Positions 1 to 51,065 of a DNA stretch of 51,065 nt are shown here, piece by piece; positions within the stretch are counted from its first letter, which is position 1; every line of letters starts with the position of its first letter. Source of the DNA: Myxococcales bacterium (lineage in GTDB: Bacteria > Myxococcota_A > Polyangia > Polyangiales > Houyiibacteriaceae); the NCBI GenBank assembly GCA_024640845.1, contig JAHEEE010000022.1:1-51065 (forward strand), given 5' to 3'. The notes below the pieces were generated by a model, which searched no databases, was not told the DNA's origin, and saw nothing but the letters and a program-made list of their open reading frames with translations. The translations under genes were made by a program, and so were the position numbers.

Positions 1-2
1 AC

Positions 3-1847
3 ACCGGCAAATCGTACTCGCCCTATGCGGCGCGGGGATTTCCGAGCCAGCCGTTTTGGGGAGACACGCACCTGCACACCGACATCTCGATGGATGCAGG
101 CGCGTTCGGAGACCGCCTCGGCCTCGACGCAGCCTATCGCTTCGCCCGCGGCGAAGAGGTCGTCTCGACGAATGGCACGCCGGCGCGGCTGTCTCGCCCC
201 CTCGATTTCCTGGTCATCGCCGACCACTCCGACAACATGGGGTTTTTCCCAGATCTCCTCTCGGGCGCGCAGCACATCCTTTCGGACCCGACAGGAAGGG
301 ACTGGTACGACCGGATCCAAGCAGGCGAGGGAGTCGGTGTGGCGCTCGAGCTGATCGGCCTCTTCTCGCAGGGCAAGTTCCCCCCTGCGATGATCTACAC
401 CCCGGATTCGATACCCTACAAGACAGCCTGGGCCAAGACCGTGGATGCCGCGGAGCGCTTCGATGACCCGGGGCGTTTCACGGCGTTCATCGGCTACGAG
501 TGGACCTCTCTGGTGCAAGGCAACAACATGCACCGGGTCGTCATCTATCGCGACGACCGCAGCAAAGCGGGTCAAATGGTTCCCTTTACGACGGTGCCGC
601 CCCAGGGCAGCACGAACCCCCGCGACCTGTGGAAGTGGCTGAGCGAATACGAGAAGAAGACCGGCGGCGACGTTCTCGCGATTGCCCACAACGGAAACCT
701 GTCCAACGGCATCATGTTTCCGCTCGACAAGCAATACGACGGCAGGCGTCTCGACAAGGCCTACGTGCAGCAGCGGGCGCGCTGGGAGCCGCTCTACGAG
801 GCGACGCAGATCAAGGGCGATGGCGAAACCCACCCCTTCTTGTCGCCCGATGACGAGTTCGCCGACTACGAGACCTGGGCTGTCGGGAATCTCGACGTAT
901 CGGAGGCCAAGACGAACGAGATGCTCCCGGGTGAGTATGCGCGTGAAGCGCTCAAGCGCGGCTTGGCAATCGAGGCAAAGCTCGGCACCAACCCCTACAA
1001 GTTCGGCATGATCGGATCCACCGACAGCCACACTTCGCTCTCGACCTCCGAGGAAGACAACTTCTTCGGCAAGCACACCGGCGCTGAGCCCAGTCCCGAG
1101 CGGATGAGCCACCCCTTCATGAAAACCGATGCGGGAACGATCATGGGCTGGCAGCAGGTCGCATCAGGGCTTGCTGGCGTTTGGGCGACCGAGAACACAC
1201 GGGCGGCTTTGTTCGACGCAATGGCGCGTAGAGAGACCTACGCGACCACCGGCAGTCGCATGATTGTTCGATTCTTCGGTGGTTGGGACTTCGGCCAGCA
1301 GGATCTCAACAGTCGCCAACCCGCTTTCGCGGGCTACGCAAAGGGCGTTCCCATGGGCGGGGACCTGACAGCCGCACCCGGCAAAAAGGGGCCGACCTTC
1401 ATGGTCTACGCGGTGCGCGATCCAATTGGCGCGAACCTCGATCGCATCCAAATCGTCAAAGGCTGGCTCGAGGGCGGCAAGACCTACGAGAAAGTCTATG
1501 ACGTCGCCTGGTCCGATGGGCGCAAGGCCGGCCCCAACGGAAAGCTTCCGCCGGTCGGCAACACGGTCGATGTGAAGAGCGCGAGCTGGACCAACACGAT
1601 TGGAGCGCCCGAGCTCGGGGTGGTGTGGACGGACCCCGACTTCGATCCGAAGCAGCGCGCTTTCTATTACGCGCGCGTCATCGAGATTCCCACACCCCGA
1701 TGGTCGACCTACGACGCATTCCGCTTTGGGATTCCGTTGCCGGAAGGCGCTCCGACCTCGACGCAGGAGCGCGCCTACACCTCTCCCATCTGGTACACGC
1801 CCGCCAAGACGCAGAGCGGCCGAGCCAAGACAGGCCGAAGGAAGTAG
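3..1847 (+). CDS. DUF3604 family protein (PHP-like), 5' truncated
   Basis: The reading frame is open from the first bases, so the true start lies upstream; 614 residues are visible. The metal-ligand style motifs of DUF3604 are present in order: [15 protein letters not shown] near the visible N-terminus (codons around 57-101), [29 protein letters not shown] and [10 protein letters not shown]. The family is related to PHP-domain metal-dependent hydrolases; its substrate is not established, so no reaction is assigned. The C-terminal third, after about base 1300, carries the beta-rich region usual in the family. The gene converges on the AraC regulator and the 39-base gap holds overlapping hairpins. 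Family identity is confident, function is not. The lost 5' end probably encodes a signal peptide, which cannot be checked here. Confidence 0.9.
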
Positions 1848-1879
1848 CTTCCTCCCTTCGGCCTCCGGCTGCTCGGAGG
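1832..1879. terminator. Overlapping hairpins between convergent genes
   Basis: AGGCCGAAG (1832-1840) pairs perfectly with CTTCGGCCT (1856-1864), with extra GAAG/CTTC pairing inside. A second stem, CCTCCG (1862-1867) with CGGAGG (1874-1879), shares bases with the first. They sit at the end of the DUF3604 gene and just before the end of the AraC gene. There is no clear T-tract, which is common in high-GC genomes. A bidirectional terminator is an inference. Confidence 0.5.
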
Positions 1880-1886
1880 ACGGGCG

Positions 1887-2669
1887 TTAGCCCTGCTGTC
1901 GATACCGGCCGGGGGCCGTGCCGCTCCACTGCTTGAAGCGCTTTGCGAAGTGGTAGTGGTCATCGAAACCGACTCGCGCGGCGACGGCTGCAAGGGGCTC
2001 CGTGGTCGTGCGGAGCAGGTCCGCGGCGGCGCTCATCTTCAAGTTCATCGCGTACTTCATCGGGGGCACGCCGATGCTGCTCCGGAAGAGCCGGATGAAA
2101 TACGACTTGTTGAGCCCGAGCTCGGTGACGAGCTCGTCGAGATCATAGCTAGCGCCCACATGCGAGCGCATGAAATCGAGCGCCTGCTCGATCGCCGGGT
2201 GGCTGCGCGATCCCCTATGCGTGTCGATCGTCACCTCGTAGAGAAAAGCCATCAACCTCGCGGACGCTGCGCGCCGTTCCCGCTCGTCCCTCGAGAGCGA
2301 CTGCCGGCTCAACTGCGCGAAGAGCGCGTGGTAGCGATCACCGAGACGACGAACGCTTCCTTCGCCGACGAGCGCTTCGAGATCGTTCGCCAGCTCGGCG
2401 TCGCCCTCGGCATCGAGCTCCATGAACGCGATGTACTGCAACAGATAGCTGTTTTCCGGCACCTCCATTCGGTGCGTCGTCCGAGGCCGCGTATAGAAGA
2501 AGTCCCCCTGCCGCACCGCCGACGCCCGACCTTGGACTTCGAACGAGGCTCGGCCCGCAAGCACATAGTGGAGCTCGTACGCGTCGTGCGAATGCGCCTC
2601 GACAAAGCGAAAGGTCCGCGGCAGCAGGAGGCAGGAATTCAGGCGCATGATGTCAATAATGTACATCAT
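1887..2669 (-). CDS. AraC family transcriptional regulator
   Basis: 260 residues. The N-terminal half is a cupin-type sensor domain with a metal- or ligand-binding look (EAHSHDAYELHYVLAG, then RQGDFFYTRPRTTHRM). The C-terminal 100 residues are the double helix-turn-helix: LGLNKSYFIRLFRSSIGVPP and then VAARVGFDDHYHFAKRFKQWSG. It is transcribed away from the glycyl radical enzyme gene, with 88 bases between the starts, so control of that operon is the natural inference; the ligand is unknown. The start is uncertain: Met at 2669, 2666 or 2648, none with a convincing ribosome site. A 7-bp dyad covers these alternative starts. Confidence 0.92.
   Translation of the reverse strand: MMYIIDIMRLNSCLLLPRTFRFVEAHSHDAYELHYVLAGRASFEVQGRASAVRQGDFFYTRPRTTHRMEVPENSYLLQYIAFMELDAEGDAELANDLEALVGEGSVRRLGDRYHALFAQLSRQSLSRDERERRAASARLMAFLYEVTIDTHRGSRSHPAIEQALDFMRSHVGASYDLDELVTELGLNKSYFIRLFRSSIGVPPMKYAMNLKMSAAADLLRTTTEPLAAVAARVGFDDHYHFAKRFKQWSGTAPGRYRQQG
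2647..2669. promoter_or_regulatory. Inverted repeat at the AraC start, candidate operator
   Basis: ATGATGT (2647-2653) and ACATCAT (2663-2669) are exact reverse complements with a 9-base spacer. The repeat covers the first codons if the regulator starts at 2669, or lies just upstream if it starts at 2648. Part of the symmetry may simply come from ATG codons, so an operator role is tentative. Confidence 0.3.
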
Positions 2670-2757
2670 CTAGTCATTCCGGACCATTGCCCGCCGAGTG
2701 AGCCCTCCATATGGTTTTCCAAAGAAGCCGGCCACCTGCGCCAGAAAGGAGCAGGCC

Positions 2758-5262
2758 ATGTTGGATGCTTCAGGTCTTCCGCTCGCGCACCCCGTAGCCA
2801 AGGTACGCACGCCACATGAGAGGCGTATCGAGGAGGGTCTGCCAATCGGCTTGGCGGTCGATGCATCGCGGTCGAAGCGGGCGCGGATCCAGCGCCTGCT
2901 CGAGGGCTTTCGCGACGAGCCGATTCGGCTGAACGTCGAGCGCGCGCGGCTCCTCACCGAGTCCATGAAGCGAAGCGAGGGTCAGCCGATGGTGCTCCGT
3001 TGGGGCAAGGCGCTCGCGCACATCCTCCGGGAGCACCCGATCCACATCGAAGACGACGAGCTCCTCGTCGGAAGCGCGGGCCCGCCGGGCCGATACGCGG
3101 TCGTCTACAGCGAGCTCGTTGGACCAGGGCGATTCTACACGCACCCGCACGAGCTCGTTCCAAGCAAGCCGGGAGACGCGATCGTCATCAGCGAAGACGA
3201 CATCGCGACACTCAAGGGCGAAGTGCTCCCGTATTGGGAGCGGAGCTCCTATCACAAGGCCACGATGAGCGCGCTTCCCGAAGAAACGCGACGTCTCATG
3301 GAGCGGATCTTCGTCGTCACACCGACCGCGTCTGGCCGCTCGATGCTCGCGTGGGCGCACGATTACGGGAAAGTGCTCGAGTGCGGCCTCGGCGCGATTC
3401 GACGCGAGGCATCCGAGCGCCTCGAATCGCTCGACCCATTGGACACGGCCGCATATGTCGCGGAGCGACCCTTCCTCCAGGCCGTTCTGCTGGTGTGCGA
3501 CGCCATGATCGCGTTTGCGCGTCGCTACGCCGCGCTTGCGCGCGAGATGGCCGCAGGCGAGCGCGATGAAGAGCGGCGCCTCGAGCTCATGAAGATCGCG
3601 GAGATCTGCGAACGAGTCCCCGAGCATCCCGCCCGCACCTTTCACGAGGCGGTCCAGTCGCAGTGGTTCGTCCAGACGGTCTCGCGGCTGGAGCAAGCGA
3701 TCGGCGGCGTCGTCGGCAACGGCCGCATCGATCAATATCTCTATCCCTACTACCGAAAGGACGTCGACGAGGGCCGACTCAGCGAGGACGAGGCCCTGAT
3801 GCTCCTCGAGTCGATCTGGATCGGGATGGCACGGAGCACCGACGTCTATGCAAAGCCGGGGATGCCTTCTCTCACCGATGGCTTTGCGCACTGGGAAGCC
3901 ACCACGATCGGCGGCCTGACTCCCGAGGGACAAGACGCCACCAACGAGCTTTCGTATCTCATCCTGAAATCGAAGCGCGAGTTCCCACTCAACTATCCCG
4001 ACCTCGCCGCGCGGATCCATGCGCGCACTCCAAATGCGTTCCTTCACGCCATCGCCGAGACCATCAAAGAGGGCTCCGGCTTTCCGAAGCTCTTCTGCGA
4101 CGACGAGATCATCCCGCTCCTCGTCGCCAAAGGCGGAACCATCGAAGAGGCCAACGACTACTGCGTCACGGGATGCTCCGAAACGAAGATGCTCAACCGA
4201 GAAGGGATCGCCACCGGCTGCGCGTGGATCAATCTCGGCGCCATCCTCGAGATGACGCTCCGGGAGGGGCGCATGAGTTGTTACGGGAACGGCCTGGTCG
4301 GCGTGCCCACGGGCGACCCGAGGACCTTCCGCAGTTACGACCAGCTCTGGGAAGCATTCACTCGGCAGATCGAGAACGTCGTTCAACACACCTTCATTCA
4401 GCAGCACGTGGCGGATACCTTGAAGTCGCAGCACATCGCATCACCGATGTTCTCGATGCTGCACGACCTCTGCATGAAGAGCGCAAAGGACATCCATTCG
4501 GGGCCCATCGAGGGAGCGCTCTACCTCGGCTTCTTCGACGTGATGGGCTTCGGCACCGTGATCGATTCGCTCGCGGCCATCCGCACGCTCGTGTTCGAGG
4601 AGGGCAAGCTGACGATGGACGAGCTGCTCGACGCGCTCGAAGACGACTTCGTCGGGCACGAAGCAACTCGGCAGATGTGCCTCAACGCCCCCAAGTACGG
4701 CAACAACGATCGGACGGTCGATCAGATTGGGCATGACATCGAAGCGTGCTTTGCCGGTCTCGCGCACCGTCACACCTCGGCCTTCGGCGGCGAGCTCGAC
4801 CTTCGCTATGTGTCCGTCACCTCGCACATTCCGCTCGGCGCCGTCGTCGGCGCAACCCCGGACGGCCGAAAGGCGCGGGAGCCGCTGTCCGAGAGCATCA
4901 GCCCATCACAAGGCAGAGACGTCAAAGGACCCACGGCCACCCTCATGTCGATCAGCAGCACGAAGTGCGCTCAATACAAAGAGCGGGCCGCGCGCCTCTT
5001 GAACATGAAGCTCTCGCCGGCATCGCTCGTCGGCGAAGAGGGCACGCGAAAGCTCATGTCGCTGATCCGAACCGCCTCCGACATGAAGATGTGGCACATC
5101 CAGTTCAACATCATCAATCGGGACACGCTTCTCGCCGCCCAAAAAGAGCCGGAGAAGTACCGCAACCTGCTCGTCCGAGTGGCCGGCTACAGCGCCTACT
5201 TCGTCGACCTGACCCCGGCCCTCCAGAACGAGATCATCCGCAGGACGGAGCACGAGTTTTGA
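2758..5262 (+). CDS. Glycyl radical enzyme (pyruvate formate-lyase-like), subtype unknown
   Basis: 834 residues, usual size for the family. The ATG at 2758 is chosen because AGAAAGGAG (2743-2751) lies 6 bases upstream; an in-frame GTG at 2698 lacks such a site. The PFL domain fills most of the protein. The C-terminal glycyl radical loop reads RVAGYSAYFVDL, with radical-bearing Gly at about residue 810. The thiyl cysteine is in NDYCVTGCSETKML (about Cys473). The C-x-E arrangement matches the dehydratase/decarboxylase/C-X lyase branch and not pyruvate formate-lyase, which has adjacent cysteines. The common GCVEP, however, is here GCSET, so no known substrate class can be assigned. The activase gene overlaps the stop codon. 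The enzyme would be cytoplasmic and oxygen sensitive in its radical form. Confidence 0.93.
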   Translation: MLDASGLPLAHPVAKVRTPHERRIEEGLPIGLAVDASRSKRARIQRLLEGFRDEPIRLNVERARLLTESMKRSEGQPMVLRWGKALAHILREHPIHIEDDELLVGSAGPPGRYAVVYSELVGPGRFYTHPHELVPSKPGDAIVISEDDIATLKGEVLPYWERSSYHKATMSALPEETRRLMERIFVVTPTASGRSMLAWAHDYGKVLECGLGAIRREASERLESLDPLDTAAYVAERPFLQAVLLVCDAMIAFARRYAALAREMAAGERDEERRLELMKIAEICERVPEHPARTFHEAVQSQWFVQTVSRLEQAIGGVVGNGRIDQYLYPYYRKDVDEGRLSEDEALMLLESIWIGMARSTDVYAKPGMPSLTDGFAHWEATTIGGLTPEGQDATNELSYLILKSKREFPLNYPDLAARIHARTPNAFLHAIAETIKEGSGFPKLFCDDEIIPLLVAKGGTIEEANDYCVTGCSETKMLNREGIATGCAWINLGAILEMTLREGRMSCYGNGLVGVPTGDPRTFRSYDQLWEAFTRQIENVVQHTFIQQHVADTLKSQHIASPMFSMLHDLCMKSAKDIHSGPIEGALYLGFFDVMGFGTVIDSLAAIRTLVFEEGKLTMDELLDALEDDFVGHEATRQMCLNAPKYGNNDRTVDQIGHDIEACFAGLAHRHTSAFGGELDLRYVSVTSHIPLGAVVGATPDGRKAREPLSESISPSQGRDVKGPTATLMSISSTKCAQYKERAARLLNMKLSPASLVGEEGTRKLMSLIRTASDMKMWHIQFNIINRDTLLAAQKEPEKYRNLLVRVAGYSAYFVDLTPALQNEIIRRTEHEF

Positions 5263-6215
5263 ACGACGCGCCCAAAGGCCTGGTGTTCAACATTCAGAAG
5301 TTCTCGCTTCACGACGGGCCCGGGATCCGCACCATCGTCTTTCTCAAGGGTTGCCCGCTCGCCTGCATGTGGTGCTCCAATCCAGAAGGTCGCTCGAGGG
5401 AGGTCGAGCTCATTCAAAGCTGCGATCGCTGTATCGGCACCGACGAGTGCGATCGCTGCCTCTCGGTATGTCTGGATGAATCACTCCGCATTGGAGAGGA
5501 TGGTAACGTGAGCGTCGACCGAAGCCGCTGCGACGGCTGTGGCGACTGCGCCTATGTTTGCCCCTCGCGCGCATTGGAGGTCTCCGGCGAATGGGTGAGC
5601 GTTGGCGAAGTGTTACGCGCCGTCGAAGAAGACGAGGCGTTCTATGCCCGTTCGGGTGGTGGCCTCACGCTGAGCGGGGGCGAGCCCCTCGCACAAGGCG
5701 CGTTCGTCCTTGCGCTCCTCGGCGCCGCGCGCCAGCGAGGGATCAACACCGCCATCGAAACCTCCGGGCTTTGCAACTGGAAGACGCTCAGCGCGGTCGC
5801 TCCGTTGGCCGACCGGATCTACTTCGACATCAAGTGCGTCGACCGGGATAAGCACGAACGAGGAACCGGAGTCTCGAACGAGAAAATCCTCGGAAACTTC
5901 CGCAAGCTCCGTGCCGAGTTTCCCGAGCGCGAGGTCTTCGTTCGCACGCCGGTGATCCCGGGCTTCAACGACTCCAAAGAGCACGTCGCCGCCATCGTCG
6001 CGTTCATCGAGGCCGCCGGCGGCGCTTCGTCCTACGAGCTCCTCGCCTATCACGGTTTCGGAGAGCCCAAGTACCGAAAGCTCGGAAGGCACTATCCGCT
6101 CAGCCACGTCGCGCCGCTGTCTCCCCAGCACATGCAGGAGCTCCAAAGCGTCGCCTCGATGGGGCGCTCCGATCCCCTGACAAGCCTGCTCGATTGCGAT
6201 ACATCCTCCCGGTGA
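5259..6215 (+). CDS. Glycyl radical enzyme activase (radical SAM)
   Basis: About 318 residues from a TTG at 5259 that overlaps the upstream TGA stop; a GTG at 5283 is the alternative. FSLHDGPGIRTIVFLKGCPL followed by MWCSNPEG contains the radical-SAM C-x3-C-x2-C (Cys32, Cys36, Cys39). Two ferredoxin-like cysteine sets follow: CDRCIGTDECDRCLSVC and CDGCGDCAYVCP. Extra clusters are typical of activases of the non-PFL glycyl radical enzymes, such as the glycerol dehydratase and arylacetate decarboxylase types. It should abstract hydrogen from the glycine of the preceding enzyme using S-adenosylmethionine. Its stop overlaps the GTG start of the adaptor gene, so translation is likely coupled through the cluster. 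Confidence 0.93.
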   Translation: MNDAPKGLVFNIQKFSLHDGPGIRTIVFLKGCPLACMWCSNPEGRSREVELIQSCDRCIGTDECDRCLSVCLDESLRIGEDGNVSVDRSRCDGCGDCAYVCPSRALEVSGEWVSVGEVLRAVEEDEAFYARSGGGLTLSGGEPLAQGAFVLALLGAARQRGINTAIETSGLCNWKTLSAVAPLADRIYFDIKCVDRDKHERGTGVSNEKILGNFRKLRAEFPEREVFVRTPVIPGFNDSKEHVAAIVAFIEAAGGASSYELLAYHGFGEPKYRKLGRHYPLSHVAPLSPQHMQELQSVASMGRSDPLTSLLDCDTSSR

Positions 6216-7453
6216 GGGCTCAGAAGCGCCACTTGCTTTGGATTGTGCCGCTCGTGGTTGCGCTTGGCCTCGGAGGCTGGTGGTCGTTTCGACGCACCGA
6301 GGGCCCGAGGGTCGACGCCCTCCGCCCAGTCCGCCAGCCGATGGTACAGACGATCGTGACTTCCGGTCGCGTGGTGCAGCGCCGGCAGTCGGATCTCGGC
6401 GCGCTGATTGCAGGGACCGTCGCCGAGGTCCGCGTCGACGATGGCGATCGTGTCGAAGCCGATGCATTGCTCGTGCGCCTCGCAGACGAAGACCTGCTCG
6501 CCAATCTCGCCGAAGCGGAAGCGGCCGTGTCGGAGGCGGAGGCCCGGCTCGCGCGCGTGCAGGGGGTCGGGAGACGAATGGCAGAGGAGACGCTCCGGCA
6601 GGCCAGCATCGAGGCGAAGCAGGCTGAGATCGAGTTCCAGAGGCAAAAGGCGCTCGCCGGGACGGGGGCCGTCAGCGAGCTCAGCTTCGAGCGCGCGCGC
6701 CGCGATCGGGATCAGGCGCGAAGCCGGCGCATTTCCGCGACGCTCGAAGTGGCTGCCGCTGCGCCCGAGGGAAGCGACGTGGCAGTCGCGGCGGCGGCGT
6801 TGTCGCGCGCGCAAGCGCGACTCACTGCGGCCCAGGTCGCGGTCGAACAGACTCGGATTCGCGCGCCGCTACCCGGTGTCGTGCTCAAGCGGCACGTCGA
6901 ACCCGGCGAAGTCGTACAGCCTGGAGAGCCCTTGGTGACCTTCGCCGGCGACGGCCCGCTTCAAGTCCGCATCCAACCCGACGAGTCCAACCTCGCGCTC
7001 CTGCGCATCGGCCAACCGGCACTGGTTTCCTCCGAAGCATTCCCCGATCAGCGCCTCGACGCATCGGTCAGCCGCATCGCGCCCTCCGTCGACCCTGTGC
7101 GCGGCACGGTGGAGGTCGACCTAGACATCGTCGACGAATCCGACCTTCGCCCCGACATGACCATGACGGTCGAAATCGAAGTTGGGCGCACCTCGAGCGC
7201 ACTGGTCGTCCCGAGCTGGGCCATCCGCGACCTCGGGAGCGACAAGCCCTGGGTGCTCGTCGCCGAAGAAGGCGAAGCACGGCGCCGAGACGTCGAGCTC
7301 GGACTCGAAGGCGACGACCTCGTTGAAGTCGTTTCGGGTCTCAGCGAAACCGATCCTGTGCTTTCACCGATGCTTCCCATCGAGGAGGGCGACCCGGTGC
7401 GTCTTCGCAGATCGCGCGGAGCCGGGGGGGCAGGGGCCGAGGAGGACGGCTAG
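6212..7453 (+). CDS. HlyD-type periplasmic adaptor of an ABC exporter
   Basis: 413 residues from GTG 6212, which overlaps the activase stop as GTGA; a TTG at 6194 is possible. One N-terminal membrane segment (LLWIVPLVVALGLGGWW) is followed by the biotinyl-lipoyl half motif (GTVAEVRVDDGDRVEADALL), a long alpha-helical hairpin rich in Ala/Glu/Arg, the second lipoyl half (IRAPLPGVVLKRHVEPGEVV) and beta-barrel domains. This is the membrane fusion protein of a MacAB- or DevBCA-type tripartite pump. The order adaptor, permease, ATPase matches DevBCA. No outer-membrane TolC gene is in the window. Placement after a glycyl radical enzyme and activase suggests that the exporter handles a related compound. 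Confidence 0.9.
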   Translation: MRAQKRHLLWIVPLVVALGLGGWWSFRRTEGPRVDALRPVRQPMVQTIVTSGRVVQRRQSDLGALIAGTVAEVRVDDGDRVEADALLVRLADEDLLANLAEAEAAVSEAEARLARVQGVGRRMAEETLRQASIEAKQAEIEFQRQKALAGTGAVSELSFERARRDRDQARSRRISATLEVAAAAPEGSDVAVAAAALSRAQARLTAAQVAVEQTRIRAPLPGVVLKRHVEPGEVVQPGEPLVTFAGDGPLQVRIQPDESNLALLRIGQPALVSSEAFPDQRLDASVSRIAPSVDPVRGTVEVDLDIVDESDLRPDMTMTVEIEVGRTSSALVVPSWAIRDLGSDKPWVLVAEEGEARRRDVELGLEGDDLVEVVSGLSETDPVLSPMLPIEEGDPVRLRRSRGAGGAGAEEDG

Positions 7454-8646
7454 TGCTCGCCCTCCAGCTTGCATGGAGATTTTTGCGAGAAGGACGGACG
7501 CAGTCTTTGCTCATCCTCGCTGGCGTCACGATAGGGATCGCCGCGTTCGTCTTCGTTTCTGCAATTATCGAGGGCCTGCAAGTCAACTTGCTCGAGCAAA
7601 CACTCGGGAGTCAGGCACACATCAGCGTCTCACCTGAGGAGGCGCCGCCACGCCCGCTGATGCGTGACCGGGGCGTTGCGTTCGCAAGGCGCATCGAACC
7701 GTCCGAGCCGAGGCGAAGGCCTTTCGACCAATGGCAGCGAGCCGTCCGGCGCGTCGAGGCGACGGATGGCGTCGTCGCGGTCTGCCCGAAAGTGAGCGGC
7801 TCCGCGCTGGCCTATCGAGGCGCGGCCGAGGAGGCCGTAGAGGTCGTCGGCGCGGATGCAGCTCGCTTGCGACGCATCGTCGACATTCCGACGAACCTCA
7901 TCGACGGGCAATATCGGCTTGGCGGAGATGACGCCATCGTTGGCACGAGCCTCGCGGAAACGCTCGGTGCCGGCGTCGGTGATCCGATCCGTGTTCGAAG
8001 TGGGGATCGTGAGAGCGTCCTCCGAATCGTCGGCATCTTCGACATCGGCAATGAGACGGTCAACGGTCGCTGGCTGGTCACCTCGCTTCGGAACGCGCAA
8101 ACCCTGCTTGGGCGAGTCGGCGACATCACCGAGATCGACGCACGCGTGGCCGACGTATACGAAGCCGAGCGAATCGCACGCGAGGTGCAGGCCCGAACCG
8201 GCGTGCCCACCGAAAGCTGGATGGAGCGCAACCGGGATTTGCTCACGGGCCTTCGATCGCAGGACGCTTCAACGACGATGATTCGCGTCTTCGTCTTGCT
8301 CGCCGTTGCCATGGGCATCGCAAGTGTGCTCAGCGTCAGCGTCGTGCAACGCCGGGGGCAGATCGGAATCCTTCGGGCCGTCGGTACCTCCCGGGCAGTC
8401 GTGCTCGGTGTATTCCTCTGGCAGGGCGTGCTCTTTGGCTTGGTCGGCGCCTTCCTGGGCTCGCTGGTCGGCGCCCTTGCGGGCGAGCTCATCGAGTCGA
8501 GCGCGCTCTTCGACATCACGGTGACGCCACGCCTCTTGCTTACCGCGCTCGGGGTGTCCGTCGCAACAGGGGTTCTCGCGGCGTACCTCCCTGCGCGCCG
8601 GGCAGCGAGACTCGATCCCGCCGCGGCCATTCGGGGGGACGAATGA
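7453..8646 (+). CDS. ABC transporter permease (FtsX/MacB/DevC-like)
   Basis: 397 residues from a GTG that shares one base with the upstream TAG stop. An N-terminal membrane helix (LLILAGVTIGIAAFVFVSAI) is followed by a periplasmic MacB-PCD-like domain of roughly 200 residues, then three C-terminal helices with the FtsX signature region VVQRRGQIGILRAVGTSRA. The small size and single FtsX domain fit DevC/LolC-type permeases that work as dimers with a separate ATPase. The ATPase gene follows with a 4-base ATGA overlap. Substrate is unknown. Confidence 0.9.
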   Translation: MLALQLAWRFLREGRTQSLLILAGVTIGIAAFVFVSAIIEGLQVNLLEQTLGSQAHISVSPEEAPPRPLMRDRGVAFARRIEPSEPRRRPFDQWQRAVRRVEATDGVVAVCPKVSGSALAYRGAAEEAVEVVGADAARLRRIVDIPTNLIDGQYRLGGDDAIVGTSLAETLGAGVGDPIRVRSGDRESVLRIVGIFDIGNETVNGRWLVTSLRNAQTLLGRVGDITEIDARVADVYEAERIAREVQARTGVPTESWMERNRDLLTGLRSQDASTTMIRVFVLLAVAMGIASVLSVSVVQRRGQIGILRAVGTSRAVVLGVFLWQGVLFGLVGAFLGSLVGALAGELIESSALFDITVTPRLLLTALGVSVATGVLAAYLPARRAARLDPAAAIRGDE

Positions 8647-9359
8647 CGATCACGCCGGCACTTCTCGAGATCGAGGGAGTTCGCAAATCCTACGGCGGCG
8701 GTGTCACGACTGAAGTCCTGCACGGGATCGACCTCTCCATCCAACAAGGCGATCTCGTTGCGCTCATCGGACCTTCGGGCTCTGGCAAGAGCACCTTGCT
8801 CAATCTCATTGGCCTTCTCGATCGACCGACCGAAGGCCGTGTGGTCATCGATGGCCAGGCCGTCGATCACCTCGACGACCGGGCCCTCACCGCCCTCCGA
8901 GGCAAGAAGCTCGGGTTCATCTTTCAATCCCATCACCTCCTCCCGGGCCTCAGCGTGCTCGAGAACGTCATGCTCCCGAGCGCCGCCTCGCGCGGCGGAT
9001 TTCAAGCGAGCATGCGAGCGCCTGCCAAGGAGCTGCTGAGCGCCATGGGTCTTGGCGATTGGGTCGACGCCTGGCCGCGCCAACTCTCGGGCGGCATGCA
9101 GCAACGGGTCGCGGTTGCCCGCGCGCTGATGAACGACCCGCCGCTCGTCTTGGCCGATGAGCCCACCGGCAACCTCGACACCGAGACTTCGAACCAGGTA
9201 TTCGATCTTCTGCGCCAGCGAAATGCCGAGCGCGCAACGGCGTTTCTGATCGTGACCCACGACCCGGCGATCGCTCGACGCTGCGACCGCGTGGTCGAGC
9301 TCGTCGACGGCGCGGTTGTCTACGAGGGGGCGCCGTCGACGATGAAGAGCTGGGCCTGA
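8643..9359 (+). CDS. ABC transporter ATP-binding protein (LolD/MacB/DevA-like)
   Basis: 238 residues, starting in an ATGA overlap with the permease stop. Walker A is GPSGSGKST (about residues 43-51), the Q-loop is [18 protein letters not shown], the signature is [15 protein letters not shown], Walker B is [12 protein letters not shown] and the H-loop is IVTHD. These are all intact, so it should be an active ATPase. The [10 protein letters not shown] and FQxHxLLP sequences place it in the o228/LolD-MacB-DevA clade that powers FtsX-type permeases. It is the last gene of the five-gene plus-strand cluster; the next gene is 69 bases away and has its own ribosome site. Confidence 0.95.
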
Positions 9360-9428
9360 GCGCCTGCTTTCCAAAATCCCGCCAAGTGGGCTATCTTCCG
9401 CAGCACCCCGTTTTTGGAAAGGCGCAAC

Positions 9429-10889
9429 ATGGCGTTCTCGAGTCGATCTCTGCTTTCTGGTCTTGCCTTCATGGTCCTTCTCGCCCTTGGCGGCTGCGGC
9501 AGCGACAGCTCCGGCAGCGGCGGCTCCGGGGATCCGCCGGACGAGCCCTTCGTCCCGGCAGCCTACGGTGAGTGGCTGAAGTTCGAGCCCGAGGGCGCGG
9601 TCTGCGCCAACGGCTCGCAGTACAAGTACTTCGTCAACTTCTCCGAGACCTCGCAGAACCTCGTCATCTTCCTCGAAGGCGGCGGCTTCTGCGGCGACTA
9701 TGAGAGTTGCGCGAACGGCCGCGCGTTCAACACCGACTGCATCAAAGAGGAACCCGGCGCGGAGTGCATCCGCGACGACTACCCGGCCGTCTATCTCACC
9801 GTCGACTCGCTTGCACCGTTCACTGCCGTGACCGAGCCGCTCGGCGTCATCAACGGTGAAGTGCCGGTCGAGCTCGCCTACCCGCCACTCTCGGGCAACT
9901 CCGAGATCAATCCCATGGGCGATTGGAACAGAGTGTTCATCCCGTACTGCACAGGCGACGTTTACATTGGAAGCCGCATCGAGACCTACGTCGACCCCGA
10001 CGGCGTCGGCCCGGATATCGAGTTCCACCACATGGGCCACCAAAACATGTTGCTGGTGATCGAAGAGCTCAACCGCATGTTCGCCGAAGTCCCCAAGATG
10101 GCGGTCGGCGGCTGTAGCGCAGGCGGCGTCGGCTCCCTGACCAACTACCCCTTCATTCGCAATGGCATCGAGGGCGTCGAGCGAGGCTATCTGCTGGCCG
10201 ACAGCGGACCGATCGTTCCCAGCACTCTTTCGAACGGTATGCCAAGCAACCAGGGGAACCTCTTCGAGGGCGTGGCCGCCCTTTGGGACGTCGACGCCAT
10301 GCTCCAAGCTTTGCCGATGGGCGGAGATCGAATCGCCGCCGACTACGGCGAGGTGAACGCGGTCGTCTCGGAGACCTTCCCGGACGATCGCCTCTCGATC
10401 TCCGTCTTCGAGCGAGACTACAATTTCCCCGTCAACACCTACCGAGCCTCCTTCCCGTTCTTCTCCAACCCGGAGACCTCGGTCGACACTGGCGCCGGCC
10501 GCACCGAGATCTACCGCCTTGCTTCGGAAGACTTCGAGGCCCTCCGCGGCCAGCTCGATGAGCTCGACAACCTCGCCTACTACATGCCCTACTACCGAAA
10601 CACGAACACGAGCCACTGTCTCACCGTCACGGGTCTCGAAGACGTCGGCAGCTCCGAGCTCGATTTCATCGGCGCCTTCACCGAGGATCCGTCCACGGCG
10701 ACCTGGACCGGCACCGAGATCGAAACCGCCGACGGCACCGTGACCTACAAGGACTTCATCGAGGCCCTCCTAGACGACTCCGCCCCGCTAGAGAGCTACT
10801 ACGAGGGCACCTGCGAGGGGAAGTTCCAAGTCTGCGCCCTCGACTGCGACGCCTACGACGAGCTCATGTGCGAAGAAGCCGTGCAGTAG
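9429..10889 (+). CDS. Pectin acetylesterase/Notum-like lipoprotein
   Basis: 486 residues from the ATG at 9429, preceded by GGAAAGG (9416-9422) at 6-base spacing. The signal peptide ends in a lipobox, LALGGC (Cys about residue 23), followed by a Ser/Gly-rich linker of the type common in Myxococcota lipoproteins. The catalytic domain has the family's FLEGGGFCGD oxyanion region, the nucleophile motif GGCSAGGVGS (Ser about 230), and later LLADSGP and NTNTSHC regions that would supply Asp and His. Several paired cysteines fit a secreted disulfide-stabilised fold. The family (PF03283) deacetylates plant pectin or protein-linked acyl groups; the substrate here is unknown. It is probably a separate transcription unit from the exporter. 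Confidence 0.85.
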   Translation: MAFSSRSLLSGLAFMVLLALGGCGSDSSGSGGSGDPPDEPFVPAAYGEWLKFEPEGAVCANGSQYKYFVNFSETSQNLVIFLEGGGFCGDYESCANGRAFNTDCIKEEPGAECIRDDYPAVYLTVDSLAPFTAVTEPLGVINGEVPVELAYPPLSGNSEINPMGDWNRVFIPYCTGDVYIGSRIETYVDPDGVGPDIEFHHMGHQNMLLVIEELNRMFAEVPKMAVGGCSAGGVGSLTNYPFIRNGIEGVERGYLLADSGPIVPSTLSNGMPSNQGNLFEGVAALWDVDAMLQALPMGGDRIAADYGEVNAVVSETFPDDRLSISVFERDYNFPVNTYRASFPFFSNPETSVDTGAGRTEIYRLASEDFEALRGQLDELDNLAYYMPYYRNTNTSHCLTVTGLEDVGSSELDFIGAFTEDPSTATWTGTEIETADGTVTYKDFIEALLDDSAPLESYYEGTCEGKFQVCALDCDAYDELMCEEAVQ

Positions 10890-10941
10890 CCCCTTCGACA
10901 GCGAGCCCGAATACGAATGATCGAGCAACGCTTCGTGTTCC

Positions 10942-10960
10942 GCCGGTAACCGGCCAGTTT
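10942..10960 (+). terminator. Short GC hairpin downstream of the esterase gene
   Basis: GCCGG (10942-10946) and CCGGC (10950-10954) form a 5-bp stem with a TAA loop, followed by CAGTTT. The stem is short and the T-run is brief, so this is a weak candidate terminator about 50 bases after the stop codon. Confidence 0.3.
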
Positions 10961-11035
10961 CCATTCGGAAAAATCGTCGCGGACTGAAGGGGGTACGCCC
11001 ACGCGCGGTCCGCTTGCCCACTACACTCGACCTCG

Positions 11036-12124
11036 ATGTTGAGCGGCCTCGATCCAGCCCACCGGCGGATCGCACAAGGATTTCTCGTCCTTGGCGCGGT
11101 GTGCGTCACGGCTGTGCTGGGCTACCTCGCCGTCGGCTGGAGCTTGTCGGACGCGATCTACATGGTCGCGATCACGATCTTCGGCGTCGGGTACGGGGAG
11201 GTTCGACCCGTGGTCGGCGAAATACGGTGGTTTACCATCGGCGTCATCGTCCTTGGTTGCTCCTCGCTCATCTACATCTTGGGCGGGTTCTTTCAGCTGA
11301 TTGCAGAAGGGGAGCTCAACCGACTTCTCGGGAGCCGAAAAATGAAGAAGACGATCGAAGAACTGAGCGACCACGTCATCGTATGCGGTCTCGGGCGAAT
11401 CGGGCGCGTGTTGAAGAAAGATCTGGAAGCCTCGCACGCCACCGTTGTCTTCGTCGACAACAATGCGGACCGCGTGAACGCCGCCGTCGAGCAGGGGGCC
11501 TACGCGCTCACGGGGGACGCCACGTCGGACGCGGTTCTTCTGCAGGCGGGGGTCACCCGGGCCCGGGCGCTCGCCACCGTGCTGCCGGACGACGCGCTCA
11601 ACGTCTTCATCACGCTCACTGCCCGCAACCTCAACCCGAACCTCCGCATCATCGCGAGGGCGGAGGATCCCGCCTCCGACTCCAAGATGATTCAGGCGGG
11701 GGCGGACAAAGTCGTGCTCCCCTCAGCGCTTTCGGGCGAAAGAGCCGCGCAGATGATTCTGCGCCCGGCGATGGTCGACTTCTTTGCGGACCAAGATCTG
11801 TCCGGGCTCGAGCAGGAGCTCCGCGGGCTTGGCCTCGAGATCGACCAGTTCGAGGTGGACGGCAAGTCGTCCCTGATCGGCCGCACGGTCGGGGCTCTCG
11901 AATCTAGCGGTGACGGGGGCTTTTTGGTCATCGCGGTTCGACGAGCCGGCGGCCAGGTGGTCCGCAATCCAGAGAAACACTTCACCTTCGCCGAAGAAGA
12001 CAGTGTGCTTTTCATGGGCCACGCCGAGGACATTCCGAACCTTCGCGAGGCGTTTGCCATCGCGAATCTGCGGCCAGCGGTCAAGCGCGCGCTCGTCTAC
12101 CGCGGAGCCACGCGCCGCCGCTAG
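11036..12124 (+). CDS. Potassium channel with RCK domains (TrkA-N/TrkA-C)
   Basis: 362 residues. Two N-terminal membrane helices flank a pore loop whose filter reads FGVGYGE, a variant of TVGYGD. A cytoplasmic RCK_N Rossmann domain follows (HVIVCGLGRIGRVL, acidic VVFVDNN at the end of strand 2, and GDATSDAVL), then an RCK_C domain in the last 80 residues. The architecture is that of MthK/GsuK-type ligand-gated K+ channels. Replacement of the first filter threonine by glycine is unusual and may affect the innermost ion site. It stands alone between the esterase and glutamine synthetase genes, all on the plus strand. Confidence 0.92.
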   Translation: MLSGLDPAHRRIAQGFLVLGAVCVTAVLGYLAVGWSLSDAIYMVAITIFGVGYGEVRPVVGEIRWFTIGVIVLGCSSLIYILGGFFQLIAEGELNRLLGSRKMKKTIEELSDHVIVCGLGRIGRVLKKDLEASHATVVFVDNNADRVNAAVEQGAYALTGDATSDAVLLQAGVTRARALATVLPDDALNVFITLTARNLNPNLRIIARAEDPASDSKMIQAGADKVVLPSALSGERAAQMILRPAMVDFFADQDLSGLEQELRGLGLEIDQFEVDGKSSLIGRTVGALESSGDGGFLVIAVRRAGGQVVRNPEKHFTFAEEDSVLFMGHAEDIPNLREAFAIANLRPAVKRALVYRGATRRR

Positions 12125-12125
12125 T

Positions 12126-12143
12126 CGATTCACGCCGGATTCA
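12126..12143 (+). promoter_or_regulatory. 11-bp-spaced direct repeat upstream of glutamine synthetase
   Basis: The heptamer GATTCAC occurs twice with an 11-base period, between the K+ channel stop and the glutamine synthetase start. That spacing is typical of OmpR/PhoB-family response-regulator sites. Only two copies are seen, so the assignment is speculative. Confidence 0.25.
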
Positions 12144-12240
12144 CACGACCGAAACTCTTCGTCCACTCCCCGGAAATGTCCGAGCCCTAAGCTCCGGCGG
12201 TGAAGAGCAATCAGGCGATTTCACCAACCGAGGAAGAGCA

Positions 12241-14418
12241 ATGAGCGGTAACGAAATTCGTCTACAAGCGATCACCGAAGTCACCAATCGCGGTGAAACA
12301 CCCACAGGTCCCACTCCAGGGCCGCTGAGCGACATCTGGGCGACCGATGTCTTCAATCTCGCGACCATGGAGGAAGCTCTTTCGAAGAACGCCTTCAAAG
12401 CCATGAAGAAGACGGTGCAAACGGGAGCGCCGCTCGATCCTGCCACCGCGGATGTCGTCGCTGCGGCCATGAAAGATTGGGCGCTCTCGAAGGGCGCCAA
12501 GTTCTTCTCCCACATCTTCTACCCCATGACGAACATCACCGCGGAGAAGCATGACGGCTTCATCGTGACCAACGCGGACGGCCACGCGATCACCGAGTTC
12601 ACCGGGAGTCTGCTGATCAAGGGCGAGCCCGACGGTTCTTCCTTTCCGAACGGCAGCCTTCGAATGACCGCCGCCGCCCGCGGCTACACCGCCTGGGACC
12701 CGACGAGCCCCGTCTACGTCATGAACACCCAGAACGGCGCGACCCTGATGATTCCGAGCGTCTTCATGTCTTGGACGGGGGAGGCCCTCGACAAGAAGAT
12801 CCCGCTCCTTCGTTCGAACGCCGCGATGGACAAGGCCGCCAGAAAGGTCCTGTCGCTGATGGGCGAGACGGACATCGCGCCGCTCAGCTCGAGCTGCGGT
12901 GCCGAGCAGGAGTACTTTCTGGTCGACGAGCATTTCGCAAACCTCCGGCCGGATCTCCTGCTCGCAGGGCGCACCCTCTTCGGCGCGCCGTCACCGAAAG
13001 GCCAGGAGTTCGACGATCACTACTTCGGCGCCATCCCCGATCGGGTCCAAGTCTTCATGCAGGACTTCGAGGACAAGCTGTTCAAGCTCGGCATCCCGGC
13101 CAAGACCCACCACAACGAGGTCGCTCCGGGGCAGTTCGAGCTCGCCCCCTATTTCGAATCCGCGAACGTCGCCGCAGATCATCAGCAACTCATGATGACG
13201 ATCATGAAGAGCACGGCGCTCGAGCATGGCTTCCTGTGCCTGCTCCACGAGAAGCCCTTTGCTGGCATCAACGGTTCCGGCAAGCACGTGAACTGGTCGA
13301 TTGGCAACTCGACCCAAGGGAACCTCCTCGACCCAGGAAGCACGCCGCACGAGAACCTCAACTTCCTGTTGTTTTGCGGCGCCGTCATTCGAGGGGTCCA
13401 TCTTTACGGGCCGCTCTTGCGGGCCGTCATCGCAACTGCAGGAAACGATCACCGTCTCGGAGCCAATGAAGCGCCGCCTGCGATCCTGTCGGTCTACCTC
13501 GGCGATCTGCTCGAAGGAGTCTTCAACGACATCAAGGAGGGCAAGGTCTCCGTCTCGAACGATGGCGGCTTGATGGATCTCGGGCTCTCGCAGATCCTCC
13601 CGTTCAAGCGCGATCCCGGCGACCGAAACCGCACCTCTCCTTTTGCCTTCACCGGCAACCGCTTCGAGTTTCGGGCCGTGGGCTCTTCCCAGTCGGTGTC
13701 GGGCCCGCTCGTCGCGATGAACACGATCCTCGCCGATTCTCTCGAATGGATTGCCGGCAAGCTCGAAGCACAGCTGTCGAATGGAAAGGACCGGCCCGCC
13801 GCGGTTGCCGCCGTGCTGCAGGAGCTGATGCAGAAGCACGGCAACGTAGTTTTCGGCGGTGACGGATACTCGTCCGAGTGGCACGTGGCCGCCGTCGAGG
13901 AACGCGGCCTCAAGAACATCCCCACCACGGCCGACGCCCTACCGGTTCTGATGGAGCAGTCGGTCATCGATCTCTTCGAGCGCACGGGCGTGCTTTCGCC
14001 GGTCGAGCTCAAAAGCCGATATGAAGTGTACGCCGAGCAATACATCCTCTCGATCGGAGTCGAGGCCAAGCTGGTGGTGGAGCTCGCGAAAACGATTCTC
14101 TACCCGGCCACGATGTCGTACATCTCGAAGCTTGCGGCCACTCTCAACAGCGCATCGGCGCTCGGCGTCGAGTTCGAGTCCACGGCGGTGAAGAACATCG
14201 CCAAAGAAACGAACGAGATGATGGCCGCTGTCCAAGCACTCGAAGAAGCCCTGGCCAACCATCACTTCGATTCGACCGAGGCTCACATGAAGTACTGCGC
14301 CAGCACCGTGCGCGAGCTGATGGACCGCGTGCGTGTGCACGCCGATGCTCTCGAAACGCTCGTAGCTGACGAGTACTGGCCGCTCCCGAAGTACCGAGAG
14401 ATGCTCTTCATCAAGTAA
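12241..14418 (+). CDS. glnN: Glutamine synthetase type III
   Basis: 725 residues, the usual length for GSIII and far longer than GSI or GSII. It catalyses ATP-dependent amidation of glutamate. The N-terminal GSIII region (FFSHIFYPMTNITAEKHDGF, FTGSLLIKGEPDGSSFPNG) is followed by the catalytic core (CGAEQEYFLVD, KTHHNEVAPGQFELAP, HEKPFAGINGSGKHVNWS) and a GSIII-specific C-terminal helical region. The start ATG follows GAGGAAGAGCA. Upstream bases 12125-12240 contain a GATTCAC direct repeat but no convincing sigma-54 promoter. A weak 4-bp hairpin followed by TTTT lies after the stop (14422-14441). It converges on the peroxiredoxin gene. Confidence 0.95.
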   Translation: MSGNEIRLQAITEVTNRGETPTGPTPGPLSDIWATDVFNLATMEEALSKNAFKAMKKTVQTGAPLDPATADVVAAAMKDWALSKGAKFFSHIFYPMTNITAEKHDGFIVTNADGHAITEFTGSLLIKGEPDGSSFPNGSLRMTAAARGYTAWDPTSPVYVMNTQNGATLMIPSVFMSWTGEALDKKIPLLRSNAAMDKAARKVLSLMGETDIAPLSSSCGAEQEYFLVDEHFANLRPDLLLAGRTLFGAPSPKGQEFDDHYFGAIPDRVQVFMQDFEDKLFKLGIPAKTHHNEVAPGQFELAPYFESANVAADHQQLMMTIMKSTALEHGFLCLLHEKPFAGINGSGKHVNWSIGNSTQGNLLDPGSTPHENLNFLLFCGAVIRGVHLYGPLLRAVIATAGNDHRLGANEAPPAILSVYLGDLLEGVFNDIKEGKVSVSNDGGLMDLGLSQILPFKRDPGDRNRTSPFAFTGNRFEFRAVGSSQSVSGPLVAMNTILADSLEWIAGKLEAQLSNGKDRPAAVAAVLQELMQKHGNVVFGGDGYSSEWHVAAVEERGLKNIPTTADALPVLMEQSVIDLFERTGVLSPVELKSRYEVYAEQYILSIGVEAKLVVELAKTILYPATMSYISKLAATLNSASALGVEFESTAVKNIAKETNEMMAAVQALEEALANHHFDSTEAHMKYCASTVRELMDRVRVHADALETLVADEYWPLPKYREMLFIK

Positions 14419-14450
14419 AGCGCGGTCGGCCGCTACGTTTTGATCTATTT

Positions 14451-14990
14451 CTAGGCCGCGTTCAGCGTGGGCTCGCCGGGAGTCCAGCCGCATGCGGTGA
14501 GCCCGCCGGTCTGCAGTGCATCGAGCACTCGAAGTACTTCGTCGACGTTGCGGCCGACGGAGAGGTCGTTGACGCTCACGAAGCGGATGACCCCCTCTGG
14601 GTCTACGATGTACGTGGCGCGCAGGCAGACGCCTGCCTCCTCATGGAGGATGCCAAGCGCGGTCGAAAGCTCGCGCTTGGTATCAGCCAGCATCGGGAAT
14701 GGGAGATCCTTCAATGCGGGGTGGTCGTTTCGCCACGCCAGATGCACGTAGTGCGTATCGGTGCTGCCGCCGAGAAGCTGCGCATCGCGCTTCTCGAACT
14801 CCGCGTTCTTGGCCCCGAACTCGGCGATCTCGGTGGGGCAGACGAAGGTGAAGTCCATCGGCCAAAAGAAAATGACGCGCCACTTGCCCGGGTGAGAGTC
14901 GTTCGTGATCTCGGCGAACTCCTCGCCTGGGTCCGTGCTCACGACGGCCTGTAGCGTGAAATCTGGAAACTGCTCGCCAACTGTATACAT
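14451..14990 (-). CDS. ahpC: AhpC-type 2-Cys peroxiredoxin
   Basis: 179 residues. The peroxidatic cysteine is in FTFVCPTE (about Cys51). A C-terminal ACGWTPGEP supplies the resolving cysteine (about residue 170), and a further Cys occurs in GVCLRATYIV. It reduces hydrogen peroxide, organic peroxides or peroxynitrite in the cytoplasm. The start is supported by AGGAGG (14995-15000) 4 bases upstream. It is 32 bases downstream of the Fur-family regulator on the same strand, so the pair is probably one peroxide-response operon. No AhpF or AhpD reductase is present in the window, so the electron donor is unknown. Confidence 0.94.
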   Translation of the reverse strand: MYTVGEQFPDFTLQAVVSTDPGEEFAEITNDSHPGKWRVIFFWPMDFTFVCPTEIAEFGAKNAEFEKRDAQLLGGSTDTHYVHLAWRNDHPALKDLPFPMLADTKRELSTALGILHEEAGVCLRATYIVDPEGVIRFVSVNDLSVGRNVDEVLRVLDALQTGGLTACGWTPGEPTLNAA

Positions 14991-15022
14991 GTGTCCTCCT
15001 AGTAGGGTGGTTGAATGAAAAA

Positions 15023-15436
15023 CTATCTTCGCGCTCGCTTGGGGCGGCGCGTTCCGCGGACCAGGACCTGGTAGTCTCGGACATCGAACCCCTCGAGCCG
15101 GTCGATCCGCCCGACTTCGAGAGCCTCCCAGGGCAGATCCAAGATCTCCCCGCTCTCCTCGTCGATGAAGTGGTGGTGCTTGTGCATGTTTGGGTCGAAG
15201 ACGACGCGCCCTTCGGTGACCACCAAAGCCTGCAAGAGGCCGTGGTCCACGAAGAGATTCAGCGTGTTGTAGACCGTTGCACGAGAGACCACCGGAAAGG
15301 ACACGCGCACCGCGTCCCAGACCTCATCGGCCGAGGGATGCTCGTCGGTGTGCAGGACGAACTCGGCGATCGCCAAGCGCTGGGCGGTGGCCCGAATGCC
15401 GTGCTTCTCGAGTCGAGCTGCGTCCGGAGGGAGCAT
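15023..15436 (-). CDS. Fur-family regulator, PerR-like
   Basis: 137 residues. The winged helix includes RATAQRLAIAEFVL and the recognition helix SRATVYNTLNLF; the dimerisation domain has the family HKHHHFIDEESGEI metal site. The two CxxC pairs that hold structural zinc in many Fur and PerR proteins are absent, and there are no cysteines at all. A perfect palindrome begins one base upstream of the ATG, and the AhpC gene follows directly, indicating peroxide sensing with autoregulation. No ribosome site can fit between palindrome and ATG, so either the transcript is leaderless or translation depends on read-through from the CPBP gene upstream. Confidence 0.9.
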   Translation of the reverse strand: MLPPDAARLEKHGIRATAQRLAIAEFVLHTDEHPSADEVWDAVRVSFPVVSRATVYNTLNLFVDHGLLQALVVTEGRVVFDPNMHKHHHFIDEESGEILDLPWEALEVGRIDRLEGFDVRDYQVLVRGTRRPKRARR

Positions 15437-15437
15437 G

Positions 15438-15458
15438 TTTTTAGACTTAGTCTAAAAA
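15438..15458. promoter_or_regulatory. Perfect 21-bp palindrome, Fur/PerR-type operator
   Basis: The arms TTTTTAGAC (15438-15446) and GTCTAAAAA (15450-15458) are exact reverse complements around TTA. It abuts the start codon of the Fur-family gene and lies in the 37-base gap after the CPBP gene. On the minus strand a TTGACG hexamer (15466-15471) upstream could be a -35 element, putting the -10 inside the palindrome. A-T richness in an otherwise GC-rich region supports function. Confidence 0.75.
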
Positions 15459-15473
15459 TAGACAGCGTCAAGA

Positions 15474-16097
15474 CTAGGCGACTGGAAACAGCACGAAAAC
15501 CAACAAATCCCAGGTCAGGTGGGCGAGCAGGGGTGCGACCAGCCCCCGCGTCTGTAGACGAAGCGCTCCCCAGATCAGTCCGCAGCCGAGCGCGACCACG
15601 ACGAGAAGCGGGGAACGAAAGGCAATCTGGGGAAAGGTATAGACGACGGCGGAGAGCAAGACCGCCCGAGTGCCGGGTCGAGCGCGCGCGAACACGTCGA
15701 TCGCGAGCTCGCGCCACACACGCTCCTCCGCGAATACGACGAGGACGAGCACGGGAAACGCCGCCACTGGGCCGGGCGTCTGTCGCAGCAACGCATAGAG
15801 CTTCGGCACCTCGGTATGGATTTGGGGGATCAGCTCGCCGCTGACCGGATACAGCCCCCAGGTCGCGAGCGACATCACAACGCCAGTCCCAACGCCGAGG
15901 AGCACGTTGCGATGGGTCACCTGCCACATGCCGTCGCCGTTTGGCTTGGATGAAAAACGCAGGAGCGCGAGGGCCGTCAACGCGGCGGCACCGGTTCCGA
16001 GCCAGATGTTGAGCTGCTCGCGAAGGCCCATCGCCACGCAAAAAGCCGAGATGCAAAGCGCCAGGATCAACGCGTTCGATCGGGCCTGCGTGCTCAC
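15474..16097 (-). CDS. CPBP family intramembrane metalloprotease
   Basis: 207 residues with about six hydrophobic segments. The CAAX/CPBP motifs are present: EERVWRE (the EExxxR motif), a following hydrophobic helix with FP, and HLTWDLLV near the C-terminus. The family includes Rce1-like and bacteriocin-self-immunity membrane proteases; the substrate here is unknown. The GTG start directly abuts the stop codon of the YbjT-like gene, so it is the last gene of a four-gene minus-strand operon. Its end lies 15 bases from the Fur palindrome. Confidence 0.85.
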   Translation of the reverse strand: MSTQARSNALILALCISAFCVAMGLREQLNIWLGTGAAALTALALLRFSSKPNGDGMWQVTHRNVLLGVGTGVVMSLATWGLYPVSGELIPQIHTEVPKLYALLRQTPGPVAAFPVLVLVVFAEERVWRELAIDVFARARPGTRAVLLSAVVYTFPQIAFRSPLLVVVALGCGLIWGALRLQTRGLVAPLLAHLTWDLLVFVLFPVA

Positions 16098-17063
16098 CTA
16101 AGCGCCACTCCGAATGCGCTCGCGCATGCGTTGGATGAGCTTGAGGGTAGGGACCCGATCTGCCGCCTCGTCCTCGAGCGCTTGATACACCGACGTTTGA
16201 AACGCGGTGGGCTTGCGCCCTTCGAGCCGTTCCCAAAATACCTCGCCGCTTGGGTCGAGGTCGCTCTGAAGCCCCTGCACGAGCTCCTTCGCGAGCGCCA
16301 GGTTCGCCCGAGTAACGAGCGCGATCCAATAACTCGAAAGGGTTGGCGTGATGACCGGAACGCCGACGAGCGTCGGGTCTTTGCCCATGCTCTTCGCAAC
16401 CCTGGAGAGCAGCTCCGCGTGCGTCATGCGTTCCGGGCCTGGAAGGTCGAACCATGCGCTCTTGGGGAGCGGAAGGTCGAGCGCATCGATGATTGCAATG
16501 ACGACGTCCTCGATCCAGACAGGCCACGACGAGTAGCGCAACCAGCGGGGTAGCAGCATCGCCGGAAGGCGTGCGGCGAGGTCGCGAACGATCATCCACG
16601 AGCTTCCGCCTGCGCCGATGATGAGGCTCGATCGAAGCTCGATCGTCGAGACCTTGCCCGAGCGTAGGATCTCTCCCGTGTGAAGCCGGCTCGCCAAGTG
16701 CCGCGACCCGCGCCCCTCGGGAGCGACGCCACCGAGATAGACGATCCGCTTCACCCCGGCAACCTCGGCGGCGCTCAGAAACGCCTCGGCCGAGCGCGCC
16801 TCGCGCTCCGGATAGTCGTCCGAAGCATCGATCGAGTGAATGAGATAAACCGCCGCGTCGCAGCCCTGCAGGGCGGGCCTGATGCTCTCCGGCTGCTCGA
16901 CGTCCAAGAAGACCCAACCGGGCTCGGCGGCCTGTTCGCGATCGCGGGTCGCGCGGCGAACCTTCCAATCGGTCTCCGCAAGCGCCGCATCGAGATGGCG
17001 CCCGACGAAACCCGTCGCACCGGTGAGCAGAAGCGTCCGAGACCTTCCTCGTTCATCTTGCAT
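16098..17063 (-). CDS. NAD(P)-binding epimerase/dehydratase-like protein (YbjT-like)
   Basis: 321 residues from the ATG at 17063; the frame is open further upstream but those codons lie in the DUF1295 gene. The Rossmann motif TGATGFVGRHL is at the N-terminus, followed by FLDVEQPESIRPALQGCDAAVYLIHS and RIVYLGGVAP, the pattern of the atypical SDR/YbjT group. The C-terminal half has a substrate domain without clear motifs. The catalytic Tyr-x-x-x-Lys of classical SDRs is not evident, so activity is uncertain. Only 4 bases separate it from the DUF1295 gene upstream. Confidence 0.82.
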   Translation of the reverse strand: MQDERGRSRTLLLTGATGFVGRHLDAALAETDWKVRRATRDREQAAEPGWVFLDVEQPESIRPALQGCDAAVYLIHSIDASDDYPEREARSAEAFLSAAEVAGVKRIVYLGGVAPEGRGSRHLASRLHTGEILRSGKVSTIELRSSLIIGAGGSSWMIVRDLAARLPAMLLPRWLRYSSWPVWIEDVVIAIIDALDLPLPKSAWFDLPGPERMTHAELLSRVAKSMGKDPTLVGVPVITPTLSSYWIALVTRANLALAKELVQGLQSDLDPSGEVFWERLEGRKPTAFQTSVYQALEDEAADRVPTLKLIQRMRERIRSGA

Positions 17064-17067
17064 GGAG

Positions 17068-17958
17068 CTACGAAGGCCTTTCGTGTTGGGTTGCGGGCGG
17101 TCGCGGAAACAAGACCGGCGTCCTTGCTTTGTACTTCTGATACGCCTCGTCGTCACCCCAGCGTTCGTCCGCGCGCTTTTCGAGAATGGGGATGCCACTC
17201 ACCCGCATGAGTAGGAAGGCGACGAAGACAGGCGAGATCATCGTCACCCACTGCCAGCCACGAAGCGTCGAGGATGCGATCACAGCAATGCCGATCCAGA
17301 GCACGATCTCGCCAAAGTAGTTGGGGTGCCGCGACCAGGCCCACAAGCCGGAATCGACGAACTCGCCGGGATGCGCTTTGCGATGCGCGCTCTTCTGGCG
17401 ATCCGCGACCACTTCCATCGAAAAGCCGAGCACCCAAATCGTCAAGCCCAAGAGGTCCGTCCGTTCGAGAGGAGCCGGTTCGAGCGTCGTAACGGCGGCG
17501 AGGGCCGCGCAAAGGGTGAGGAACACCCACAAGCCTTGAAGGGTCCACGCCACGAAGAAGCGCGGTGCGCTTGGCTTGATCGAATCAAAGCGCGAATCCG
17601 AGCCCTCGGCCTGGATGCGTCGAAAGAGAAAGCTCCCGAGGCGCGCAGCCCACACGAACACCAGCAGTCCGAGCACCGCAGACCGGACACCGATCGGCCC
17701 CGCAGTCAGCAAAGCGAAAAGCGTCACGCCGATGTACGTGAGGCTGCCGGTGAGGTCGTAGAAGCGCTCGGTTTGCTTCAGGTACGCCGGCACGAACGCA
17801 ATCCACTGGATGACGAACGCCAAAAGAGCACACCACGCGATGGTCGGGACACCGACGATTGAAGCGCCGCCGCGGCCGCCTGCCCAGGCCACAGCGGAGG
17901 CCGCGAGCAGGCACAGGCCGACGACGGTGGCCGCAGATGCGAGATGCTTCCCGTTCAC
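17068..17958 (-). CDS. DUF1295 membrane protein (steroid 5-alpha-reductase-like)
   Basis: 296 residues with about eight hydrophobic segments. The conserved DUF1295 signature HPGEFVDSGLWAWSRHPNYF lies in the C-terminal half, followed by ILEKRADERWG. The family shares the C-terminal NADPH-binding fold of steroid 5-alpha-reductases and isoprenylcysteine methyltransferases, and it often sits in lipid-modification loci. The exact reaction is unknown. It lies 9 bases after the NmrA-like gene and 4 bases before the YbjT-like gene, so the three are probably co-transcribed. Confidence 0.88.
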   Translation of the reverse strand: MNGKHLASAATVVGLCLLAASAVAWAGGRGGASIVGVPTIAWCALLAFVIQWIAFVPAYLKQTERFYDLTGSLTYIGVTLFALLTAGPIGVRSAVLGLLVFVWAARLGSFLFRRIQAEGSDSRFDSIKPSAPRFFVAWTLQGLWVFLTLCAALAAVTTLEPAPLERTDLLGLTIWVLGFSMEVVADRQKSAHRKAHPGEFVDSGLWAWSRHPNYFGEIVLWIGIAVIASSTLRGWQWVTMISPVFVAFLLMRVSGIPILEKRADERWGDDEAYQKYKARTPVLFPRPPATQHERPS

Positions 17959-17967
17959 CGGGGGTTC

Positions 17968-18657
17968 CTAGCTCCCCATGGACGAAGCGCTAGTGCTTGA
18001 CAGTGCCACGGTCCGACCCAGGAAATCGGGCGTTTGGGCGGCGATCGCGAGGAATTCAGCCACGCCCTTGCGCGAGATCTTCCTGCCGCGCACCTCGCCG
18101 TCGGCCGATGCAAACGGCATCTCGTTGGTGTCCTCGTCGGTCAGATGCACCGGCTGGGCAAGCACCCAGTCCACGCCGCTTCCGCGCACTTCGAGCTCCT
18201 GGACCTCCGTGTCGGCGATCTGCGGCTTCAACAAGAGGCTGAAGAACAGCCGATCCACCCAATTCAATTTGTCGCGCGTTTCCCCAACACCGTATGAGCT
18301 CTGCACCACCAACCTGCGAACGCCGTGCCTGCGCATTGCCGCGATGACGTTGCGGGTGCCGGCCGACCTCACGTCGTTCGGCGTCCGCGCGGCGCCGAAC
18401 AGCCGAACCCGTAGTGGGCTTTCGGCGATGCCGAGCGTCATGATCACCGCATCTTGCCCAGCGACGGCCCGCTCTACGTCTTGCGCGTCGGTGGCGTCGC
18501 CATTCAGCAGGGTCAGCCGGTCCGAGCATGCTTCGAGCGATTCGGCATGCCGCGAGAACGCCGTCACCCGATGGCCCCGCTTCAGCAAAGCGTCGATGGT
18601 TGCGCGCCCGGTGCCGCCGGTGGCTCCGATGACCAGTACCTTCTTTGATGTTTCCAT
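17968..18657 (-). CDS. NmrA-like NAD(P)-binding protein
   Basis: 229 residues from ATG 18657, supported by AAGGAGG at 18663-18669 five bases upstream; an upstream in-frame start at 18702 has no such site. The dinucleotide motif VLVIGATGGTGRATIDALL is at the N-terminus, with LNGDATDAQDVERAV and RRLVVQSSYGVG following. It is an atypical SDR of the NAD(P)H-binding/NmrA group, usually a quinone- or flavin-linked oxidoreductase or redox sensor. It is first in the minus-strand operon and is divergent from a LysR regulator with a 73-base gap, the standard LysR target arrangement. Confidence 0.85.
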   Translation of the reverse strand: METSKKVLVIGATGGTGRATIDALLKRGHRVTAFSRHAESLEACSDRLTLLNGDATDAQDVERAVAGQDAVIMTLGIAESPLRVRLFGAARTPNDVRSAGTRNVIAAMRRHGVRRLVVQSSYGVGETRDKLNWVDRLFFSLLLKPQIADTEVQELEVRGSGVDWVLAQPVHLTDEDTNEMPFASADGEVRGRKISRKGVAEFLAIAAQTPDFLGRTVALSSTSASSMGS

Positions 18658-18730
18658 GAGTGCCTCCTTGTCTGAGCTCCACTCTGCGGTCGGCGTTGAC
18701 ATGAATCAAATGACTTGTTTCTATAGAACC
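18658..18730. promoter_or_regulatory. Divergent LysR/NmrA-like promoter region
   Basis: This 73-base gap separates divergent starts. It is A/T-richer near 18696-18730: TTGACA (18696-18701), then TATAGA at 18722 on the plus strand with a 20-base spacer, longer than ideal. A small dyad CAA-N5-TTG lies at about 18708-18718. The LysR protein would be expected to bind here, but no full T-N11-A box stands out. Confidence 0.4.
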
Positions 18731-19720
18731 ATGAGCAGGCTTCATGATATGCCCAGCCTCCACGCGGTCGACCTGAATCTCTTGGTTGCTCTCGATGCGC
18801 TGGCACGCGAGCGAAGTGTCACCAAGGCCGCGGAACGAGCGGGCGTAACCCAATCGGCGATGAGCCACACCCTGCGGCGCCTCCGCGAGCTCTTCGACGA
18901 TCCTCTGTTGGTCCGAGGCCGCGGCGGCATGTTGCTCACGCCTCGTGCCGAAGCGCTCGTCGTTCCCTTGCGGAGCGGCTTGCTCAGCCTCGCGCGCACA
19001 CTCGCCGAACCGGAGCCTTTCGCCCCGGCGAACGCAAGCCGTACTTTCCGCATCGTCTCGCCCGACCTGTTCGACGCGCTCGTCCTGCCGACGCTGCTCA
19101 AACGCCTCGGCCGCGATGCACCATCGATCGATCTCGCCGTGGTCCCGACCCCAAAGCGTCTATCCGACAGCCTCGAGACTGGGGATGTCGATCTCGCGAT
19201 CCACCCTGTGCTCCTCGATCCGCAGCCCTTTGATCTCGGAACACAGGTCGACGCCGAGCTTCAGAGCCGTACTCTCTTTCGGGACTCGTTTCGTTGCTTC
19301 GTCCGGAGCGGTCATCCCGAGCTTAGCGGCCGACGCAGACTTGCGCTCGACGCTTACACGCGCCTCAGTCACGTGCTCGTCTCACCAGGAGGCGAGGGCC
19401 CGGGCGTCGTCGATCGCATCCTTCACGCGCAGGGCCTCGAACGCCGGATTGCGCTGCGCGTCCCCCACTTCGCGACGGCCCTCGAAGTCCTGGAGCAAAG
19501 CGACCTCGTCCTCACCGCACCCTCTAGTCTCAGCAAGTGTTCTGCCGCGCCTGCGTTGATGTCCTACCCAGTGCCGCTCGACATCCCCGAGCATGCCATC
19601 ACGATGATCTGGCACCCGCGCTTCACGGAAGACCCGGCTCAGCGTTGGCTCCGAGAGCTCATGGTCGACGTTGCCCGCGAAGTCCCGGGCTTGCCTTCAG
19701 AGCAACGCCACGCCGAATGA
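18731..19720 (+). CDS. LysR family transcriptional regulator
   Basis: 329 residues from ATG 18731; an in-frame ATG at 18749 gives 323. The N-terminal helix-turn-helix is typical: LNLLVALDALARERSVTKAA then AGVTQSAMSHTLRRLRELFDDPLLVRG. The remainder is the type 2 periplasmic-binding-like effector domain (FRIVSPDLFDALVLPTLL, GDVDLAI, GHPELSGRRRLALDAY). The motif DDPLLVRGRGGMLLTPRA is typical of the NodD/NahR/LinR subgroup. It is divergent from the NmrA-like/DUF1295/YbjT-like/CPBP operon, which it probably controls. The effector is unknown. Confidence 0.94.
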   Translation: MSRLHDMPSLHAVDLNLLVALDALARERSVTKAAERAGVTQSAMSHTLRRLRELFDDPLLVRGRGGMLLTPRAEALVVPLRSGLLSLARTLAEPEPFAPANASRTFRIVSPDLFDALVLPTLLKRLGRDAPSIDLAVVPTPKRLSDSLETGDVDLAIHPVLLDPQPFDLGTQVDAELQSRTLFRDSFRCFVRSGHPELSGRRRLALDAYTRLSHVLVSPGGEGPGVVDRILHAQGLERRIALRVPHFATALEVLEQSDLVLTAPSSLSKCSAAPALMSYPVPLDIPEHAITMIWHPRFTEDPAQRWLRELMVDVAREVPGLPSEQRHAE

Positions 19721-19732
19721 GTCTTGGGCTCA

Positions 19733-20062
19733 TCAACCAGGGACGGCAGGGACCGGGACTTTGCTGTCCCGTCCTTCGTGCTCGAGCGTCACGTGGAGCG
19801 ATCCGGTGAGCGGCCCTTGCCAAGACCCCTGCAGCGCCTCGAACGCGCCCTCGTGCAGGTTGACCGACTCCTCCAACAAGGCGTCGACCAGCAGCTGACG
19901 GTGGTCCCCCTCCATGTCCCAGTGCACAACCAACGCCAGTCCACCGAGTTGATGGGCCTCCGTCAGGAAGACATGCGCCTTGGCGAACGCGCGCTCCACG
20001 GCCTGAAGCGCCTCCGACGGGGTCGCATGCATGGTGGCCGTGAGCGCGCGATCACCGGTCAT
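19733..20062 (-). CDS. Small conserved-looking protein coupled to the dienelactone hydrolase gene
   Basis: 109 residues, family not recognised. It starts in an ATGA overlap with the stop of the dienelactone hydrolase gene, which strongly suggests translational coupling. It has no signal peptide or membrane segment and no cysteines, and a mixed alpha/beta look: a helix SEALQAVERAFAKAHVFLTE, a strand LALVVHWD, a helix DHRQLLVDALLEESVNLHEG and a strand GSLHVTLEHE. It is probably cytoplasmic. It converges with the LysR gene, leaving 12 bases. Function cannot be inferred from the sequence. Confidence 0.6.
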   Translation of the reverse strand: MTGDRALTATMHATPSEALQAVERAFAKAHVFLTEAHQLGGLALVVHWDMEGDHRQLLVDALLEESVNLHEGAFEALQGSWQGPLTGSLHVTLEHEGRDSKVPVPAVPG

Positions 20063-20916
20063 TCGGGCGGGTAGAGCGCTGCGAGGAACTTGGTCATCTC
20101 CTCCCAGCTCTTCTCATCGGCTTCCTCGTTGTACTCGATCGCCATCCCGAACTTTTTGCCCGTCTCGGTGGCCGCCTCGTTGGTGAAGGCATGCTTGGCG
20201 CCGGGGTAGGCGATGAACGTGTAGTCGACCTCGGCGGCTTCCATTTCCTTCTTGAAGGCCTCCACCTGCTCGGGCGGCACCATCGGGTCCTCCGCCCCAT
20301 GCAGCACCAACACCTTGGCCTTCACGGCGCCCTTTTTCGCGGGCGCCTGGGTCGCGAGATTCCCGTGGAAGCTCACGACGCCATCGAGGTCGACGCCAAA
20401 TCTCGCCATGTGCAAGACCACCGCTCCGCCGAAGCAATAACCGATGGCGGCGATGTCGTTCGGGTTGGTGGTTCCGTGTTCTTTGAGCAGGTCGTACGCT
20501 GCTCGAAACCGTTCCGTCGCGACATCCATGTTGGAGATCGTCTCGTTCATGAACTTCATCGCGTCATCCGGATGGTCCGCGAGCCGACCCTCGCCATACA
20601 TGTCGAGCGCAAGCGCGGTGTACCCGAGCTCCGCGAGCATGTCCGCGCGCTTTCGCACGTAGTCGCTGTGCCCCCACCACTCGTGCACCACGAGCACTCC
20701 GGGTCGTGGCCCTTTCTTGTTGGCGTCCCACGCGATGTAACCTTTGAGTGTCGTGTCTCCCGCTGTGTAAGTGACCTCTTCGCTTTGGATCTTCGGTCCA
20801 GGTTCGGTCTTCTCCATTTGCACCTCCGCAGGTTCAGGCACCGCTGGTGTCTTTGTCTCTTTCTTCGAGCAAGCCATCGCAACGGCCGCCACTGCAATCA
20901 TCATCGCTATACGCAT
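20059..20916 (-). CDS. Dienelactone hydrolase family lipoprotein
   Basis: 285 residues from ATG 20916. The N-terminus is a short lipoprotein signal ending MACSKK (Cys about 16), so the enzyme is membrane-anchored in the envelope; classical dienelactone hydrolases are cytoplasmic. The alpha/beta hydrolase core has VVHEWWGHSDYVR, the nucleophile motif GYCFGGA (Cys about 161), HGAEDPMVPP for the acid residue and GAKHAFTNE for the histidine, giving a complete Cys-Asp-His triad. The substrate is unknown; the family also acts on carboxylesters other than dienelactone. The small downstream gene overlaps its stop. Confidence 0.9.
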   Translation of the reverse strand: MRIAMMIAVAAVAMACSKKETKTPAVPEPAEVQMEKTEPGPKIQSEEVTYTAGDTTLKGYIAWDANKKGPRPGVLVVHEWWGHSDYVRKRADMLAELGYTALALDMYGEGRLADHPDDAMKFMNETISNMDVATERFRAAYDLLKEHGTTNPNDIAAIGYCFGGAVVLHMARFGVDLDGVVSFHGNLATQAPAKKGAVKAKVLVLHGAEDPMVPPEQVEAFKKEMEAAEVDYTFIAYPGAKHAFTNEAATETGKKFGMAIEYNEEADEKSWEEMTKFLAALYPPE

Positions 20917-20951
20917 GCACTTCCCTCTGTAGAGCTTGAACCGGGGGCTGG

Positions 20952-22238
20952 TCATCGATATTCGCCCTCTGCGCGCACGAGCTTCACGATGAGCTCGACA
21001 TGCGGCGTTTGCGGAAGTGTATCGTAGGCGCGCAGGCTCTCCACCTGATATAACCCTGCCAGTGCCGCGATATCCTCGGCGAGGCCCGCCGGTCCGCACG
21101 ACATCACGTGGATCCGATCGGGCCCAAGCCTGAGGAGCTCGGCCGTTACCGCGGCACCAAGGCCCTTTCGAGGTGGGTTTGCAATGATTGCGGCGGGCTT
21201 CTCGCTTTGTCGGCGAAGGAAAGATTCGACCGTTTCCGGCTCGATGCCCAGGTTGAGCGCTCCTTCAAAGTGCGACTCGCACGGCACCACGTCATCTGCT
21301 CGCGTCTTCAATCGGCGCGTCGTCGCGCCCGACCCCGCATAGAGATCCAACACCCGCCCGCCAGCAATTCCATCGACGAGGTGGTCGTAAATCCGCTCGG
21401 CGACTTCAGGGTTCGGTTGCAGAAAGCCAAGCGGACCGACCCGCGTGCCGTACACCTCGAGCTCCTCGATCCCTCGAAGCATCGTTGCACTTGCCCCGCG
21501 CAACGCATTGCCCCGCCCGCGGTGCACGCTGTACGCCACACCGTCACTTCGGGTGAGCCGGTCGCTCAGCCGTCGAAGCTCCGCTGCCTTGGGATCGCTA
21601 GTCACCAGTGTGGTCAGCACTTCGGTTCCATTCGTACGCAGCCAGACGGCACGTAGTCCGTCGCGCCCGCGCGACTCGTGGTAGGCGCCGATCTCCAAGT
21701 CACGTGCAACCTCCGCAAGCTCGTCGGCGGCCGCCGCGATGAGTGGATGGTCGACCATGCACCGCTGCATCTCCGCGGGCCGATGTGTTCCCCGGACGAA
21801 GCTGCCGAGCTGAAGCTTCCCAGGTCCACCGAAGGCAATGCGCTTGGCGCTCCACCGATAGCCGAGCGACTTCGGCGCGGCGACGACCTCGGCGACGTCC
21901 AGCCCGTGTTGCTGCAGAAGCATCTCACGAAGGAGTTTCCGTTGTTCCACTTCCTCGAGCGCCATCAACGGGCAGCCCGTGCAATGCCCGTCGAGCGAAT
22001 CAAAATGCCGATCGCACGGTGGCTTTCGTCGGCCCGAACGCTCCCGCTCCACTTCGAGCGCCGTCGCAAAGGTTGCGTGCTTGCCGATATGGTCGATACG
22101 CGCGACGACGCGCTCGCCCGGAAAAACCCCTGCGATCCTCACGCGTCCCGAGCGCCCTTCGCCCGAGGGCATGAGCGAATCGATCTCGAAGGTCTGTTGA
22201 TCTCCGGCCTTCAAACGCGAGGGCTTTTTGTCCGCCAT
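20952..22238 (-). CDS. 23S rRNA/tRNA (uracil-5-)-methyltransferase, RumA/TrmA-like
   Basis: 428 residues from ATG 22238. An N-terminal TRAM domain (FEIDSLMPSGEGRSGRVRIAGVFPGERV) precedes a cysteine set CDRHFDSLDGHCTGCPL consistent with the RlmD-type 4Fe-4S cluster. The SAM domain has VLDLYAGSGATTRRL, IANPPRKGL, and the catalytic-cysteine region IHVMSCGPAGLAEDIAAL. It should methylate C5 of a uridine in rRNA or tRNA. Which of the RumA, RumB or TrmA specificities applies cannot be told from sequence alone. It is divergent from the downstream lipoprotein hydrolase gene with a gap of 97 bases. Confidence 0.88.
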   Translation of the reverse strand: MADKKPSRLKAGDQQTFEIDSLMPSGEGRSGRVRIAGVFPGERVVARIDHIGKHATFATALEVERERSGRRKPPCDRHFDSLDGHCTGCPLMALEEVEQRKLLREMLLQQHGLDVAEVVAAPKSLGYRWSAKRIAFGGPGKLQLGSFVRGTHRPAEMQRCMVDHPLIAAAADELAEVARDLEIGAYHESRGRDGLRAVWLRTNGTEVLTTLVTSDPKAAELRRLSDRLTRSDGVAYSVHRGRGNALRGASATMLRGIEELEVYGTRVGPLGFLQPNPEVAERIYDHLVDGIAGGRVLDLYAGSGATTRRLKTRADDVVPCESHFEGALNLGIEPETVESFLRRQSEKPAAIIANPPRKGLGAAVTAELLRLGPDRIHVMSCGPAGLAEDIAALAGLYQVESLRAYDTLPQTPHVELIVKLVRAEGEYR

Positions 22239-22335
22239 GCAAGAACCTCTGCGCGACCCGCCATCCTCGGGCAAGCAGCGGTAGATGCCGGATCTGGCGC
22301 GTCCCATCCGAGCGCGCTATCCCGAGCGCACAGAA

Positions 22336-23583
22336 ATGCGCTCTCTTGTATCTTTTCACGTGGTCGTCGGCGCGACTGCAATCCTCTTGAGCTCGATCCT
22401 CGGCTGCGGCAGCGACTCGGGGATCGACAACGGCACCGGCGGGACTGGCGGCGCCGGCGGTGCCGGCGGCCAAGAAGCCAACCCCGCGGAGCTCTTCGAG
22501 CCGGGCCCCTACGAAGTGGGCTATCGGGAGCTCCCGATCACGTACAGCGAGGCCGGCTCAGGCGCCGATCGCACGCTCCTCCTTCGCGTTTGGTACCCCG
22601 CCGCGGATGACTCCGGTGCCGACCCGGCCCGCTACCAGCTCAGCAATGACTTGATCAACATCGACTTGGCCGCCGGCGTCGCGCTCGATGCACCGCCTGT
22701 CCACGAAGACAGCGGCTTTCCATTCGTCGTGCATTCGCACGGCAACGGCGGCGAGGGGCTACTCGCGTACCCATACGGTGAGCTGATGGCCTCGCACGGT
22801 TGGATCCTCGTCGCACCGAACCACACCGGCAACACGGCCTTTGATTTCCTCGAAACGCCGGATCCGTTCACGCGCGCCGCGCTCGATCGTCCGAACGACC
22901 TGGTCGCCATCATGGACGCGTTCGAGTCCGGCCTCAGCGGCGATGACCTCGCCGGCAAAGCGGATACCTCGGCCGTGTTCGTCTTCGGTCACAGCTTCGG
23001 GGGCTACACCACCTTTGCTTCGGGCGGGGTCGACTTTGACATCGACGCCGCGCTCGCAGAATGCGAGGGCTCGGACAGCTCGAGCTGTCAGTACCTCGCC
23101 GACCCGGACGTCGAAGCCGCCTATCGAGAGGGCTTTGGCGATCCGCGCGTCGTCGCGCTCGCCCCACAAGCACCCGCGACTAGCCCCCTCATAGAGAGTC
23201 AAATCAGCGAAATGGGCATCCCAACGATGCTGATGACGGGCCGCCTCGACCAAACCACGACCCAGGAAAGCTCTGCCGAGCCGTCCTGGGCGGCCATGGA
23301 TCACCCCGACGACCTCTGGGTCGAAATGCCGGAAGGCGCGCACTTCACGTTCATCACCATCTGCTACGACCTCGAGCCGGGGATTCTCAACATCTTTCGC
23401 CCAGACGCCGGCGAAGACGGCTGCGGCCCGGAATTCATCGATGCCGAAGAAGCCGTCCCCGTCCTGGCCGCCTACGTCCTAGCTTTTGGCCGCCGCCACG
23501 TGCTCGGCGAAACCAAGTGGGACGAAGTCCTCCAGGGCCCGCCCCTCGGAAACGAAGGCGACTTCGTCGTCACGCTGCCCTAG
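22336..23583 (+). CDS. Alpha/beta hydrolase lipoprotein (PAF-acetylhydrolase-like)
   Basis: 415 residues from ATG 22336. The signal peptide ends LSSILGC, followed by a Gly/Thr/Ala-rich tether (GTGGTGGAGGAGG), a linker style common in myxobacterial lipoproteins. The hydrolase core has VVHSHGNGGEG (oxyanion region), the nucleophile elbow VFGHSFGGYT (Ser about 220) and EGAHFTF near the C-terminus for the histidine; the acid is probably in MTGRLDQTT. The fold resembles platelet-activating-factor acetylhydrolase or plasma lipases. Envelope-exposed esterase activity is inferred; the substrate is unknown. The C-terminal part contains cysteines suggesting disulfides. Confidence 0.85.
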   Translation: MRSLVSFHVVVGATAILLSSILGCGSDSGIDNGTGGTGGAGGAGGQEANPAELFEPGPYEVGYRELPITYSEAGSGADRTLLLRVWYPAADDSGADPARYQLSNDLINIDLAAGVALDAPPVHEDSGFPFVVHSHGNGGEGLLAYPYGELMASHGWILVAPNHTGNTAFDFLETPDPFTRAALDRPNDLVAIMDAFESGLSGDDLAGKADTSAVFVFGHSFGGYTTFASGGVDFDIDAALAECEGSDSSSCQYLADPDVEAAYREGFGDPRVVALAPQAPATSPLIESQISEMGIPTMLMTGRLDQTTTQESSAEPSWAAMDHPDDLWVEMPEGAHFTFITICYDLEPGILNIFRPDAGEDGCGPEFIDAEEAVPVLAAYVLAFGRRHVLGETKWDEVLQGPPLGNEGDFVVTLP

Positions 23584-23587
23584 GCCC

Positions 23588-24391
23588 TCAGAGCTTGTCC
23601 AAATCGAGCCCGCACAGCGGGTCGCCCGGCTCGCAGCCCTTGTCCTTCGGCTTTGCGCGCGGCTTCGGTCGCTCCCTTGCGCGAGCCTCGCGCTCCTTGA
23701 GACGCTGCTCGCGTGCTTCGAGCTTCTCTTCGTACTTCTCGGTGGCCATTTCGGCTTCCGCTGCTTGTAGCTTGGCCTCTTCGAGCTCTTCCTGTGCGCG
23801 CGCCTTTTGCTCGAGCGCCATCTGCTGCTCTTGCCGCGCCAACTCCGCTTCGAGCGCCTTTCGCTCGAGCGCGGGCTTGATCAAGAACGCGTAGCTACCG
23901 AGCGCCGCAAGCAAGATGGCAACCATGCTCCCGATCGCGATCTTTCGGTTGCGAGCCTTCGACCGCTCGGCCGCCGTGATCGCCGCGATCTCCTTTTCGT
24001 GCGCAAGCAATCGCTCTTGCTCCGCAGCACGGGCCTTGGCCTGCTCCTCGAGCTGCACGCGAAGCTCCGCCTCCTTGGCGTCGCGCACGCGTCGTTCTTC
24101 CTCTTCGCGGGCCGCGCGCTCCGCTGCGAGTCGCGCCTCTTCTTCCGCTGCGAGTCGCGCTTCTTCTTCTTCGCGCCGCCGTTTCGCCGCTGCTTCTTCG
24201 CGCCGTCGTGCCTCTTCGGCCGCCTTGAGTCGCGCCTCTTCCTCGGCTGCGATCCGTGCGTCTTGAATCGATTGCAGCTCCAAGAGCTGGTTCGCCAGTG
24301 AGTCGTGGCTGCCTGCGTCCATGCGTGTCTCGTGCCCCCTCAACGATTCTGGCAAATCCGGCGGGCCGATGCCCGTTTGTTTCGCGCTCAT
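23588..24391 (-). CDS. Single-span membrane protein with long charged coiled coils
   Basis: 267 residues, family not recognised. Residues about 45-140 are an almost uninterrupted Glu/Arg/Ala helix of tandem EEARLAAEEEARL-type repeats, a predicted coiled coil or single alpha helix. One membrane segment follows (IAIGSMVAILLAALGSYAFLI, about 151-171). A second coiled coil covers about 175-235, then a basic KPKPRAKPK-like stretch and a terminal CEPGDPLCGLDLDKL with two cysteines. No signal peptide is present, so the N-terminal coil is probably cytoplasmic and the Cys-containing tail periplasmic. Low-complexity composition makes homology searches unreliable. It lies between the hydrolase and barrel genes. 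Confidence 0.75.
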   Translation of the reverse strand: MSAKQTGIGPPDLPESLRGHETRMDAGSHDSLANQLLELQSIQDARIAAEEEARLKAAEEARRREEAAAKRRREEEEARLAAEEEARLAAERAAREEEERRVRDAKEAELRVQLEEQAKARAAEQERLLAHEKEIAAITAAERSKARNRKIAIGSMVAILLAALGSYAFLIKPALERKALEAELARQEQQMALEQKARAQEELEEAKLQAAEAEMATEKYEEKLEAREQRLKEREARARERPKPRAKPKDKGCEPGDPLCGLDLDKL

Positions 24392-24511
24392 CCTTCAAAG
24401 ACGCTCGGACGTCGACGAGGATCTAGCGCGTGAGCCAGCACACAGTCTCTGCTCACATCTCGGCACACGCCTGCAGCTCGACCTAGGCGCCAGCTCTGCG
24501 TTCCGAGCTCC

Positions 24512-24531
24512 GAGCGCGCTAGAGCGCGCTA
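24512..24531 (-). terminator. Tandem self-complementary 10-mer at the barrel gene stop
   Basis: GAGCGCGCTA occurs twice in tandem (24512-24521 and 24522-24531). Each copy holds the palindrome AGCGCGCT, so the two can pair as an 8-bp stem. The repeat includes the stop codon of the outer-membrane protein gene, and it could terminate or protect its transcript. The very short 2-base loop makes classical hairpin formation imperfect. Confidence 0.4.
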
Positions 24532-25239
24532 CAGCCAGAAGCGGAAACCTAGAGTCGGCTCGATGAATTGCAGGTTCTGAGTCGAGACGCCGTTGCCTTC
24601 GAAAGATAGGTTGTACCGGAGGCCGATCTCGATCGCGGCAATGCCGCCAAGCAGGATGGACGTGCCAGCGCGGACGTTGAAACCCGGCGCAAAACGAAAG
24701 CTGCTGCCCGTCGAGCAGAGCGGAGGCGTGCAGCCGGTCAGCGTATCGTATTTCCACCATTGCGCCGCAAAGCCGAATCCGAGGTAGGGGATGAACACGG
24801 ACTTGTTCGGGACCTGCACGCGGCCGCCCACTCCCAACACGACGCGCTGCAACGATTGCTGGCTCATGCCCGGCGGATCCGTGGGCACCCCCAAGTAGCC
24901 GACCTCGAGCTCTACGGTCCCAAACCCAAAGTCGACCCCGCCAAAGCCCCTGATGCTTCCACCGGCCTTGATGAAATCACGGTCGATGTCGCTTCCGACG
25001 AAGATCGGGACGCCACCTTCGAAGCCCAAGATCCCTGCCGGGCCTCGGTACGTTCGGTCCTGCCGGTGCCTCGACTGCAGCGACAGCCGCCGTTCGAGCC
25101 TTGGGTTGCTCCCTTCAGACGCCATCGGCATCTTGCCGTATTCAGGCTGCGCGCCGGCCGGCAACGAGTCGGCGTCGTCGGCTTTCGCCAGGGGCGCCAT
25201 GCTCATCAGCGCCACGCATAAACAGCAGGACTTCCACAT
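24529..25239 (-). CDS. Outer-membrane beta-barrel protein
   Basis: 236 residues from ATG 25239; a start at 25254 adds five residues. A signal peptide (CCLCVALMSMAPLAKA) is followed by a short charged region and then alternating amphipathic strands rich in Gly and aromatics: GFEGGVPIFVG, GGVDFGFGTVELEVGYLG, VFIPYLGFGFAAQWW, AAIEIGLRYNLSF. The C-terminus ends FRFWL, close to the aromatic C-terminal signature recognised by BamA. It is probably an 8-stranded barrel of the OmpA-like porin or surface antigen type. No specific family can be named. Confidence 0.78.
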   Translation of the reverse strand: MWKSCCLCVALMSMAPLAKADDADSLPAGAQPEYGKMPMASEGSNPRLERRLSLQSRHRQDRTYRGPAGILGFEGGVPIFVGSDIDRDFIKAGGSIRGFGGVDFGFGTVELEVGYLGVPTDPPGMSQQSLQRVVLGVGGRVQVPNKSVFIPYLGFGFAAQWWKYDTLTGCTPPLCSTGSSFRFAPGFNVRAGTSILLGGIAAIEIGLRYNLSFEGNGVSTQNLQFIEPTLGFRFWL

Positions 25240-25362
25240 CTTTCGACCCGCCACCGTAGCATACGAAAGCCCCGAGGCCCGTGCTCCGACCTCCCTGCTT
25301 TGCGCTCGCGCCCAAGGTCGCTAGGCTACGCAGCCTTGGAACGCTTCGCGAACGGCAGGGAT

Positions 25363-25974
25363 ATGAAAATACACGCGCTTTCGCCCACCTACTTCATGGT
25401 GGGTTCACTCCTCGGCTTTGCTCTGCTGGCGGGCTGTGCCGGTCCGAGGGCCGTTCGAGGAGCGGACACGCCCGGGCTCGACAACGCTCCGATGAGCACG
25501 AGCCTCGACCGCAAGGACCTCGAGAAGGCGCTGAAGATCAGCATGGAGGCGCTCAGGACGTCCAAGCTGATGGCGCGCTGGGAGATGGAGAACGATCCGA
25601 CTGTCGGGGTGCTGCCCATTCGCAACGAGACGAGCGAGCACATCGACAGCGCGCTCAACGCATTGATGACCGAAATCGAGTCGCAGCTCATCAACTTTGC
25701 CCCCGTGCGCGTGATCAGCCTCGAAGACCAAGGTTCGCTGATCGAAGAGATTCGGCAACAGCAGGAAAACAGCGCGTACGACCAAGCGAACATCGCCAGG
25801 TGGGGCAAGCAAATGGGCGTGCGCTACATCGTCTCGGGGAAGGTGTTTTCGACGGATGAGCGCACTGAGAGCGCGCGCCGTGTGCAGTACTACCTCTTCA
25901 TCCGTACCGTCGACGTGGAGACCGGCGAGATTCTTTTTCAGAATCAGGCCCCGATCACCAAGGCGATCATCTAG
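25363..25974 (+). CDS. lpoB: Penicillin-binding protein activator LpoB
   Basis: 203 residues from ATG 25363. A lipoprotein signal ends LLAGCAG (Cys about 22). The globular domain matches LpoB: VGVLPIRNETSEHIDSALNAL, APVRVISLEDQGSLIEEI, WGKQMGVRYIVSGKVFSTDE and YYLFIRTVDVETGEILFQNQA. LpoB is an outer-membrane lipoprotein that reaches through peptidoglycan to stimulate a bifunctional class A penicillin-binding protein. The disordered linker that spans the periplasm in enterobacterial LpoB is short here. The next gene, a COG3014 lipoprotein, starts 3 bases after this stop, a pairing known from other proteobacteria. Confidence 0.88.
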   Translation: MKIHALSPTYFMVGSLLGFALLAGCAGPRAVRGADTPGLDNAPMSTSLDRKDLEKALKISMEALRTSKLMARWEMENDPTVGVLPIRNETSEHIDSALNALMTEIESQLINFAPVRVISLEDQGSLIEEIRQQQENSAYDQANIARWGKQMGVRYIVSGKVFSTDERTESARRVQYYLFIRTVDVETGEILFQNQAPITKAII

Positions 25975-25977
25975 TTT

Positions 25978-27381
25978 GTGGGTCCCGCGTCAAACCGCCG
26001 AAAGGTCGATCGCCTGACGAGAGCATCGGCGCTCGCCGTTTTGGCGGCGGTGATTCTCGCGGCGACCGGCTGCAAGACATTCTCCGACCACACTCGCGAG
26101 ACGCGCACGGCCCTCGACGCCAACAACGTCGAACAGGCGCTCAGCGCGAGCAACAAAGCCCTCGGCGTCAAACGGGCTTCCGAGGTGCCCGAGCCGCTAG
26201 GGGATGACGATGCGCTGCTGCTCCTCGATCGAGCGATCGTCCTTCAAGTGCTCCAGGACTACGAGTTGTCGAGCCGAGACTTCCAGGTCGCCGACAAAGC
26301 GCTCGAGATCCTGGATTTCAGCCGCTCGACCGCCCAAGAGATCGCCCGATACATGTTCAGCGACAGCGTCGGGCCCTACAAAGCGCGTCCTCACGAGAAG
26401 CTGATGCTCAACACGATGAACATGCTCAACTATCTCGCGCGTCAGAATCTGGAGGGCGCGAGGGTCGAAGCACGGCGGTTTTCGATCATGCGCAAGTATC
26501 TCCTCGATGACGAGAAGGCAGATCCACAAGCGGTCGGTCTCGCGGGAGCCGCTGGCAGTTACTTCGCCGGATACACTTTCGAGAAGTCGAGCGCGCCAGA
26601 CTCAGCGCTCCGCTACTACGACGAGGTCCTGCAGGCGACATCGGCGCCGAGCCTCGCAGATCCCATTGCGGCACTCATGGCGACCAGCGGCTATCGAACG
26701 CCACGTCTGCAGTCCGCGGCTGCAAGCGCTGAGCCAACGGCATCCTCCCCGGATGGAGCGGCCGATGTCCTGATCGTGATCGGCTATGGGCGGGTGCCAG
26801 CGCTCGTCGCCAAACGAGTGCCCATTGGCCTGGCGTTGACCGTTGCATCGGTGTTCCTCTCGGCTGCTGCCGTGCAACAGGCCAACCGCCTTGCCGCTCA
26901 GGGACTCGTCACGTGGGTCAACTACCCGGAGCTTGTCCCCACACGAGCCGAGTACCCGGCTCCGCTGGTGACGATTGATGGAAAGGCCCACCCATCGCAG
27001 GTCATCGCCAACGTGGACGCCGTGGTTCAAAAATCGTGGGCAGAGGCTCGGGGGCGCGTGATGGCGGCTGCCGTCACGCGCATGCTCACGCGTGCAGCGG
27101 TCGGGGCAGGCGTCGGGGTGGCGGCGGGCAAAGCAAGCGGCCGCGGTGGCGTCGGAGTGCTCGCCTCGATGATCACCCAGGCGAGCATGGCGGCAGCCGA
27201 CAAGCCTGATACGCGTAGCTGGGCGACGCTGCCCGCGCGTATCGCCATCGTTCGCACGCGGCTGCCTCCCGGAAAGCACGCCATCGAGGTCACCGTGCTG
27301 GGACGCCAGCACGTTCTGGAAACCACGGTTGAAGCGGGGCAATGGGTCCTCATCGACGTCGCCCAGCTATCGACCCTCTAG
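25978..27381 (+). CDS. COG3014 family lipoprotein, LpoB partner
   Basis: 467 residues from GTG 25978. A signal peptide with an ATGCKTF lipobox is followed by TPR-like helices (EQALSASNKALG, LLLLDRAIVLQVLQDY, EKLMLNTMNMLNYLA), a Gly/Ala-rich helical region with VIGYGRVPALVAKRVPIGLAL, and a C-terminal beta domain ending QWVLIDVAQL. COG3014 proteins co-occur with LpoB and a YcfL-like protein; their role is unknown but linked by neighbourhood to cell-wall synthesis. No YcfL-like gene is present here. The 3-base gap to lpoB indicates an operon. Confidence 0.8.
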   Translation: MGPASNRRKVDRLTRASALAVLAAVILAATGCKTFSDHTRETRTALDANNVEQALSASNKALGVKRASEVPEPLGDDDALLLLDRAIVLQVLQDYELSSRDFQVADKALEILDFSRSTAQEIARYMFSDSVGPYKARPHEKLMLNTMNMLNYLARQNLEGARVEARRFSIMRKYLLDDEKADPQAVGLAGAAGSYFAGYTFEKSSAPDSALRYYDEVLQATSAPSLADPIAALMATSGYRTPRLQSAAASAEPTASSPDGAADVLIVIGYGRVPALVAKRVPIGLALTVASVFLSAAAVQQANRLAAQGLVTWVNYPELVPTRAEYPAPLVTIDGKAHPSQVIANVDAVVQKSWAEARGRVMAAAVTRMLTRAAVGAGVGVAAGKASGRGGVGVLASMITQASMAAADKPDTRSWATLPARIAIVRTRLPPGKHAIEVTVLGRQHVLETTVEAGQWVLIDVAQLSTL

Positions 27382-27458
27382 CCGGCCATCACATCCCAGG
27401 CTATTCTCGCGACCCCCCGGCGCTCTCGCCTGAGCCCTAGCACAACGAGGAAATCGAA

Positions 27459-28769
27459 ATGACCGAAGAGAACTACGGCCTCGGCACGCTTGCACTGCAC
27501 GCCGGCCAAGAACCCGACTCCGCGACGACCGCCCGCGCGGTGCCGATTTACGCGACTACGTCCTACGTGTTTCACGATACGGATCACGCCGCTGCTTTGT
27601 TCGGGCTTGCCGAGTTCGGGAACATCTACTCGCGTATCATGAACCCGACGGTCGATGTGCTCGAGAAGCGCCTTGCGGCTTTGGACGGAGGCGTCACCGG
27701 CCTTTGCTTCGCGTCCGGCCAGTCCGCGATCAACGCCGCGATTCTCTCCATTTGCCACTCGGGCCAGAACTTCGTTTCTGCGACCAGCCTCTACGGTGGC
27801 ACCTGGACCCTCTTCAACAACACCTTCAAGAATCTCGGAATCGAAGTTCGCTTCTTCGACCCAGCCCATCCCGAGCAGATTCACGATCTAATCGACGAGA
27901 ACACGCGGCTCGTCTACATCGAGTCGATCGGCAATCCCAAGAACGACGTGCCTGACTTCAAGGCCATCGCGGATGCCGCCCACAGCGCACCCCACGGCGC
28001 CCTCCCGTTGATTTGCGACAACACCGTGATGACCCCGTACCTGTTTCGTCCGTTCGAGCACGGCGTCGACATCAACGTCTACTCGACCACGAAGTTCATC
28101 GGCGGCCATGGCACGCACATCGGCGGCGCGATCGTCGACTCCGGGAACTTTCAGTGGACGGAGAACCGTGAGAAGTGGCCCGAGTTCTGCGGGCCGTCTC
28201 CGAACTACCACGGTGCGGTTCTCGCCGACGCGCTCGCGCCCATGGGCAACATCGTTTACAACGTGCAGGTCCGCACGCACTGGCTTCGTGACACCGGCGC
28301 CGCGATGAGCCCGTTTGCGGCCTTCCTTTTCTTGCAGGGTCTCGAGACGCTCCATCTCAGGATGCCGCGCCATTGCGAGAATGCGCAAGCCGTTGCGGAG
28401 TTCCTCGAAGCACACGACGCGGTCGAATGGGTGAACTACCCCGGCCTCCCGAGCCACCCCGACCACGAGCGTGCCAACCATTACCTGCCCGACGGCAAGG
28501 GCGCGATCCTCGGCTTCGGGATCCGGGGCGGAATGGAAGCCGGCAAGAAGTTCATCAACAACGTCAAGCTCTGCTCGCATCTCGCAAACATCGGCGACGC
28601 GAAGACATTGGTGATTCACCCGGCCTCGACGACCCACCAGCAGCTTTCCCCCGAGGAGCAGCAGCAGACCGGCGTCGTACCGGAGTATGTACGCGTCTCC
28701 GTCGGCATCGAAGACGTCAAAGACATCATCGCGGACATCGACCAAGCCCTTGCGGCTGCCGTGGGGTAG
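27459..28769 (+). CDS. metY: O-acetylhomoserine sulfhydrylase (aminocarboxypropyltransferase)
   Basis: 436 residues. It is a PLP enzyme of the Cys/Met metabolism family that makes homocysteine from O-acetylhomoserine and sulfide. Visible motifs are [15 protein letters not shown] at the N-terminus, [36 protein letters not shown], and the PLP-lysine motif [12 protein letters not shown], followed by [10 protein letters not shown]-type residues (here [10 protein letters not shown]). The length (about 430) and the extended insert distinguish it from MetB/MetC. The start ATG follows GAGGAAATCGAA. MetX-MetW lies 15 bases downstream and supplies the substrate, so direct sulfhydrylation is the local methionine route. 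Confidence 0.94.
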
Positions 28770-28784
28770 AGTACCCAGCCTCTC

Positions 28785-30542
28785 GTGGTCGATCAGTTCG
28801 AAAGCACCGATTCGGTCCGAAGCGGCGCTCCGCTGCGGTACCTCCGGAGCGCCGTGTTTCCGGAGCCTCTCGGGCTCCGGCATGGCGAAACGCTTCCGGG
28901 CGTCGAGGTCGCGTACGAAACCTATGGAACCCTCAACGAGGATCGCAGCAATGCGGTGCTGATCTGCCACGCGATCACGGGAGACTCCCACCCCGCCCGC
29001 CACGACCCGGACGACGACCCCGGATGGTGGGAGGGCCTCGTCGGCCCGGGCAAGGCGGTCGACACCGATCGCATGTTCGTCATTTGCTCGAACGTGCTCG
29101 GGGGGTGCCGCGGCACGACCGGCCCAGGCACGATCAATCCGGCCACCGGCATCCCCTATGGCAGCGACTTCCCGTTGGTCACGGTCGAAGACATGGTCGA
29201 TGTTCAAAAGCGCCTCGTCGACCTGCTCGGCGTGAAGAGCCTACGCGCAGTCGTTGGCGGGTCGCTCGGCGGCCATCAGGTGCTCTGTTGGGCGACCCGA
29301 TACCCCGAGTACGTCAAGACCGCTGTCGTCATTGCCGCATCCGCGCGCCTCACGGCCCAAGCAATCGCGTTCGACGTCGTGGGCCGCAACGCGATCCAAA
29401 CCGACCCGAGCTTTCACGGCGGGCAGTACTACGGGACGGGAGAGCACCCTCGCACGGGCTTGGCTCTTGCGCGCATGCTCGGCCACATCACCTATCTCTC
29501 GTCCGATGCGATGACGCGCAAGTTCGACCTCGACCGCCACGCTCCACGCGACATCGTCACTGATTTCGAGAAGCGGTTCTCGGTCGGCTCGTACCTCGCC
29601 TACCAGGGCAAGCAGTTCGTGGGTCGCTTCGACGCCAACTCGTATGTCGCGATCACGCTCGCCATGGACAACTTCGATCTAGGAGCCACCCGCGAGCGGC
29701 GACTGGACTCCTTCCGCGGGGCCAAGTGCGATTGGCTCGTCGTCTCGTTTTCGAGCGATTGGCTCTTTCCCCCCGCCCAGTCGCGGGAGCTCGTCGCGCT
29801 CATGACCACGCTCGGCCAGTCGGTTTCGTACTGTGAAATCGAAACCGACGGGGGGCACGACAGCTTCCTGCTTCCAAAAGACATCAAGCAGTTTGCCCCA
29901 CTCGTCGCAGCCAAGCTCGGCGCTCCGAAGCCAAACGAGCCAAGCTCGCGGCCGGACGATGACCGCATCCTCGAGCTGATCCCGGCGAACAGCTCCGTGC
30001 TCGACCTCGGCTGCGGAGAGGGTGATCTGCTCGCACGCCTGAAGGCACGTGGCGCGCCCCTCTTGTGCGGTGTCGAGGTGAGCACCGACCTCATCGCCGC
30101 TACGATGCAGCACGGGGTGGACGCCATCGACTACGATCTCAACGTCGGCCTGCCCGAGTTCCCGGACGGCCGCTTCGACTACGTCGTCCTCTCCTCGACT
30201 TTGCAAGTGGTTCCGAACGTCGAGCACCTTCTCGAGGAGGCCCTCCGTGTCGGCCGGCGCGCCATCGTCGGCTTCACCAACTTCGCGCATCGCACGCTTC
30301 GCGAGATGTTCGGCCTCGAGGGCCGCGCCCCGAAGGCACCAGGCTCGTATTCCTACGATTGGTACAACACCCCGAACCGCCGCTTTCCGTCGATCCAGGA
30401 CATGCTCGACCTTTGCGAGAAGATGGGCGTCGTCGTCGAACATGCTCGCTACTATGACGACACCAACGGCCGCGTCATCGGTGATGACGAAGACCCGAAT
30501 TTGGCCGCTGAAACGGCCTTGTTGGTGTTGAGCAAACGCTAG
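28785..30542 (+). CDS. metX: Homoserine O-acetyltransferase fused to MetW methyltransferase-like domain
   Basis: 585 residues from GTG 28785. Residues 1-about 380 are MetX: HAITGDSH, CSNVLGGCRGTTGPGT, nucleophile GGSLGGHQ (Ser160), SSDWLFPP (Asp325) and GGHDSF (His358), a full catalytic triad. After a short Pro-rich linker, residues about 392-585 are MetW: VLDLGCGEGDLLARL, YDLNVGLPEFPD, YVVLSSTLQVV, GFTNFAHR and YDWYNTPNRRF. MetX and MetW are normally separate adjacent genes; here they are one reading frame with no stop or frameshift. It makes O-acetylhomoserine for MetY next door. Its stop overlaps that of the convergent LLM gene in the tetramer CTAG. Confidence 0.94.
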   Translation: MVDQFESTDSVRSGAPLRYLRSAVFPEPLGLRHGETLPGVEVAYETYGTLNEDRSNAVLICHAITGDSHPARHDPDDDPGWWEGLVGPGKAVDTDRMFVICSNVLGGCRGTTGPGTINPATGIPYGSDFPLVTVEDMVDVQKRLVDLLGVKSLRAVVGGSLGGHQVLCWATRYPEYVKTAVVIAASARLTAQAIAFDVVGRNAIQTDPSFHGGQYYGTGEHPRTGLALARMLGHITYLSSDAMTRKFDLDRHAPRDIVTDFEKRFSVGSYLAYQGKQFVGRFDANSYVAITLAMDNFDLGATRERRLDSFRGAKCDWLVVSFSSDWLFPPAQSRELVALMTTLGQSVSYCEIETDGGHDSFLLPKDIKQFAPLVAAKLGAPKPNEPSSRPDDDRILELIPANSSVLDLGCGEGDLLARLKARGAPLLCGVEVSTDLIAATMQHGVDAIDYDLNVGLPEFPDGRFDYVVLSSTLQVVPNVEHLLEEALRVGRRAIVGFTNFAHRTLREMFGLEGRAPKAPGSYSYDWYNTPNRRFPSIQDMLDLCEKMGVVVEHARYYDDTNGRVIGDDEDPNLAAETALLVLSKR

Positions 30543-31591
30543 GCGTAGCGGTCGAGCGGCGCTTCGAATCCGCTCGCAATCGCGTGCACGCGCGACACCA
30601 CGTCCTCTGCCACCTCGACGTCTGTGTCGGCCTCGAACCCGACCTCGACGGTGTCCGACACCCCGCCGAAACGGGCCTCGATGGCTTCTGGAAGTTTGTC
30701 GTACGTCGTGTAGATGCAGAACTCGTCCAGTACTTCATCGGGCACTTCGGCGGACATCTTCTTCCACTGCCCGGTCTTTGTCATGTGCAGCAGCTTGTCG
30801 GCCAGATCTTCCCAACCGTGAAGCTCCATCACCGGTCTGTACGCCGGTGTCGACGCGTAGAACGATACGCGGTAACGCACCCACTCGCGGTTCTTCATCA
30901 CCGTCTCTTCGTCGGGTCCGGTCATGATGAACCCGCCGCCGCAGACGTCGAGGTCACTCCTCGAACGTCCGGCGGATTGCAAGCCGCGCTCGATCGCCGG
31001 CCACACGACTTCTTGCAGGTACTTCTTCGTGCAAAACCCATGCAAACGAAGCCCATCGGCAACCGCCGCCGCCGATTCGATCGTCCGCGGGCGCACCGCG
31101 GCCAGATACACCGGCACCATCGGGAGGTTCGACTTCGGTGGCGTGAACTCCGGCGTCATCAACGAGAACTGATAGTAGTCGCCTTGGTAGTCGAGTCGCT
31201 CGCCGAGCTCCCAGCAACGCCAGATCGCGCGAAGGGCCTCGACATATTCCACGATACGACTCCGTGGCGCTTTCCACGGCGTGCTGAACCGCCGCTCGTT
31301 GTGCGCCTTCACCTGAGTGCCCAGGCCGAGCGCGAAACGCCCGCCGGAGTTTCGGTGAATCGCCCATGCCTGCTCGGCGACTACCATCGGGCTTCGCGGG
31401 AACGCCACGGCGATCCCGGTCGATATACGGATGCGCTCCGTTGCCTGCGCCGCCATGGCGGCATTGAGGAGGGGGTCCCCGGTGATCTCGGGGATGGCGA
31501 AGCCGTCGACCCCGAGCGACTCGGCGCGCCGTGCCTCCGCCGCGAGCTTGGCCCAGTCGTTGTTCTCTGCGGTGAACGTATCGATACGCAT
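30539..31591 (-). CDS. LLM class F420-dependent oxidoreductase (TIGR03617-like)
   Basis: 350 residues. The luciferase-like monooxygenase TIM barrel is clear: FAIPEITGDPLLNAAMAA, RIRISTGIAVAFPRSPMV, SGGRFALGLGTQVKAHNERR, and YVEALRAIWRCW. The combination matches the F420-dependent group named TIGR03617. Such proteins reduce or oxidise with coenzyme F420, although flavin use cannot be excluded, and the substrate is unknown. It converges on metX-metW and the two stop codons share the sequence CTAG. It is divergent from the HtrA-like gene with 61 bases between starts. Confidence 0.88.
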   Translation of the reverse strand: MRIDTFTAENNDWAKLAAEARRAESLGVDGFAIPEITGDPLLNAAMAAQATERIRISTGIAVAFPRSPMVVAEQAWAIHRNSGGRFALGLGTQVKAHNERRFSTPWKAPRSRIVEYVEALRAIWRCWELGERLDYQGDYYQFSLMTPEFTPPKSNLPMVPVYLAAVRPRTIESAAAVADGLRLHGFCTKKYLQEVVWPAIERGLQSAGRSRSDLDVCGGGFIMTGPDEETVMKNREWVRYRVSFYASTPAYRPVMELHGWEDLADKLLHMTKTGQWKKMSAEVPDEVLDEFCIYTTYDKLPEAIEARFGGVSDTVEVGFEADTDVEVAEDVVSRVHAIASGFEAPLDRYA

Positions 31592-31652
31592 CCCCGGCTC
31601 TTAACACGATTTACCCCTGCAGATCAGCCGAACCGGGTCACACTAGCGCTCC

Positions 31653-33146
31653 ATGCACCGAAAAGCGTTTCTGCTGAGTCTGGTCGTCGTCGGGGGTGCC
31701 GTCTGGGCGAGCCCCGCCGCGGCGCAGCCGCGCGCCGTCACGTCGAGCGTGGTGAAGCTCCAAGTCGTCAGTGATCCACCCAACCTCATGGCCCCTTGGC
31801 AGACGGAAGGCGTCAGCCTCTTCGGAGGCTCCGGCGTGATCATCGAAGGCAAGCGCATTCTCACCAACGCCCACGTGGTGGAGAGTGCCGTCAGCATCGA
31901 GGTCAAGCGCGCAGATGGCCGCGCCAGTTTTCCCGCCAAGGTCGTCTTCATCAGTCACGATGCGGACCTCGCGCTGGTCGAGGTCGACGACGAGGAGTTC
32001 TTCGAAGCGGTGCACCCAATTCCACTTGGGAAGATGCCTAAGCTCCAGCAAGGCGTCGTGGTCTATGGTTTCCCCGTCGGGGGCAACACGCTTTCGATCA
32101 CATCCGGCATCGTATCGCGCGTCGAGGTCGACACCTATGCGCAATCCTACCGCGACCTTCTATCCGTACAGATTGATGCCGCGATCAACGAAGGCAACAG
32201 CGGCGGCCCAGTGATGACGAATGGGGCTCTCGTGGGCATCGCGATGCAAGGGCTCAAGAACGCGGACAACGTCGGATACATGATCCCGCCGCCCGTCATC
32301 CAGCATTTTCTCGAGGACGTGAAAGACGGTCGATACGACGGCTTCCCCCATCTCGGAGTGGCGCTTCAGAACATGGAGAGCGAGGCACAGCGCCGGGGCG
32401 CCCGCATGAAACCCGAAGAAACGGGCGCGCTCGTGCTTCGTGTGGACTACGGCGGCCCGTCCTACGGCGTGCTCCGCCCCCGGGACGTCATCCTCGCGAT
32501 CGACGGGCACGAGGTGGCTAACGATCTAAGCGTCGGCTGGGAGGGCATCGGCCGCGTCGACTTGGCCGTGGCCTATCAGAGCAAGCAGATCGGCGACGAG
32601 GTCGACCTCACGATCCTCCGAAGCGGGAACCGCGTCCAAAAGCGCATCACGCTCAAGGCGCACACGCCCCTAGTACCGGGCCGTCGGCGCACGGAGTGGC
32701 CGCGCTACGTACAGTTCGGCGGGCTCGTGTTCCAGCCGTTGAGCGAGCAGCTCATCGACGACGCCGATGCAGGATACTCCGATGCGGTGAGCTTCGCGGA
32801 AGTGAACAACCTCGTCACCCGAGCCCGTCGCGAGATCATTCTTCTCGGCCAAGTGCTCCCGCACCCAGTCAACCGTGGTTACCAGGAGTGGGGTGGCGAA
32901 GTGATTCGCCTCGTCAACGGCATCGTACCGCGCGACTTGGACCATCTGGCCGCGATCCTCGACGCGGCCAAGGGTCCATGGGTGCGTTTCGTGAGCGGGG
33001 ACGGATACGTCATCACCCTCGATCTAGAGGCGGCCCGGCGGGCCAATCGCGAGATCCTCCTCGACTATGGCATTGTCGAGGACCGCTACCTCGGCCCCGG
33101 AACCTCGGATGGTAGGCGAGACCGGAGCCGCCGGAGCGAGCGTTGA
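31653..33146 (+). CDS. Periplasmic HtrA/Deg-like serine protease
   Basis: 497 residues. A signal peptide ends ASPAAAQP. The trypsin-like domain has TNAHVV (His about 74), DADLALVEV (Asp about 105) and GNSGGPV (Ser about 183). A PDZ domain follows (about 240-335: ALVLRVDYGGPSYGVLRPRDVILAIDG), and then a second region with VNGIVPRDLDHLAAIL that may be a degenerate PDZ, as in plant Deg9/Deg10-type proteases. It would degrade or chaperone damaged envelope proteins. The GT8/GH13 cassette follows with 64 bases between genes; a functional tie is only suggested by order. Confidence 0.9.
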   Translation: MHRKAFLLSLVVVGGAVWASPAAAQPRAVTSSVVKLQVVSDPPNLMAPWQTEGVSLFGGSGVIIEGKRILTNAHVVESAVSIEVKRADGRASFPAKVVFISHDADLALVEVDDEEFFEAVHPIPLGKMPKLQQGVVVYGFPVGGNTLSITSGIVSRVEVDTYAQSYRDLLSVQIDAAINEGNSGGPVMTNGALVGIAMQGLKNADNVGYMIPPPVIQHFLEDVKDGRYDGFPHLGVALQNMESEAQRRGARMKPEETGALVLRVDYGGPSYGVLRPRDVILAIDGHEVANDLSVGWEGIGRVDLAVAYQSKQIGDEVDLTILRSGNRVQKRITLKAHTPLVPGRRRTEWPRYVQFGGLVFQPLSEQLIDDADAGYSDAVSFAEVNNLVTRARREIILLGQVLPHPVNRGYQEWGGEVIRLVNGIVPRDLDHLAAILDAAKGPWVRFVSGDGYVITLDLEAARRANREILLDYGIVEDRYLGPGTSDGRRDRSRRSER

Positions 33147-33210
33147 GCGAGCTGCCAGCGGCACGCCTTGCGGAGCTCCTCCGTACGACCCACAGTGCCA
33201 GTGCAATCCG

Positions 33211-34020
33211 ATGAACACCGCATACGTGACTACCCTTTGCAATGGAGAAGGGTATCTGCCGGGCGTCGAGGCGCTCGGAAAATCCCTCGAGTTCCATGGT
33301 AGTCAGGTGCCGCGCGTCGTGTTGGTCACCGAAGACGTGCCCGGCACCGCGAGGACCCGTTTGACGCAACAGGGTTGGCAGGTCCGCGAAGTCGAGCCGC
33401 TCGAGAACCCGAATCCCGACGCCGGCCAGCTCTTCGAACGCTTTCGAAACGTATACACCAAGCTGCGCGCCTGGGAGCTCGTCGATCTTGACAAGGTCGT
33501 TCTGCTCGATGCCGATTTGATCACGCTTCAGAACATCGACGACCTGTTTGAAAGGCCTTCGATCGCAGCCGCTCCTGATTTCTTTCTTCCTGATCGATTC
33601 AACAGCGGGTTGATGGTCATCGCGCCATCCACGGAGACGTTTGAGCGAATGCTCAGCGCGCTTTGGGAAACGGAGAGCTACGATGGCGGAGATCAGGGCT
33701 TTCTGAACGTCTTCTATTCAGACTGGTACGCGATGGACGTCACACATCGTCTGCCTGCCGGCTACAACTTGCAGAACTTCATCTTTCAGTTCCTCCATGG
33801 CCACCCGAGCTTGAGAGAGGCTCTGCTCCGCGAGGCGAAAGTCATTCATTATTCGGTACAAAAGCCCTGGCTTGCGAAGCCTGCCCTCACAGGCGGCTCG
33901 GCTGCTTGGTGGAATGCCTATTTCGGCGCCCACCCCGAAAAAGCAAATGAGTGGAAGCGCCGCTGGCACGCAATGGAAGACTGGACCTTCGACCATGCGG
34001 TGGCCGCCATCCTGAAGTAA
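33211..34020 (+). CDS. Glycosyltransferase family 8 (glycogenin/galactinol synthase-like)
   Basis: 269 residues from ATG 33211; the frame is open upstream into the HtrA gene, but the family N-terminus (MNTAYVTTLCNGEGYLPGVEAL) fits this ATG. GT8 landmarks are VLVTEDVP, TKLRAWELVDLDKVVLLDADL with the DxD metal site, DRFNSGLMVIAPS, GDQGFLN and the terminal HYSVQKPW. GT8 enzymes transfer glucose, galactose or related sugars from nucleotide sugars with retention of configuration, and glycogenin glucosylates itself. No membrane segment, so cytoplasmic. Its TAA stop overlaps the ATG of the GH13 gene (TAATG), which implies coupled translation and shared pathway. Confidence 0.9.
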   Translation: MNTAYVTTLCNGEGYLPGVEALGKSLEFHGSQVPRVVLVTEDVPGTARTRLTQQGWQVREVEPLENPNPDAGQLFERFRNVYTKLRAWELVDLDKVVLLDADLITLQNIDDLFERPSIAAAPDFFLPDRFNSGLMVIAPSTETFERMLSALWETESYDGGDQGFLNVFYSDWYAMDVTHRLPAGYNLQNFIFQFLHGHPSLREALLREAKVIHYSVQKPWLAKPALTGGSAAWWNAYFGAHPEKANEWKRRWHAMEDWTFDHAVAAILK

Positions 34021-35735
34021 TGAAGAACGACGAGGCCCTTCGAATCGAGCTTCCCTGGTGGAAACGCACCACCGTCTATCAGATCTACCCACGCTCGTTC
34101 TCCGATGAATCCGGTGACGGGGTCGGCGACCTCCGGGGGATCATCGACCGACTGGACTACGTGAAATGGCTCGGCTTGGAGACGATTTGGCTGTCGCCCT
34201 TTTTCAACAGTCCCCAAGCGGACTTCGGTTACGATATCAGCGATCATTTTGGCGTCGCACCGGAGTACGGGTCCCTCGAGGATTGCCGATGCCTCATCGA
34301 CGAGATTCATGCACGGGGAATGAAAATCGTTCTCGACATGGTCTTGAATCACACCTCGGATCAACACCCCTGGTTTCTCGAATCGCGAAGCGGACGCGAA
34401 AACCCCTATCGGGACTTCTACATCTGGCGCGATGGGCGAAAGCCTTACGGCAGGGAACCACCGAACAACTGGCGCTCGATGCTCGGGGGCTCGGGCTGGC
34501 ACTACGATGCGCACACGGATCAGTGGTACTGGGCGAGCTTCCTGCCGTTTCAGCCAGACTTGAACTATCGAAACCCACGCGTGAAGCGCGCCATGCTCGA
34601 CGTGGTCCGGCACTGGCTCCGCGAAGGCGCGGATGGCTTGCGTCTCGACATCTTCAACGCGATCTACAAAGACGCCGACTTTGCCGACAATCCTCGCTCG
34701 CTGCGTGCGATCCCGTCCGAGGACAATCCCGGCGGTTTCTTTCAGCGCGCAATTCACACGCAAAATCACCCTGACACCCTCGCGTTTGCCCGCGAGCTCC
34801 GGGCCGTGGTCGACGAGTTTGAAGACCCCCCGCGTTTCATCGTCGGCGAGGTCTTTGGCTCGCCCGACTTGCTTCGAGAGTACTGTGGACCCTCGGGTGA
34901 GGGCCTGAACCTCGTCTTCCTGTTCAAGAGCCTGCGCACTCCATTCCGAGCCGGGCCATTTCGTGATCTCGTCGCCGAATTCGAGTCGGCTTTTCCCGAG
35001 CCTCTGTACCCGACGTACGTCTTCGGCAACCACGATCGGCCGCGTCAGATGGAACGACTCGGCAACGACGTGGCCCGGGCGCGGCTTCTCGCGATGTTTC
35101 AGATGACCGTTCGAGGCGTGCCCTTCATCTACTACGGAGATGAGCTCGGGCTTTCGCACCACGCGATGCCGCGCGAGACCGCGCGGGATCCGCTTGCGGA
35201 CAGGTTCCGGTTCATTCCAAAGCTACTCCTGCCCGCGTTGCGGCGCCGTGGAATTCTGACCAATCGAGATGAGTGTCGGAGTCCCATGCCGTGGCACGGT
35301 GGAACGCATGCGGGTTTCGCGCCGCCTGACGCTCCGAAGCCTTGGCTGCCTCTCCATCCCCAAAGCGCGCTCATGAATGTGGCTGCACAACGCGAAGATC
35401 CGACCTCGGTGCTGGCATCGTACCGCCGAACGCTTCATTTGCGCGCCAGCAGCCTGGCGCTTTCCTCGGGCTCGCTCGAAATCATCGATCCACCTGCCGA
35501 TCCGAACAAGGTCTTTGCCTATCGCAGAGCCTATGAAGATGCCGACCGGCAAGAGACCGCCGAGATATTTCTCAATTTCTCGAAGAGGGAGGTGCCGATC
35601 GATCTGCGAGACCTGCCGCGAAGCGCCGAGGCCCGCCTTTACTCGAACTTGCAGGACGCACCGCAGGCAGCCAAAGGGCGGCATGTTCTTCGCCCGTGGG
35701 AGGGCGTCGTAGTGTTGCGGGATCGGTGCGCATGA
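34020..35735 (+). CDS. GH13 alpha-glucosidase/trehalose-synthase-like enzyme
   Basis: 571 residues from ATG 34020. It has the full GH13 barrel: YQIYPRSFSDESGDGVGDL, LDMVLNHTSDQHPWF, nucleophile GLRLDIFN (Asp about 210), acid/base FIVGEVFG (Glu about 277), and FGNHDRP (Asp about 339), then a beta-sandwich C-terminal domain. The QIYPRSF and LVLNHTSDQH regions are those of oligo-1,6-glucosidase, alpha-glucosidase and sucrose isomerase subfamilies. GLRLD replaces the common GFRLD. There is no signal peptide, so the enzyme is cytoplasmic. It overlaps both neighbours and is probably part of a four-gene coupled cassette handling an alpha-glucan or disaccharide. Confidence 0.92.
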   Translation: MKNDEALRIELPWWKRTTVYQIYPRSFSDESGDGVGDLRGIIDRLDYVKWLGLETIWLSPFFNSPQADFGYDISDHFGVAPEYGSLEDCRCLIDEIHARGMKIVLDMVLNHTSDQHPWFLESRSGRENPYRDFYIWRDGRKPYGREPPNNWRSMLGGSGWHYDAHTDQWYWASFLPFQPDLNYRNPRVKRAMLDVVRHWLREGADGLRLDIFNAIYKDADFADNPRSLRAIPSEDNPGGFFQRAIHTQNHPDTLAFARELRAVVDEFEDPPRFIVGEVFGSPDLLREYCGPSGEGLNLVFLFKSLRTPFRAGPFRDLVAEFESAFPEPLYPTYVFGNHDRPRQMERLGNDVARARLLAMFQMTVRGVPFIYYGDELGLSHHAMPRETARDPLADRFRFIPKLLLPALRRRGILTNRDECRSPMPWHGGTHAGFAPPDAPKPWLPLHPQSALMNVAAQREDPTSVLASYRRTLHLRASSLALSSGSLEIIDPPADPNKVFAYRRAYEDADRQETAEIFLNFSKREVPIDLRDLPRSAEARLYSNLQDAPQAAKGRHVLRPWEGVVVLRDRCA

Positions 35736-36337
35736 GTTTCTTTCGACGCGTTCCGTCGTTGGTTTTGGCGCTTCTGCTCGCCGCGTCTTGCAGTCCGGGA
35801 ATTTCCATGGCGCAGATTTCCGATCCACGGCTCGCGCGTTACGCCGGTGACTACAAGTATGTCGGCGGCGACGAAGACATCGCGGCCCTCGATCGAGCCA
35901 TCGATGAGGTGGTGGACCAAATGAACTTTTTCATCCGCGGTATCGCCCGTCGCCGACTGCGTGCGCCCAATCTTCCATCGAAGACGGTCGTCATCATCTT
36001 GGAGAACGAACAGATTCGAATCGAACGACCAGGCCAACCTACTGTGTCGGCGCCCGCTGACGGATCGTCTATCACTTGGCGCCACCCGACCGATGGCGAC
36101 GTTTTTCAAGTCAGACACGGCATCGACGACGAAGGAGCGCTCTACCAGCGCTTCGAGGGCGAGCAAAGCATTTCGCGCAATCGTTTCGTGCTCAGCCAAG
36201 ACGAGAAGCGACTGACGATTCATACGACCATCACGGCCGACCGGCTGCCGGCCCCGTTGCGCTTCAAGATGTCCTACGAGCGCCAGCCGCGCTCGATGCA
36301 TCCTTCCCACACGCATGGCGATCAGCTAGGAGAATGA
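35732..36337 (+). CDS. Secreted or lipoprotein-like protein in the GT8/GH13 cassette
   Basis: 201 residues, family not recognised. It begins in an ATGA overlap with the GH13 stop. The N-terminus is a signal peptide with LALLLAASCSPG, consistent with a lipobox, so it is exported while its neighbours look cytoplasmic. The mature part contains repeated beta-type segments (KTVVIILENEQIRIERPG, SITWRHPTDGDVFQVRHG, KRLTIHTTITADRLP) resembling a small lipocalin-like or DUF-type barrel, but no motif allows assignment. The 81-residue gene starts 3 bases on, overlapping at the stop. Confidence 0.72.
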   Translation: MSFFRRVPSLVLALLLAASCSPGISMAQISDPRLARYAGDYKYVGGDEDIAALDRAIDEVVDQMNFFIRGIARRRLRAPNLPSKTVVIILENEQIRIERPGQPTVSAPADGSSITWRHPTDGDVFQVRHGIDDEGALYQRFEGEQSISRNRFVLSQDEKRLTIHTTITADRLPAPLRFKMSYERQPRSMHPSHTHGDQLGE

Positions 36338-36339
36338 GC

Positions 36340-36585
36340 ATGACCAACAAGAATGAGCTCGAAGAACTGTACGCTTCGTTTGCGCGCATCTACGGGGACG
36401 GGAAACCGATTCGGGGTGCGTTCGAGCTGGTCGCCGCGATCCGCGCCGCGGGGTTGGAGCCGGATCAGGTGACCGAGGACTGGCTCAAAGCTCTCAATCG
36501 GGATTGGGTGTACGGCGAGTCGCTTCTGCCGTTCCAAGACCCTGCGGCAAATCGCCTCTATCAGCGCATTCTCATCGGTGGCTGA
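36340..36585 (+). CDS. Small helical protein ending the GT8/GH13 cassette
   Basis: 81 residues, family not recognised. ATG 36340 is preferred over ATG 36334 because AGGAG (36328-36332) then has a 7-base spacing; the earlier ATG overlaps the upstream stop. It is predicted mostly helical with no signal peptide, membrane span or cysteine: NELEELYASFARIYGDG, RGAFELVAAIRAAGL, then DQVTEDWLKALNRDWV. Its close spacing behind three coupled genes supports its being a real gene. It might be a regulatory or subunit protein for the cassette, but nothing in the sequence shows this. Confidence 0.6.
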   Translation: MTNKNELEELYASFARIYGDGKPIRGAFELVAAIRAAGLEPDQVTEDWLKALNRDWVYGESLLPFQDPAANRLYQRILIGG

Positions 36586-36662
36586 GTGGGGTGATCCCTG
36601 ATCCCACTGACATTTCCTGCACCACGGTCGTGCAGGAGCTCGACGTAGTCCATGATGAACGC

Positions 36663-37793
36663 TCATTCGATGAGCAAGAATCCACCTGGCACGAGGCTGG
36701 TTGCCAGCATGACCTCGTTGATGTCGCGGTGCTCAGCCCAGAGCCGGGTTTTTCGATTCCGGAGCTCGAGCCAGAATGATCGGATGCGCGCACCGAGATC
36801 GAGGTAGGGCGCCAGCGTTGGTACCGGCTCCTCGATCAGCTCGACTGCGGAAAGCCCGATGGCGAGGCCCAACTCTCGAAAAGCCAGTCGTCGAGACGCC
36901 GGCTGCCTGAGGTCCTCGTTGTACGAATAGATTCCAAGCCCACGCTCTGCCGCCTCGACCAACACCAACAGAAGACCTTTGTCCGGAAATGCCCCGATTC
37001 GCTGCAATTGAGCGATGCGGGAGGCATCCACCAAGAGACCGCCGAGTCCCAATGGATCTGCGGTAGCCCAGTTCCCGCCCGCGACCATCGCCGCGAAATC
37101 AGCCGTTTCGCGCGTCAGGCTCGGCTCGCTCGGGGTGCGCGCTCGAGCGCTCGCCGCGTCGAGCTCGGCACAGGTGATGAAACCATCGAGTGGGTCGTGG
37201 TGACCCATGGAGGGGACCAGCGTTCGCGTGAGGTCGGTGTTCATCTTCCAGACCATCCGACGTCTTCCATGTTCGACACGGACGAAAGCATCGTGTGCGA
37301 CCTTCGCAAGCTCGCGTGCCCAGGTACCGTACCGAGCTTCGCCCGTCCATCGATGGACCTGGTTCAGGGCATGCATCCACTTGGTCAAGTAGTGGAAGTA
37401 TTGGCCATCGCGGCGCCACTCCAGCTCTTCATCGAAGGGCTCAGAGACGCCTCGCTCAGGCAGTGGCTTGCCGATTCGCAGACCGCCTCGAGTTGGGTGG
37501 CCCGCACCGTCACTGAGCCCGCTGATCCACCCTGAGCGCTCATCGTCATCGCGGTAGGTCCCGAGGACGCAATGCACTTGGTCGACCAGCCGGGCCGCGA
37601 GCTCTGCGTAATGCTCCTCGCCCGCGATCCGCGCCAAGCCGAGAAAGTTGCACACCGCGAAAGCGTCCGTCCACAAGTAGCGGCGCGGCGGGGCATCCGA
37701 GGTGAGCCCGGTGCGCGCCGCAAAGTGCATCATGAGCCGACGCGCCTCCTCTGCTGCCCATGCGTCCCGTGATGAGGTTGGTGTCGTCGTCAT
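36663..37793 (-). CDS. Alpha/alpha-toroid-like protein of unknown function
   Basis: 376 residues from Met at 37793; an upstream in-frame start at 37862 is possible. No family is confidently recognised. The helical repeats YLWTDAFAVCNFLGLARIAG, QYFHYLTKWMHALNQVHRWTG, ARELAKVAHDAFV and RLAFRELGLAIGL resemble the alpha/alpha barrel of N-acylglucosamine 2-epimerases and family GH/PL toroid enzymes. The conserved-looking WTDAF, DGQYFHYLTKWMHAL and ITCAELDA motifs may line an active site. No signal peptide. It is convergent with the GT8/GH13 cassette (77 bases apart) and divergent from the chloride channel, and it could be a sugar-active enzyme. Confidence 0.6.
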   Translation of the reverse strand: MTTTPTSSRDAWAAEEARRLMMHFAARTGLTSDAPPRRYLWTDAFAVCNFLGLARIAGEEHYAELAARLVDQVHCVLGTYRDDDERSGWISGLSDGAGHPTRGGLRIGKPLPERGVSEPFDEELEWRRDGQYFHYLTKWMHALNQVHRWTGEARYGTWARELAKVAHDAFVRVEHGRRRMVWKMNTDLTRTLVPSMGHHDPLDGFITCAELDAASARARTPSEPSLTRETADFAAMVAGGNWATADPLGLGGLLVDASRIAQLQRIGAFPDKGLLLVLVEAAERGLGIYSYNEDLRQPASRRLAFRELGLAIGLSAVELIEEPVPTLAPYLDLGARIRSFWLELRNRKTRLWAEHRDINEVMLATSLVPGGFLLIE

Positions 37794-37973
37794 CTGCTCA
37801 TTCGTCGACGCAACAACCGGGCCAAACTCGGCGGGTGGCCGATCCGCGCGCCGTCGAGGCACTGAGCAAGGATCGGCGGCGCAAGCGATCTGGGCAACGG
37901 CGCGGCGTCGCGCATTTCCTGCGCGTGACGCGCCAATCTCGCACTCGCGATCACCATTGACTCGGACCGTCCC

Positions 37974-40079
37974 ATGTTAGACCGTGCGGTGGATGGCGGG
38001 TACCATCCAGGCGTGGTGGGCATGAGTCCGACCTCGGCTAGGATGCGCTCCCGCCTGCGCCGCTATTGGCACGGCGTACGAAGCCTCTTCGGCGCAGAGA
38101 ACGCGTACCCGTTGCTTCTGGCTTCCCTGGTTGGAGCTCTCGCCGGCTTCGGAGTGTATGGATTCCGCGCGTTGGTCGACATGATCACCTCCCTCTCCTT
38201 CGGAAGCGGATCGGTGGTCGAGGGTGCCGAGCTGCTCCCATGGCCGGTTCGATTGACCTTACCAGTCGTAGGGATCGTGATCGCCTGGAGCCTTTCTCGC
38301 GCTTTCATCCGAGCCGATGAAGATCACGGCGTTTCCGGGGTGATGGAGGCCGTCGCGTTGAAGGGAGGGAGAATCCCGGTTCGCGCCCTGGTCGTCAACA
38401 CGATCGCATCGTCGGTGACCATTGGCACGGGCGGCTCCGTAGGGCGCGAAGATCCGACGATCCAAATAGGCTCATCGATTGGCTCGATCGTGGGTCGTGT
38501 GTTTCGGCTCGACGAACATCACATGCGCGTCCTCGTCGCCTCTGGCGCGGCCGGGGGCCTCGGCGCGGCCTTCAACGCGCCGGTTGGCGGGGTCATCTTT
38601 GCAGTCGAGATCATCCTCGGCTCCGCCGCCATTCGAGCCTTCAGCCCGATCGTTGCATCCAGTGTCGTTGCCACGGCGATCACGCGATGGCTACTTGGCG
38701 ATACACCAGCTTTCAGCATCCCGGAGGTAGCGCTTCGGAGCGGAATCGATCTCGTCAACTATGCCGTTCTCGGCCTGATCGCTGGCCTGATGGGGGTTGC
38801 GCTCACCAGGTTTCTCTATGGCATGAAGGACCGACTAGCCGCCCTTCCTGGTCTCGCCACTCCGGTGGTGGGCGGACTCCTCGTCGGCCTGATAGGTCTC
38901 GTGACGCCGGAGATCTACGGGATCGGCTACGAAAGTATCGACGTCGTTCTGCGCCAGTCGACGCCGATGGGTGCTCTCGCTCTCTTGCTCGTCGCGAAGC
39001 TCCTCGCCACGAGCTTGACGCTCGGCGGAGGCGGGTCTGGTGGCGTGTTGGTTCCCTCGTTGTTCATCGGGGTCATGCTTGGAGGCCTCTGGGGCGACAT
39101 CGTCAATCAGGTAGAGCTCCTGCCAACGGGAACGCCAGCCGCATATGCCCTGGTGGGAATGGCGGCGGTTGCGTCTTCCGCGCTGCATGCACCGCTCACG
39201 GCCATTGTCGTGATTTTCGAGCTCACGGGGAACTACGGAGTCATCTTGCCGGTGATGCTCGGAACGATCGTGGCTTCGGTGGTGTCGATCAGCATCGAGC
39301 CCGAGTCCATCTACACGATGAGGCTTCTTCGCCGAGGGGTTCATCTTCGTGACCACTCGAAGGCATCCGCAATCCTGACGATGCCTGTGGCTGAGGTCAT
39401 GACGGATGCGACGCTGAAAGTCGGGCCGTCGGTGCCGTTTGGCGAAGTCGTGGATCGCCTGTTGGCCGCTGCGGGCAAACCACATTACGTCGTCGACGAC
39501 GAAGGACGCCTACTGGGCTCGATTCACCTCGGCAGAGTCAAGAGCCTCATCGGACGAGATTCCCCCCCAAAGGGGACAACCGCGGCTGATGCAATGGTTC
39601 GGGAAACGGAGTCAGTGCGGACGCACGACGACGTCGAGACCTGTCTCATACGATTCTCGAGCTCCGACCTGCCGGAGCTCCCGGTGGTCGACGGGCAGGG
39701 CAAGCTCGTGGGTGTGATCCGCCGCCGAGACATTCTCGAGCTCTACAATCGAAAGCTCCTCGATCCCAGCGAGTGGGGTGTGGTGTTCCTGCAACCTGAA
39801 GAGGGCACGGGAGCAAGGCGTCGGATCGAGCTTCCCGAAGGGTATTCCATGGATGTCATCGACGTGGCGCCGACCTTTGTCGGGCGCACCCTGCGGGATC
39901 TAGACCTTCACAATCGGTACGACGTTCTGGTACTCGGCATTCGGCGTGAGACCGAAGACGGCTCGATCCACGTGGTCGGGCCCGACGTGAATATGCCGCT
40001 TGCCCGCGGCGCAGAGCTGGTCGTCGAGGGACCCAAGGAACGTATCGCGGAGCTTCGCTCGTTGGTCTTCGCAGGCTAG
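37974..40079 (+). CDS. CLC chloride channel/transporter with CBS pair and RCK_C domain
   Basis: 701 residues from ATG 37974; Met at 38022 is the alternative start and gives 685. The CLC core has GSVGREDPTIQIG (usual GREGP here GREDP, gating-type Glu retained), GAAFNAPVGGVIFAVE and GGGGSGGVLVPSLFIG. After the last helices come two CBS domains (about 465-520 and 530-585: VAEVMTDATLKVG, LLGSIHLGRVKSLI, LPVVDGQGKLVGVIRRRDIL). The last 85 residues (about 615-700) are an RCK_C/TrkA_C fold (SMDVIDVAPTFVGRTLRDLDL, RGAELVVEGPKE). CBS plus RCK_C gives two cytoplasmic ligand-sensing modules on one transporter. The stop shares CTAG with the convergent acyltransferase. Confidence 0.92.
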   Translation: MLDRAVDGGYHPGVVGMSPTSARMRSRLRRYWHGVRSLFGAENAYPLLLASLVGALAGFGVYGFRALVDMITSLSFGSGSVVEGAELLPWPVRLTLPVVGIVIAWSLSRAFIRADEDHGVSGVMEAVALKGGRIPVRALVVNTIASSVTIGTGGSVGREDPTIQIGSSIGSIVGRVFRLDEHHMRVLVASGAAGGLGAAFNAPVGGVIFAVEIILGSAAIRAFSPIVASSVVATAITRWLLGDTPAFSIPEVALRSGIDLVNYAVLGLIAGLMGVALTRFLYGMKDRLAALPGLATPVVGGLLVGLIGLVTPEIYGIGYESIDVVLRQSTPMGALALLLVAKLLATSLTLGGGGSGGVLVPSLFIGVMLGGLWGDIVNQVELLPTGTPAAYALVGMAAVASSALHAPLTAIVVIFELTGNYGVILPVMLGTIVASVVSISIEPESIYTMRLLRRGVHLRDHSKASAILTMPVAEVMTDATLKVGPSVPFGEVVDRLLAAAGKPHYVVDDEGRLLGSIHLGRVKSLIGRDSPPKGTTAADAMVRETESVRTHDDVETCLIRFSSSDLPELPVVDGQGKLVGVIRRRDILELYNRKLLDPSEWGVVFLQPEEGTGARRRIELPEGYSMDVIDVAPTFVGRTLRDLDLHNRYDVLVLGIRRETEDGSIHVVGPDVNMPLARGAELVVEGPKERIAELRSLVFAG

Positions 40080-41107
40080 GCGCCACCGACGAAGTCGTCG
40101 ACCCGCTTCCAAAGCTCGAACAGCCAAAGCCTACGCGCGTCTCCCTCGGGGATCTCAGACGCGGGGATACGCCACATGCTGACCTGCACTTCCTTGCCGA
40201 CGACGGAACCGCTCAACAGATCGGTGACCTCTGCGAGGCCTTCGAGCCCTCGGTGCGCGACGACCAAGACGTCTGCATCGGGCGCCGCCTCGATCAAAGT
40301 GAGCGCGCCTCCGGGCTTGGGCGGGAGGCAGTGTTTGAACGACTCGGCCAGCGGTACGAGGTCGGGGTGGGTCTTCGCGAGCCGCTTGAGCGCGATCGCC
40401 TTCTTGCGCTCGGTGAAGCGGGTTCCCTCCGGATAGAGGAGCACGCCTTGGTCGCCGAGATCGAGCGCGAGGCTGCGGATGCCGGCGAGCTCTTCGGCTG
40501 GGCTTCCGCCGCGGTCGATGAAGTAGTTGGGCGATGCATGCCCGGCGACGTCGATACAGGGATCGACCAGGAGCTCACGCTTGAATACGTATCGGAGACG
40601 GAGCCCTTTCGTGTTCGAGATGAACGCAACGGGCAGAGCGGTGTCGATGATGCTCGCGTGACGAATGAACACCAAGACATGACCCGGGAGCACGTTCTCG
40701 TCGCCTTCGACCGAGGTCGTGAGGGATAGAAAGCGGCAGAGCCATCTGAAGAGGGAGCTGCCCCACCAGCATTCGAGCTTGAAGAAAAGCGTCTGCCGCC
40801 GCTGATCGTCACCCGGCGTGATCAGATAGATCACGGCTGCCAACGTGAGCCCGATCATCTCGATTCCAAGGAACGTCCAGAAGAACATCAGCAAGCGCAG
40901 AAGCACGAACTGGCTTCTGCGGAAGACCCCCGCGATGAGCGCCGCCGGGATCCACACTGGCGCGAGCACGGTGAGCAGCACCCACGTCAGGAAGTAGACC
41001 GAGATCGTCAGAAGGCGGCGCTTGGTCGGCGACGTGGTCGTAGAATGGGAGAACGCCAGAAGCTGTACGAAGCGAGAGCGACGACGAAGGTCCGTCGGCC
41101 GCACCAT
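40076..41107 (-). CDS. PlsC-type acyltransferase
   Basis: 343 residues from Met at 41107; a start at 41134 adds nine. Two to three N-terminal membrane helices (LLTISVYFLTWVLLTVLAPVW and IEMIGLTLAAVIYLI) precede a PlsC domain with the HX4D block IRHASIIDT, NYFIDRG, and the glycerolipid-acceptor motif LLYPEGTRFTE. It should transfer an acyl chain to a lysophospholipid such as lysophosphatidate, though the longer length and polytopic N-terminus resemble the LPLAT/AGPAT-like groups that modify other lipids. It converges on the CLC gene with a 4-base stop overlap. No partner acyl-ACP gene is nearby. Confidence 0.88.
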   Translation of the reverse strand: MVRPTDLRRRSRFVQLLAFSHSTTTSPTKRRLLTISVYFLTWVLLTVLAPVWIPAALIAGVFRRSQFVLLRLLMFFWTFLGIEMIGLTLAAVIYLITPGDDQRRQTLFFKLECWWGSSLFRWLCRFLSLTTSVEGDENVLPGHVLVFIRHASIIDTALPVAFISNTKGLRLRYVFKRELLVDPCIDVAGHASPNYFIDRGGSPAEELAGIRSLALDLGDQGVLLYPEGTRFTERKKAIALKRLAKTHPDLVPLAESFKHCLPPKPGGALTLIEAAPDADVLVVAHRGLEGLAEVTDLLSGSVVGKEVQVSMWRIPASEIPEGDARRLWLFELWKRVDDFVGGA

Positions 41108-41161
41108 GCTCGATTCTCGTCCCGCGCCAGCCATCCCTGGCGCGAATTTAGCACGGTATGT

Positions 41162-41902
41162 CTATGGAGAGGGGACGATCGAATTGAGCATCTCGTCGAA
41201 CGCCGCACGATTCTCCGTTACAGTCGCGTCCGGTCCGAGGAACTTCAGGTAGTAAGGGCCGCTCGGCGTCTCGATGATGGCTGCGATCAAGCGCTGATCG
41301 TCGACAGGCGCATTCGCCTGCCCTTGCATCGGCATGCTGCTGGCGTACCGACCTGCGACCTCGACGCGCGAGACCTTGTGGCCGTTGACCTCTAGCTCTT
41401 TTAGGTCCGTTTTGGTGACCGGAGCGCCGTTGGCCGTCGTGAACTGTCCGACCCAACGATCGATGTTGTCCTTTGGCGATCCCGCTCCCTGCGGGCCAAA
41501 GTAGAACACGACGAGCTCGGCCGGCCCTTTGGATCCCTCCGCGGTCATCTGTGCTTTGCGCATCGACGAGCTCGGGGGCGTGACCTTCCACGAGCCGGGC
41601 ACCTTCAGCGCGACCGCGCCGATGGAGAGCATCCCGTCGTCGCCGATGGTGGTGGCGGCTTGGCCGACCGGTGGGATACCAAGCCCGGCGTGGGGGTCTC
41701 CGTTCATCGAGCCCGGATCACCCATGCCCGCGTGCGGATTCGCAGCCCCGGGGTGTGCGCCCGTCGTTTCGGTCGTCCCCATCTTCGGAGCCGGGGCCCC
41801 CGATTGAGAGGCTTCGCCAGGCACCGGGCCCTTGCTTTGGCAACCCGCGACGAGCAGGAGGCCGAGAACGAGACAGGAAAGGTGGAGAAATCGATTCGTC
41901 AT
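41162..41902 (-). CDS. Lipoprotein with His/Met/Gly-rich linker and a beta domain
   Basis: 246 residues from ATG 41902. The signal ends LLLVAGCQS (lipobox). A low-complexity linker (about residues 40-90) is rich in Gly, His, Met, Pro and Asp, including ANPHAGMGDPGSM and GDPHAGLG, which could bind metal or simply be flexible. The globular C-terminal part (about 95-246) has strands such as ALKVPGSWKVTPPSSSMRKA and ELVVFYFGPQGAG. It resembles uncharacterised proteins seen in Planctomycetes and Myxococcota; no function is known. It is divergent from the PGAP1-like hydrolase with 54 bases between starts. Confidence 0.75.
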   Translation of the reverse strand: MTNRFLHLSCLVLGLLLVAGCQSKGPVPGEASQSGAPAPKMGTTETTGAHPGAANPHAGMGDPGSMNGDPHAGLGIPPVGQAATTIGDDGMLSIGAVALKVPGSWKVTPPSSSMRKAQMTAEGSKGPAELVVFYFGPQGAGSPKDNIDRWVGQFTTANGAPVTKTDLKELEVNGHKVSRVEVAGRYASSMPMQGQANAPVDDQRLIAAIIETPSGPYYLKFLGPDATVTENRAAFDEMLNSIVPSP

Positions 41903-41956
41903 TGCGCGTAGTGGAGCACTTTGCGCCGCGCCCATCAAGCGGCCCATACTCCGACC

Positions 41957-43252
41957 ATGAAGCGCATGCGGGGGTTCATTGATTTGGTCTTCGATCTCGT
42001 CGAGGAAACGACGAATCTCACCGAGCGAACCCACGACGCCGTGGTGGACCGCTCTGTCCGCCGATTTGCGCCCGTCGAGCCGGCCAAGAGCACAGCTGCG
42101 GTGGTGACGGGCGTTCAGAAGCTGGTCTCCTCGGTCACGTTCGAGTCGATTCGGGTGATCAACGGAGCCACCCGTATGGCCGTCAATGCAGCTGCCGACG
42201 TCGCCGAAGCTGGCCTCGACCACGCGATAGAGCCGGGCAGCGCCGACCTCGCCACCCCGCTTCAGTCCTCGGCGGTCGGCACGGCGAGCTGGTATCTCGA
42301 CTACGCGCAGGCCTCGATCAACGGGTTTTGGGGCGACCACCTCGCGCGCAAGAAGAGTCGCCTCGACCTCGGCATGACGCTCCGCCATCAGGGCCGGCAT
42401 CTTCCCGCGACGCGAGAGGCATTCGCAAACGCCTTCCCGAACCCCACGCCCAAGCTTTGTGTGTTCGTACACAGCCTCGCGTCTACCGAGTGGCTCTGGA
42501 GCCTGTCGTCCGAGACCCATTACGGCGACCCTGACGTGACGTTCGGCACGCGGCTCCGTGACGACCTCGGCTACACACCGATCTACCTTCGCTACAACAC
42601 CGGCCTCCACATCTCCGAGAACGGCAAGCGTCTCGCGAGAATGCTGAGCGAGGTGCTCGAGGCGTATCCGGTCCCTGTCGAGGAGATCACCCTGGTCGGA
42701 CACAGCATGGGAGGTCTCGTGGCGCGAAGCGCGGCGCACTATGCTCGCGAGCACAACGAGCCTTGGGCAGAGCGCCTGCGCCACGTCGTGTGTATCGGCT
42801 CGCCCCACCTCGGGGCGCCGCTCGAGAAAGCCGTCAACCTGCTCACCCACCTGCTGAAGCGTGTCGACGCCGCGGGCGCCCACGTACCCGCGGCGCTGCT
42901 CGACGGACGAAGCGCTGGCGTCAAGGACCTTCGCTACGGCTACACCGTCGATGAAGAGTGGGCCGGCAGGGATCCCGACGAGGTGTTCGCCGACGCCCGC
43001 CGCAACATCCCACTGGTCGATGGCGTGGGGTACTACTTCCTGGCCGCGACGATCTCGCGTGATCCGGAGCATCCGCTCGGCGAGCTCCTCGGTGATTTGA
43101 TGGTTCGGCTCCCGAGCGCGATCGGGGAGCATCCCGAGCCCGCCCGCCGGATTCATTTTTCGGGCGGAGCCGTCTTCCCAGGCATGAATCACATCCACAT
43201 CGCCAATCATCCGGACGTCTACGACGCATTGCGCGACTTGTTGGCGGCCTAG
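41957..43252 (+). CDS. PGAP1-like alpha/beta hydrolase
   Basis: 431 residues from ATG 41957. Residues 1-about 165 are an amphipathic helical region (LVFDLVEETTNLTERTHDAV, ESIRVINGATRMAVNAAADV) of the sort found at polyhydroxyalkanoate or lipid surfaces. The hydrolase core starts near LCVFVHSLASTEWLW, with nucleophile elbow VGHSMGGLVARS, SPHLGAPLEKAV following, and MNHIHIANHP near the C-terminus supplying the histidine. The GHSMGGLVAR and SPHLGAPLE pair is that of PGAP1/lipase-like esterases acting on hydrophobic esters. No signal peptide is seen. The acyl-CoA dehydrogenase gene is 26 bases downstream, so a common lipid role is plausible. Confidence 0.85.
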   Translation: MKRMRGFIDLVFDLVEETTNLTERTHDAVVDRSVRRFAPVEPAKSTAAVVTGVQKLVSSVTFESIRVINGATRMAVNAAADVAEAGLDHAIEPGSADLATPLQSSAVGTASWYLDYAQASINGFWGDHLARKKSRLDLGMTLRHQGRHLPATREAFANAFPNPTPKLCVFVHSLASTEWLWSLSSETHYGDPDVTFGTRLRDDLGYTPIYLRYNTGLHISENGKRLARMLSEVLEAYPVPVEEITLVGHSMGGLVARSAAHYAREHNEPWAERLRHVVCIGSPHLGAPLEKAVNLLTHLLKRVDAAGAHVPAALLDGRSAGVKDLRYGYTVDEEWAGRDPDEVFADARRNIPLVDGVGYYFLAATISRDPEHPLGELLGDLMVRLPSAIGEHPEPARRIHFSGGAVFPGMNHIHIANHPDVYDALRDLLAA

Positions 43253-43278
43253 CCGGGTCGATGCAAAGCTGAGGCTCC

Positions 43279-44406
43279 ATGGCCGCCGAAACACCAGTGG
43301 ATTCTGCCTTGGACGAAGTACGAAGGGCCGTTGCCACTGCAATGCAGCAGTTCGGGCCCGACTACTGGCGCGAGCAAGACGCGAACAAGACCTTCCCGAC
43401 CGAGTTCTTCGATACGATCGGCGAGGCGGGCTACTTCGGCACGTTCATCCCGGAGGTCTACGGCGGTGTCGATGCCGGCGCGCGCGTCGCATCCGTCCTG
43501 GTCGAGGAGATCAACCGCGCGGGGGGGGATGCTTCTTCCGTGAACGCGCAGATGGCGATCTGCCGAACGCTCGTGCTCCACGGCACCGAAGAGCAAAAGC
43601 AGCGCTACTTGCCCGGCGTCGCCAGCGGCGAGATTCGCTTCCTCACCGTCGCTGCAACCGAGCCCGACAGCGGCGCCAACATGAACGAGCTCGTGAGCAC
43701 TGCTCGTCGCGACGGCGACGCCTGGGTGCTCAACGCGAGCAAGGTCTTGATTTCCTTCGCCGCCCATACGCGTCTGATGATCCTGCTTGCCCGCGCCGAA
43801 GAGGGCACCACGCTCTTCCTGCTGGACCTCGAGGAAGCGGGCGACAGCGTCGAAATGCATCCGATCGACATGGTTGCTCACCGGATGACGTCGAGCCTTT
43901 TCATCGATGAGCTCCGCGTGTCGGACAGCGCGCGCATCGGGCCGGTCGGCGAGGGGCTCCCCTGCTTGATGAAGGGGTTCGTCATTCGCCGTGTCCTCGC
44001 GGCAGCCGAGGCCATCGGCAACGCCCGTTTCCTGCTCGACCGAAGCATCGATTACGCCAAGACCCGAAAGACCTTCGACGAGCTCATCGGCGTCAATCAA
44101 GGCATTCAGTACCCACTCGTGCAGGCCTACATGAAGGTCGAGGCGGCCGACCTCATGCGCTGGGACGTCCTGCGCCTCGTGGACGCGGGACGAGACGCGG
44201 TGCCCCGCTCGGCGATGGCCAAAGTGCTCGCTTCGGAGGCGGCATGGGAGACGACGCGGGCGGCATTGACGACGTTTGGCGGCTGGGGGCTCGCCTCCGA
44301 GTACCACGTCGAGCGAAAGCTCCGCGAGGGCACCGTGTACGTCTTCAATAACCTCTTGATGAACTTGATCGGCGACCGAGCGCTCGGGTTGCCCAAAAAG
44401 GGCTAG
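43279..44406 (+). CDS. Acyl-CoA dehydrogenase
   Basis: 375 residues. The FAD-dependent fold is clear: FFDTIGEAGYFGTFIPEVYGG at the N-terminus, FLTVAATEPDSGANMNELVSTA (ACAD signature 1 area) and TTFGGWGLASEYHVERKLREG at the C-terminus. In classical members the catalytic Glu lies in an IYEGT motif after this last block; here that place reads TVYVFNNLLM with no Glu, as in a known subgroup of actinobacterial FadE-like enzymes ending LGLPRSY (here LGLPKKG). The catalytic base therefore must lie elsewhere, or the enzyme uses another acyl substrate. It oxidises an acyl-CoA to its enoyl form, passing electrons to ETF. It is separated by 12 bases from the convergent radical SAM gene. Confidence 0.92.
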   Translation: MAAETPVDSALDEVRRAVATAMQQFGPDYWREQDANKTFPTEFFDTIGEAGYFGTFIPEVYGGVDAGARVASVLVEEINRAGGDASSVNAQMAICRTLVLHGTEEQKQRYLPGVASGEIRFLTVAATEPDSGANMNELVSTARRDGDAWVLNASKVLISFAAHTRLMILLARAEEGTTLFLLDLEEAGDSVEMHPIDMVAHRMTSSLFIDELRVSDSARIGPVGEGLPCLMKGFVIRRVLAAAEAIGNARFLLDRSIDYAKTRKTFDELIGVNQGIQYPLVQAYMKVEAADLMRWDVLRLVDAGRDAVPRSAMAKVLASEAAWETTRAALTTFGGWGLASEYHVERKLREGTVYVFNNLLMNLIGDRALGLPKKG

Positions 44407-44418
44407 GCGCGAGCGCTT

Positions 44419-45519
44419 TCAAGCCTCGGCCGCGTCCGGCTGATAGGCGCAGAGCGGGTCCTCGCCCAGCGGATCGCCCGTCATCGCGTACGCGCGGGCC
44501 CGGGAGCCGCCGCAGGAGAACTTGAACTCGCAGCGGCCGCAGCGGCCTCGGTAGTTGTGAGGGTCCTGAATCTCGTGGAGCGCGTCGGACTCGCGGTAGA
44601 TCTCGTCAAGCGGCTGTTCCTTCACGTTGCCGAGCAGCGGGTAGGGCAGGAAGCCGGCCGGGTACACCTCGCCGCGATGCGAGATGAAGATCACTCCATT
44701 CCCATCGCGAATTCCAAAGGCCATCGCTCGGGCGCGCCCCTGGATGTCCTCGATCGACATGCCCTCCGCCAGCTTTTGCTGAATCCAATACCGCCGGTAG
44801 TGCGGCGCTTCCGTCGTTCCAACCCGAAACGGTGCCTCATCTGAGATCGAATAGACCCACTCGAACAGCCGCTCGACGTCGTCGGCGCTTGGCGTGTGAA
44901 GCTCGGAGCCCCGCCCGACCGGCACCAGAAGGAACAGGCTCCACCGCCGCACCGGCGGAGCATGCTCGTTGCGAAGCAGCTCGTACATGGCCTTCACGTG
45001 CGGCAGGGTTTGCGACGTGATGGTGGTGTTGACCTGCACCGGAATGTGGTACTCGCGCGCCCACTGAAGGGCCTTCTGAGAATAATCGAAGGTCCCCGGC
45101 ACGTTCCGAAACGCGTCGTGAATCTCGGCAGTCGGTCCGTCGAGGCTCACGCCCATCGCACTCACCCCGAGCTCGTGAAAGCGGTCCACGGTCTCCCGTC
45201 GTAGGAGCGGCGTGGTGCTTGGCGTGATCGAGACGTGAATCGGCAGAGATCGCCCGTACTCGATGAGCTCGGCGATGTCGGGCCGCTTGAGGGGATCGCC
45301 GCCGGTGAGCACGAGCATGCTACCGAGCTCCTGCACGCTCCGCATCAGCGCTTTGCCCTGTTCGGTCGTGAGCTCCGCCGGATCGCGGTGCGGAATGGCG
45401 CTAGCGCGGCAATGCTGACACGCGAGATCGCAAGAGATTGTCGTTTCCCAATAGACGTTCCGCGGCTGCTTCCGATAAAGGAAGCCAGGATACTTGTCTC
45501 CGACAGTCTCGAGCTCCAT
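44419..45519 (-). CDS. Radical SAM/SPASM protein (TIGR04053-like, AhbD/NirJ-related)
   Basis: 366 residues from ATG 45519. The radical SAM motif CDLACQHC (C-x3-C-x2-C) is near residue 30, with LVLTGGDPLKR for SAM binding. The C-terminal SPASM region has CGRCEFKFSCGGSRARAYAMTGDP and then LCAYQ, enough cysteines for at least one auxiliary 4Fe-4S cluster. The combination of WETTISCDLACQHCRASA and the SPASM spacing matches the group named TIGR04053, which is related to AhbD (heme synthesis) and NirJ (heme d1). No precursor peptide or heme gene is nearby, so the substrate is open. Confidence 0.85.
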   Translation of the reverse strand: MELETVGDKYPGFLYRKQPRNVYWETTISCDLACQHCRASAIPHRDPAELTTEQGKALMRSVQELGSMLVLTGGDPLKRPDIAELIEYGRSLPIHVSITPSTTPLLRRETVDRFHELGVSAMGVSLDGPTAEIHDAFRNVPGTFDYSQKALQWAREYHIPVQVNTTITSQTLPHVKAMYELLRNEHAPPVRRWSLFLLVPVGRGSELHTPSADDVERLFEWVYSISDEAPFRVGTTEAPHYRRYWIQQKLAEGMSIEDIQGRARAMAFGIRDGNGVIFISHRGEVYPAGFLPYPLLGNVKEQPLDEIYRESDALHEIQDPHNYRGRCGRCEFKFSCGGSRARAYAMTGDPLGEDPLCAYQPDAAEA

Positions 45520-45555
45520 GGCCGGCGCTATAGCACCTGCACCGACCTGACGCGA

Positions 45556-46710
45556 CTACTCGAACAACGCCAAGTACTCGCCGTAGCCCTCTTCGGCGAG
45601 CTTCTCCTTCGGGATGAACCGCAGCGATGCGCTGTTGATGCAATACCGTTGGCCGGTCGGTGCTGGGCCGTCGCCGAAGACGTGCCCGAGATGGCTGTTG
45701 CCGTGCTTACTCCGCACCTCGGTTCGCGTCATCATCAGCTTGCTGTCGCTGTGCTCGGTGATGTTGGCTTTGTCGATTGGCTTGGAGAAGCTCGGCCACC
45801 CCGTGCCGCTATCATACTTGTCGGTAGAGCTGAAAAGCGGCTCACCACTCACCACGTCGACGTAGATGCCGTCCTTCTTGTTGTCCCAGAATTCGTTTCG
45901 GAACGGCGGCTCGGTGCCTTCTTCTTGCGTCACAGCGTACTGGAGCGGGGTCAGCTCTTTCTTCAGCTCGGACTCGGCGGGCTTCTCGTATCGCTTGCTC
46001 TTGTCGGACATCGAGGTCTTTCCTTTTGGCGGTTGTGGTGGCGGCAGTGGGCGGTCGCGCCAGGTGTCGTCGAGAAAACTCTGGCGTCCAGACCCAACCC
46101 GGTAGCGCTTGTAGTTGTCGGGGTTCTTTTTGTAGTAATCCTGATGATAGCTCTCAGCAGGGTAAAAGGGCTGCGCCCAGCGGATTTCGGTCACGATGGG
46201 CGCTTTGAACACGCCGCTCTTTTCGAGCTCGCGCTTCGAAGCCTCGGCGAGCTCCCGCTGCGTGGCGTCGCGAACGAAGATCGCCGTCCGGTACTGCCCG
46301 CCGCGGTCGGCGAACTGCCCACCGTCGTCGGTCGGGTCGATCTGCCGCCAGAACACCTTCAACAGGTACTCGTAGGAAATTTTCGTCGGGTCGAACACCA
46401 CCTGCACTGCTTCGACGTGCTGGGTTCGGCCGGAGCTGACTTCGGCGTACGATGGCGCTTTGGCCTTGCCGCCGGTGTACCCGGACGTGACGCTCACCAC
46501 GCCCGGGAGCTTCTCAAACGGTGGCTCCATGCACCAAAAGCATCCGCCGGCGAAAGTCGCTTTCGCGAGCTTGTCACCTTTCGCCGCCGTGCTTGCTTGC
46601 GCGTCCTTTGCTCGAGGAGTCTCGGCGTGCGTCGACGAGGCGATGATAGCCACTGCCATTGCAATGGCCATGATCGGCACCCCTATGAAAATCGTTCGCC
46701 AGCTGTTCAT
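45556..46710 (-). CDS. msrAB: Bifunctional methionine sulfoxide reductase MsrA-MsrB, envelope-anchored
   Basis: 384 residues. An N-terminal hydrophobic segment ([20 protein letters not shown]) is a signal peptide or anchor, so the enzyme works in the periplasm. The MsrA domain has [17 protein letters not shown]; no further Cys occurs in that domain, so recycling must use the CFWC pair or the MsrB side. After a linker the MsrB domain has [17 protein letters not shown] and the catalytic [11 protein letters not shown]; the two CxxC zinc ligand pairs are missing (VDVVSG in place of CVVCG), making it a zinc-free MsrB with a lone catalytic Cys. It repairs oxidised methionine in envelope proteins. 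No methionine sulfoxide reductase reductant gene is adjacent. Confidence 0.93.
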
Positions 46711-46748
46711 CGTCTCACCTCTGAATCTAAGGCTCAGGGGTATTAACG

Positions 46749-47816
46749 CTACTGGCGCTCAGATGTTTCAGCCTTCTCGACAAAAAGCGTTTGTGTCGGG
46801 TAGGCAAACTCGATTCCTTCTTCCTGAAAGCGGCGGAAGATCGTGAGGTTGACCGCTTGAAGGATGTCCATGTGTTGCGCGTAGTCGGCCGACTCGACGA
46901 AGTAGACTGTCTCGAAATTCAACGAGGAATCGCCGTAGCTGGCGAAATGCGATCGGTCGAAACGAACTTTCTCACGCGCCTCCACAGCCTCGCGAATGAT
47001 GCCTGGGATCCGCTCTAGTTTGTCAGCCGGGGTCTGGTAGGTGACCCCCAAGGAAAACACCACACGTCGCTCGTTCATTCGGCCGAAGTTGCGAATTCGG
47101 CTGGTAAGTAGATCGTTGTTCGAGAACACGAGTTGTTCGCCCGAGATGCTCCTGATGCGAGTCGTCTTGATGCCTACGTGCTCGACCGCACCCGCTAGGT
47201 CACCAACGACGATGAAGTCTCCGTTGACGAATGGCTTGTCGAGGACAATCGAGAGCGAGGCAAAGAGGTCGCTGAGGACGTTCTGCACCGCGAGCGCAAT
47301 CGCGACGCCGCCAATGCCTAGGCCCGTCACTAGGGCGGTGACGTCCACACCCATGTTGTCGAGGATGAGCAGCAGGAGGATCGTCCAGAGCGCGAGCCGA
47401 ACGATGAAGCTCAGTGCGTTCATCGTCGTCCGGTTGGCTCCGTCTTCTTCCCTCTCACGGTAGTGCTGAAGCCAGATCTGAAGGCCGGTGCTCGCCCAAA
47501 CTCCGAGCTGGAGCCAGGTGGCGACCATGAGGATTCGCCAGCTCATCCCGCGTAGATTGTCGGGCAGTGCGAGCACGGCCGTGCCCAAGTACACGGACAC
47601 GATGAACAGGTAGATCAGCTTCGTCTTGCGCAGGGCTCCAATGATGACGTCGTCGATGACCGTGCTCGTGGCCTTCGCCAGCCGCTGGACGCGCACGATG
47701 AGAACCCGCTGGACGAGGCGCAGCACCAAAAGCGAACCGAGCGTTATTCCAAGCGCGGTCAGCCAGATTCTGATCTCGTTTCCGTAAAAGACGTTGGTGA
47801 TTTCAGGCACGTCCAC
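46749..47816 (-). CDS. MscS-type mechanosensitive channel
   Basis: 355 residues. Five or so membrane helices ([61 protein letters not shown]) are followed by the pore helix with Gly/Ala packing [27 protein letters not shown]. The cytoplasmic beta/alpha domain has [30 protein letters not shown] and [14 protein letters not shown]. It would open under membrane tension to release solutes in hypo-osmotic shock. Its start overlaps the end of the Tag glycosylase gene by 14 bases, so the two may be co-transcribed. Confidence 0.95.
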
Positions 47817-48426
47817 CTCTTGAAATGCGATCGCGGATGGAGCAACCCCAGAGGTGGTCGTTGACCAGCCCCATGGCCTGCATGAAGGCGTAGACCGTCG
47901 TCGGGCCCACGAAAGACCAACCGCGTCGCTTGAGCTCCTTGCTCAGCGCCGTCGAGGTCGGAGTCTTGGAAAGGATCACAGGCGCCCCGTCGCTCATCTT
48001 CGGCGGACGCTCGCTGGCCGGCGGCACGTGTCGCCAAAAGAACGCTGAAAGGGAACCAAATTCCTCTTCCATCTCGATCGCGCGCCTCGCGTTGTTGATC
48101 GTCGATTCGATCTTAGCGCGGTGCCGCACGATCCCCGCGTCCCCAAGCAGCCGCTCGACGCTCCTTCGGTTGAAGCGCGCGACGCGGTGGTAGTCGAACC
48201 CGGCAAACGCCTTTCGAAAGTTGTCCCGCTTCCGGAGAATCGTGAGCCAGCTCAGCCCCGATTGAAACCCTTCGAGGCAGATCTTCTCGAAGAGCCGCAC
48301 GTCATCATGGACCGGCCATCCCCACTCCTCATCGTGATACGCGACGTAGTCCGGCGCGCTCCCGCACCACCAACACCGCTCGACCCCGTCCTCCCCGAGA
48401 ACGAGCCCCTTCTTCACCGAAGTCAC
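47803..48426 (-). CDS. tag: DNA-3-methyladenine glycosylase I
   Basis: 207 residues, typical of the family. The zinc-binding motif residues are present: RCWWCGS near the N-terminus (Cys) and NDHLWGC near the C-terminus (His, Cys). Other family blocks are YHDEEWGWPVHDD, LFEKICLEGFQSGLSW, and WSFVGPTTVYAFMQAMG. It removes 3-methyladenine from alkylated DNA in base-excision repair. The start at 48426 lies 18 bases from the ferredoxin stop; the 14-base overlap with mscS downstream suggests an operon by convenience. Confidence 0.94.
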   Translation of the reverse strand: MTSVKKGLVLGEDGVERCWWCGSAPDYVAYHDEEWGWPVHDDVRLFEKICLEGFQSGLSWLTILRKRDNFRKAFAGFDYHRVARFNRRSVERLLGDAGIVRHRAKIESTINNARRAIEMEEEFGSLSAFFWRHVPPASERPPKMSDGAPVILSKTPTSTALSKELKRRGWSFVGPTTVYAFMQAMGLVNDHLWGCSIRDRISRGGRA

Positions 48427-48444
48427 GGCGGCGACGCTATCACA

Positions 48445-48636
48445 TCACTCCTCGAGAGAGATCGCTTGCTCGGGGCATGCGTCGACGGCGTCTTGGGCCG
48501 CTTCTCGCAGCTCCTCGGGTGGATTGTGGTTCAACACCACCAAGCTGCCGTCGGGCGCAAAATCAAAGAGCTCGGGCGCCGCGCCGCGGCACTGCGCGTG
48601 GAGCTTGCATCGGCTCGGATCGAATACGATTTTCAT
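48445..48636 (-). CDS. 3Fe-4S-type ferredoxin, P450 partner
   Basis: 63 residues. The three cysteines CKLHAQC (Cys10, Cys16) and ACP (Cys54) with a non-Cys in the second position of the usual C-x2-C-x2-C identify the single-cluster 3Fe-4S ferredoxins that deliver electrons to bacterial cytochromes P450. It is 13 bases downstream of the P450 gene, so the two are co-transcribed and functionally paired. A ferredoxin reductase is not in the window. Confidence 0.93.
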   Translation of the reverse strand: MKIVFDPSRCKLHAQCRGAAPELFDFAPDGSLVVLNHNPPEELREAAQDAVDACPEQAISLEE

Positions 48637-48649
48637 GGCTTACCCCTCC

Positions 48650-49852
48650 TCAACGAGCTTCGAGCACCGCGGGGAACTTCGAGAGACCACGCGTGAAGGA
48701 CGACGAGACGTACTCGACCTCTTTGCCCTCGGGGACGCGAATCGCTTTGACCCGCTTGGTCATCTCCTCGAGCGAGAGTCGCACCTCCAAGCGCGCCAAC
48801 GACGCGCCCAGGCAAAAGTGCGGACCGAGGCCGAACGACAGATGGCGTGCCTCCTTCGAAAAGTCCCGGAAAATGTTGAACTCGTGCGGGTTCTTGAACT
48901 TGCGTGGGTCACGGTTGGCAGCGGGGTAGGTCAGACCGACTTGCTCACCTTCCTTGATCACCTTGCCGTACATCTCGTAGTCGCGCGTCGCCGTGCGGTA
49001 CATGTTGACGAACGGACATACCCACCGAATGATCTCTTCGACCGCGTTCGGGATGAGTGATGGGTCTTCGTAGAGCGCGTCGTATTGCTTCTGGTCGAGC
49101 GACAGTTGATGCAGGCCGCCCGCGATGGCGCTACGCGTCGTCTCTGCGCCACCCACGTTGAGTAAGACGTGTTCGAAGAGAAGTTGCGACTCGTCGAGCT
49201 TCTCGCCGTCGATCTCCGCGTTCATCCAGATGCTGAGCAGGTCCGAGCCCTTGCAGCCCGCGGCAATGCGATCCTGGTACATCTCTTCGTGGTGCATGCA
49301 GAAGTTCTCGAAGGCGTCGTTCACTTCGTCGGTGACGTATTCGGGCCCGCATCCCCCGACGATGATCTGGTTGATCCAGGTCATCACCGCGGCTCTCTTC
49401 TCCTCGGGAATGGCGAGCATGTCGGCGATCAGGCGCGCTGGGAGGGCGCCGGCCAGGTCGGCAACGATCTCGACTTCATCCTTTTGGAGCATGCTTCCCA
49501 CGAGCTCGATCACGATCTCCCGCGCCCGGTCTTCCATTTTGCGCATCTGACGAGGCGTGAAGCCCGAGGACACGAGCGCCCGCTGCTTACTGTGCTGCTC
49601 ACCGTCCTGGTAGATCATGCCGGGATCGGGCGGAATGTTCGGGCGAACTCCCTCCGCGTTGATGAAGGTCTCCGTGTCTCGTTCGATCGTGACGATGTCG
49701 TCGTAACGGAAGACCTCCCAAACACCGTTGGTCTCGTCGAAGTAGAGCGGCTCGTGCTCGAGGAAGTAGTCGTACATCTCGTACGGGTTGTCGTGTGTCG
49801 AGGGCGCGCAGAAATCGACGTTCTCGAACTTCACGGGACACTTGTTTGCCAC
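48650..49852 (-). CDS. Cytochrome P450
   Basis: 400 residues from GTG 49852, chosen because GGAGG (49858-49862) is 5 bases upstream; a TTG at 49864 gives four more residues but has no site. The heme ligand motif is SFGLGPHFCLGASLARLE (Cys about 347), the I-helix oxygen-activation motif is VGGAETTRSAIAGG (about 233-246) and the ExxR is EEIIRW. The I-helix sequence and HLSFGLGPHFCLGA resemble CYP125/142-type steroid-acting or CYP107-like P450s, but substrate assignment is only a guess. It is soluble and class I. The upstream region has nested AGTTTAC inverted repeats over a candidate promoter. Confidence 0.94.
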   Translation of the reverse strand: MANKCPVKFENVDFCAPSTHDNPYEMYDYFLEHEPLYFDETNGVWEVFRYDDIVTIERDTETFINAEGVRPNIPPDPGMIYQDGEQHSKQRALVSSGFTPRQMRKMEDRAREIVIELVGSMLQKDEVEIVADLAGALPARLIADMLAIPEEKRAAVMTWINQIIVGGCGPEYVTDEVNDAFENFCMHHEEMYQDRIAAGCKGSDLLSIWMNAEIDGEKLDESQLLFEHVLLNVGGAETTRSAIAGGLHQLSLDQKQYDALYEDPSLIPNAVEEIIRWVCPFVNMYRTATRDYEMYGKVIKEGEQVGLTYPAANRDPRKFKNPHEFNIFRDFSKEARHLSFGLGPHFCLGASLARLEVRLSLEEMTKRVKAIRVPEGKEVEYVSSSFTRGLSKFPAVLEAR

Positions 49853-50151
49853 GGGATCCTCCAAAGATATCCGTTGGATCGAATATAAGTTTACTCTATG
49901 TAAACTAAGGATAGTTTAGAACAAGTTCTACCCCGGTCAAGGCCAAACGATCGCCGCGACCCAACGATGACAATCGGTCGCGACGCTCTGCGCTGGACGC
50001 CCGGAGAATCGGTCGCGACGCACGTGCTCGGGAGCGGGTCCCGCTCGGCCGACTCGATACGCCGGTATACGACTCGCCTCCCGCCCACTCCCTGTGCCGC
50101 GCATCCCGACCGATTCTCCTCAGTAGACGCAAGCGCCCCCAAGTCGGCAGC
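49853..50151. promoter_or_regulatory. P450 promoter region, regulatory repeats and remaining intergenic DNA
   Basis: The largest gap in the window (299 bases). On the minus strand TTGACC (49935-49940) and TAAACT (about 49913-49918), with 16 bases between, form a plausible promoter for the P450/ferredoxin pair. Farther away, a 15-bp direct repeat (AATCGGTCGCGACGC at 49972-49986 and 50007-50021) and a 13-bp inverted copy of part of it (50003-50015 against 50107-50119) are of unknown role. No small gene is evident. Confidence 0.55.
49888..49917. promoter_or_regulatory. Nested AGTTTAC inverted repeats, TetR-like operator
   Basis: AGTTTAC (49888-49894) and GTAAACT (49900-49906) are exact reverse complements with a 5-base spacer. 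AAACTA (49902-49907) and TAGTTT (49912-49917) form a second, overlapping pair with a 4-base spacer, so three half-sites are evenly spread. They overlap the candidate -10 element and the start of the P450 transcript. The form fits a TetR-family or similar dimeric repressor; no TetR gene is in the window. Confidence 0.6.
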
Positions 50152-51021
50152 CTAGACCTTCCGCGCCATGATCGCCCACGTGCTCGAGGGCATCCACACA
50201 CCGTCCTCGCGCAGATACGGCTCCATCAGCTCGTGCAGGTCTTTGCGAACCTCGGGCAATTTCTGCTGACCGAGCTCGCCTGCTTCGCGGATGATCTCGC
50301 CGGAAGGGCCGACCAGGAGTTGGTAGTCGATCGCCTCGTTGATATCCCGTCCGATGCAGACGTCGGCATCGATCTGCTTGAAGAGCTCGACCTCGGGGAA
50401 GCCTGCGGCCTCGAGCATCGCGCGGTCGGTTTCTTCGCTGGCCATCGAGAAGGGGCCGGGGCCGCAGGTGGAGGCGCCGTCACCGGGCGGAGGCAAGTGC
50501 CGGAGGGCGACTTCCTTGGCTGCGCCCCAACAAGGGTTGTCTGCGAGCGAGCGCCACACGATGAGACACACCTTGCCGCCGGGCTTGAGTGCCCGGTGGG
50601 CGTTTCTGAGCGCGCGGACCGCACTCTGAAAGAACATCACGCCGAAGCGCGAATAGACGACGTCGAAATAGGCCTCGGGTAGGTCGCATACCTGCGCATC
50701 GCCAATCTCGTAGCGCACATTCGTCGCTTTCGCCTCATCGCGCTCTTGGTTGGCGATGTCGATGAACGAGTCTGTGCAGTCGATCCCAACCACCTCGCCA
50801 GTCGGTCCGACGATTCGCGAGATCTCGAGGGCCGTTTCGCCAAACCCGCAACCCACATCGAGCACCTTGTCGCCTTCTTGGATCCCGAAATCCGCATAGG
50901 CGATGTCGCTGTGGATCTTCCCATTGCCCGAAAGCAAATGTCGAAACCGAATCCACTTCGGCGTCAGAATCTCATTCCAACACTCGACGAACCCAAGATT
51001 GTCGGAGGCAACATCAGTCAT
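50152..51021 (-). CDS. Class I SAM-dependent methyltransferase
   Basis: 289 residues from Met at 51021; an in-frame start at 51060 near the window edge adds 13. The SAM-binding motif I is VLDVGCGFGETALEIS, then VVGIDCTDSFI at the end of strand beta-2, GDAQVCDLPEAYFDVVYSRFGVMFF as the acidic motif, and ALKPGGKVCLIVWRSL. It belongs to the UbiE/COQ5-like group (Methyltransf_11/25) that methylates small molecules such as quinones or lipids. It lies upstream of the P450 and on the same strand, but 299 bases with repeats separate them, so an operon is unlikely. The gene after the window is unknown. Confidence 0.88.
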   Translation of the reverse strand: MTDVASDNLGFVECWNEILTPKWIRFRHLLSGNGKIHSDIAYADFGIQEGDKVLDVGCGFGETALEISRIVGPTGEVVGIDCTDSFIDIANQERDEAKATNVRYEIGDAQVCDLPEAYFDVVYSRFGVMFFQSAVRALRNAHRALKPGGKVCLIVWRSLADNPCWGAAKEVALRHLPPPGDGASTCGPGPFSMASEETDRAMLEAAGFPEVELFKQIDADVCIGRDINEAIDYQLLVGPSGEIIREAGELGQQKLPEVRKDLHELMEPYLREDGVWMPSSTWAIMARKV

Positions 51022-51065
51022 AGAAACGAGATTGCGCCTAGCCCACGAGAAATACAACACCTGGC

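Follow-up and report, generated by a model that had tools for sequence, protein, structure and literature searches.

How is a gene started when a perfect palindrome fills the space directly before its start codon? The question is raised by a pair of genes on the minus strand of a 51,065-nucleotide stretch of DNA from a Myxococcales bacterium, the whole of which is called the window here. The first gene (15023 to 15436) encodes a cysteine-free, PerR-like regulator of the Fur family, 137 amino acids long, and the second (14451 to 14990) an AhpC-type peroxiredoxin of 179 amino acids. According to the original prediction, the palindrome would be an operator that also blocks the start, and the regulator would be made either from a leaderless transcript or by read-through translation from the gene for a CPBP (Rce1-like) membrane protein that lies upstream (15474 to 16097, minus strand). 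The CPBP gene was not judged to be part of the operon unit. Comparison with related loci makes a leaderless, self-repressed perR-ahpC operon the probable answer, with the regulator as the proposed leaderless first gene.

The palindrome and the regulator start codon

The palindrome was described originally as a 9-3-9 repeat. It is real and perfect, but its symmetry is larger, 10-1-10, with the 9-3-9 form contained within it (TTTTTAGACTTAGTCTAAAAA, 15438 to 15458, no strand assigned). It was located by pattern search and coincides with conserved columns in the 49 aligned rows described below. At up to 3 mismatches on both strands it is the sole such site in the window, and 100 shuffles gave a mean of 0.00 sites. 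Only a C (15437) lies between the palindrome and the ATG (15436), and, as had been claimed, there is no space for a ribosome site upstream of this ATG; the ahpC gene has an AGGAGG Shine-Dalgarno (SD) sequence (15000 to 14995, minus strand) four nucleotides before its own ATG. A TAG stop codon lies inside the palindrome in the frame of the regulator and so there is no in-frame start upstream. The stretch that begins 5 bases short of the end of the 15-bp box and runs to about 30 nucleotides past the ATG has no other in-frame ATG, GTG, TTG or CTG, and no later translation start conserved in homologues was seen.

At the centre of the palindrome is a 15-bp core (15441 to 15455) that reads TTAGACT-A-AGTCTAA on the minus strand and, with its 7-1-7 form, is of the PerR box type. 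A -35 hexamer, TTGACG (15466 to 15471, minus strand), is found exactly 10 bp upstream of this box. The inferred -10 position, 17 bp after the -35 and 6 nucleotides before the ATG, is occupied by AAGTCT (15443 to 15448, minus strand). A degenerate second dyad, CTTGACG-C-TGTCTAT (15458 to 15472, minus strand), overlaps the -35 and is proposed below as a second binding site. The CPBP gene is separated from the regulator gene by 37 nucleotides and the regulator gene from ahpC by 32. An open reading frame of 725 amino acids on the plus strand (12241 to 14418), which we take to resemble a type III glutamine synthetase, converges on the end of ahpC with 32 nucleotides between them.

The layout in related loci

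A comparative set of 81 loci was assembled from the window's own locus and 80 of the 81 found with a 10-sequence alignment as query, using one genome per species; many of the 81 are related to one another and most are from MAGs. A box was accepted if it scored at least 8 of 10 outer bases. A full layout was defined as a -35 hexamer matching at least 5 of 6 bases, 9 to 11 bp before the 15-bp box, with a start codon 3 to 8 nucleotides after the box.

The consensus box is the 15-bp TTAGACT-N-AGTCTAA, accompanied by a TTGAC-type -35. A box of the accepted score was present in 70 of the 81 loci and was followed by an in-frame ATG, GTG or TTG in 68 of these 70. This conservation bears on a rival view of the palindrome, namely that an AT-rich inverted repeat arose there by chance or that the sequence serves the 3' end of CPBP as an RNA element. 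The sequence is indeed AT-rich and one perfect palindrome of such size could arise by chance, but the recurrence of the 15-bp core in 70 loci with a fixed -35 spacing argues against this. With a loop of a single base the palindrome as drawn could not form an RNA hairpin, and no terminator was found, so that we regard this explanation as barely credible.

The full layout of -35, box and start was present in 54 of the 81 loci, in records labelled as several phyla. The spacing from -35 to box was exactly 10 bp in 49 of the 54, and the start codon (ATG in 29, GTG in 25) lay 28 to 33 nucleotides after the -35 hexamer. The gap between box and start was 3 nucleotides in 3 loci, 4 in 14, 5 in 22, 6 in 7, 7 in 6 and 8 in 2. 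By record label, the full layout was found in 21/26 myxobacterial, 12/18 planctomycete, 9/16 acidobacterial and 6/7 'Deltaproteobacteria' loci, in 3/3 labelled 'Proteobacteria', in 1/1 of Krumholzibacteriota, 1/3 of Elusimicrobia and 1/3 unnamed, and in 0/4 of a group made up of KSB1, Armatimonadetes and Bdellovibrionota, the grouping being our own. Culturable relatives that have the layout include Polyangium and Minicystis rosea (L055, L057, L059, L077 and L090).

Within the window's genus the regulator is encoded in 7 of 19 genomes (E ≤1e-20), and it has either been gained or lost often or been overlooked in incomplete bins. In six of these seven, exactly 10 bp separate a TTGAC-type -35 from the box, and the start codon follows the box by 3 to 4 nucleotides. 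The seventh (L022/L052) has a variant box, lacks that -35 and starts 21 nucleotides after the box.

The remaining 27 of the 81 loci are without the full layout. In L103 and L104 the box and the start fit and the -35 scores 4/6; in L068 and L084 the start lies 16 and 14 nucleotides after the box. Several failures, including L074, L101 and L118, have no convincing box, and no good box was found for the further-removed regulators L023, L024 and L026, two of which, L023 and L026, appear from their sequences to be identical with L074 and L118. On a tree of 50 rows the phylum label changes 14 times where the minimum is 7. Transfer is possible, but the labels of MAGs and the presence of paralogues prevent us from claiming it.

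Promoter spacing and the predicted leaderless start

A start codon 2 to 8 nucleotides after the box was found in the gene's own frame in 57 of 70 loci, as against 5/70 and 2/70 in the other two frames. A TTGAC sequence 25 to 37 nucleotides before the start was present for 44 of 68 regulators and for 7 of 734 other open reading frames of at least 200 amino acids, the starts of this background being simply the first ATG or GTG, that is crude longest-ORF starts. SD sequences were scored as AGGA, GGAG or GAGG at -17 to -4. None of the 54 full-layout regulators has one, compared with 35 of 47 ahpC genes and 123 of the 734 background frames, although the zero is in part a consequence of the box taking up these positions. 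Read from the DNA, what occupies the SD interval before these 54 regulators is the box and nothing else.

For the analysis of columns, the 49 rows with a spacing of exactly 10 were aligned and the 5 rows with 9 or 11 were dropped. The first five bases of the -35 and most columns of the box were nearly fixed and the flanks were close to random. The conserved columns are thus those of the box and the -35, in agreement with the prediction of an operator lying over the promoter. The hexamer 17 bp after the -35 was TAGTCT in 28 rows and CAGTCT in 7, and the distance from it to the start codon was 5 to 10 nucleotides throughout, and 5 to 8 in 41 of the 49. The usual distance from a -10 hexamer to the transcript start is about 6 to 8 nucleotides. 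With a 17-bp spacer the -10 thus falls within the box, and transcription is predicted to begin at the start codon's first base or close to it. The lack of an SD sequence is combined here with a spacing that would place the transcript start at the start codon, which is the sequence pattern of a leaderless repressor-first operon. Together with the layout in 54 of 81 loci and the bias in frame, this comparison supports the predicted leaderless transcript.

The main weakness of the leaderless reading is the inferred -10, which in the window matches TATAAT at 2/6 positions (the family consensus TAGTCT matches at 3/6), and the result of a sigma-70 consensus scan of 14900 to 15700, which found no promoter. 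This would suit leadered expression, in which the regulator is made mainly from a transcript that arises by CPBP read-through or from an upstream start and is translated by coupling or by SD-independent initiation, the box being no more than a roadblock or a minor promoter's operator. The CPBP gene does end just 37 nucleotides upstream on the same strand. However, the TTGACG begins 3 nucleotides after the CPBP stop codon, and the -35/box/start layout is kept in relatives, none of the 11 tested having a CPBP gene in this position. A CPBP homologue was seen in 3 of these 11 loci, divergently oriented in two (L049 and L050) and about 1.4 kb upstream in the third (L048). Read-through translation from the CPBP gene is thus not supported as a general mode, and we consider leadered expression unlikely.

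The regulator protein and the neighbouring genes

The regulator belongs to the Fur family (PF01475, 80.9 bits against a cut-off of 23.1). Its 137 residues include no cysteine and thus neither of the two CxxC motifs for structural zinc. The original prediction was correct on both points, but the lack of a structural zinc site is not unusual, since PerRA and PerRB of Leptospira are described as lacking it too (PMC8638851). Within the PDB set the regulator was closest in sequence to Leptospira PerR (5nl9, 2.5e-19), then to PerR of Bacillus subtilis (2fe3). The predicted structure (pLDDT 91.6) gave PerR 3f8n, Fur 4rb2 and PerR 5nl9 as the best Foldseek matches.

In the alignment to 2fe3, residues H33, D81, H87, H89 and D100 fall on what we take to be the regulatory ligands of B. 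subtilis PerR (H37, D85, H91, H93 and D104), and D92 and S95 stand at its cysteine positions. The five ligands and N57 are invariant in 50 aligned homologues, picked from the 81 loci to reduce near-copies. Asn61 and Asp104 of B. subtilis PerR are regarded as canonical PerR residues (PMC8638851), and both diagnostics are present here, as N57 in the recognition helix and as an Asp (D100) rather than a Glu at the metal site. The curated PerR profile cut-off was missed: the NCBIfam scores were 97.6 bits for PerRA (NF047462) against a cut-off of 200, 92 for IrrA against 150 and 89.9 for Irr against 170. As these scores are close and all below their cut-offs, the protein is called PerR-like and is not assigned to a named PerR subfamily. 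By its sequence it is PerR-like, and it would presumably sense peroxide.

The next gene encodes a member of the AhpC/TSA family (PF00578), scoring 149 bits with TIGR03137, under that profile's cut-off of 272 bits. A gene of a peroxide-defence type lies just downstream of the regulator in 68 of the 81 loci and in 49 of the 54 full-layout loci. These genes are ahpC in 47 loci, katG in 10 (one partial), catalase in 4 (one a fragment), MauG-type di-haem proteins in 4, counted as peroxide-related by family name only, and rubrerythrin in 3. No peroxide-defence gene was found downstream in 13 of the 81 loci, in one of which just 2 nucleotides of downstream sequence are available. L096 and L109 have the full layout, and a peroxide-defence gene was not found downstream of either by the comparisons made.

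The regulator might instead be iron- or manganese-responsive, that is Irr- or Fur-like, and not a peroxide sensor. The closeness of the PerRA, IrrA and Irr scores, all far below cut-off, would allow this, the box resembles the Irr motif TTTAGAA-N3-TTCTAAA, and cysteine-poor proteins occur among Irr. The PerR-type Asn and Asp, invariant in 50 sequences, and the peroxide-defence-type neighbours in 68 of the 81 loci argue for a PerR-like sensor, and leave an Irr- or Fur-like regulator improbable.

Pairing of the recognition helix with the box was also considered. Among 69 loci with a box score of at least 8 and a readable helix, residue 52, which precedes ATVY, is Arg in 64. In 54 of these 64, box position 6 is C; the other 5 loci have Leu, Met or Thr in the helix and, without exception, A in the box. 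This covariation was rejected as proof because the rows without Arg form one separate clade, so that the changes are not independent.

A second dyad at the -35 hexamer

Conservation in the 49 rows extends to the columns at -8 to -4 relative to the box, which read GTCnA (C at -6 in 45 rows, A at -4 in 39), and the columns adjoining them were near random. These columns and the GAC of the -35 together make up CTTGACNNNGTCnAA, which is a degenerate box with its centre 17 bp upstream of that of the main dyad. The mean number of complementary pairs at this centre was 3.55 of 7, against 1.78 when each 10-nucleotide spacer was shuffled, and 0 of 2000 shuffles reached 3.55. A GTC with at least 2 of 3 matches was found at the dyad offset in 45 of the 49 rows and at other spacer offsets in at most 12; when the set was thinned to 22 rows with dissimilar spacers the counts were 19 of 22 and at most 4. 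In the same scan, centres 4 and 10, which are side-lobes of the main palindrome, scored 3.18 and 3.61. Thus the size of the second-dyad peak is not special in itself, and what sets it apart is its position in an otherwise free spacer. Since the left-hand GAC is also fixed by the promoter, we would call the dyad a candidate binding site.

It may be that the promoter consists of tandem PerR boxes 17 bp apart, a weak one upstream whose left half serves as the -35 and a strong one downstream whose right half contains the -10, and that such loci make up a cross-phylum class of leaderless PerR switches. We offer this tentatively and think it somewhat doubtful. Were it true, promoter strength and repressor affinity could not evolve separately, and occupancy of the second box would grade repression.

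Proposed mechanism and comparison with known systems

The proposed unit is a two-gene peroxide-defence operon in which the first gene encodes a PerR-like repressor without structural zinc and has a promoter made largely of the repressor's own operator. The metal-loaded repressor, bound to the box and perhaps also to the weaker second dyad at the -35, would cover the -10 and shut off both genes. Peroxide would oxidise a metal-ligand histidine, the repressor would leave, and RNA polymerase would then start at or within a few bases of the start codon of the regulator. From a shared transcript, the leaderless regulator would be translated poorly and ahpC well by means of its own AGGAGG, so that one message would give little repressor and much enzyme.

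The leaderless repressor-first design is already known. In mycobacteria the 5' end of the furA-katG transcript is at the furA initiation codon (PMC2358910), and the furA1-katG1 mRNA of Mycobacterium smegmatis is described as leaderless, with the -35, -10 and FurA site marked upstream (PMC12713383). As here, a repressor gene (FurA is a peroxide-responsive Fur-family repressor) comes first and a peroxide-detoxifying gene second, but those are Actinobacteria and the second gene is katG rather than ahpC; the two arrangements are compared here by gene order and by transcript start, which for the present locus is predicted. The passages of these two papers on the furA promoters describe no second dyad. 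The acuR-acuI-dddL operon of Rhodobacter sphaeroides is also leaderless and repressor-first; its operator overlaps the promoter, SD sequences are found only on the later genes and the first gene is translated at a lower level (PMC3017554). The present locus shares the repressor in first place, an SD sequence on the later gene and, as predicted from sequence, the operator over the promoter and the leaderless start. AcuR, unlike the regulator here, is a TetR-family repressor that responds to acrylate, and its operator is TAATAGAC-n6-GTCTATTA (PMC3017554).

Among the proteins, PerRA and PerRB of Leptospira interrogans lack the cysteine structural metal motif and have the canonical PerR Asn and Asp (PMC8638851). 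The regulator resembles them in both respects, a likeness drawn from the proteins alone, but falls far below both NCBIfam cut-offs. It resembles B. subtilis PerR in the alignment of all five regulatory ligands and in the fold match to 3f8n, but lacks the Zn(Cys)4 site of that protein. The B. subtilis PerR box is likewise of 7-1-7 form, with bases that differ from those of the box here.

What appears to be new is the PerR-like lineage without structural zinc, its box, its breadth and the second dyad. As a rule, leaderless genes come to light through RNA mapping in a few model groups. In the present loci the sequence ties the position of the start codon to the promoter and the operator, in records labelled Myxococcota, Planctomycetota, Acidobacteriota and others, and a leaderless start can therefore be predicted from DNA alone and tested. 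The arrangement would also be an uncomplicated way for one message to yield little sensor and much enzyme.

Other copies of the box

Further copies of the palindrome near peroxide or iron genes, which the original prediction had led one to look for, did not appear in this genome, where there is one exact box. At up to 2 mismatches the genome had 28 sites, against 56 for a reversed control pattern. The sole site with 1 mismatch (L002) extends into the start codon of a long, unrelated open reading frame and was judged to be due to chance. The combined pattern of -35 and box likewise gave one exact site in the genome; with as many as 3 mismatches allowed there were 6 forward sites and 5 reverse ones, where the control gave 8 and 7. 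The other of the genome's 2 Fur-domain matches, C25, has no such box. A single exact box suggests that the regulator is probably a local autorepressor or switch. In a phylum sample of 282 genomes, exact TTAGAC-N3-GTCTAA occurred in 8 and the control pattern was no rarer; the short box by itself is therefore no evidence of a regulon.

The exact consensus string of the box had no match in the open-licence literature, and no title on a leaderless PerR was among the matches listed there. The sequence is thus offered as a distinct and testable candidate PerR-type box for groups in which none was found described in the open-licence literature searched. Cysteine-containing Fur-family paralogues in relatives (L027, L029, L031, L037 and others) often have, upstream of the regulator gene, boxes like TTAGAA-N3-TTCTAA and not TTAGAC-N3-GTCTAA, and some of these paralogues are followed by rubrerythrin-like genes.
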